Below, piece by piece: positions 1-36,945 of a stretch of 36,945 bases of DNA. Under the pieces are notes generated by a model. That model saw nothing but the letters and a program-made list of their open reading frames with translations, ran no database searches and was not told the DNA's origin. Every line of letters begins with the position of its first letter. Position 1 is the first letter of the stretch. The stretch is taken from assembly GCA_028279065.1 (NCBI GenBank), contig JANQSY010000093.1, forward strand, positions 1-36,945, written 5' to 3'. Source of the stretch: Cytophagales bacterium (GTDB taxonomy: Bacteria > Bacteroidota > Bacteroidia > Cytophagales > CCMP332). Position numbers and translations under genes: made by a program.

Positions 1-31
1 CCCAACTTTAATCGAATCAATCACTAGCTGC

Positions 32-388
32 CTAGCTTTTTTTGGTGGCTTCCTTTTTGTTTTCACTCTTCGGCTGCTCTTCTTTTTGATCTTCCTTTGA
101 AGCTGCTTGGGGCTTAGCTTCCGCCTTGGATCCGGCTTTTTCCTCTTTTGGTTTTTTGGATTCCGTTGCTGCTGAAGTCTTGCTTGCAGCTTTGGCGGCT
201 ACTTTTTTCTCAATCGGTTTTTCCTCCTTTGCCTTGGATGAGGCTGCGGATTTGGTGGCTGCTTTTGGTTTTGGTTTGGATGCTGTACCCGCAGATCTGC
301 TCCTTTTGATCTTTTGAGTGGGTCTGGACTTGCCAAAAGTTCCCGTTACAATTTTTCCCTTTTTCGTTCTCCTGTCTCCTTTTCCCAT
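32..388 (-). CDS. 30S ribosomal protein bTHX with long Lys/Ala-rich tail
   Basis: Small-subunit ribosomal protein of the bTHX family, which in Thermus sits at the top of the 30S head. Residues 1-27 (beginning MGKGDRRTKKGKIVTGTFGK) closely match the classical 27-residue Thermus peptide. The remaining ~90 residues are a low-complexity Lys/Ala/Glu/Ser/Pro tail resembling the C-terminal tail of histone H1; it is basic near the core and mixed-charge further out. At 118 residues the protein is several times the usual family length. It starts at an ATG 14 bases after the stop of the upstream minus-strand gene, so the two probably share a transcript. Core assignment is strong; the role of the tail is unknown. 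Confidence 0.9.
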   Translation of the reverse strand: MGKGDRRTKKGKIVTGTFGKSRPTQKIKRSRSAGTASKPKPKAATKSAASSKAKEEKPIEKKVAAKAASKTSAATESKKPKEEKAGSKAEAKPQAASKEDQKEEQPKSENKKEATKKS

Positions 389-402
389 GTTTTGCTATTT
401 GT

Positions 403-591
403 TTAATCTTCGGATTGAAGGCTGATCTTATGCTGGAGGTCTTCTACCATTTTCTGCTTCTTATCCAATCTTTTTCTTTCAGGGGTCATTGGGCCACCTT
501 TGAGGTCCTCCATCTGGAGGGCTAACTTGTACAAAAGTTCTTCCAGCCCCTCCAATAAGATCGGCACATATTTTGAATCTATCTTGACCAC
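403..591 (-). CDS. Small helical protein of unknown function
   Basis: Short, charged, mostly alpha-helical protein of about 62 residues (beginning MVKIDSKYVPILLEGLEELL) with no signal peptide or recognisable catalytic motif. The frame is open upstream to a TTG at 648, but the GTG at 591 is preferred: it is preceded by a purine-rich AGGAAAAAGG stretch, and the longer version would overlap the divergent msrA leader. It lies just upstream of the bTHX gene on the same strand, so it is probably co-transcribed with it, but nothing in the sequence ties it to translation. I do not recognise the family. That it is a real gene is moderately supported by composition and context. Confidence 0.6.
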   Translation of the reverse strand: MVKIDSKYVPILLEGLEELLYKLALQMEDLKGGPMTPERKRLDKKQKMVEDLQHKISLQSED

Positions 592-666
592 GACAACCTT
601 TTTCCTGTGATTTAAATAAGCTTGGTCGTTAAAACTATAAAAAATCAAATTCCGATAAGAATAGCC

Positions 667-1284
667 TTGAAAACTTTGTTACTGAACTTTTTGTTTTTTT
701 CGCTCTGTCTGATCCCAGCTTTTGGCTGTGAAGACACCAAAAATCAATCAATGAAAGAGACTGCAACCTTCGGCGCGGGATGCTTCTGGTGTGTGGAAGC
801 AATATTTACTGAACTAAAAGGAGTCCATAAGGTGACTTCCGGATATACTGGTGGGCAAACTGAAAATCCAACATATAAAGCGGTTTGCAATGGGACCACC
901 GGGCATGCTGAGGTGGCCCAGATCGAATTCGATCCGGAGGTGATCTCCTTTACTGAATTACTAGAGGTTTTCTGGAAAACCCATGACCCTACCACCCTGA
1001 ACCAACAGGGAGCTGACAAGGGCACTCAGTACAGATCGGCTGTTTTCTATCATTCGGAAGAACAAAAAGCCCTTGCTGAAAAGTATAAGAAAAAGCTGGA
1101 CGAATCAGGGGCATATCCGAATCCAATCGTAACCGAGATCACCAGGTTTGAAAAGTTCTACCCTGCGGAGGACTATCACCAGGAGTATTATGAAAACAAC
1201 CCAAATGCGGGTTATTGCACTTATGTGATCCAGCCCAAGGTGGAGAAATTCAGGGAGGTGTTTGCCGATAAACTGAAAAATTGA
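667..1284 (+). CDS. msrA: Peptide-methionine (S)-S-oxide reductase MsrA, exported
   Basis: Reduces methionine-S-sulfoxide in proteins and peptides back to methionine. The hallmark GCFWC motif is present (catalytic Cys39 counting from the TTG at 667), with the conserved downstream HDPTTLNQQGADKGTQYRS segment and a C-terminal NPNAGYC that supplies the resolving cysteine. The N-terminus from TTG 667 is a hydrophobic leader ending IPAFGC, so the enzyme is probably periplasmic and perhaps a lipoprotein, although the -3 position of the lipobox is not ideal. The open frame extends to a TTG at 622, but that version puts a polar stretch before the signal peptide. An ATG at 751 would give a cytosolic form. 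The stop codon overlaps the start of the next gene. Confidence 0.93.
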   Translation: MKTLLLNFLFFSLCLIPAFGCEDTKNQSMKETATFGAGCFWCVEAIFTELKGVHKVTSGYTGGQTENPTYKAVCNGTTGHAEVAQIEFDPEVISFTELLEVFWKTHDPTTLNQQGADKGTQYRSAVFYHSEEQKALAEKYKKKLDESGAYPNPIVTEITRFEKFYPAEDYHQEYYENNPNAGYCTYVIQPKVEKFREVFADKLKN

Positions 1285-1835
1285 ATTCTGAGGAGAAAAT
1301 CCTTTTCTTCCTCGCCCTGATCCCTCCGGAGGATAAGCTTGCGAAATATCAAGTTCTTAAGGACCACTTCACCTCTACCTTCGGGACGAAAGCAGCTCAA
1401 AAATCTCCCCCCCATATCACCCTAGTTCCCCCTTTTCCCATTGAAAAAGGAGAATATAAGAAACTTGAATCAGCCGTAAGATTGGCTGTGGAAAAGATCC
1501 CGCCTTTCAAGATCGAGGTCAATGGGTATGGCCGTTTCGACTCAAGGGTGATCTACGCTCATCCTTACCTAAGCAAAGAACTGGCTTCTTGTAGGAAGAT
1601 CATAAACAGCCATTTTGAAATGGTATTCCCCAATGCATTAAAGCTTCCCAGTCGGCCCTTTAAACCCCATATCACCCTGGCATTCAAGGATATTGAAGAA
1701 GAGGATATTGAAGCTGCCTGGGAAAGCCTAAAGAACCTCCCTCTGGAGGATAAATTTGATGCCCTAAATGTCACCATCCTTGAATTTTCCAATGGAAAAT
1801 GGCAGCCAAGGGAGACCATCCCTTTCAAGGGATAA
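1281..1835 (+). CDS. thpR: 2H phosphoesterase / RNA 2',3'-cyclic phosphodiesterase (2'-5' RNA ligase family)
   Basis: Member of the 2H phosphoesterase superfamily (LigT/ThpR), which opens 2',3'-cyclic phosphates on RNA ends. Both catalytic HxT motifs are present: PHITL at His45-Thr47 and KPHITL at His130-Thr132, about 85 residues apart as is usual. Length (184 residues) fits the family. The only reasonable start is the TTG at 1281, which overlaps the msrA stop by four bases, so the pair is translationally coupled. The exact substrate of this bacterial family is often unclear, so the symbol is tentative. A cytosolic protein is expected because no signal peptide is present. Confidence 0.82.
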   Translation: MNSEEKILFFLALIPPEDKLAKYQVLKDHFTSTFGTKAAQKSPPHITLVPPFPIEKGEYKKLESAVRLAVEKIPPFKIEVNGYGRFDSRVIYAHPYLSKELASCRKIINSHFEMVFPNALKLPSRPFKPHITLAFKDIEEEDIEAAWESLKNLPLEDKFDALNVTILEFSNGKWQPRETIPFKG

Positions 1836-1890
1836 TGGCAAAATGTCAGGGATCTCTAGTTGGCCCAAAAAATGATGGAGTTCAGTTAAA

Positions 1891-2667
1891 TTGAAGAAAA
1901 TGGATTTCAATAAGGAGGTAATTGAAGCAAGCAAAATACAGCCTGTGCTTTTGGATTTCTGGGCTCCCTGGTGTGGGCCTTGTCAGCTCCTTGGGCCCAT
2001 TCTGGAGGAATTGGAGCAGGAAGCCAAAGGAGCCTGGAGGCTGATTAAGGTCAACACGGATCAGGAGCAGGATATCGCTATGGAATTGGGAATCAGGGGC
2101 ATCCCAGATGTCCGATTATATATTGATGGCAAGGAAAAAGCAAGGTTTTCCGGAGCCCTTCCCAAACACCAGGTAGAAGAGTTCCTTAAAAAGAACCTTC
2201 CCGACTACAGGGAAGAAGAGCTGAAAAGCATCCTATCAAAAATGAATGGCTCCACAACAGATCTGGAAATCTTTGCTGAAAATAATCCGGATATGCATTC
2301 GGCCTCCATGGCACTTGCGCAAAAGGTCTTATTGGAAAATCCTGAATTGGCCATCAACATGCTGAAAAGGATCCCCCCCACCAATTCCGATTACCAAAAG
2401 GCCCAAAATCTAATTCCCCTGTCCCAGCTTCTCAACTTTGAGAAACAGGAAAATGATATCGGTGCACTTATCTACAAGGCCAGGGAGAAAGTAATGGCAG
2501 GGGATTTCGAAACCGCGATCGTTTCCCTTATTGAAGCTGTCAAGCTTGAAAAGACCTTCTATGACGAGCTGGCCAGGAAAGCTACCATCGCACTCTTTAA
2601 CTACCTGGGGGATGATCATGAGTTGACCCTGAGGTACAGGAGACAGTTTGATATGGCTTTATATTAA
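1891..2667 (+). CDS. Thioredoxin-TPR protein, CnoX/YbbN-like
   Basis: Cytosolic thioredoxin fold (residues ~1-105) joined to an alpha-helical TPR-like C-terminal region (~110-258). This is the architecture of CnoX (YbbN), a holdase chaperone that protects proteins from oxidation and hands them to GroEL or DnaK. The active site is WAPWCGPC with the canonical CGPC, whereas E. coli CnoX has SQHC; this protein may therefore keep real thiol-disulfide activity. A cis-proline loop (RGIPDV) is present. Translation could begin at the TTG at 1891 or at the in-frame ATG at 1900; the ATG is equally plausible. It lies 55 bases after the 2H phosphoesterase gene and may be read through from it. Confidence 0.85.
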   Translation: MKKMDFNKEVIEASKIQPVLLDFWAPWCGPCQLLGPILEELEQEAKGAWRLIKVNTDQEQDIAMELGIRGIPDVRLYIDGKEKARFSGALPKHQVEEFLKKNLPDYREEELKSILSKMNGSTTDLEIFAENNPDMHSASMALAQKVLLENPELAINMLKRIPPTNSDYQKAQNLIPLSQLLNFEKQENDIGALIYKAREKVMAGDFETAIVSLIEAVKLEKTFYDELARKATIALFNYLGDDHELTLRYRRQFDMALY

Positions 2668-2730
2668 GTTTGAACTTCTGAGTTCTGAGTTTGAAGTGAG
2701 GGTGCAAACTTCGAACTTCGTACTCCAAAC
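2668..2730. repeat. Intergenic GAACTTC / TTCTGAG short-repeat patch
   Basis: Gap between two plus-strand genes made of iterated short words: TTCTGAG occurs twice in tandem (CTTCTGAGTTCTGAG), and GTTTGAA, AAACTTCGAACTTCG and CCAAAC recur as direct and inverted copies. AAGTTTG at the left is the reverse complement of CAAACTT further right, so the patch could fold into an imperfect hairpin. Similar degenerate GAAGTTCGAAGTTTG-type patches occur between genes in other Bacteroidota genomes (from memory, not checked). The function is unknown. Confidence 0.55.
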
Positions 2731-2738
2731 CATTTTTC

Positions 2739-3170
2739 ATGGCTAGAAACTTCCTGGGGCTGCTTGCCGGCTTGCTTTCTTCCTTTTTTGTGATCATGCT
2801 CGTCGAGATGATCGGCCATGCTTTCTATCCTCCTCCTGAAGGCATTGATTATGCAGATCTCGATACAGTCAAAGAATACCTTCCTGAGATCCCGATCGGG
2901 GCCTTGCTGTTTGTGATCCTGGCCTATTTCATTGGTTCTATGGCTGGAGGATTCGTTTTAGGGATCATTGGGGGAAAGAATCTTGGGGTCTGGGCCACAG
3001 TTCTGGGGAAACTGTTACTGCTAGCTGGCCTGATCAATCTGATCCGACTCCCCGGACATCCGATTTGGTTCTGGATAATCAGTCTATTGGTATATATTCC
3101 CTCCGTTTTCCTTGGACTCCGACTTTCAAAGAGTTTGCCGAATAATACCGAAGGCCCCATGCCAAATTAA
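2739..3170 (+). CDS. Four-helix integral membrane protein, unknown function
   Basis: A 143-residue inner-membrane protein with about four predicted transmembrane helices (near residues 5-27, 52-75, 82-105 and 108-128). A hydrophilic loop after helix 1 contains FYPPPEGIDYADLDTVKEY. No catalytic or binding motif is recognisable; it broadly resembles small uncharacterised membrane proteins common in Bacteroidota. The stop overlaps the ATG of the next gene (TAATG), so the two are probably translated together. The function is not assignable from sequence. Confidence 0.75.
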   Translation: MARNFLGLLAGLLSSFFVIMLVEMIGHAFYPPPEGIDYADLDTVKEYLPEIPIGALLFVILAYFIGSMAGGFVLGIIGGKNLGVWATVLGKLLLLAGLINLIRLPGHPIWFWIISLLVYIPSVFLGLRLSKSLPNNTEGPMPN

Positions 3171-3391
3171 TGCCGGACCTCGGGAAACTTCTTCTCTTTA
3201 TCGGTGTTATACTGGTGTTGCTGGGACTATTTCTGATCTATTTCGGTAATAGTTTCAGTTGGTTTGGTCAATTGCCAGGGGATATCAAGGTCAAAAGGGA
3301 GAACTTCAGCTTTCATTTCCCGTTAACCTCTATGCTCCTGTTGAGCATTTTTATTTCAGCGGCAATTTGGCTGGTAAAACGATTTTTATAA
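3170..3391 (+). CDS. DUF2905 family small membrane protein
   Basis: Seventy-three residues with two transmembrane helices (about 5-25 and 52-70) flanking the segment GQLPGDIKVKRENFSFHFPL. That pattern (LPGDI..R.NF.F.FPL) is the signature of DUF2905, a widespread family of very small membrane proteins of unknown function. Length is typical. The ATG overlaps the preceding stop by one base (TAATG), indicating translational coupling with the four-helix membrane protein upstream. Confidence 0.88.
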   Translation: MPDLGKLLLFIGVILVLLGLFLIYFGNSFSWFGQLPGDIKVKRENFSFHFPLTSMLLLSIFISAAIWLVKRFL

Positions 3392-3435
3392 TTGTGAAGG
3401 AAAACTGACGACAATTCCATTAAGGTACCATTTGG

Positions 3436-3455
3436 TATTTTCGCACTTCAATTTT
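3436..3455 (+). promoter_or_regulatory. Probable promoter -7 element and leader of protease gene 1
   Basis: TATTTTCG at 3436-3443 matches the Bacteroidota -7 consensus TANNTTTG in 7 of 8 positions, 21 bases before the ATG at 3464. No convincing TTG -33 element was found at the usual spacing. The 20 bases from 3436 are almost identical (18 of 20) to those at 21196-21215 before rplS, which supports a real promoter. Confidence 0.5.
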
Positions 3456-3463
3456 TAAAAAAT

Positions 3464-6400
3464 ATGAGAAAACTGATCTTAATTATTGCCCTTTCTATGT
3501 TCCAATTTAATGCCTCATACGGTTCGAATGAGGATTACAAACTTGGATTCAGGGCCGCAAATCATACTCCGGAAACGACCCCTTCCATTGAGAAGGCAAT
3601 GATCTACTCCAAAGAAGAAGTTGTGAATGGGAAGGTTTTCAGGCTGGTTCAATTTTACGAGATCCCATCAGATCTGGAAAAGAAGGAAATGGAAGGTTTG
3701 GGGATCGAATTCATCTATTATCAACCCTCAAGAGCGTATTATTCTGCAATTCCAACAAACCTTGATCCCAAAACCCTTGAATCAAGAAACATCAGGTCGA
3801 TCCTACAGCTAAGGGGTGAATGGAAGATCAGCGAAAGGATCCTATCCGGAGAGATCCCGGATTTTGCAAAAGCAAACGGAAACAAATTCAACGTAACTAT
3901 CACTTATCCATCAAACTTAAGCTCAGAATATGTTGAGCAGGCCTTGGTGAAAATGGGTTTAGAGCCAAGAAAGCCATTTACTTTTGGCGAATCCTTTGAT
4001 CTGACAGTCAATTCCAAGGATCTGGAGGATCTACAAAATGCTGCATGGGTCTACTTTATTGATTATTGCGATGACCCTGGCCAGCCCGAGAACAACACCG
4101 CAAGAACATTACATAGAGCAAATTCCATTCATCCGGACTTTGGTGCCGGCAGGGAGTATGATGGGGAGGGAGTGGTCCTTCAGGTACAAGACAATAGCTC
4201 ACTCGCCGGGGCAGGTTCTCACATCGATTGGCAGGGAAGAACCAATACATCAAATTCAGCTTCACTGACATCTACCCATGGCGCGCACGTAACAGGAACT
4301 GTAATGGGAGCGGGCAATCTCAATCCCCTGGCAGAGGGAATGGCTAATGGAGCTTTCGTGTGGAAATATGGACCATCGAATAATAATTATTCTGCAGTCC
4401 CAAATCTCATCACAAATGAAGGCTTGGTTATCACCCAAAAGTCGTATAGTAATGGTTGTAATGCCGGATACACACAGTTAACAAGGGATCTGGATGTCAT
4501 GGTAAACAATTTCCCTGAACTTCTTCATGTGTTCTCTGCTGGAAATTCAAATGGCTTGAATTGCGGTTATGGCGGAGGAGGAGCAGGAACTCAATGGGGA
4601 AATGTAACGGGCGGACATAAGATCGCAAAGAATGCTATTGCAACCGCAAATGTCACCTCCACAGGTGCGATATCCGGCTCCTCGTCAAGAGGGCCAGCAT
4701 GGGATGGCCGGATAAAACCAGAGTTGTCTGCAAAAGGAACACAGGTATTTTCCACCTATCCGGGAAACGTTTATGCGACGATTTCAGGTACCTCAATGGC
4801 CTCTCCAGGAGTTGCAGGCGTTGCCGCCCAGCTTTACCAAGCCTTCAGAGAAAAGAATGGCGGTGCAAATCCACAAGGGGGATTGATCAAAGCTATACTG
4901 ATGAACACTGCAAATGACCTTGGAAATCCAGGTCCTGATTTCATTTTTGGATACGGGCATATCAATGGATACAGGTCTGTTGAGGTCATCGAAAACGACC
5001 AGTTTTTGGTGGACACCGCCTCCCAGGGCGACTCATTGGTTTATTCTTTAAGCGTACCTGCAAATGCTGAAAACCTAAGGGTTATGCTTTATTGGCCAGA
5101 TGTGGCTGGGGCGGTTAATGTAAATCCAAGTCTGGTCAATGATCTTGAGTTCATTCTTCTGGATCCCTCAAACACAGAATACGAACCCTGGGTGCTCGAT
5201 CACTCTCCAAATGCATCAAGCTTGAATTCACCGGCAACCAGAGGGGAAGACCACCTCAACAACATGGAGCAGGTGACTTTGGCTAACCCTCCTGCCGGAA
5301 ACTATACTCTTGTTGTAAAGGGTCACCAGGTCCCTTCAGGTCCACAGGAGTTCTATGTCACTCATTATATAGAGACCGATGATATCAAACTTACTTACCC
5401 AATAGGTCGTGAATCGATCGAGCCAGGGGAAAACATACTTGTGCGTTGGGATGCATATGGGAACTCCAGTACGTTTAGCCTGGAATACTCCCTTGATGGC
5501 GGATCAAATTGGAGCACCATTAGCTCAAGTATCCCTGCAGGTAGAAGATATTGGAGTTGGAACGTTCCTAACAACTCAAGCCATGATGCAATGGTGAGGA
5601 TAACAAGGGGATCAAAAACATCGGTTTCCGAGCTTCCATTTTACATCATGGAATCTCCAAATAATCTTAATGTAACTTCAAGGTGTCCTGATTCTCTTGA
5701 GCTTAGTTGGTCTACATCACCGACCGCAATTGGATATGTGGTCAGAGAACTTGGCACAAAATATATGGACTCTGTTGGCTACACTACCAATACATCATAT
5801 TGGTTTGACATCCCATCTTCCAACACTAGTGCATGGTTAACTGTAAATGCCACATCCATTGGTGATGTAAAAAGTAGAAGATCAATTGCTATTCAGACCA
5901 CCGGAGGAATTCAAAATTGTCCTGAATCACCAGTTGCGGACTTTTCAGCAAACACCGTCAATGTCTGTGTTGGAAAACCTGTTCAGTTCTATGATGAGTC
6001 CGTGAACGTCACGACATCCTGGTCATGGAGCGCCAACCCATCCACCATCCAATTTGTAGGAGGGACATCTTTCAGCTCCCAAAACCCGATCATTGAATTC
6101 ACTGCTCCAGGAACATACGACATTTCACTTCAGGCGAGCAATTCAAATGGAACGGGCTCAATAACCAAAAACAGTTATTTGTTTACCGTCACCGGAGATC
6201 CAATTCCATTGGATGAACAATTCTTCAGCACCAGTTTTCCACCGGTTAATTGGGAAGTCGATAACCCTGACGAAGACTATACCTGGTTAAGATCAGTTTC
6301 GGTGATCGGCTCCAATGGGGCGGCAACCAATGCAGCTTTCATAAATCATTTCAACAACAATTCTGCCAATAGAAGTGATTATCTATTGACCAAGGTCATG

Positions 6401-7006
6401 GATCTAAGCAATTTCCAAAACCCTCTGTTGCTATTTGATCTTTCAAATGCAGAGAGGATAACGGCAGTTGGCCCCTCACTGAAGGTCGAGGTATCAGTGG
6501 ACTGTGGCGCTACTTTCCAGGCCACGAGTTATGATAAGACCGGGGATGATCTCGCCACAGTTCCTTTTGGAAATGGTTCAAACATTTGGATACCTCTCAA
6601 TGCAGGACACTGGAGAACAGATACTGTCAGCCTTAAGCAATATATCGGCACGGAAGTTCAGGTTGGCTTCCACACTATTTCTGCAGTGGTTGGTAACAAT
6701 ATTTACTTGGATAATATTAGGGTGATCGAAGGTCCGGTTTCGGGATTGGAAGAGAACCTCTTCGAATCTTCAGTTTCTATCTTCCCAAATCCCGCAAAGG
6801 ATAATTTGACCATTTCATCGACCCAGGACTATCCTATCGATATGATCGAATTGGTTGATATAGTAGGAAAAACCAAAACCGATGTAGAATTTAGGAAAGA
6901 AGGTGAGGAATATCACCTTGATGTAAGCGGATTCTCCAAAGGGATCTATTTGGTACGACTAACCTCCAAGGATACGCGGATAACGAAAAAACTGGAAATT
7001 CAATAA
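3464..7006 (+). CDS. Secreted S8 (subtilisin-like) protease with PKD and T9SS sorting domain, copy 1
   Basis: Large (1180-residue) secreted serine endopeptidase. A signal peptide (residues 1-20) is followed by a propeptide-like region (~21-210), then the S8 domain with catalytic Asp243 (in VQDNS), His272 (STHGAHVTG) and Ser444 (SGTSMASPGVAG). Next come a convertase-type beta-sandwich (~510-640), an Ig-like module (~645-725), an Fn3-like module (~730-815), a PKD domain (~822-910), and an adhesin/MAM-like domain (~915-1095). A type A T9SS C-terminal domain (from ~1105, IFPNPAKDNL) ends the protein. The last domain predicts export through the type IX system and cell-surface anchoring or release. 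A close paralogue follows immediately, each gene with its own promoter and terminator. The substrate is unknown; nutrient scavenging is a reasonable inference. Confidence 0.95.
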   Translation: MRKLILIIALSMFQFNASYGSNEDYKLGFRAANHTPETTPSIEKAMIYSKEEVVNGKVFRLVQFYEIPSDLEKKEMEGLGIEFIYYQPSRAYYSAIPTNLDPKTLESRNIRSILQLRGEWKISERILSGEIPDFAKANGNKFNVTITYPSNLSSEYVEQALVKMGLEPRKPFTFGESFDLTVNSKDLEDLQNAAWVYFIDYCDDPGQPENNTARTLHRANSIHPDFGAGREYDGEGVVLQVQDNSSLAGAGSHIDWQGRTNTSNSASLTSTHGAHVTGTVMGAGNLNPLAEGMANGAFVWKYGPSNNNYSAVPNLITNEGLVITQKSYSNGCNAGYTQLTRDLDVMVNNFPELLHVFSAGNSNGLNCGYGGGGAGTQWGNVTGGHKIAKNAIATANVTSTGAISGSSSRGPAWDGRIKPELSAKGTQVFSTYPGNVYATISGTSMASPGVAGVAAQLYQAFREKNGGANPQGGLIKAILMNTANDLGNPGPDFIFGYGHINGYRSVEVIENDQFLVDTASQGDSLVYSLSVPANAENLRVMLYWPDVAGAVNVNPSLVNDLEFILLDPSNTEYEPWVLDHSPNASSLNSPATRGEDHLNNMEQVTLANPPAGNYTLVVKGHQVPSGPQEFYVTHYIETDDIKLTYPIGRESIEPGENILVRWDAYGNSSTFSLEYSLDGGSNWSTISSSIPAGRRYWSWNVPNNSSHDAMVRITRGSKTSVSELPFYIMESPNNLNVTSRCPDSLELSWSTSPTAIGYVVRELGTKYMDSVGYTTNTSYWFDIPSSNTSAWLTVNATSIGDVKSRRSIAIQTTGGIQNCPESPVADFSANTVNVCVGKPVQFYDESVNVTTSWSWSANPSTIQFVGGTSFSSQNPIIEFTAPGTYDISLQASNSNGTGSITKNSYLFTVTGDPIPLDEQFFSTSFPPVNWEVDNPDEDYTWLRSVSVIGSNGAATNAAFINHFNNNSANRSDYLLTKVMDLSNFQNPLLLFDLSNAERITAVGPSLKVEVSVDCGATFQATSYDKTGDDLATVPFGNGSNIWIPLNAGHWRTDTVSLKQYIGTEVQVGFHTISAVVGNNIYLDNIRVIEGPVSGLEENLFESSVSIFPNPAKDNLTISSTQDYPIDMIELVDIVGKTKTDVEFRKEGEEYHLDVSGFSKGIYLVRLTSKDTRITKKLEIQ

Positions 7007-7010
7007 ATCA

Positions 7011-7037
7011 AAAAAGGGGCTCCGGCCCCTTTTTTTG
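7011..7037 (+). terminator. Rho-independent terminator after protease gene 1
   Basis: Perfect stem GGGGC/GCCCC closed by a TCCG loop (a UNCG-class tetraloop on a C-G pair), preceded by an A-run and followed by a run of T. It starts 5 bases after the stop codon of the first protease. Confidence 0.93.
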
Positions 7038-7062
7038 TTTTTACTATTGAAATGTAGCTTTA
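7035..7062 (+). promoter_or_regulatory. Probable promoter of protease gene 2
   Basis: TTG at 7035-7037, a 17-base spacer and TAGCTTTA at 7055-7062 fit the flavobacterial TTG-N17-23-TANNTTTG consensus with one mismatch. The -33 element lies inside the T-tract of the upstream terminator. The ATG follows 20 bases after the -7 element. Confidence 0.55.
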
Positions 7063-7081
7063 CCCTACCAAAAATGTTAGT

Positions 7082-10000
7082 ATGAAATACACTCTTTTTC
7101 CGGCGATCTTTCTCTTATCCCTTTCCGGGTATTCCACAACTGATTTTAGACTTGGATTCCGTAATGCAGAGTTCCTCCCTACTGAGAATTTTTCAGATCC
7201 GACGGTTTTGTCCCATAGCCCCGATGAACTCATCGATGGAAAGTACTTCAGGATCGTTCAGTTCAATCAGATACCATCAGCTGAAATAAGAAAAGAAATT
7301 GAGGCCCTGGGTGTTGATTTCATTTTTTACCAACCTCGCAACGCATATTTCGTGGCTATTCCTGATGGGTTGAACTATACTCAGATAAGGGCTTATGACA
7401 TCCGAGCCATCTTACCTCTTCAAGGCAATTGGAAACTCAGCGAGCATCTGGTGGATCAACCAATCCCGGATCATGCCCTGAGAGCAAATGGAAAGTTTGA
7501 AGTAGTGGTTTCCTTTCCAGCTAATACTACCAAGGCGAGAGCAATATCTTATTTTACAGAGAAAGGGTATGAGATCTCAAATAGTGAAGAAGGGTTTGAA
7601 TCTGTCCATATGGTAGTAAATAGGGCTGAACTTCAGGATCTTTCCGACCTGCCTCTTACCTACTTCATTGATATGGTACCTGCCCCTGCTGAACCGGAAA
7701 ATGTTACTGCCCGCACTCTGCATCGTTCTAGCGCAATCAGCCCTGGAATTGGTGCAGGAAAGGAATATGATGGAACAGGGGTTGTTTTGCAAGTACAGGA
7801 CAATAGCTCTCTTACAGGAAATGGGGACCATATCGATTGGAGGGGAAGAAAGAATACCACCGCTTCCTCATCATTGACTTCGACTCATGGGGCCCATGTC
7901 ACGGGAACGGTAATGGGAGCAGGAAATCTCAATCCCCTTGCAGAAGGTATGGCAAAAGGTGCATTCGTCTACAAATATGGGCCTGCTCATGCAAGCTACC
8001 TTGCTGTACCGAATCTGGTGACCAACAATAATCTGGTCATGACCCAAAAATCATACAGCGATGGTTGCAATGGCGGCTACACTTCCAATGCAAGAGATAT
8101 GGATGTACTTGTGAACAATCATCCTGTATTGCTCCATGTTTTCTCTGCCGGGAATGCCGGAACCTCCAACTGTGGGTATGGTGCTGGCAGTGGATGGGGC
8201 AACGTCACAGGAGGGCATAAGATCGGAAAGAATACCATTGCTACGGCCAATGTCACTTCAACTGGTCAGATCTCAGGATCTTCTTCAAGGGGCCCCGCAT
8301 GGGATGGAAGGATAAAACCAGACCTTTCTGCAAAAGGAACAAATGTGTTTTCGACCTATCCCAATAACACCTATGCCTCCATATCAGGAACATCAATGGC
8401 TTCACCCGGAGTTGCAGGAACCGCTGCCCAACTCTATGAAGCCTACCGTGAAAACTATAATCAGGTGACACCACAGGGAGGCCTTATAAAGTCCGTTTTA
8501 ATGAATACGGCAAACGATCTTGGGAACCCAGGGCCGGATTTCATTTATGGTTGGGGGCATATCAATGGATATAGAGCTGTAGAGGTGATTGAGAACGGCC
8601 AATTCCTTATAGACACTATCGGCCAAGGAGATTCCCTGGTTTATTCCCTTACTGTCCCTTTCAGTGCAACTAAGGTTAGGGTTATGCTTTATTGGCCTGA
8701 TGTGGCCGGAGCCGTCATGGCGAACCCTTCCCTGGTCAACGACCTTGAATTCAGGGTTTATGATGCCTCAAACAATGAAACTAAGCCCTGGGTGCTTGAT
8801 CATACTCCCAATGCATCCAATCTCGCAGCACCAGCTCAACGAGGTGAGGATCATCTCAACAATATGGAGCAGGTTACAATTAATAACCCTAGCCCTGGGA
8901 CTTATTCTCTGGTAGTAAAAGGTCATTCAGTCCCAATGGGTCCTCAAGAGTTCTTCATTACGCATTTCTTTGAAACCAACGAAGTTAAACTGACCCACCC
9001 GATCGGGGGTGAATCCCTGGATCCGGGAGAGAACACCATCATCCATTGGGATGCCTATGGAAACACTGGCACTTTCGATATTGAGTACTCTGCAGATAGT
9101 GGGGCAAACTGGACTACCATAAATTCGAATGTCGCCGCGGGTACAAGATTGCTTTCTTGGAATGTTCCGGGGGCAGCAAGCCCCCATGCAATGGTAAGGG
9201 TTTCCAGGGGGTTTAGCACCAGTATAAGTGAAAAGCCCTTTTACATAATGGATAGACCAGGGAATGTGAATTTTCTTTCAGTATGTCCAGATTCCGCGGT
9301 TTTATCCTGGAATCACAGCCCAAATGCGGTTGGATATGTGATCCGCCAGTTAGGGGCGGAGTATATGGATTCAATCGGCTTTACCTCCAATAATTTTGCC
9401 TGGGTACAAGTCCCTTCAGGTGCAACTGACGAGTGGTTTTCGGTAAATGCAGTTGGACTTGGTAAGGTCCGGAGCCGCAGGACAATCGCAATCGAAAAGC
9501 CAACCAATACCTTCAACTGTCCTCCAATTCCCGTAGCGGATTTTACAGCCGTCACGGATAACATCTGTGTCGGCAAGACTGTGCTAGTAGAAGATAAGTC
9601 AACTAATGTTCCTTCGGCATGGCAATGGACAATCACACCCGGAACCCATACCTATGTGAACGGAACCTCATCTTCTTCCCAACACCCTGAAGTACAATTC
9701 ACTTCTCCGGGAAGTTATTCGGTAAGTCTAACCGCATCAAATGGCTTTGGAAATGATTCGAAAACCGAAAGCGATTATATCATCACAGCGATCGGGGATA
9801 CCACAAGGTTGGATGAGACCTTCCCTTTCTCCTCTTCTTTTCCTCCTGATCGTTGGGAGGTATATAATCCAGATAATGACTGGGGCTGGCAGAAATCCCC
9901 ATCATATATCGGAAGCCAGGGAAGTGTCGATTATGGATCTTCTATCAATCATTTCAATATCAGTGGGGCCGGAAAAGAAGACCGGATGCTCCCATACCTG

Positions 10001-10609
10001 ATGGATCTTACCGGCTTTCAACAACCACTGTTGTTGTTCGATATGGCCTATGCACAAATAAATGCTGTTTTGAACCCCACTCTTTATGTTGAGGTTTCAA
10101 CGGATTGTGGCAATACCTTCCAGGCAACCGGCTACCAAAAAACCGATGATGATCTTGCTACGGTTCCTTTTGGAACAGCAGGTGGATATTGGACACCTAC
10201 CAATGCAGCTCATTGGAGGACCGATACCATAGATATTACTCAATGGATAGGAAATGAGGTTCAGATCGACTTCAAAACCATTTCAGATATTGAGGGGAAT
10301 GCTCTTTATCTGGATAACATTAGGATCATCGAAGGCAGCGTTACAGGTCTGGAAAGTTCGGAACTAGCTTCCAAAGTCCTGGTCTATCCCAATCCTGCAA
10401 AGGATAGGATCAATTTGGAGTTCAATGGGCAGCAGATAGTCAGAATCGAAGTTTCAGATGTTTCAGGAAAAAAGCTGAAGACTTTTGGATCCTTGAAAGG
10501 GAAGGAAAAACTATCTGTTGATGTAACATCACTAGAAAGTGGGATCTATATGCTTCGACTGGTGGCTGTGGATGGTCAGACCGGCACCAAAAAGATCCAC
10601 ATTGAATAG
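7082..10609 (+). CDS. Secreted S8 (subtilisin-like) protease with PKD and T9SS sorting domain, copy 2
   Basis: Paralogue of the protease just upstream, with the same domain order and nearly the same length (1175 residues). It has a signal peptide, a propeptide-like region, then an S8 domain with Asp240, His269 and Ser438 (SGTSMASPGVAG). These are followed by a convertase-type beta-sandwich, Ig-like, Fn3-like, PKD and adhesin/MAM-like modules and a type A T9SS C-terminal domain (from ~1100, VYPNPAKDRI). The catalytic core is very similar to copy 1, while the N-terminal 200 residues and the C-terminal sorting domain differ more. The triad is complete, so both copies should be active. It has its own promoter and a strong terminator, so it is not obligately co-transcribed with copy 1. 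A tandem duplication is the simplest origin. Confidence 0.95.
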   Translation: MKYTLFPAIFLLSLSGYSTTDFRLGFRNAEFLPTENFSDPTVLSHSPDELIDGKYFRIVQFNQIPSAEIRKEIEALGVDFIFYQPRNAYFVAIPDGLNYTQIRAYDIRAILPLQGNWKLSEHLVDQPIPDHALRANGKFEVVVSFPANTTKARAISYFTEKGYEISNSEEGFESVHMVVNRAELQDLSDLPLTYFIDMVPAPAEPENVTARTLHRSSAISPGIGAGKEYDGTGVVLQVQDNSSLTGNGDHIDWRGRKNTTASSSLTSTHGAHVTGTVMGAGNLNPLAEGMAKGAFVYKYGPAHASYLAVPNLVTNNNLVMTQKSYSDGCNGGYTSNARDMDVLVNNHPVLLHVFSAGNAGTSNCGYGAGSGWGNVTGGHKIGKNTIATANVTSTGQISGSSSRGPAWDGRIKPDLSAKGTNVFSTYPNNTYASISGTSMASPGVAGTAAQLYEAYRENYNQVTPQGGLIKSVLMNTANDLGNPGPDFIYGWGHINGYRAVEVIENGQFLIDTIGQGDSLVYSLTVPFSATKVRVMLYWPDVAGAVMANPSLVNDLEFRVYDASNNETKPWVLDHTPNASNLAAPAQRGEDHLNNMEQVTINNPSPGTYSLVVKGHSVPMGPQEFFITHFFETNEVKLTHPIGGESLDPGENTIIHWDAYGNTGTFDIEYSADSGANWTTINSNVAAGTRLLSWNVPGAASPHAMVRVSRGFSTSISEKPFYIMDRPGNVNFLSVCPDSAVLSWNHSPNAVGYVIRQLGAEYMDSIGFTSNNFAWVQVPSGATDEWFSVNAVGLGKVRSRRTIAIEKPTNTFNCPPIPVADFTAVTDNICVGKTVLVEDKSTNVPSAWQWTITPGTHTYVNGTSSSSQHPEVQFTSPGSYSVSLTASNGFGNDSKTESDYIITAIGDTTRLDETFPFSSSFPPDRWEVYNPDNDWGWQKSPSYIGSQGSVDYGSSINHFNISGAGKEDRMLPYLMDLTGFQQPLLLFDMAYAQINAVLNPTLYVEVSTDCGNTFQATGYQKTDDDLATVPFGTAGGYWTPTNAAHWRTDTIDITQWIGNEVQIDFKTISDIEGNALYLDNIRIIEGSVTGLESSELASKVLVYPNPAKDRINLEFNGQQIVRIEVSDVSGKKLKTFGSLKGKEKLSVDVTSLESGIYMLRLVAVDGQTGTKKIHIE

Positions 10610-10630
10610 AGATACTAAATGAACAAAATA

Positions 10631-10660
10631 AAAGCCCGACAGATGTTGTCGGGCTTTTTT
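10631..10660. terminator. Bidirectional terminator between protease 2 and the convergent small gene
   Basis: Inverted repeat AGCCCGACA/TGTCGGGCT with a short loop, T-run on the plus side and an A-rich tract on the other, so it can stop transcription from both the plus-strand protease and the minus-strand gene ending at 10687. Confidence 0.92.
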
Positions 10661-10686
10661 GTTTTCTTCTGTTTTGATCTGACTCC

Positions 10687-11037
10687 TTATCTCTTTATGA
10701 ATCTTTGGCTTGCAACACCTGAGTTCTCCCCTTCTATAGAGATCACATATTCTCCGTCAACCAACTCTTCAAGATCATACCTTTTGGCAAATACACCATT
10801 TCCTTCTACGACTTCGCTGTGATAAGTCTTTCCCTCAAGATCTGCAATGGTGATCTCATAAGACTCTGAAGAATTTCTGTCGAAAGAAACGATCACCCGA
10901 TCATGAGTGGGGTTTGAAACGAAACCAACCTTCTGATCTTTTGACTGGTTTTCAGAAAGATTAATTCCGGCTACAGACGAACCAAATGTGAAAGCAGAAA
11001 CGATAATTGCGATTACTGTGATTTTTAAAGTTTTCAT
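10687..11037 (-). CDS. Small secreted protein, T9SS-CTD/DUF3244-like beta-sandwich only
   Basis: A 116-residue exported protein. A signal peptide (~1-24, ending SSVAG) is followed by a single beta-sandwich-like domain (~35-116). Its pattern (FVSNPTHDRVIVSF, then YEITIADLEGK, LEELVDGEYVISI) resembles a type A T9SS sorting domain or the related DUF3244 fold found in Bacteroidota. No cargo domain precedes it, so the sorting-like domain is essentially the whole mature protein. It is convergent with the second S8 protease, sharing a bidirectional terminator, and is preceded by a sigma-54-like promoter. It might be a small surface or periplasmic structural protein; the function is unknown. Confidence 0.75.
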   Translation of the reverse strand: MKTLKITVIAIIVSAFTFGSSVAGINLSENQSKDQKVGFVSNPTHDRVIVSFDRNSSESYEITIADLEGKTYHSEVVEGNGVFAKRYDLEELVDGEYVISIEGENSGVASQRFIKR

Positions 11038-11070
11038 TTTCGTAAAGTTTAATTTGACCTCGAATCTGAA

Positions 11071-11090
11071 TATGCCAGACTTGTGCCAAT
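11071..11090 (-). promoter_or_regulatory. Possible sigma-54 (RpoN) -24/-12 promoter
   Basis: Read on the minus strand, TTGGCACAAGTCTGGCAT has the invariant GG-N10-GC arrangement of sigma-54 promoters and matches TGGCACGNNNNTTGC with two mismatches. The -12 GC would place transcription start ~25 bases before the ATG at 11037. No enhancer site was identified. Confidence 0.4.
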
Positions 11091-11193
11091 AGATTTAAAT
11101 ATCTGAAAATGAATGCTTTATGAATTACAAAATCACAAAAAAGTGTTCAAAATCGAACGGCTGTTGTTCTCTTTTGGGTCGGAAAAGATCAAA

Positions 11194-12312
11194 TTATCCT
11201 TCTGTCATTAGGAGTTCTTCCAGCCTTTTTCTCAATTCTTCTCCCCTGAGCTTGTGTTCAATAATGACTCCGTTAGGATCAACCAATAGGGTATGGGGTA
11301 TGCCCTCAATGCCATAAAGCTTCCCAGCTGCATTATCCCAGCCCTGTAGATCGGAGACCTGCGGCCAGGTAAGTTGATCATCATGTATAGCTCCTATCCA
11401 CTTTTTCCTGTCCTTATCAAAGGACACACCAAGGATCTCGAACCCAGGGCCCTGGTCCTTCAGTTCGTTGTACATGGCCACCACATTCGGGTTTTCCCTT
11501 CGGCAAGGACCACACCAACTGGCCCAAAAATCTACAAGAAGGTATTTCCCCCTAAAGGAGTCACTTGAGATCGGATTGCCTGAAGTATCGCTTTGGGAAA
11601 AATCCAACATTGGCTGTCCCGGTTTGGTCTTATCAAGGATAGCGATCCTCTCGTTGAGAAGGATTACATAATCGCTTGATCCCAGGACTGGATCCAGGCT
11701 TTCAGTCAACGATCTTAGCTCCTCAAGGTCAACCTTGTACTTAAGGTCTCTGTAGATCAGATGTGCCGCAACCGTACTTGTTGGGTTTTCAAATACAAAA
11801 CTCTTTTCCCACTCTTTGAACTCCTCTTCTGTGTCTTCCCATTGCTGATCAATTGATGTCATAGCCAAAGAATCGCCTGCCTCTTCCGCCATGTTGTAGG
11901 CCCTATATAATTCATTATACTTCTTGCTCATACTTGCCTGGGCTATCAGGAACTTCTCATACAATTCATGGGCCGCAGAACCAGAGATATTAGCATCAGG
12001 GAGGCTGTCAATATTGCTCTTCACTTCAATACGACTGTTTTCAAGAAACACGCCCAGTCTTTCTCTTTCCATTCCCTCAACGATCAAATAGGACAATTTG
12101 GGGTGGCTTAAATTTCCTTTAAACACGATAGATCCATTCTCAAGGATACCGGAATCCAAAACCTCATACCTGAAATCCCGCAAAAACACCTCCTGTCCAT
12201 CAGATCCATTTAAGTTGAAACTCAGCTCATAACCTTCCAGGGTGGCTTTTTCTGAGCATGAGTAAAGTCCAAGGACAAGAAAGAAGAGGATGGAAACCCT
12301 GATCGAATTCAT
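11194..12312 (-). CDS. TlpA/ResA-type thiol-disulfide lipoprotein with DUF4369-like N-terminus
   Basis: Periplasmic thiol-disulfide oxidoreductase of the AhpC/TSA-thioredoxin family common in Bacteroidota. A lipoprotein signal peptide (lipobox LYSC) is followed by a DUF4369-like beta domain (~25-130), a helical linker (~130-215) and a thioredoxin domain (~225-372) with WCGPC at residues 266-270 and a cis-Pro loop (EGIPHT). Such proteins reduce cytochrome c apoproteins or other exported thiol proteins; the partner here is unknown. The ATG at 12312 is chosen rather than the TTG at 12330, because a perfect -7 promoter element occupies 12328-12335. It lies downstream of the permease gene on the same strand, but that promoter suggests independent expression. 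Confidence 0.88.
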   Translation of the reverse strand: MNSIRVSILFFLVLGLYSCSEKATLEGYELSFNLNGSDGQEVFLRDFRYEVLDSGILENGSIVFKGNLSHPKLSYLIVEGMERERLGVFLENSRIEVKSNIDSLPDANISGSAAHELYEKFLIAQASMSKKYNELYRAYNMAEEAGDSLAMTSIDQQWEDTEEEFKEWEKSFVFENPTSTVAAHLIYRDLKYKVDLEELRSLTESLDPVLGSSDYVILLNERIAILDKTKPGQPMLDFSQSDTSGNPISSDSFRGKYLLVDFWASWCGPCRRENPNVVAMYNELKDQGPGFEILGVSFDKDRKKWIGAIHDDQLTWPQVSDLQGWDNAAGKLYGIEGIPHTLLVDPNGVIIEHKLRGEELRKRLEELLMTEG

Positions 12313-12327
12313 TTTTGGTTTTTTCTT

Positions 12328-12335
12328 CAAAGGTA
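12328..12335 (-). promoter_or_regulatory. -7 promoter element of the TlpA-like gene
   Basis: On the minus strand TACCTTTG is an exact match to the Bacteroidota -7 consensus TANNTTTG, 15 bases before the ATG at 12312. No good TTG -33 element is visible, as the upstream sequence belongs to the end of the permease gene and its 3' flank. Confidence 0.5.
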
Positions 12336-12370
12336 TCCCAAGAATTCCTTTTCCGGGTCTGGAAAATGAC

Positions 12371-14752
12371 CTATTCGTCCTTCAAGACCTTTACGGGATC
12401 GGTATTGGAAGCCTTGATCGAATGAAATGAAACCGTTGCCAGAACAAGAACATAAGTGACTATGGCAGCAAGTACAAAAGAGATCAGTTTTAGGTCTGTA
12501 TGATAGACAAAGGTATTCTCAAGCCAATTGCGCATCATATATCCGGCCAGAGCAAATGCTATGACCAGGGCTATAGATACGAGGATGAAAAAATCCCTGT
12601 TGACAAGGGCGACTATCTGGAATGTACTTGCACCAACGACCTTTCTGATACCGATTTCCTTTGACCTTCTTTCAACAGAGAAGGATGCAAGGCCAAGAAG
12701 ACCAAGACAGGCAATTAGAACTGCAAGGACTGAAAAAACAAGAAAAACCCTGGACCGGGTCTGGTCCTTTTCATAGGCTTCAAAGAAATCCTGGTCCAAA
12801 AAGTAGTATTCGAAGGGCTTTCCTGAAAAGACCTTTTCCCATTGTTGCTGAAGGTGATCCACAACTTCATCAGCATTTGCAGGATCAAACCTTATTTGCA
12901 TCTCATCATTATTCTCACGATAAAAGAGGGTCAATCCTTCCATTTCCTCATATAAGCTCATTGTGTGGAAATTCCTAAATACCCCAACCACAGTGTATAC
13001 CTCCTTGTTTTCGTCCTGCATAGAACGGATCTTTTTCCCAAGGGCATTTTCCCATCCCATTCTTTCAATCATCAGTTGATTGACAAGTATGGCAGATGAA
13101 TCGGCACCTCTTTCCCTGTTAAAATTCCTTCCTTCAAGTATCTCAATCCCTAGAGCAGGGATGAATTTATCATCTACCGCAAATAGGTTCACTCCCTTTT
13201 CAACATAACCATCCTTGGATTCAACTTCCATCAAATTCTTTCCGTAGCCATGGCCTGGAGTAGAGGTTGAAGTGCCAACCTCTTCGACAAATGGACTTTC
13301 CATCCAATAGTCTCTTAGTACTGGAACCTTTTCCCTCATATCGTTATCTGTTAACTCAACTACCACGATCTGATCCTTATCAAATCCCAGGTTCTTGGTC
13401 CTCAAGAAATTCAATTGATCATACACTACCCAGGTGCTTATGACCATTCCTATGGATATGACGAATTGAAACACGACCAGGATCTTTCTTACCGATAGTC
13501 CTCCAACCCTTTGTGCCAGCTTACCTTTTAGGACCCAGGCAGGCTCAAAAGAGGAAAGGAAAAATGCTGGATAGCTTCCTGCAAACAAGCCTATTGCCAA
13601 AACCAATCCGGTATATCCGAGTACAATATTCCAAGAGAATAGATCCCCTAGTTCAAAGTTCTTTCCTGAAAGTTGATTGAAAGGGGTAAGCAGTGGAAAG
13701 GAAATGATCAACAAAGCAAGGACCAATGCGATCAGCGTGATCAAAATAGATTCGGCCATGAACTGCGATACCAGTGCAGATCGATAGGAGCCCAAAACCT
13801 TCCTGATACCAACCTCTTTGGACCGTTTCTCAGCCCTGGAAGTTGCCAGATTCATATAGTTGATCGAAGCCAGAACCAGGATAAAGATCCCGACTGTAAG
13901 AAAAATATAGATATAGCCCATGTCACCACCACCATGCTCTCCTTTGGTTTTGGAAAGAAGATAAATGTCCCAGACAGGTTGCATTTCATATTCCACAGTT
14001 ATGCCAAACTGCGCGAAAATCGGGTCCACAAATTCTTCTACAACATCGGGCAAATTGCCACTAAATTGCTTCCAGTCGGTGTTCTCTTTAAGAAGAATAT
14101 ATGTGTACAGATAGAATGATCCCCAGCCGCCGCTTTCGGAATCTGTAAGGGAGGATCTGGAAACCAGGGCATCAAATTCGAAATGGGTTTCTTCCGGAAC
14201 ATCACGGATAATTGCGGTGATCTTGTAGGTGTCACCATCCTCATCCTTTAATAAGAGCTCCTCTTTTCCAATATCATCAAAGTACTTTTTTGCCAGCGTC
14301 TCGGTCAAAACCAGGGAGTTTGGCTCGTTGAGACAGGTCAGGGGGTCTCCTACTATGAATTCATGGGTGAACATTTTGAAATATCCACTATCTGCCAGAT
14401 ATACATCCTCCTCAATGAACCTGATGTCCCCATTCTCCAACATCCATTGGCCTACATCCTGTATCCGAACGAACTCTTCTACTTCCGGATAATCCTTTTT
14501 CAATTGGCGTCCCAGAGGGAGCTGGGTTGAAGCCCAGGTGAAGGCATCATCCTTTTCTGCTATGTGGGATATGATTCTGAAGATCCGGTCTCCTTTCTTA
14601 TGGAACTTATCATAGCTAAGCTCATTTCCGACAAAAAGGAAGATCATCAATGAGGCGATGATCCCGGTTGTAAGACCGATTAGATTGAGAATGCTATAGG
14701 AAGCATCCTGCCTGATATTTCTCCAGGCGGTTTTAAATAAATTCCGAAACAT
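12371..14752 (-). CDS. MacB/FtsX-family ABC transporter permease
   Basis: Inner-membrane permease subunit of the MacB/LolE type (793 residues). It has an N-terminal membrane anchor (~20-42), a MacB periplasmic core domain (~45-245), a first FtsX domain (~280-400), a second periplasmic domain, and a second FtsX domain at the C-terminus (~670-785). The FtsX helices are each preceded by the typical SKEVGIRKVLG / SKEIGIRKVVG segment. Bacteroidota carry many such double-FtsX permeases, often involved in antimicrobial peptide or antibiotic export or in cell-envelope stress. No ABC ATPase gene lies next to it in this window, so the partner must be encoded elsewhere. A good SD-like GGAGGT precedes the ATG. 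Confidence 0.92.
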   Translation of the reverse strand: MFRNLFKTAWRNIRQDASYSILNLIGLTTGIIASLMIFLFVGNELSYDKFHKKGDRIFRIISHIAEKDDAFTWASTQLPLGRQLKKDYPEVEEFVRIQDVGQWMLENGDIRFIEEDVYLADSGYFKMFTHEFIVGDPLTCLNEPNSLVLTETLAKKYFDDIGKEELLLKDEDGDTYKITAIIRDVPEETHFEFDALVSRSSLTDSESGGWGSFYLYTYILLKENTDWKQFSGNLPDVVEEFVDPIFAQFGITVEYEMQPVWDIYLLSKTKGEHGGGDMGYIYIFLTVGIFILVLASINYMNLATSRAEKRSKEVGIRKVLGSYRSALVSQFMAESILITLIALVLALLIISFPLLTPFNQLSGKNFELGDLFSWNIVLGYTGLVLAIGLFAGSYPAFFLSSFEPAWVLKGKLAQRVGGLSVRKILVVFQFVISIGMVISTWVVYDQLNFLRTKNLGFDKDQIVVVELTDNDMREKVPVLRDYWMESPFVEEVGTSTSTPGHGYGKNLMEVESKDGYVEKGVNLFAVDDKFIPALGIEILEGRNFNRERGADSSAILVNQLMIERMGWENALGKKIRSMQDENKEVYTVVGVFRNFHTMSLYEEMEGLTLFYRENNDEMQIRFDPANADEVVDHLQQQWEKVFSGKPFEYYFLDQDFFEAYEKDQTRSRVFLVFSVLAVLIACLGLLGLASFSVERRSKEIGIRKVVGASTFQIVALVNRDFFILVSIALVIAFALAGYMMRNWLENTFVYHTDLKLISFVLAAIVTYVLVLATVSFHSIKASNTDPVKVLKDE

Positions 14753-14768
14753 TGACCTCCGTTTAAAA

Positions 14769-14799
14769 CAAAGGTTCTTAGACCCTTGCCCTAACGCAA
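14769..14799 (-). promoter_or_regulatory. Probable promoter of the MacB/FtsX permease
   Basis: On the minus strand, TTG (14797-14799) is followed by a 20-base spacer and AACCTTTG (14769-14776), matching TTG-N17-23-TANNTTTG with one mismatch. It lies 17-47 bases upstream of the ATG. Confidence 0.5.
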
Positions 14800-14827
14800 T
14801 ATAATTTATTTAAGTGGTAGCTCGAAC

Positions 14828-15175
14828 CTATTCTTTTCGGTGTTCGCCCTTCTTACAACATGCATCGAGCTTTTCATAGGCTTTTGGGTTTGCAGGAATG
14901 TCGTCTGCATCATAACCCGCCTTGCTGATCGCCTTACGGATCTTCTCGGGATTGGTTTTTGAGGGATTATACTTAACAGTAACTTCCCCATTCTCCTCGT
15001 TCAACTGAAAAGAATTGACGCCCTTGGTGAAGGTAAACTCCTTTTTGATATTGTCATAGCACATTCCGCATTGAGCAGATGTTTTGATCACGATCTCATT
15101 CTCCTCTCCAGCCAAAACAACCTGGTTTGCAAGCATTATTACTCCAAAAAGGAAAGTCCCAATTTTACTTTTCAT
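14828..15175 (-). CDS. Exported HMA-domain metal-binding protein
   Basis: A 115-residue periplasmic protein: signal peptide (~1-22) followed by a heavy-metal-associated domain (~26-95) with the metal-binding CGMC at Cys36/Cys39, embedded in TSAQCGMCYDNIKKE. A C-terminal Cys-Cys pair (106-107) and a Lys/Glu/His-rich tail follow. HMA domains carry Cu(I), Hg(II) or Zn(II); the CxxC form suits soft metals such as copper. Its ATG overlaps the stop of the TonB receptor gene (ATGA), so the two are translationally coupled. Position after the receptor suggests it accepts metal entering the periplasm. Metal identity is inferred, not shown. Confidence 0.88.
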   Translation of the reverse strand: MKSKIGTFLFGVIMLANQVVLAGEENEIVIKTSAQCGMCYDNIKKEFTFTKGVNSFQLNEENGEVTVKYNPSKTNPEKIRKAISKAGYDADDIPANPKAYEKLDACCKKGEHRKE

Positions 15176-17370
15176 TCTATTGTAAATCTAAGTCCCAAAT
15201 AGAAAACTCTTCCAACTGTTGGTCCCCAAGCTAAACCAGCATCAAAATTTGGTCCAAACGGATCCCCTGGATCGACAATGGGATCCAATTGCCTGGTATC
15301 TGTGATATTTTCAATTCCACCATAGATATCAAACCATCTAAGCTTCCTGGTGGCCTGGAAATTCGCTGTAAAAAAGTCCGGAGAACTGCTTTCAATGCTA
15401 TAAGCATAAGGTCTTCCATTTCCTGCTGGGATCCTTTTTGATCCAAACCAATTAAGGGTGAGGTCCAGGGTCCACCTATCAAACGGGGTTGCATATCCAA
15501 CCTGAAGGAACGCCCTGTGCTCAGGAATGAAAGGTGCCCTGTTCAAACCTTGCTCCATTTGCATTTGGACATCATACCATTTATACGCCAGGGTGAAGTT
15601 TAACCCTTTTACCGGCTTTCCGCCCAGCTGAGCCTGAAACGAATTGCTATAGGATCTTCCATCCAAATTGTAGAGATATACCCTTTGATAGTCCTTATCG
15701 TAATCAACAATGATCTGCTTAACGAATTCCGTTCTAAAGAAATCCAGCCCCAGATCAAAGGGGATATTTCCCACGCGAAAATCCCGGGTATATGTAAGAC
15801 CCAATGCATAGGATTCCTCTTCCGAGACCAGTGCTTGCTGAATAATTGTTCTGGACGAAGGATACATCTTTACATTTTCAGCAAAAACCGAAGGCAAGCG
15901 CCATCCATTTCCTGCGGTGACTCTCAGAGAGGAATTTTCATCGGGATCGATCTTTATATGTATCCTGCCAACTCCTTTGAGCCCGACCATATTGTGATGA
16001 TCAAGTCTGGCTCCAAGAACCATTGTGGTCCTGGATATTCCGGTGAATGTGTATTCACCTGAAATTCCCGGCACATGTTCATTCCTGGAAAATGCTGAAT
16101 CGAGATATGCTTCTTCTTGGAAATTGCCAACATAACTTCCTGCAAAGAGGACCCGATTTTCATTCCCTCCTATTCTGGTTTGATACATGGCGCTCAGGTA
16201 AACTCTGGTGGCGGTTCCATCATAGGTTTTGTCGCCGTAATTGGATTCGATCTCCGACCTGGAAACAGAGTACATGGTCCCAATGCCCTTATGGGGCTGA
16301 GAAGGAAAGAGGAGCCCTGTCTTCCCGAAGACTTCCAAAAAAGTAGATCTGACTCTTATTCCATAACGCCCGTTGGGTTCGGTTGGGTCCACGCCCATTT
16401 CGCCTCCTTCAGTGATCTCCTCGGCAAGATGAATCCCTAATTGGGAGTTGAATTTCCGGCGTATTAGTTTCCATCTGTTCATGAAGTTGAGTTGGCTTGA
16501 CTGGGGGAAGTCCCTGAACCCATCATCATTGAGATCCCTTTCACCAAAAACCCTATCAGCATGGATCATTACACCGGTCCATATTGAATCACCGATTTCC
16601 ACGTTGCCGTTAAGATTGAGTTCTGCTCTTCCAATGCTGGACCCAAAAAGATTGAGGAAGAGCTTGTTACCGGTCTCTGGTTTGATCAGATCAAAGTTGA
16701 TCATTCCGGTCATTGAGTTATATCCGTGGTTTACTGATCCCGGCCCCTTACTGATCGCTATACCCTGAACCGAAGTCCCAGGGATAAGCTGAAGTCCCTT
16801 GTTGACCAATAATCCATTGAATACAGGGATATTTTCTCTTACAAGAGGTGAATACTTTCCGGAAAGCCCAAGCATCTGTATTTGCTTTGTTCCAGAGACC
16901 GCATCGGCGGTGGAAACATCAACGGAAGCATTGGTCTCAAAACTTTCCGAAAGGTTGCAACAAGGCGCCTTGGTAAGCTCTCTTGCAGAAATGTATTCTG
17001 TATGGGTGGGATCGACCCTGGAAATAAAGGTGCTCTGAGATTCGATCTCTACCTCTTCTAATACCTCACTTGAAGGCTTAAGAACAAAATGGAAATGAGT
17101 CCTTCCCTTTTCTGCAAGGGTGTCATTCACATATCCAAGGAAGGAAGCCACAACCCGTCCTCCAGGGTTTCTTTTTAAGGTGAAGAATCCCTGCTCATCT
17201 GCAGATGTAGATCCGGAAAGGTCATCCCAATACACATTTGCACCTGGTAGCGGGATCTCATTGCCCTTTTTATCTGCATACAAAACCCTTCCCTTGATCT
17301 GTTCCTGGGACTGACCAAGAATGGGAATAATAAATAAGAATATGTACTGAATTAAGTGGTTTAAACGCAT
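15172..17370 (-). CDS. TonB-dependent outer-membrane receptor (metal-associated)
   Basis: Outer-membrane transporter powered by the TonB-ExbBD system (732 residues). A signal peptide (~1-21) is followed by a carboxypeptidase-regulatory-like domain (~25-100), a plug domain (~115-240) and a beta-barrel (~245-732). The plug carries an unusual KAPCCNLSESFETN segment with adjacent Cys137 and Cys138, a feature I associate with Bacteroidota receptors next to HYC_CC_PP and HMA proteins, and a likely metal ligand. It sits between those two partner genes, overlapping the HMA gene by four bases and 49 bases after the HYC_CC_PP gene. Uptake of copper or a copper complex is the leading inference; siderophore or other metal chelates are alternatives. 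Confidence 0.9.
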   Translation of the reverse strand: MRLNHLIQYIFLFIIPILGQSQEQIKGRVLYADKKGNEIPLPGANVYWDDLSGSTSADEQGFFTLKRNPGGRVVASFLGYVNDTLAEKGRTHFHFVLKPSSEVLEEVEIESQSTFISRVDPTHTEYISARELTKAPCCNLSESFETNASVDVSTADAVSGTKQIQMLGLSGKYSPLVRENIPVFNGLLVNKGLQLIPGTSVQGIAISKGPGSVNHGYNSMTGMINFDLIKPETGNKLFLNLFGSSIGRAELNLNGNVEIGDSIWTGVMIHADRVFGERDLNDDGFRDFPQSSQLNFMNRWKLIRRKFNSQLGIHLAEEITEGGEMGVDPTEPNGRYGIRVRSTFLEVFGKTGLLFPSQPHKGIGTMYSVSRSEIESNYGDKTYDGTATRVYLSAMYQTRIGGNENRVLFAGSYVGNFQEEAYLDSAFSRNEHVPGISGEYTFTGISRTTMVLGARLDHHNMVGLKGVGRIHIKIDPDENSSLRVTAGNGWRLPSVFAENVKMYPSSRTIIQQALVSEEESYALGLTYTRDFRVGNIPFDLGLDFFRTEFVKQIIVDYDKDYQRVYLYNLDGRSYSNSFQAQLGGKPVKGLNFTLAYKWYDVQMQMEQGLNRAPFIPEHRAFLQVGYATPFDRWTLDLTLNWFGSKRIPAGNGRPYAYSIESSSPDFFTANFQATRKLRWFDIYGGIENITDTRQLDPIVDPGDPFGPNFDAGLAWGPTVGRVFYLGLRFTIE

Positions 17371-17419
17371 TTAACGGTATTACAAACTGTTTGAAATATG
17401 ATCCCTCTAGGGACGGATT

Positions 17420-17836
17420 TCAAAGTCTGAATACCTGCAGATAGGCTAAACGCGATGATTGATGGAAGGAGGGTTCGGTATTGGGCTCGGCGTAATGTGG
17501 AAGTGGAGGAAGTGTTTCAAAGGCCTTGACCTTTTGCATCAGGTCAGCGGCGACATATGAATTGTCCTCATCACCGGAGATCCTTTTCAGTACTGTGTTT
17601 TCTCCAATATGCTTGATCAATTCGATATCACAGCAATCAGGCTCCTCAAAGTTAAGCTCACAACGATGATCCGTCATATTGATCGGCATAGCGGCACAAC
17701 TGAGTTGATTGTTTGCAAGATCAATCTTACTTACGCCGGAAATGGTACAGTAATGCTTTGCTACAGCCCATGAACTGGTTGCGTTCAGCACCAGGACCAT
17801 CATAAAAAGGCTTACTATGGATTTTAATATCTTCAA
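17420..17836 (-). CDS. HYC_CC_PP family exported protein
   Basis: A 138-residue exported protein fitting the Bacteroidota HYC_CC_PP family: signal peptide (~1-26), then His28-Tyr29-Cys30, a Cys68-Cys69 pair (EPDCCD) and Pro110-Pro111, with further cysteines at 47 and 59. The concentration of Cys and His suggests metal binding. Family members commonly sit beside a TonB receptor and an HMA-domain protein, exactly as here, so this is the first gene of the metal operon. The start is a TTG; no ATG would retain the signal peptide. The divergent GH3 lipoprotein gene begins 46 bases away, so regulatory sequence is tightly shared. Confidence 0.85.
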   Translation of the reverse strand: MKILKSIVSLFMMVLVLNATSSWAVAKHYCTISGVSKIDLANNQLSCAAMPINMTDHRCELNFEEPDCCDIELIKHIGENTVLKRISGDEDNSYVAADLMQKVKAFETLPPLPHYAEPNTEPSFHQSSRLAYLQVFRL

Positions 17837-17881
17837 AGCTTTAATCTTGTACGCAATTGAAAACTTAAGGTTTTATACTAG

Positions 17882-18931
17882 TTGAAAAAATTCCTATTCC
17901 TTGTTCTATTGTTCCCCTTGGTTTCCTGCGCAACTCCAAAAGAACAAAAAGCAAGCCAGAAAAACATTCAATATTCTCAATTTCCTGATTCTGTTCTTGC
18001 CGGACAGACCATAATGGTGGCAGGCGGAGAGCTAGGACGACCCGAATCCCAAATTGCTGAGCTGATCTCCAAAGGGATGGTAGGGGGCGTGATCTTCCTG
18101 AAGATTGACAAGCTGGACCTACAGCGGTCCTTAAGAAGGTTTGATTCCATTGCTGAATCCAATGGCCTTCCTCCATTGATCTATGCTACGGATGCAGAGC
18201 CCGGGATGTTCAACTCAAAGATCAAGGGCGCCGCCAATACGCCGTACAACTCCCAGATCAAAACCGCTTTCGATTCCAGGGTGGCGGCAACAACGATCTC
18301 AGAGGAGCTCCATACGCTTGGGCTTCGTTGGAACTTTGCTCCGGTTTGCGATCTGCCAGGGAATAATTCTGCCATAGGAAGGAGAAGTTTCCCTGGTGGG
18401 CCCCCACAGGTAAGTCAGTTCGCCTGGGCCTTTACCAAGGAAACACAGTTGAGGGGAATCGCTGCCACGGCCAAACATTTCCCGGGTCATGGACGGGTTA
18501 GCGGAGACACCCATGAAGGATTGGTCCTTATAGATGGAGACCTGGTGGAGCTTGATGCTTTTCAATACCTGATCGATTCCGGGGTTTCTTCAGTTATGAT
18601 AGGACATATCGCCGTGACCAATAATGAATATTCAACGGACTCACTCCCGGCATCATGCTCCTCCCGGATAATCACGGACCTTCTAAAAAATAAAATGGGA
18701 TTCCAGGGAGTGGTAATCACTGACGCAATGAATATGGGTGCGATCAGGAAAGTCAAGGATCCGGAGATCAAAGCCCTCGAAGCGGGAGCGCATGTAATAT
18801 TGATGCCGCGAAATCCCTTTTCAGTATATGCAGCCATTGAAGAGAGGATGAAAGAAGATCCGGCTTTTGCTGAAAGGATAAGAGAAGCGGGGAAAAAGGT
18901 CCTGGAACTGAAGGAAACCTTCCCAAAATAA
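17882..18931 (+). CDS. Glycoside hydrolase family 3 lipoprotein, NagZ-like beta-N-acetylhexosaminidase
   Basis: GH3 catalytic domain (~35-345) preceded by a lipoprotein signal peptide (LVSC). The NagZ hallmark KHFPGHGRVSGDTH is complete (Lys198, His199, Asp209, His211) and the nucleophile is Asp281 in VVITDAMNMGAI. NagZ-type enzymes remove N-acetylglucosamine from peptidoglycan fragments. Most are cytosolic, so the lipoprotein leader places this one at the cell envelope, as in many Bacteroidota. At 349 residues it is a single domain without the beta-lactamase-like fusion seen in some relatives. The start is TTG at 17882, required for the signal peptide. It is divergent from the metal operon. 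Confidence 0.9.
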   Translation: MKKFLFLVLLFPLVSCATPKEQKASQKNIQYSQFPDSVLAGQTIMVAGGELGRPESQIAELISKGMVGGVIFLKIDKLDLQRSLRRFDSIAESNGLPPLIYATDAEPGMFNSKIKGAANTPYNSQIKTAFDSRVAATTISEELHTLGLRWNFAPVCDLPGNNSAIGRRSFPGGPPQVSQFAWAFTKETQLRGIAATAKHFPGHGRVSGDTHEGLVLIDGDLVELDAFQYLIDSGVSSVMIGHIAVTNNEYSTDSLPASCSSRIITDLLKNKMGFQGVVITDAMNMGAIRKVKDPEIKALEAGAHVILMPRNPFSVYAAIEERMKEDPAFAERIREAGKKVLELKETFPK

Positions 18932-18946
18932 ATTTTCTGGGGCTGC

Positions 18947-18977
18947 TTTGTTTCAAATAAAAAAAATCGGAAATTTG
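18947..18977 (+). promoter_or_regulatory. Probable promoter of the rpsP-rimM-trmD operon
   Basis: TTTG at 18947-18950, a 19-base spacer and GAAATTTG at 18970-18977 resemble the Bacteroidota -33/-7 pair, with two mismatches in the -7 element. The following bases (CAGGCCAATTTTT) resemble the leader before rplS. The rpsP ATG lies 50 bases beyond the -7 element. Confidence 0.5.
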
Positions 18978-18991
18978 CAGGCCAATTTTTA

Positions 18992-19006
18992 GCGGACGGG
19001 TTCCGC
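18992..19006 (+). other. Short hairpin in the rpsP leader
   Basis: GCGGA / TCCGC, a perfect 5-bp inverted repeat with loop CGGGT, lies in the untranslated leader 21-35 bases upstream of the rpsP ATG. It has no T-run, so it is not a terminator; it could be a translational control element, or chance. Confidence 0.3.
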
Positions 19007-19027
19007 GATCATGTTAACAAAGCAACA

Positions 19028-19951
19028 ATGGCTGTAAAAATTAGACTAAAGAGGCGCGGTAGAAAGAAATTATCACTGTTTGACGTTGTCATTGCCGACT
19101 CCCGGGCGCCGAGGGACGGAAAATTCATTGAAAAGATCGGTACCTACAATCCCAACACCGATCCAGCTACGATTCATCTTGAAGAAGAAAAAGCCCTGAA
19201 ATGGTTAATGGACGGTGCCCAACCCACGGATACCGTTAGGGCGATGCTCAGCTATAGAGGGGTAATGCTCCAAAAGCACCTTCAGGTGGGTGTTAATAAG
19301 GGAGCTCTTACTCAGGAAGAAGCTGACAAAAAGCTTGAAGCCTGGAAGAAGGAGAAAGAAGCTGCAATTCAGGAAAAATCCGATAAGATCGAAAAGGAAA
19401 AGGCTACTGCCAAGAAAGAAAAACTGGCAGCAGAGAAGAAGGTTAGTGATGAAAGGGCTGAGGCCATTCTGAAGAAGAAAGCCGAAGCTGAAAAAGCCCT
19501 GGCCGAAGAGATAAAAGAAGGTGCCGAGGGAGAAGTTGCGGAAGAGGCAACTGAAGCGGCTGAGGAAGCTGCGCCCCAAGAGGCCCCGACCACAGAAGAG
19601 CCAGCCGCTGAAGAAGCGAAGGCCGAAGAGCCCGCTGCAGAAACTGAAGAGGTTGAACAAGAAGAGGCTCCTGAATCGTCGGACGAAGCTGAGGCGAAGT
19701 CAGGTGAGAAGGAAAAGGAATCTGAAGCGGAAAAACCCGCTCCTGAAGAGGCAAAGAAAGAAGAGGAAGCTCCTGCAGCCGAGGAGGAAGCAAAAAAGGA
19801 GGAGCCCGCTGCCGAGGAAAAGCCTGAGGAGGAAGCATCAGTTGAAAAAGATGCAGCTGACGAAAAGCCTGCTGAGGAGAAATCAGAGGAGGATTCAGCT
19901 TCCGCTGACGCTTCGGCTGACAAGAAAGAAGAGCCCTCAAAGGACAAATAA
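19028..19951 (+). CDS. rpsP: 30S ribosomal protein S16 with ~200-residue acidic tail
   Basis: Ribosomal protein bS16, needed for 30S body assembly. The family core (residues 1-~85) begins [20 protein letters not shown] and includes the usual [18 protein letters not shown]. The protein then continues into a Lys/Glu/Ala-rich coiled-coil-like stretch (~95-170) and a strongly acidic Glu/Ala/Pro/Lys low-complexity tail to residue 307. Typical S16 is 80-90 residues and Bacteroidota versions are often ~150-200, so this is exceptionally long. Repetitive words such as EEAPAAEEE and AEEPAAE suggest growth by slippage. It is the first gene of the conserved rpsP-rimM-trmD cluster; rimM follows after 12 bases. 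Confidence 0.95.
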
Positions 19952-19963
19952 TACCGGATCTGG

Positions 19964-20491
19964 ATGGGTCCAGACTTTTTTGAATTTGGAAGGATCCAAA
20001 AGACCCATGGAAACTTTGGGTTCCTAAAAGGGATTTATCTCGGTAGGCACCCGGAACAATACCAAAAGTTGGAATCGGTTTTTCTCCAAATGGAGGAAGG
20101 GCCGGTTCCATTTTTTTTTGAAGAGCTCAAATGGCAGGACAATCAATTGATGCTCAGGTTCAAAGACATCAATCGCGTAGAACAGGCTTCAGCCCTTGTA
20201 GGCAAATCAATGCTGCTCCCAGCTGACCAGTTACCAGAGTTAGAAGAGGATGATTTTTTCCTACACGATCTGCTTGGAAAAACGGTGATAGATGAACAAA
20301 TGGGAGAATTGGGAAAGGTTATGACCTACTTTGATCAAACCTCCCAACCGATGATCGAAATTGATCACAAGGGAGATAGGCTTTTGATCCCCCTGGTGGA
20401 TGCCTACATTAAAGGAATAGATCTGAGTAAAGATGAAATAGTGGTGAACTTGCCCGAAGGGTATATTGACTCCTTAATTGGCAAAGAATGA
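19964..20491 (+). CDS. rimM: Ribosome maturation factor RimM
   Basis: 16S rRNA processing factor that binds S19 and helps mature the 30S head. The N-terminal RimM barrel (~5-90, with FEFGRIQKTHGNFGFLKG) and C-terminal PRC-barrel (~98-170, with DLLGKTVIDEQMGELGKV and LIPLVDAYIKGIDL) are both evident. Length 175 is normal. It lies directly between rpsP and trmD, and its stop overlaps the trmD start (ATGA), consistent with a translationally coupled operon. Confidence 0.95.
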   Translation: MGPDFFEFGRIQKTHGNFGFLKGIYLGRHPEQYQKLESVFLQMEEGPVPFFFEELKWQDNQLMLRFKDINRVEQASALVGKSMLLPADQLPELEEDDFFLHDLLGKTVIDEQMGELGKVMTYFDQTSQPMIEIDHKGDRLLIPLVDAYIKGIDLSKDEIVVNLPEGYIDSLIGKE

Positions 20492-21162
20492 AGATACATG
20501 TAATTTCTGCTGTTCCTGAGCTTTTTGGTGGCTTTTTCTCTGAGTCAATAGTTGGTCGCGCATCCAAAAAGGGACTTGTCCAGATACAGGTCCATGACCT
20601 AAGGGACTATGCCATTAACAAACATGGGCAGGTTGATGATTATCCGTTTGGTGGAGGAGCAGGAATGGTTCTTCGGATAGAACCCATCGACAACTGCATT
20701 CAGAAGATCAAGGAAGAAGAAGGTCCTATGGATGTGATCTACTTGAGCCCGGATGGAGAGCTTTTGGACCAATCAATGGCAAATGGATTTGTTTCAGACC
20801 AAAGGGATCTGATATTGATCGCTGGTCATTATAAGGGAATAGATGAGCGCGTGCGGGAACACCTTGTGGACAGGGAGATCAGTATAGGGGATTTTGTGCT
20901 TTCGGGTGGAGAACTTGCAGCAGCGGTTTTGGTGGATTCAATCGTAAGGCTTATGCCAGGAGTTCTGGGAGATGAGAGCTCAGCTCTCACGGATTCATTC
21001 CAGGATGATCTGGTTTCAGCACCGGTATATACGAGGCCTGCTGAATACAAGGGTTTAAAGGTGCCTGAAATTCTTTTATCAGGGCATCAAAAGAAGATTG
21101 AGGAATGGAAAGAAGAGCAGGCAATCGAGCGAACCCGGAAAAGGAGGCCAAAAAATTTATAA
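20488..21162 (+). CDS. trmD: tRNA (guanine-N1-)-methyltransferase TrmD
   Basis: SPOUT-class methyltransferase that makes m1G37 in tRNAs reading CNN codons, preventing +1 frameshifting. All the trefoil-knot signatures are seen: YPFGGGAGMV, LIAGHYKGIDERV and ISIGDFVLSGGELA, followed by the C-terminal RPAEYKG and PEILLSGHQKKIEEW segments. Length 224 is normal. The start overlaps the rimM stop by four bases. After the stop there is a 61-base gap before rplS containing a promoter-like element, so rplS may be partly independent of this operon. Confidence 0.97.
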   Translation: MKIHVISAVPELFGGFFSESIVGRASKKGLVQIQVHDLRDYAINKHGQVDDYPFGGGAGMVLRIEPIDNCIQKIKEEEGPMDVIYLSPDGELLDQSMANGFVSDQRDLILIAGHYKGIDERVREHLVDREISIGDFVLSGGELAAAVLVDSIVRLMPGVLGDESSALTDSFQDDLVSAPVYTRPAEYKGLKVPEILLSGHQKKIEEWKEEQAIERTRKRRPKNL

Positions 21163-21177
21163 TTCCCACCGGGGTTT

Positions 21178-21203
21178 TTGAATTGCTTTATTTTTTATTT
21201 TTG
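21178..21203 (+). promoter_or_regulatory. Probable promoter of rplS
   Basis: TATTTTTG at 21196-21203 is an exact TANNTTTG -7 element, 20 bases before the rplS ATG. A TTTTTG at 21175-21180 could be the -33 element, but the spacer is only 15 bases, shorter than usual. Confidence 0.6.
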
Positions 21204-21223
21204 CACCTCAATTTTTGAGAACG

Positions 21224-21577
21224 ATGAGTGAGTTGATCAAATATGTGGAAGAGGCGGTAAATGAAAATACCGCAAACCTCCCTGATTTTGAAGCAGGTGA
21301 TACTATCAATGTGCACCTAAAGATCAGGGAAGGAAACAAGGAAAGGATCCAGCAGTTCAAGGGTGCGGTTATCCAAAGGAAAAATCGCGGAACCAATGGC
21401 GAGACCTTTACCGTAAGAAAGCTTTCCGGAGGAATAGGCGTTGAGAGGATCATACCAATTCATTCCCCTTCAATAGATAAAATAGAGGTTCTTCAAAAAG
21501 GCAAGGTCCGCCGAGCCAGGATCTACTACCTGAGAGGCCGGGCAGGAAAGTCCGCCAAGATCAAGGAAAAGAAATAA
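21224..21577 (+). CDS. rplS: 50S ribosomal protein L19
   Basis: Ribosomal protein bL19 at the 30S-50S interface. Diagnostic segments: [49 protein letters not shown] and the basic C-terminal [20 protein letters not shown]. The ATG at 21224 ([10 protein letters not shown]) is chosen over an in-frame TTG at 21215, which lies too close to the -7 element. It closes the rpsP-rimM-trmD-rplS cluster found across bacteria and is followed by a strong terminator. Confidence 0.97.
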
Positions 21578-21580
21578 TTC

Positions 21581-21607
21581 AAAGCCCCGCTATTGCGGGG
21601 CTTTTTG
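21581..21607 (+). terminator. Rho-independent terminator after rplS
   Basis: AAAGCCCCGC-TATT-GCGGGGCTTTTT: a perfect GC-rich stem with tetraloop and T-run, a few bases after the rplS stop. Confidence 0.95.
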
Positions 21608-21638
21608 TTGGGATAAGCTTTGATTAATTTGGAAGGCT

Positions 21639-23909
21639 ATGAAGAACTTATTCGCCTTCGTATTTTTTCTATTCTCACTTCCGTTGGTCTCACAGGATAT
21701 GGACTCTCTTGACATTCTCATCAAGTCTGTTTCAAATCCTAAAGCGAAGGCCGACAGCCTGTGCAAGATTGGATGGGATATCATATACCAGGACCTTGGC
21801 CGTGCTTACGATTTCTTTGTTGAAGCAGAGTCAATCTCAAAAGAGGTAGGCTATAAGTTCGGGATCGGAAATGCCCAAAATCGTTTAGGGACGATCTATT
21901 ATATGGTCGGAATTCCCGATACGGCGATGATGTATTACCGATCCTCCTTAAAGATCTTTAAGGAGATCAACAATCAGGATAAGATCGGGTCTCTTTACCT
22001 GAACATGGGCAATGTGTTCTCTTTCATTGGCGAGACCGACTCCAGCTATTCGTACACCGTCAAGAGCCTGGAAGTTTTTACGGAATTGGAAGATGTTGAG
22101 GCACAGTCCCTTTCACTTGGAAACCTGGGAAACTACTATCAGCAAATGGGGGTCTATGAAAAGGCTCTCGATTACTATTACATGGCCCTTGAGATCGAGG
22201 ATTCTCTGGGAGATGAAAGATCTCTTGCTTCAACCTATAATAACATAGCGATAGTCACCTGGGCCCTTGAAAACTACAATAGCGCTGAGGATTACTTGCG
22301 GAGGGCTTTAAAGGTTTGGGAAAAAGAAAAAAACACCTACAATCTTGCCACAGCCTACCTCAACATGGGAGGGATATTTCAGGACACCGGAATTCCGGAC
22401 TCTGCGCGGCATTACACCTTAAGAGCACTTTCAATTTCAAAAAAGACGGGAGATGTTTCCATAATGTCCAAGGCTCTTACCAACCTGGAGGTTCAATATG
22501 AATTGGCCGGGATCTACGATTCTGCAAAATACTATGGACTAAAGGCCCTTTCCTATTTTAAAGAAACAGAGGACAAAGCTGGTCAGTTGACTGCTCTTAT
22601 CAACCTTACCTCTCTTTATCAGAAATTGGGCTTGTACCAGGAAGGCTTGGAGTTTGCAAATACAGGGATCGGGATAGCACTTGAGCTTGAGGATTACCAA
22701 AGACTGGCTAAGCTTCACCGAAACAAGTCCATCCTTTTGTCAAAACTGGGTCGGTACAAGGAAGCTTTTGAGAATGCAGAGTTGTTCGCGGATGGAATAG
22801 ATTCAATCCAGTCCCATAACCTGATGAAGGCGCTGCATGAGCTACAGGTCAAATACGAAACCGAAGAGAAGGATATGAGGATCAACAGCCTGAATCAGGA
22901 GAATCAGCTTCAGGCTGCCCTGGTCGATAAGAAGGAGCTCGAGATCCAGCAAGGAAAACTGCTCAGAAACCTCCTTTCTGTGGTGGCGGTGCTGTTGATC
23001 TTTGCTGCGGCGGCGTTTTACAGGAGCTTCAGGATCAAGAAAAAAGCCAACCTGGAGATCAGTGAGAAAAACGAAGAGCTCAACGCTCAAAATGAAGAGA
23101 TCATGGCTCAAAGGGATCAGTTGGAGGAACAAAATCGGGTGATAGGAGAGAAGAACAGACAGATCACCGACTCGATCAATTATGCTGAACGCATCCAAAA
23201 GGCCATGTTGCCCTCCTCTGAAAAACTAAAAGATCTTTTTCCCGAGAATTTCGTGCTGTACAAGCCCAGGGATATAGTTAGCGGGGACTTTTTCTGGGTT
23301 GGTGAAACCGAAACCCATAAGGTACTGGTTGTTGCCGATTGTACTGGCCATGGTGTGCCGGGGGCCTTTATGAGTATGATTGGAATGGAGCTATTAAATA
23401 GGATCATTAGTCAGGAGGGGGAATCTGACCCGGGAAAAATTCTCAACGCCCTTCATTCGGGGGTAAACAAGGCCTTGAAACAGGATAAAACAGAAGTAAG
23501 GGATGGGATGGATGTTGTGGTGCTTTCTTGCAAGAAGAATGGAAGTGATTTCCTTTTTTCAGGAGCCAAGAATTCTTTGCTTTTTGTGTCCGAAGAAAAG
23601 CTGGAAACAATTAAGGGTGACAAATTTCCAATTGGAGGCCATTCTGAAGAGGGAGAGAGGAATTTTAAAACCCATCAGGTTCCGGCAACCAAGGGGAGCA
23701 GCTTATACCTTTTTACCGATGGGATACCTGATCAATTTGGAGGGCCTTCAGGTAAGAAATTCATGATCAAAAGGCTAAAGGAGCTTTTATTGAATAACTC
23801 CTCATTAAACATTCAGGCCCAACAAGACAATCTGGCCGATGCACTTGAGCAATGGATGAAGGGATATGAGCAGGTAGATGACATATGTATAATAGGGATC
23901 AAGTTTTAA
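21639..23909 (+). CDS. TPR-containing SpoIIE-type (PP2C) serine phosphatase, membrane-anchored
   Basis: A 756-residue signalling protein. A signal peptide (~1-18) is followed by a series of tetratricopeptide repeats (~30-400, with recurring YNNIA, LNMGGIFQ and LGNYYQQMG words) that should lie in the periplasm. A helical stretch, one transmembrane helix (~442-464), a coiled-coil linker (~470-520, rich in Glu/Gln/Asn) and a cytosolic SpoIIE/PP2C domain (~520-756) complete it. Metal ligands are visible in SGDFFW (Asp550), VVADCTGHGVPG (Asp567), MDVVVLSC and YEQVDDICIIGIKF. It probably senses envelope signals and dephosphorylates an anti-anti-sigma-type partner, but no such partner gene is adjacent. 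Its stop is interlocked (TTAA) with that of the convergent SIMPL gene. Confidence 0.93.
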   Translation: MKNLFAFVFFLFSLPLVSQDMDSLDILIKSVSNPKAKADSLCKIGWDIIYQDLGRAYDFFVEAESISKEVGYKFGIGNAQNRLGTIYYMVGIPDTAMMYYRSSLKIFKEINNQDKIGSLYLNMGNVFSFIGETDSSYSYTVKSLEVFTELEDVEAQSLSLGNLGNYYQQMGVYEKALDYYYMALEIEDSLGDERSLASTYNNIAIVTWALENYNSAEDYLRRALKVWEKEKNTYNLATAYLNMGGIFQDTGIPDSARHYTLRALSISKKTGDVSIMSKALTNLEVQYELAGIYDSAKYYGLKALSYFKETEDKAGQLTALINLTSLYQKLGLYQEGLEFANTGIGIALELEDYQRLAKLHRNKSILLSKLGRYKEAFENAELFADGIDSIQSHNLMKALHELQVKYETEEKDMRINSLNQENQLQAALVDKKELEIQQGKLLRNLLSVVAVLLIFAAAAFYRSFRIKKKANLEISEKNEELNAQNEEIMAQRDQLEEQNRVIGEKNRQITDSINYAERIQKAMLPSSEKLKDLFPENFVLYKPRDIVSGDFFWVGETETHKVLVVADCTGHGVPGAFMSMIGMELLNRIISQEGESDPGKILNALHSGVNKALKQDKTEVRDGMDVVVLSCKKNGSDFLFSGAKNSLLFVSEEKLETIKGDKFPIGGHSEEGERNFKTHQVPATKGSSLYLFTDGIPDQFGGPSGKKFMIKRLKELLLNNSSLNIQAQQDNLADALEQWMKGYEQVDDICIIGIKF

Positions 23910-24616
23910 GGCTTGTCCTCGATCTCATAGACCGCATAAATGCGGTTCAGGATCTTGATCTTTTTAAATTCTATGGGATCATAATCAACCAAAACAAAAT
24001 CGGAGCTTGAGCCTCCAACCCCGCCAGCCGGAACTGATTCTCTCGTGTTTAGATTCCTTATCGGTTGCCGGGCAATCATTGGAAGAGGTTCTTCTGAAAT
24101 TTGGATTACTTCACCTGGCCTTTTTCCAATTGATTCCAATAAATATGTGGCTTTTTCAAGAGAGGCCTGGAGTGCTTTTATCCTGTTTTCCTTTTTAAGT
24201 TCTAGCAAATCATCCCTTGTGGACTCGATTAGAGTCACATTATAAATCCCTTTAGGGTCAATAGGCTCAAAAATCGATTCCAATTTTCCAGGATCATTGA
24301 TTGTAAGTAGGTAATTTTTCGAGGCTCTAAAACCTTGATCCCTTTTCCTATAAGATAAATATGAGGCCCCACGAAAGGATGTCATTTTAAGGTTTTCCAA
24401 GGGGATGTCATTTTTATTCAGGGATTTTAAAAGTTCTTTTTCAAGTTCCTTTAAGGTTTTAGCGTTCTTCCCCCCTTCATATTCAGCCAGAACTATAGAA
24501 AATTTAAATATTGTTGGGCTGACCTGCATCTCGGATGTACCCATTACATTTATTGTCTTCTGTGAAAATCCAAGCAATGGAAAAAAAAGTATGAAAATGG
24601 AAAACAAGCTTCTCAT
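23906..24616 (-). CDS. SIMPL (DUF541) domain exported protein
   Basis: A 236-residue periplasmic protein with a signal peptide (~1-18, ending GFSQ) and one SIMPL domain: INVMGTSEMQVSPTIFKFSI at the N-terminus, then the helical KTLKELEKELLKSL and a C-terminal IKILNRIYAVYEIED strand. The family (E. coli YggE is the best-known member) is linked to oxidative-stress tolerance, but its molecular function is unresolved. The gene is convergent with the phosphatase gene, sharing a TTAA, and divergent from the DUF4399 lipoprotein gene 67 bases away. Confidence 0.87.
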   Translation of the reverse strand: MRSLFSIFILFFPLLGFSQKTINVMGTSEMQVSPTIFKFSIVLAEYEGGKNAKTLKELEKELLKSLNKNDIPLENLKMTSFRGASYLSYRKRDQGFRASKNYLLTINDPGKLESIFEPIDPKGIYNVTLIESTRDDLLELKKENRIKALQASLEKATYLLESIGKRPGEVIQISEEPLPMIARQPIRNLNTRESVPAGGVGGSSSDFVLVDYDPIEFKKIKILNRIYAVYEIEDKP

Positions 24617-24683
24617 GTCTTTGTGTTTTTAATTCATAATGAACTTAATACTCTATAAATTTAAATTCTCAAAAAACTGAACG

Positions 24684-25193
24684 ATGAAAAAACTTTCAAA
24701 TTTTGCAGTCCTCCTTGTCCTACTTTTCATGGTAGCATGCGGAGGCCAGGAATCCTCTGAATCTGAGGAAATGGTGGAGATCGAGGAAGTACAGGAATCT
24801 GATGTCAGCGAAGAGAGCGGCGAGGATGAACTATATGGGGCAGGGCAGGAGATCACTGAGGATATGAGGGTCTTCTTTGTAAACCTGAATGATGGTGATG
24901 TGGTGAATTCTCCCTTTGTGGTGGAAATGGGCGTTGAAGGGATGGAAGTAGAACCCGCTGGAGCCCTTGCCAAAAGCAAGGGGCACCATCATATTTTGAT
25001 CAATAGGGCCGCATACCCCACAGGAGAGGTGGTTCCAATGGATGAGAACAATATTCACTTTGGAGATGGTAGTACACAAACCACTCTGGAACTGGAGCCT
25101 GGAGAATATAGTCTAACACTCCAATTTGCAGATGGGCTTCATCAAAGCTATGGTGAACCCATGAGCGCAACCATCACTATTTCAGTGCAATAA
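24684..25193 (+). CDS. DUF4399 lipoprotein
   Basis: A 169-residue lipoprotein (lipobox MVAC, cysteine at about residue 19). A very acidic Glu/Ser-rich linker (~20-55) precedes a DUF4399 domain (~60-169) with its characteristic VFFVNLNDGDVVNSPF, KGHHHILI, NNIHFGDGSTQTTLEL and LQFADGLHQSYG segments. The clustered histidines (GHHH and IHFG) could bind metal, but the family function is unknown. The 3' end overlaps the convergent dapF-like gene by 12 bases. The acidic linker is likely a flexible spacer from the membrane. Confidence 0.88.
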   Translation: MKKLSNFAVLLVLLFMVACGGQESSESEEMVEIEEVQESDVSEESGEDELYGAGQEITEDMRVFFVNLNDGDVVNSPFVVEMGVEGMEVEPAGALAKSKGHHHILINRAAYPTGEVVPMDENNIHFGDGSTQTTLELEPGEYSLTLQFADGLHQSYGEPMSATITISVQ

Positions 25194-26027
25194 GAATTCT
25201 GAGGAGAGGGTCCCGGTGAATATATGGTTTACCGGCCCTCTTAACCAGATCTCATCCTCCAGGATGGAGATCTTGATGCTGCCCCCTTCCATGTTCACAT
25301 TCACTTCCTGATCGACAAGATCAAGTGAATAAAAGGCAAATGCTGCAGCTGAAGAGCTAGAGCCAGATGAAAGCGTGAGTCCCGCTCCCCTTTCCCATAT
25401 CTTCATTTCAATATTTTTCCTGTCCACCACCCTTGCAAACTGGACGTTGATTCGGTTTGGAAAGGATGGGTAGTTCTCGATCACTGGCCCGTGTTTTTTG
25501 ACAAACTCATCAGAAGGCAGTTGATCAAGATGCAAAACACAATGAGGATTTCCCACAGAAAGGCATATTGCCGAAAAGGTTTCGCCGTTTACTTCAAAAC
25601 TCTTCTGAACCCATGGCTCAAGATCATTCAAGGGAATGTCTGAGGGCTCAAAACTCGCCTTACCCATTTTCACAGAAAGACTTCCGTCCTTTTCATCTCT
25701 GATCAGGCAATCCCCGCCTTGGGTTTTAACCAAAGCTTCCTGACCGTCCCAAAGCCCATGGTCCAACAAATACCGGGCAAATATCCGAACCCCATTTCCA
25801 CTTCTTTCTGCTTCTCCCCCATCCGGGTTGAATACCCGAACCCCTGGATCGTCAGATCCATCCTCTTGGTGAAGAAGAATTCCGTCGGAACCAACTCCCC
25901 TTTGCTCAGAGCAGATCTTTTTGATCAGATCTGGGGTTGCGTCAAACCAGGTTTGCTTTGCGGGAATTACCAAATAATCATTTCCGCAAGCTTCGTATTT
26001 ATGGAAGATTGCTTCCTTTGCCAGCAT
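25182..26027 (-). CDS. Diaminopimelate epimerase-like (DapF) protein lacking both catalytic cysteines
   Basis: DapF-fold protein of 281 residues. The family framework is clear: YEACGNDYLVI (~11-21), RGVGSDGIL, NPDGGEAERSGNGVRIFARY, SVGNPHCVLHL, FPNRINVQFA and WERGAGLTLSSGSSSSAAA. True DapF interconverts LL- and meso-diaminopimelate for lysine and peptidoglycan using two cysteines, found in CGNG and in ACGTG. Here both are serine: Ser76 (in SGNG) and Ser221 (in SSGS), although the surrounding loops are kept. It may be a divergent epimerase, a racemase on another substrate, or a non-catalytic relative. I recall similar SGNG/SGSS sequences annotated as DapF in other phyla, so this is probably a subfamily rather than a point mutation. 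Start ATG 26027 is divergent from the DUF2911 gene. Confidence 0.85.
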   Translation of the reverse strand: MLAKEAIFHKYEACGNDYLVIPAKQTWFDATPDLIKKICSEQRGVGSDGILLHQEDGSDDPGVRVFNPDGGEAERSGNGVRIFARYLLDHGLWDGQEALVKTQGGDCLIRDEKDGSLSVKMGKASFEPSDIPLNDLEPWVQKSFEVNGETFSAICLSVGNPHCVLHLDQLPSDEFVKKHGPVIENYPSFPNRINVQFARVVDRKNIEMKIWERGAGLTLSSGSSSSAAAFAFYSLDLVDQEVNVNMEGGSIKISILEDEIWLRGPVNHIFTGTLSSEFLLH

Positions 26028-26053
26028 AATTCAAATCAAGCAATAAGAATCAA

Positions 26054-26608
26054 ATGAAAAAAGTCTTAATCCTTCTGGGTATCGCAGCGGTATTGGTCGT
26101 GGGCTATGGGGCTTTGTATTTTTTTTATTTGACACGACTGGCCAGCCCTCAGGAAACCGTTTCACTTAATGACGGTGAATTGTCAATTTCCGTCACTTAT
26201 TGCAGGCCGTCAAAGAATGGACGCTTGATCTTTGGTGAGGAATCCGAAGGGGCGCTTCAACCTTGGGGCAAATATTGGCGCCTGGGGGCAAATCAGGCAA
26301 CAGAGATCGAATTCAATAAGCCTGTAAGCTTTGCAGGGCAAAGGATCGAGGCCGGAAGATACCGGCTGTATGCTATTCCCGGAAAACAAACCTGGGAGAT
26401 CGTTTTCAACTCGGAATTGGGAGAATGGGGATATGACCCAGCCGATCGTGAGCTTGATGTTCTTTCATTGAAGATCGCCCAGGAATCTATGAATGAGCTT
26501 GTGGAGATGTTTACGATAACAATTCTATCTTCGGACGACTTGAATAAATATACCTTGAACTTGTTTTGGGATCAGACCCTGATCCGGATACCCTTCAGCT
26601 ATGAGTGA
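26054..26608 (+). CDS. DUF2911 family membrane-anchored protein
   Basis: A 184-residue protein with an N-terminal membrane anchor or signal peptide (~4-26) and a DUF2911 domain (~35-184). The domain signature is visible: SVTYCRPSKNGRLIFG, PWGKYWRLGANQATEIEF, AGRYRLYAIPGKQTWEIVF, and a C-terminal LNLFWDQTLIRIPF. The family is frequent in Bacteroidota and of unknown function; the domain appears to be an exported beta-sandwich. Its last eight bases overlap the start of the DEAD-box helicase gene, suggesting translational coupling. It is divergent from the dapF-like gene with only 26 bases between the two starts. Confidence 0.88.
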   Translation: MKKVLILLGIAAVLVVGYGALYFFYLTRLASPQETVSLNDGELSISVTYCRPSKNGRLIFGEESEGALQPWGKYWRLGANQATEIEFNKPVSFAGQRIEAGRYRLYAIPGKQTWEIVFNSELGEWGYDPADRELDVLSLKIAQESMNELVEMFTITILSSDDLNKYTLNLFWDQTLIRIPFSYE

Positions 26609-27827
26609 GTTATTTGGAGATCTGAAATTGGATCCTTCTATAATTGAAGGGATCGAATCCCTGGGCTTTGAAAAGATGACTCCGGTCCAGGCGGGCACCA
26701 TTCCTCCAGCCCTGGATGGAAAAAATATCATTGCCTGTGCTCAAACCGGAACAGGTAAAACCGCCGCTTACCTCCTACCCTTGTTCCAGCACATCCTAGA
26801 GACCAAGAGAACCGGACACTCATGTCTGATCATAGTCCCCACCAGGGAGTTGGCAGTACAGATAGATCAGCAGGTGGTCGGTCTTGGATATTTTACGGGC
26901 ATCAGTTCTTTTCCAATATATGGGGGTAGTGATTCAGAAAACTTTTCGGCCCAGAAGAAGGCCTTGGATAATAAAAGTGAGATCATAATTGCCACCCCTG
27001 GAAGACTGATCATGCTGATGAAGCTTGGGAGGGCAAACTTTGATTCCATAAACCATTTCGTCCTGGACGAGGCGGATAAGATGTTGGAAATGGGATTCAT
27101 CGACGACATCACCTTTATTGAAAAGCAGCTTCCAAGGAAAAAGCAAACCATGATGTTTTCTGCCACGATGCCGCCCAAGATCAGAGAACTTGCAAAGAGG
27201 ATCCTAAACGAACCTGTAGAGGTTAACATCGCGGTTTCCAAATTGGCAGGAGGAATATCCGAGGATTTCTACCTGGTTGGAGATGGGGGGAAGATCAAAC
27301 TTCTGGAGTACCTACTTACCAAGAAGGAAGATGTGGAGAGTATGATCATATTCACCGGTAGAAAGGACTCAGCCGATCAGATAACCCGAAACCTGAGAAA
27401 ACGTGGAATAAAAGCAACAACACTTCATTCCGGTAAGGAACAGGTAGAAAGAGAAAAAACACTACAGGAGTTCAAGAATAAGAAGATAAGGATCCTGGTG
27501 GCCACAAACGTGGTTTCAAGGGGAATTGATATTGAGGGGATAAGTCATGTTTTGAATTACGATGTACCTCAGGACCCTGAGGACTACATTCACCGTGCTG
27601 GTCGAACCGCAAGGGCGGAAAGAAAGGGGAAGGCCATCACCTTTGTCAATATCGAAGAGCAGAAGAACATTGTTAAGCTTGAAAGACTTAACAAGAAAAA
27701 AACAGAATTCAAGGATCTTCCTAAAGAGCTCCGCGAATACGGCATACAATGGCAGCAAAGAAAGCCGAAAAACTTCAACCGAAATCGGAACAAAAACTTC
27801 AGAAGAAGGCCTAAGAGGAACAGATAA
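26601..27827 (+). CDS. DEAD-box ATP-dependent RNA helicase (RhlE/CsdA-like)
   Basis: A 408-residue cytosolic RNA helicase. Ordered motifs: Q motif GFEKMTPVQ (22-30), Walker A AQTGTGKT (47-54), motif Ia PTRELAVQI, DEAD box (156-159), FSATMPP, RGIDIEG and HRAGRTAR (331-338). A short basic Arg/Asn/Lys-rich tail (about 375-408) should bind RNA non-specifically, as in RhlE-type enzymes. Such helicases assist ribosome assembly and mRNA turnover, often under cold stress. The start overlaps the upstream DUF2911 gene by eight bases. The exact subfamily is uncertain without alignment. Confidence 0.95.
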   Translation: MSELFGDLKLDPSIIEGIESLGFEKMTPVQAGTIPPALDGKNIIACAQTGTGKTAAYLLPLFQHILETKRTGHSCLIIVPTRELAVQIDQQVVGLGYFTGISSFPIYGGSDSENFSAQKKALDNKSEIIIATPGRLIMLMKLGRANFDSINHFVLDEADKMLEMGFIDDITFIEKQLPRKKQTMMFSATMPPKIRELAKRILNEPVEVNIAVSKLAGGISEDFYLVGDGGKIKLLEYLLTKKEDVESMIIFTGRKDSADQITRNLRKRGIKATTLHSGKEQVEREKTLQEFKNKKIRILVATNVVSRGIDIEGISHVLNYDVPQDPEDYIHRAGRTARAERKGKAITFVNIEEQKNIVKLERLNKKKTEFKDLPKELREYGIQWQQRKPKNFNRNRNKNFRRRPKRNR

Positions 27828-27839
27828 AAAAATTTCTAG

Positions 27840-27863
27840 ATTTATTAGGCTTGCATAATAAAT
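27840..27863. promoter_or_regulatory. Palindromic operator candidate upstream of the MarR gene
   Basis: Perfect 8-bp inverted repeat ATTTATTA-N8-TAATAAAT, 21 bases before the ATG of the MarR regulator. MarR-family dimers usually bind A/T-rich palindromes of about this size and autoregulate, so this is a natural operator. A TTG at 27851-27853 and TAACTTAG at 27868-27875 may be the overlapped promoter. Confidence 0.55.
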
Positions 27864-27883
27864 TGGGCTAACTTAGATATCCG

Positions 27884-28327
27884 ATGAAACCTGAAGAGAC
27901 AGTAGATTTCAATATTAAGGCCGCTTGGCATGCCATCTTTCGAATGTATAACTCCGAAGCTGCCAAGCATGACATTTCCACAGCAATTGGGTACGTACTG
28001 ATCAATATCGATAAGAAGAACGGCAGTCCCGCAACCAAGATCGGCCCGATGATGGGAATGGAAGTTCATTCACTGTCCAGGATGCTCAGGAACATGGAAG
28101 ACAAAGGGTTGATCATCAAAAAACCAGACCCCAAGGATGGCCGGGTACAAAGGATTTTTCTTACACCAAAGGGTGAGGAAAAAAGGGCTGTTTCGAAAAG
28201 AACGATACGCCGATTCAACGAATTGGTCAGAAGCTCTGTTTCAGAGAAACAGCTTCAAAGCTTTTTTGAGGTGATCAACAACATTACAAATCTTATAGAG
28301 AGAGAAAGGGTTTTTGAAAAGGCATAA
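27884..28327 (+). CDS. MarR-family transcriptional regulator of the fad operon
   Basis: A 147-residue winged-helix DNA-binding regulator. The core has the N-terminal dimerisation helix, the helix-turn-helix (near KIGPMMGMEVHSLSRMLRNM, ~50-72) and the wing (LIIKKPDPKDGRVQRIFLTP, ~78-98) with the conserved D.R motif. It is the first gene of the fatty-acid beta-oxidation operon and lies 3 bases before the FadN-like gene. It is therefore likely a local repressor responding to an acyl-CoA or related ligand, and probably autoregulated through the palindrome upstream. The ligand is inferred from context. Confidence 0.92.
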   Translation: MKPEETVDFNIKAAWHAIFRMYNSEAAKHDISTAIGYVLINIDKKNGSPATKIGPMMGMEVHSLSRMLRNMEDKGLIIKKPDPKDGRVQRIFLTPKGEEKRAVSKRTIRRFNELVRSSVSEKQLQSFFEVINNITNLIERERVFEKA

Positions 28328-28330
28328 TCC

Positions 28331-30733
28331 ATGAAAAGAAAGATCAAAAACATCGCCATTCTAGGCTCGGGGGTTATGGGCTCCAGGATCGCATGCCACT
28401 TTGCGGGGGTAGGTCTGGAAGTTCTATTGTTGGACATCACTCCAAGGGAACTTAACGAAGAAGAAGAGAAAAAGGGGCTTCAATTGGACGATCCAAGGGT
28501 GAAAAACCGCATTGTGAACAATGCCCTGAGGGCAGCAACAAAGTCCAACCCCTCCCCGATTTACCACAAATCCTTTTCAGATAGGATCAGCACCGGAAAT
28601 TTTGATGACGACCTTGAGAGGATCAAGGATTATGATTGGGTTTTGGAGGCAGTGGTTGAAAACCTTGAGATCAAAAAGGGGCTCTACGAAAAAGTCGAAA
28701 AACTCAGAAAGCCCAGAAGCCTAATCACCACCAATACCAGTGGCATCCCGATCAAGCTCCTGGAACAGGATAGGAACGAGGATTTCAAAAAGAACTTTGC
28801 CGGAACCCATTTTTTCAATCCGCCCAGGTATTTACCCTTATTGGAGATCATACCCGGTCCTTCAACGGACCCGGAGGTTCTGGATTTCCTGATGGCCTAT
28901 GGAGAAAAATTTCTTGGTAAAACCACTGTTCTCTGCAAGGACAGCCCAGCCTTCATCGCCAACAGGATAGGCATCTTTTCAATTCTTAAGATCATAGAGG
29001 CCATGGATGCCATGAAATATGGCATTGATCAGGTGGACAGACTGACCGGCCCCACAATTGGTCGACCAAAATCTGCAACCTTCAGAACTTCAGATGTGGT
29101 GGGATTGGATACGCTTATCAAGGTTGCTGACAATCTGCATGCCGCCCTAAAGGATGACGAATCCAGAGACACATTCAAACTACCGGAGATGGTTCGCGAG
29201 CTTGAGAAAAAGAATTGGTTGGGAGATAAAACCAAACAGGGGTTTTACAAGAAGGTCAAAGATGACAAGGGCAAATCCGTGATCCTAACCCTGGATCTAG
29301 AAAGCCTGGAGTACAAGGAGAAAGAGAAGGTAAAGTTTGCCGCTCTTGAAGAGCTCAAACAGATCTCGGGGCTGGAAAAGAAGATGGCACACCTGCTAAA
29401 TAGAAAGGATGGTGTTGGGGAATTCATGCGGAGATCCTTCTTTCCATTGTTCGCATATGCTTCAATGAGGATCCCGGAGATATCAGATCATCTGTTCCAA
29501 ATAGATCAGGCAGTTTGCGCAGGATTTGCCTGGGAATTAGGACCGTTTGAGACATGGGATGCATTTGGTCTTAAAAAGGGATTGGAAGGGATGAAGGAAA
29601 TGGGTCTGGAGCCCGCCCCATGGATAGAAGAAATGGTGAAAGGAGGAAATGAGCGTTTCTACCAGGTAAAGGATGGGAAAAAACAATACTACAACATTGA
29701 GTCCAAATCTTATCTGCCAATTCCAGGGCAGGATGACTTCATTATTCTTGAAAACCTGAGGGAGTCAAAAAAGATCTGGTCTAACAGTGGCGCCTCAATC
29801 TTTGACCTGGGTGATGGGGTGCTGAATGTGGGGTTCCACACAAAAATGAACACCATGGGCTCAGAGGTTATCCAGGGAATACATAAGGCCATCGACTTGG
29901 CAGAAACCGAATACGAAGGTCTTGTGATCGGAAATCAGGGAGCAAATTTCTCCGCTGGTGCAAACCTGGGATTGATCTTCATGTTCGCAATTGAGCAGGA
30001 ATTTGATGAGATCGATTTCATGGTCAGACAGTTTCAACAGACCATAATGAGAGTAAGATACAGCTCGGCCCCAGTTGTGGTTGCTCCCCATGGTCTTACC
30101 CTCGGAGGGGGTTGTGAAATGACCATGCATGCCGACAAGGTCCAGGCAGCAGCTGAGACCTATATCGGCCTGGTGGAGCTGGGAGTGGGTGTAATTCCAG
30201 GCGGTTGCGGCACCAAGGAAATGGTTTTAAGGGTGTCGGACAGCTTTGAGCCGGGGGATGCTGAACTTAACAATCTGCAAAACGCCTTTATGGATATAGC
30301 CATGGCAAAAGTTGCCACTTCAGCATATGAGGCCTACGATATGCGTATCCTCCAGGACAAGGACAGGGTGTCGATCAACAAAAACAGGCAGATCTTCGAT
30401 GCCAAGAACCTTGTAATGGGAATGCTTGAAAGTGGATATGTCCCTCCAACCAAAAGAAAAGATATCCGGGTATTAGGCAAAGAGGCAATAGCGCTCTTCG
30501 AGGCGGGCATCAACGGGATGCTAATGGCAAAGTACATTTCAGAACATGATGCCAAGGTTGCCAGAAAGCTTGCTTTCGTGATGGCAGGAGGCGACCTTTC
30601 CTACCCAATGAATGTTGATGAGGATTATTTATTGAACCTGGAGCGAGAGGCATTTGTCTCTTTAACAGGGGAGAAGAAAACCCTGGAAAGAATACAAGCG
30701 GTTTTGAAAACCGGAAGACCAATAAGGAATTAA
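28331..30733 (+). CDS. fadN: Bifunctional 3-hydroxyacyl-CoA dehydrogenase / enoyl-CoA hydratase (FadN-like)
   Basis: An 800-residue enzyme for two steps of fatty-acid beta-oxidation. The dehydrogenase part comes first: an NAD-binding Rossmann domain with GSGVMG (12-17) and VLEAVVENLEIKKGL, then the C-terminal dehydrogenase domain (~200-310, including NRIGIFSI) and a second copy-like region (~390-460). The crotonase (enoyl-CoA hydratase) domain is at the C-terminus (~490-700), with the oxyanion-hole segments GANFSAGANLG (from 537) and GLTLGGGCEM, and Glu616 in LVELGVGVIPGG. Dehydrogenase-first order is that of Bacillus FadN, not of E. coli FadB. It is flanked at 2-3 bases by the regulator and thiolase genes. 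Confidence 0.94.
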   Translation: MKRKIKNIAILGSGVMGSRIACHFAGVGLEVLLLDITPRELNEEEEKKGLQLDDPRVKNRIVNNALRAATKSNPSPIYHKSFSDRISTGNFDDDLERIKDYDWVLEAVVENLEIKKGLYEKVEKLRKPRSLITTNTSGIPIKLLEQDRNEDFKKNFAGTHFFNPPRYLPLLEIIPGPSTDPEVLDFLMAYGEKFLGKTTVLCKDSPAFIANRIGIFSILKIIEAMDAMKYGIDQVDRLTGPTIGRPKSATFRTSDVVGLDTLIKVADNLHAALKDDESRDTFKLPEMVRELEKKNWLGDKTKQGFYKKVKDDKGKSVILTLDLESLEYKEKEKVKFAALEELKQISGLEKKMAHLLNRKDGVGEFMRRSFFPLFAYASMRIPEISDHLFQIDQAVCAGFAWELGPFETWDAFGLKKGLEGMKEMGLEPAPWIEEMVKGGNERFYQVKDGKKQYYNIESKSYLPIPGQDDFIILENLRESKKIWSNSGASIFDLGDGVLNVGFHTKMNTMGSEVIQGIHKAIDLAETEYEGLVIGNQGANFSAGANLGLIFMFAIEQEFDEIDFMVRQFQQTIMRVRYSSAPVVVAPHGLTLGGGCEMTMHADKVQAAAETYIGLVELGVGVIPGGCGTKEMVLRVSDSFEPGDAELNNLQNAFMDIAMAKVATSAYEAYDMRILQDKDRVSINKNRQIFDAKNLVMGMLESGYVPPTKRKDIRVLGKEAIALFEAGINGMLMAKYISEHDAKVARKLAFVMAGGDLSYPMNVDEDYLLNLEREAFVSLTGEKKTLERIQAVLKTGRPIRN

Positions 30734-30735
30734 TC

Positions 30736-31908
30736 ATGGATGCATACATAATTGAAGGTGCAAGAACAGCAATTGGAAAGGCCACGAGAGGTGGTTTTAG
30801 GTTTACTCGCCCTGATGATCTTGCGGCACATATCATTAAGGAGATCACCGGCCGCATCGAAGGGTTTGATCCGATGGGCGTGGATGACCTTATCGTTGGA
30901 AACGCGGTTCCGGAAGCGGAGCAAGGGATGCAAATGGGCAGAATGATTGCTTTGTTATCACTCCCCCTGGAAGTTCCTGGAGTGACCGTGAACCGCTATT
31001 GTGGAAGCGGGCTCGAGGCCATCGCAATTGCTGCCCAACGTATCCACGCAGGAATGGCTGATTGCATAATAGCCGGCGGCACTGAATCCATGTCGCTTGT
31101 TCCAGTAATGGGTTTCAAGACTGCCCTAAACTATGAGATCGCAACAAATACGCCTACCTATTACACCTCTATGGGCTTAACCGCAGAGCAGGTAGCGGAA
31201 CAGTTCAAAATTTCCAGGGAGGATCAGGATGCCTTTTCCCTTGGCAGCCATGAAAAAGCCCTGGCGGCGATTGATTCAGGGAGATTCGCCGAAGAGATTG
31301 TCCCTTATACAGTAAAAGAAACCTTCGTAAACGAAAAAGGAAAGAGAACAACCAAGGAGTTTGTCATCGACACAGATGAGGGCCCAAGAAAGGGAACCAA
31401 TATGGGCGCTCTTTCAAAACTGAAGCCCGCCTTCGCAGCCGGGGGAAGTGTTACAGCAGGAAACGCATCTCAAACCTCGGACGGAGCAGCATTTGTGATC
31501 CTTATGAGCGAGAAGATGATGAAAAAATATAATGTCTCCCCCAAGGGCAGGATGGTTTCATATTCTATAGCGGGGGTTGAGCCAAGGATCATGGGCATAG
31601 GCCCGGTCAAAGCAGTTCCAAAAGCATTGGAAAAAGCTGGCAAATCCCTGGACGAAATAGACCTAATCGAACTGAATGAAGCCTTTGCTGCGCAATCAAT
31701 CGCGGTAGTTCGTGAATTGGGAATAGACGAGTCCAAATTAAATGTAAATGGCGGGGCAATTGCCCTGGGTCATCCACTTGGGTGTACCGGTGCCCGGCTA
31801 TCCCTAAGCATATTACATGAGCTGGAAAAACAAAACAAAAAATATGGACTGGTGACAGCATGTGTGGGGGGTGGCCAAGGAGTGGCTGGAGTATTCGAAA
31901 AATTATAG
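30736..31908 (+). CDS. fadA: Acetyl-CoA C-acyltransferase (3-ketoacyl-CoA thiolase)
   Basis: A 390-residue thiolase that cleaves 3-ketoacyl-CoA with CoA in the last step of beta-oxidation. The nucleophile is Cys89 in NRYCGSGLEA; also visible are the NEAFAAQ motif, GHPLGCTGAR with His346, and CVGGGQGVA with Cys376. Length and motifs are textbook for a degradative thiolase. It starts two bases after the FadN-like stop, and the acyl-CoA dehydrogenase ATG follows two bases after its own stop, so the three enzymes are strictly co-expressed. Confidence 0.95.
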   Translation: MDAYIIEGARTAIGKATRGGFRFTRPDDLAAHIIKEITGRIEGFDPMGVDDLIVGNAVPEAEQGMQMGRMIALLSLPLEVPGVTVNRYCGSGLEAIAIAAQRIHAGMADCIIAGGTESMSLVPVMGFKTALNYEIATNTPTYYTSMGLTAEQVAEQFKISREDQDAFSLGSHEKALAAIDSGRFAEEIVPYTVKETFVNEKGKRTTKEFVIDTDEGPRKGTNMGALSKLKPAFAAGGSVTAGNASQTSDGAAFVILMSEKMMKKYNVSPKGRMVSYSIAGVEPRIMGIGPVKAVPKALEKAGKSLDEIDLIELNEAFAAQSIAVVRELGIDESKLNVNGGAIALGHPLGCTGARLSLSILHELEKQNKKYGLVTACVGGGQGVAGVFEKL

Positions 31909-31910
31909 TC

Positions 31911-33698
31911 ATGGAAACAACTGAAAAATCAACAGCAATTAAAGGAGGGGAATTCCTTATCCGCGAAACCAATTCCAGTGAGGTATTCACTCCTGATGAG
32001 TGGACCGAGGAGCAAAAAATGATCAGGGATATGTGCGATGAGTTCCTTCAAACCGAGGTTCTCCCCAATCTTGAAAGGATAGATGCTCTAGAGGAGGGCC
32101 TTATGGTGGATCTGATGAATAAAGCCGGAGAGCTGGGCTTGATGGCCACCTCAATCCCTGAAGAATATTCCGGTTTCGGAAAGGATTTTAACACCTCCCT
32201 GTTGATCGCTGAACGCACAGGTCAGGGTCATTCGTTTGCTGTCGCTCTCGCTGCCCACACGGGGATCGGCACCCTTCCGATCCTATATTTTGGAACGGAG
32301 GAGCAGAAAAAGAAATTTCTGCCCAAACTTGCCTCTGCTGAATTCAAAGGCTCCTATGCCCTTACAGAACCCGGTTCCGGATCTGATGCACTTGCGGCAA
32401 AGACCAAGGCGGAATTAAGTCCGGACAAAAAACATTACATCCTGAACGGACAAAAGATGTGGATCACAAATGCTGGGTTTGCGGACTTGTTCATCGTTTT
32501 TGCCAAAGTAGATGGAAAGGATTTCACCGCTTTTATCGTAGAGAAAGGGGCTGAAGGTTTATCCCTTGGAAACGAAGAGCATAAAATGGGCATTAAGGGC
32601 TCATCTACCCGACAGGTATTCCTGGAGGATTGCAAGGTCCCGGTAGAAAACGTTCTAGGCGAGATTGGAAGAGGTCATGTGATCGCTTTCAACATCCTCA
32701 ACATTGGCCGGATTAAACTGGCGGCGGCTGTAGTTGGGGGAAGCAAATCCGCCACAGACCTAACAGTCAAGTATGCCAACGAAAGGAAGCAGTTCGGTAA
32801 GTCGATTTCCGAATTTGGTGCTATCCGGCATAAGATCGCCCAGCAGGCGGTCAGGATCTATGCCACGGAGGCAGCCCTATATAGAGCGGGTCAGGATATT
32901 GAGAATATGGAAAATCAACTCCTTTCTGAAGGAAAGACATTTTCCGAGGCCCTCCTGGGCGCTGCAGAGGAATTCGCCATAGAGTGTGCCATCCTGAAGG
33001 TTTCGGGTTCCGAAACCCTGGATTATGTGGTTGATGAGGGTGTACAAACCTTTGGTGGTTACGGATTCTCTTCAGACTACCCCATGGATCGGGCATATCG
33101 GGATGCCCGCATCAACCGGATCTTTGAGGGCACGAATGAAATAAACCGGCTTCTTATCCTGGACATGTTCTTAAAAAAGGCGATGAAGGGCGAACTGGAT
33201 CTCATGACTCCGGCAGCCAACGTTCAGAAAGAATTAATGGAGATCCCGGATTTTTCAAACGGGGAAGAAGAGTTTCTTGCCCAGGAAAAGAAGTATATCT
33301 CCGATGCCAAAAAAGCCGGGTTGATGTGTGCGGGTGCTGCTGCTCAAAAATTCATGGAGAAGCTGGCTGATGAACAGGAGATCCTTATGAATCTGGCCGA
33401 TATGGTAATCCAGATCTATGAAGCAGAATCAGCGCTTTTGCGAGCCGAAAAAGCCTATGAAAAGAAGGGAGAAGAAGCGGAGGTAGAATTGGATCTTGCA
33501 AGGGTTTATATTCATGATGCCATGGGAATAATCCACAAAGCCGGCAGAGAGGTGATCAATTCTTTTGCCGATGGTGATATGCAGAGAATGATGCTGCTGG
33601 GGGTTAAACGGTTCACGAAAGCCCAACCATTTGATCTGATCGGAGCAAGAAGGAGGATCTCTGAAAGGGTAATTAAGGAGAACAAATACCCCTTTTAA
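31911..33698 (+). CDS. Acyl-CoA dehydrogenase with C-terminal extension (VLCAD-like)
   Basis: FAD-dependent first step of beta-oxidation (595 residues). The ACAD fold is clear: PEEYSGFGKD, the flavin/substrate-binding YALTEPGSGSDA, WITNAGFADLFIVFA, ERKQFGKSISEFGAI and the catalytic-base region RIFEGTNEINR with Glu406. A ~180-residue C-terminal helical extension beyond the core, as in VLCAD/ACAD9-type enzymes, suggests long-chain substrates and membrane association. The ATG at 31911 fits the two-base operon spacing; an upstream GTG at 31860 lies inside the thiolase gene. Its stop interlocks (TTAA) with that of the convergent DinB-like gene. Confidence 0.94.
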   Translation: METTEKSTAIKGGEFLIRETNSSEVFTPDEWTEEQKMIRDMCDEFLQTEVLPNLERIDALEEGLMVDLMNKAGELGLMATSIPEEYSGFGKDFNTSLLIAERTGQGHSFAVALAAHTGIGTLPILYFGTEEQKKKFLPKLASAEFKGSYALTEPGSGSDALAAKTKAELSPDKKHYILNGQKMWITNAGFADLFIVFAKVDGKDFTAFIVEKGAEGLSLGNEEHKMGIKGSSTRQVFLEDCKVPVENVLGEIGRGHVIAFNILNIGRIKLAAAVVGGSKSATDLTVKYANERKQFGKSISEFGAIRHKIAQQAVRIYATEAALYRAGQDIENMENQLLSEGKTFSEALLGAAEEFAIECAILKVSGSETLDYVVDEGVQTFGGYGFSSDYPMDRAYRDARINRIFEGTNEINRLLILDMFLKKAMKGELDLMTPAANVQKELMEIPDFSNGEEEFLAQEKKYISDAKKAGLMCAGAAAQKFMEKLADEQEILMNLADMVIQIYEAESALLRAEKAYEKKGEEAEVELDLARVYIHDAMGIIHKAGREVINSFADGDMQRMMLLGVKRFTKAQPFDLIGARRRISERVIKENKYPF

Positions 33699-34201
33699 TT
33701 CAGGGGTTGAGAATTACGGTAGGCGATAGTTGAGTCCGCAACTCCAAAATGATCAGGAATCTCAGTGATCCCCATTAGTAGGGCTCCGATCTTTAGAATA
33801 GCCATATGATGTGTGGCGTGCTCATAAACATACCAGAGCTCTCTTTTAAAGGTTGATCTGATTTCTTGTTTTTCATCATCGGGCCCATAGGCTTCCTGGA
33901 CAAGGTCAAAATCCTCCCCCCTATTCCTTAGCGCTGCCTGTATGGATCCCATTTCTGATCCGGCCTTTTCCTTATCTGTTTCCAGAATGGTATTCCTCTC
34001 TCTGTTATCATAACAGATCCTTGGATTATTCTTTTCCGCCTTGAGTAGGCATGAATAGAACTCAAGAATATGCCTGGTATGTTGGCCGAGGCTGGCATTG
34101 CTCAGATTCGGAAGACTGTTCTTATATTGTTCTTGGTTCAGGCAGTTCAAAAACCCCTTGAGGTCTTCAAGCTGTCGAAGACATTTATTTACAAGCTCCA
34201 T
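33695..34201 (-). CDS. DinB-superfamily protein
   Basis: A 168-residue four-helix-bundle protein of the DinB/DfsB metal-binding superfamily. The histidine pattern is seen in GQHTRHILEF (His41, His44) and EHATHHMAILKI (His128, His131, His132), which together form a divalent metal site. The superfamily includes thiol-S-transferases and many proteins of unknown activity; a thiol cofactor-dependent role is possible but unproven. It is transcribed toward the fad operon, with a shared TTAA at the stop codons, and divergently from the FAD oxidoreductase gene. Its -7 promoter element is exact and lies beside a strong palindrome. Confidence 0.78.
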   Translation of the reverse strand: MELVNKCLRQLEDLKGFLNCLNQEQYKNSLPNLSNASLGQHTRHILEFYSCLLKAEKNNPRICYDNRERNTILETDKEKAGSEMGSIQAALRNRGEDFDLVQEAYGPDDEKQEIRSTFKRELWYVYEHATHHMAILKIGALLMGITEIPDHFGVADSTIAYRNSQPLN

Positions 34202-34220
34202 AAACGAGCGGATTATAAAT

Positions 34221-34228
34221 CAAAAATA
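34221..34228 (-). promoter_or_regulatory. -7 promoter element of the DinB-like gene
   Basis: On the minus strand TATTTTTG is an exact TANNTTTG element, 20-27 bases before the ATG at 34201. The matching -33 region falls inside the palindrome at 34230-34257. Confidence 0.55.
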
Positions 34229-34229
34229 G

Positions 34230-34257
34230 ATGGACAAATGAAACATATTTTGTCCAT
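34230..34257. promoter_or_regulatory. 9-bp perfect inverted repeat, operator candidate
   Basis: ATGGACAAA-N10-TTTGTCCAT. A long A/T-flanked palindrome lies immediately upstream of the DinB-like -7 element, over its -33 region. A dimeric regulator could bind here and control the DinB-like gene, the oxidoreductase operon, or both. The regulator is not identified. Confidence 0.5.
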
Positions 34258-34272
34258 AAATCGACAATAGCT

Positions 34273-34298
34273 TCCCAATTATAATCCTAGGATTGGGA
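34273..34298. promoter_or_regulatory. Second palindrome upstream of the FAD oxidoreductase gene
   Basis: TCCCAAT and ATTGGGA form a perfect 7-bp inverted repeat 12 bases apart. Nested in it is AATCCTAGGATT (34283-34294), a perfect 12-bp palindrome. It lies 14 bases before the ATG at 34312, so it could be an operator or a leader hairpin; there is no T-run for a terminator. Confidence 0.4.
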
Positions 34299-34311
34299 TG
34301 AAGGGTAAAAA

Positions 34312-35631
34312 ATGAACATAGTCATTATCGGCAACGGCATAACCGGCATTTCCTGTGCCAGGACCCTGAGAAAAAACAGTGATGCAAAAATCACAGTGAT
34401 CTCTTCGGAGACCAAGCACTTTTGGTCCCGGACCGCCTTGATGTACATCTTCATGGGGCACATGAAGTTCGAAGACACTAAGCCCTATGAAGATGGCTTT
34501 TGGAAAAAGAACCGGATAGAACTCAAGGAAGCTCACATTGAGAACATCGATTTTGAGAATCAACAATTAAAAACAGATGCCGGAGAGCAAGTGGGATATG
34601 ACAAGCTATTGATTGCTACAGGGGCAAAGCCCAACTTTTTCAATTGGCCAGGACAGGATTTGGAAGGTGTAAGCGGAATGTACAGTTACCAGGACCTTCA
34701 AAGGATCGAGGAAATTTCAAAGGATGCCAACTCAGCTGTAATAATCGGCGGGGGTTTGATTGGAATAGAGCTGGCCGAAATGCTACACTCGAGGGGGATT
34801 TCTGTGAAAATGCTGATCCGTGAAGATGGGTTTTGGAGAAACGTTCTTCCAAGGGCCGACTCTGATTTCGTTCAGAACCATATCCAAAGCCATGGCATCG
34901 AACTCATTTTGAATGATGAGTTAATGGAAATTATTCCAAATGGCAATAACAAGGTAAAAGGAATAAAAACAAAGGCCGGGAAGGATATAGAATGTCAATT
35001 TGTAGGCATCACGGCGGGTGTAAGTCCGAATATTTCCTTTTTAATGGGATCCGAACTAAATATGAATCGGGGGGTTTTAATTAATTCTAAGCTTGAGACA
35101 TCCCAAAAGCACGTTTATGCCGCAGGAGATTGCGCAGAATTTAATGAGCCTCCTGTAGGAAGGTCAAAAATAGAGCAGGTCTGGTACACAGGAAGACAAC
35201 AAGGAGAGCTGGCCGGCTTGAATATTCTAGGTGCGGATCTGGAGTACAATCCCGGGCCGTGGTTCAACTCTGCGAAGTTCTTCGACCTGGAGTACCAAAC
35301 CTATGGTTCAGTGAGCGCCGAGCCTCAGGGCGGGACTTCGGATCTGATTTTCGGGGGTGAGGATAAGTATCTTGTGCATCTTGTGTATTCATCCGAAAAC
35401 CAAAATGTTATAGGTGTCAATTTCTTTGGAGTCCGTCAAAGACACGATATGTGGGATAAATGGTTAAGGGATAGAGTACAGCTTTCAGAAGCTATATTGG
35501 GCCTCGGCAGATCAGACTTTCAACCTGAATTCTCTAAGGGGATCCGGTCAGATGCCATCCGGGCCTACAATGAGGCATTCCCTAACTCCCCTTTGCCCAT
35601 ATCAGAAATGACTGAAAAAATTATCGGTTAA
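34312..35631 (+). CDS. FAD-dependent NAD(P)-type oxidoreductase
   Basis: A 439-residue pyridine nucleotide-disulfide-type flavoprotein. The N-terminal FAD-binding Rossmann motif is IGNGITG (6-12), the second nucleotide-binding motif is IGGGLIGIELAE (145-156), and the FAD-contacting YAAGDCAEF includes Asp273. The first 300 residues resemble ferredoxin/rubredoxin and NirB-type NAD(P)H reductases; a C-terminal region (~310-439) is specific to this subgroup. No redox-active CxxC pair is evident, which argues against a dithiol disulfide reductase. Its stop overlaps the start of the membrane 4Fe-4S protein gene (TAATG), so the two are coupled and probably work together. The electron acceptor is inferred. 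Confidence 0.86.
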   Translation: MNIVIIGNGITGISCARTLRKNSDAKITVISSETKHFWSRTALMYIFMGHMKFEDTKPYEDGFWKKNRIELKEAHIENIDFENQQLKTDAGEQVGYDKLLIATGAKPNFFNWPGQDLEGVSGMYSYQDLQRIEEISKDANSAVIIGGGLIGIELAEMLHSRGISVKMLIREDGFWRNVLPRADSDFVQNHIQSHGIELILNDELMEIIPNGNNKVKGIKTKAGKDIECQFVGITAGVSPNISFLMGSELNMNRGVLINSKLETSQKHVYAAGDCAEFNEPPVGRSKIEQVWYTGRQQGELAGLNILGADLEYNPGPWFNSAKFFDLEYQTYGSVSAEPQGGTSDLIFGGEDKYLVHLVYSSENQNVIGVNFFGVRQRHDMWDKWLRDRVQLSEAILGLGRSDFQPEFSKGIRSDAIRAYNEAFPNSPLPISEMTEKIIG

Positions 35632-36945
35632 TGGATCCAAATAAGGCTTTGAAAAATATAGGATGGGTATTTGTGATTGTTGGCCTTCTGGCATTCAACG
35701 CCTCATATTTCTTGGGGAACTATGACCTGTCCAGGGCCCATTTCGAAAACCTGAACGGAATGACTCCTGAAAAAATGGCGGCCTTGGAGGGAGCCGGAAT
35801 GAATTTCAGCCCTGGCCCAGAAACCCTTCCCTTTGGAATAGACAGAGACATTGTTCGAGGGTTCGAAAAGGCCAACCAAGCTTTGATAGAAGATTATCTG
35901 ATCACCGAATCCCAAATCATAGACCTTGAAAGATCCTGGGAAACCGAATCAGGATATAAGATCGATCTGAATCGGCTTCACTCGGGTTCTGACTGGGGGT
36001 CTCCCTTGGACAGTATCAGGGTCTCCCTTTTCCTTGAATATGGCTCCTGGCTGGATGGGAGGGAATATGATAGAAAAGAACCTTATGAAGGTGAGACATT
36101 GTCCCCGATCAAAAAAGATCTGAGTATTGTCAGGGAAAACATTGCAAAATATGGGATCATTGACCAGCTCGGTTTTCAGGGTTATTGGATCAAAGATGCC
36201 ACTTATGAGCTATTGAACAGCTCTTATTCTTCCCCTCCAGATAAGGCGCCCTGGACTTGGTTTGGGATAACCTTTTTCCTTTGTTCAGTTGGGGGCATAT
36301 TGATCTTTTACTCAGGCCGCAAAAAACCTGTCAGTTCCCAGAACGATTCTGTCATGTCAAAAGGCATTTCCAATAGGGGCATCGCAGCGCTACTTCTTGG
36401 GGTTTACCTTATTGGGTTTTATATAGTCCTGTATTTCTTTCAGGAATACATGGTCCCATTCGTCAGGCTTTCGGAACCTGTGAGCCAACTGATCAAATCC
36501 CAGCCGGCCGGACCCTTCTTTCTCTACGGCTTGATCTACACCCTGGTGATCCTGGTCATGGCCTTAAGAATGTGGTACAAATACCGCCACACAGAATACC
36601 AAAAATGGAGGACCATTTCCGTGTCCTTCTTCCAACTGGCCTTCGCCTTTTTGATCCCCGAGATCCTTGTTGGTCTTAATAGACCGTATTATGACTTTAA
36701 GAATATCTGGCCATTGGATTATGATTTCTTTTTTGAAAGCAATCTGTCTGCTTTGATCCAAAGTGGCGGTCTGGGGGTATTCATGTTGGTCTGGGGAATA
36801 GCCCTGATCATAGTTGGTGTTCCAGTTATGACCTACTTTTTTGGAAAAAGGTGGTACTGCTCCTGGGTCTGTGGTTGCGGGGGGTTAGCAGAAACCGCGG
36901 GCGATCCATTTAGGCATTTATCGGATAAGTCCTTGAAGGCCTGGA
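35631..36945 (+). CDS. Membrane 4Fe-4S (polyferredoxin-type) protein, truncated by window end
   Basis: Open from ATG 35631 to the window edge with no stop; 438 codons visible. An N-terminal membrane helix (~9-28) is followed by a ~170-residue hydrophilic, probably extracytoplasmic domain (~30-200). Five further helices follow (~205-225, 245-270, 285-305, 318-340, 375-400). Immediately after the last helix is KRWYCSWVCGCGGLAET, three cysteines resembling the membrane-adjacent Cys motif of NapH/NosR/CcoG-type proteins, so iron-sulfur domains should lie downstream. It probably relays electrons between the cytosolic flavoprotein encoded just upstream and a periplasmic or membrane acceptor. The gene is genuine despite being partial. 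Confidence 0.82.
   Translation, partial: MDPNKALKNIGWVFVIVGLLAFNASYFLGNYDLSRAHFENLNGMTPEKMAALEGAGMNFSPGPETLPFGIDRDIVRGFEKANQALIEDYLITESQIIDLERSWETESGYKIDLNRLHSGSDWGSPLDSIRVSLFLEYGSWLDGREYDRKEPYEGETLSPIKKDLSIVRENIAKYGIIDQLGFQGYWIKDATYELLNSSYSSPPDKAPWTWFGITFFLCSVGGILIFYSGRKKPVSSQNDSVMSKGISNRGIAALLLGVYLIGFYIVLYFFQEYMVPFVRLSEPVSQLIKSQPAGPFFLYGLIYTLVILVMALRMWYKYRHTEYQKWRTISVSFFQLAFAFLIPEILVGLNRPYYDFKNIWPLDYDFFFESNLSALIQSGGLGVFMLVWGIALIIVGVPVMTYFFGKRWYCSWVCGCGGLAETAGDPFRHLSDKSLKAW

Follow-up and report, generated by a model that had tools for sequence, protein, structure and literature searches.

Can a diaminopimelate (DAP) epimerase do its work without thiols? The alpha proton of an amino acid has a pKa near 29, and its removal by a weak thiolate has long posed a question in the study of cofactor-independent racemases, where the cysteine pair is treated as a defining part of the answer. 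In the case of DapF the product is meso-DAP, which is needed for lysine and usually also for the cell wall. The locus studied here, part of a stretch of 36,945 nucleotides from a member of the Cytophagales (the whole stretch is called the window in the following), encodes a DapF with serine at both catalytic positions. We consider it rather likely that this protein is the organism's working DAP epimerase, with Ser76 and Ser221 replacing the two cysteine acid/base catalysts. A thiol-free version of DapF chemistry thus probably exists in nature.

A DapF homologue with serine at both catalytic positions

The gene, its neighbours and the positions of interest are the following.

24684..25193, + strand: DUF4399 lipoprotein-like gene, convergent neighbour of dapF (Pfam)
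25182..26027, - strand: dapF, encoding a Ser/Ser DapF of 281 aa; ATG start, stop codon 25182-25184 (ORF and family profiles)
25356..25364, - strand: Gly222-Ser223-Ser224; Ser224 stands in place of a Gly that is invariant in ERGAG-type Cys/Cys relatives
25365..25367, - strand: Ser221 codon TCT, second catalytic Cys position (H. influenzae Cys217), before predicted helix 222-234
25800..25802, - strand: Ser76 codon AGT, first catalytic Cys position (H. influenzae Cys73), before predicted helix 77-89
26054..26608, + strand: DUF2911 gene, divergent neighbour of dapF (Pfam)

An earlier note on this DNA had described the product of 25182-26027 (-) as DapF-like with both catalytic cysteines replaced by serine, and both statements are borne out. 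The protein is a full-length family member, scoring 209.9 bits against the NCBIfam DapF model TIGR00652 (cut-off 114.65) and 170.8 against the Pfam model DAP_epimerase PF01678 (cut-off 34.7), which is its sole Pfam match. Residue-by-residue alignment to solved DapFs places serine at both positions: Ser76, where the SGNG motif begins, lies in the first catalytic loop, EAERSGNGVRIF, and Ser221 in the second, GLTLSSGSSSSAAA, within the run S220-S221-G222-S223-S224. The protein consequently lacks the two catalytic cysteines that serve DapF as a thiol/thiolate pair. Among the comparison DapFs outside the Ser/Ser clade, the alignment has Cys at both positions in 37/37. Compared with the DapF of TIGR00652/PF01678, the window protein has the same length, the same substrate contacts and, as inferred, the same place in the lysine pathway, but differs in both catalytic cysteines.

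The best PDB matches include 2q9h (C73S) and 2q9j (C217S), two laboratory mutants of H. influenzae DapF. They have the same fold and serine at the matching sites; however, each is engineered and has one Cys left, whereas both serines of the window protein are natural and conserved.

The change is not confined to the two catalysts. Further clade-specific positions are Gln196, which replaces Glu, and Ile82, six residues past the first catalytic site, where all ERGAG-type Cys/Cys DapFs compared have Cys. Ser224 is present in 5/5 Bacteroidota Ser/Ser sequences, and the second helix of these members begins with Ser224 and Ser225. A rescuing Cys elsewhere in the site was not found, and the eight Ser/Ser sequences have no Cys position in common. 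Nor does a new conserved acid, base or Cys appear among them.

Occurrence and descent of the Ser/Ser pair

The Ser/Ser pair was found in eight sequences, i.e. in five Bacteroidota genomes, two plasmids and one IMG/VR contig. The searches covered 390 genomes of the order and 395 genomes of the phylum. Only five genomes stand out there as Ser/Ser: the window's own genome (G000; 3.59 Mb, 97.1% complete, 191 contigs), G001 (58% identity to the window protein), G002 (44%; a single contig of 3,325,829 bp), G054 (43%; from a different family of the same order) and G464 (from a different class of the phylum). All other DapFs whose loops were read, mainly those of top-scoring genomes, are Cys/Cys. Outside the Bacteroidota, plasmid and viral collections were sampled, and the Ser/Ser sequences from there come from plasmids of Agrobacterium vitis (L119) and Streptomyces sp. 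NBC_01216 (L120) and from the IMG/VR contig (L138:2923-3765; 3300035326_000440). This contig is classed as viral and also encodes a recombinase-like protein; we regard it as either mobile DNA or host DNA that was mis-assigned.

In a tree of 52 DapFs, a branch with 100/99 support separates seven Ser/Ser sequences from the rest, and the support is again 100/99 when the eighth is added. Across the eight sequences the first serine is always encoded by AGY and the second always by TCN, as expected if each change arose once. The pairs G000/G001 and G054/G464 show dN values of 0.36 and 0.26, with synonymous sites saturated, and the motif is kept despite a divergence from 58% to about 35% identity. 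The earlier proposal of a coherent subfamily rather than decay is hence well supported by this monophyly and by the DAP-binding residues, which are intact in 6/6 of the Bacteroidota and IMG/VR sequences. Its statement that such sequences are filed as ordinary DapF was also correct, since they score above the TIGR00652 cut-off and the plasmid copies are annotated as dapF. A natural Ser/Ser DapF was not found in the literature searched, a search that falls short of most subscription journals.

A mixed case is seen in another IMG/VR sequence (L139:2971-3801; 3300022687_000030), which combines a first-site Cys (CGNA) with a second-site Ser (LASGSSSCA). It branches outside the Ser/Ser clade as sister to a Cys/Cys sequence, and its position suggests a second, independent partial replacement.

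Fold and substrate binding site

The AlphaFold2 model of the window protein (pLDDT 86.9, pTM 0.86) has the DapF fold over the whole chain. Its top structural match is 9mro_A, the Anabaena DapF with a DAP analogue (Z 37.7, 1.9 A, 270 residues), and the fold is common to the solved DapFs of Anabaena (9mro), H. influenzae (1gqz) and C. glutamicum (5m47), with Z between 33 and 38. Ser76 and Ser221 each immediately precede a helix in the predicted structure (77-89 and 222-234), and it is at these helix starts that the catalytic cysteines of solved DapFs sit (PMC12039745).

The list of DAP contacts was taken from the Anabaena DapF with its DAP analogue (PMC12039745). All of them are retained in the window protein, namely N16, N67, G77, N78, N160, N194, E212, R213, G222 and S223. 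For C. glutamicum DapF it was reported that Ala at N15, N74, N85, N159, N194, E212, R213 or T223 nearly abolishes activity, and that Ala at either catalytic Cys likewise does so (PMC5296763); the match of those eight residues to the window protein is a mapping made in the present analysis. The retained contacts suggest that selection kept the binding site and altered only the catalysts and a few surrounding residues. Asn160 is missing from both plasmid copies, which have Thr or Val. This loss alone proves nothing, since ordinary Bacteroidota Cys/Cys DapFs also have Ser, Thr or Ala at this position.

Lysine pathway genes in the Ser/Ser genomes

The pathway search covered DapF, DAP dehydrogenase (Ddh) and LysA, and in the own genome also DapB, DapD and DapL. 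The own genome contains one DapF-family gene, the Ser/Ser one, and a second, canonical DapF is not present. G001, G002, G054 and G464 have exactly one TIGR00652 match each, always Ser/Ser. G006, a congener of G054, also has exactly one DapF, which is Cys/Cys (L012). The comparison of these two looks like the replacement of a Cys enzyme by a Ser enzyme inside one genus.

A bypass by DAP dehydrogenase was considered and rejected, as no Ddh was detected in the five Ser/Ser genomes: TIGR01921 gave zero matches in G000-G002, and PF16654 gave zero matches in G001, G002, G054, G464 and G006, with the positive controls Bacteroides ihuae and C. glutamicum both matching. LysA, on the other hand, is found above cut-off in 5/5 Ser/Ser genomes. 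In G464 there are two LysA genes above cut-off (C15:323215-324459 and C9:225445-226644).

In the own genome, DapB (131.8, cut-off 122) and DapD (NF008808; 341.8, cut-off 204) are present. With the DapL model TIGR03542, only general aminotransferases below the cut-off were obtained there. Presence of DapD, with DapL lacking an above-cut-off match, indicates that the organism presumably uses the succinylase route. Both the DapD and the DapL route yield LL-DAP, and the described step from there to the meso form is DapF (PMC4176475). In G464, an LL-DAP aminotransferase gene (NF004937; 671.1, cut-off 585) follows 97 bp past the Ser/Ser dapF on the same strand. The same order is seen in Monoglobus, in which a Cys/Cys dapF is followed by an annotated LL-DAP aminotransferase.

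Taken together, the sole copy, the missing Ddh, the presence of LysA and the neighbour in G464 argue for DAP epimerisation by the Ser/Ser protein. The earlier note had favoured an altered chemistry or substrate and had named a sole epimerase for lysine and peptidoglycan synthesis as the finding contrary to this. On genome content, that is the situation in 5/5 genomes, and a changed substrate is accordingly disfavoured for the Bacteroidota members. Being the sole DapF is not proof of activity, because E. coli dapF mutants are on record (Richaud 1987, as cited in PMC6254735). Some of the genomes are also incomplete.

As a side observation, several Bacteroidota genomes of at least 99% completeness (G610, G487, G498, G521 and others) gave no DapF when searched with the Ser/Ser profile. 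These organisms may rely on DAP dehydrogenase instead, or on a diamino acid other than DAP.

Possible action on another substrate

The alternative that survives best, though we hold it to be unlikely, is a different substrate amino acid or a different reaction for the Ser/Ser protein (as racemase, isomerase or dehydratase), with meso-DAP supplied by a non-homologous enzyme that went unrecognised or by a racemase of broad specificity. No change known for the DapF active site is more drastic than the loss of both thiols, and DapF-like proteins have been reassigned before, e.g., to histidine racemase (PMC11602996) and 2,4-diaminobutyrate racemase (PMC8225329). These proteins, HisR/CntK and PddB, have a DapF-like fold and were once annotated as or grouped with DapF, but they have retained the Cys/Cys pair and their substrates are other amino acids. 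The window protein does not belong to HisR/CntK: it is Ser/Ser, and CntK and HisR match it at 15-18% identity, far below the DapFs.

The alternative draws further support from the two plasmid members (L119: NZ_AP023281.1, 318273-325094, A. vitis; L120: NZ_CP108679.1, 24894-31769, Streptomyces). Both lack Asn160, and both have the gene order iron-containing redox enzyme, 2OG-Fe dioxygenase, Ser/Ser dapF, molybdopterin-dependent oxidoreductase and aldo/keto reductase. With its iron- and molybdenum-dependent oxidoreductase genes, this common cluster resembles an uncharacterised pathway for the modification of amino acids, and the plasmid copies may act on other substrates. A changed substrate is therefore more credible for them than for the Bacteroidota members. 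The latter keep every DAP contact, including Asn160 and Arg213, which contacts the distal carboxylate. They are moreover the sole DapF in five genomes with LysA and without Ddh, one copy lies beside the LL-DAP aminotransferase gene, and the alternative requires a further, undiscovered epimerase in at least three families.

A proposed thiol-free mechanism

Given that the window protein is a DAP epimerase, the reaction could proceed as follows. LL-DAP would be bound as in any DapF, so that Ser76 and Ser221 flank the alpha carbon. In a closed site that is poor in water, one serine, placed where a helix has its positive end, would become an alkoxide-like base and take the alpha proton; the other would donate a proton from the opposite face. 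The resulting meso-DAP would pass to LysA and presumably also to MurE. The serine pair would be aided by the helix ends, by desolvation as the site closes and by the protonated amine of the substrate. We give about even chances to this full proposal, i.e. a thiol-free DAP epimerase in which the serine pair itself does the 1,1-proton transfer at rates supporting lysine and cell wall, and which has displaced the Cys enzyme in several Bacteroidota.

Serine as a proton carrier is supported by precedent in the wider proline racemase superfamily, where catalytic serines are known (PMC4113996). The Ser/Cys 4-hydroxyproline epimerase B9JQV3 has epimerase activity with a catalytic Ser, and the 3-hydroxyproline dehydratase B9K4G4 has a natural Ser/Thr pair (PMC4113996). 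Both share with the window protein the superfamily fold, the natural loss of the Cys pair and Ser at a catalytic position, but they have only about 12-15% identity to it, differ in substrate and have Cys or Thr at the second position, where the window protein has Ser. By sequence the window protein is not a member of the proline racemase/hydroxyproline epimerase family, its structural matches there being at 10-16% identity. No Ser/Ser epimerase of this superfamily is described in the literature searched.

Mutant data and acidity count against a Ser-based DAP epimerase. Cys-to-Ser mutants of PddB keep less than 0.1% activity, the same value is cited in PMC8225329 for M. tuberculosis DapF, and an alcohol has a pKa some 6 units higher than a thiol (PMC8225329). 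HisR mutants are also greatly reduced (PMC11602996). An engineered Ser in a thiol-tuned site is, however, a different case from a site evolved for Ser.

The same pKa argument (PMC8225329) favours a variant in which the protein is a DAP epimerase, but bound water or hydroxide or another side chain carries the proton and the serines only position it. The clade-specific Ile82 (for Cys), Gln196 (for Glu) and, in Bacteroidota, Ser224 (for Gly) could be read in this way. Moreover, DapFs whose residue at the Gln44 position is Gly show waters in the active site (PMC12039745), and the window protein has Gly49 near this position. Nevertheless, we judge this variant quite improbable, as DapFs close on the substrate and expel water (PMC12039745) and the eight Ser/Ser sequences have no new acid, base or Cys in common. 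That the protein is a non-functional remnant or a sequencing artefact, as the absence of both catalytic residues of a textbook enzyme might indicate, is scarcely credible in view of full-length frames, intact binding residues and a motif held while identity falls from 58% to about 35%. The artefact is ruled out, as eight sequences from separate records carry this double change.

With the serine pair as the preferred catalyst, a reason for the change may be sought in oxidation. C. glutamicum DapF is redox-sensitive and was solved in oxidised and reduced conditions (PMC5296763). As a serine pair cannot form a disulfide, resistance to oxidation may have been selected for.

Implications

If true, a two-alcohol enzyme with an otherwise unchanged site would make it possible to test directly the contribution of the thiols against those of desolvation, helix ends and the substrate zwitterion. 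Neither oxidation nor thiol reagents would affect such an epimerase, and aziridino-DAP inhibitors probably would not either. For drug design this means that inhibitors which alkylate the DapF cysteines may miss Ser/Ser enzymes. For annotation it is relevant that databases label the Ser/Ser proteins as ordinary DapF.

Genomic neighbourhood

DUF4399 and DUF2911 genes flank the Ser/Ser dapF in G000, G001 and G002, which form one family; the assignment was made by Pfam in the window, and the matching ORFs of G001 and G002 come from the reading of these genomes. With constant neighbours, the gene appears to have been inherited in place within this family. Lysine-pathway genes were not found around dapF in the window, and no DAP gene adjoins it in the own genome.

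In many genomes of the order, including G006 (L133:8516-9770), an ordinary Cys/Cys dapF adjoins rplS. In the window, the distance from rplS (21215-21574) to the Ser/Ser dapF is about 3.6 kb, and rplS may mark the site of a former dapF. At 3464-10606 the window encodes two neighbouring subtilases, both long (about 1,180 aa) and secreted, which carry PKD and Por secretion sorting domains and seem to stem from a tandem duplication.
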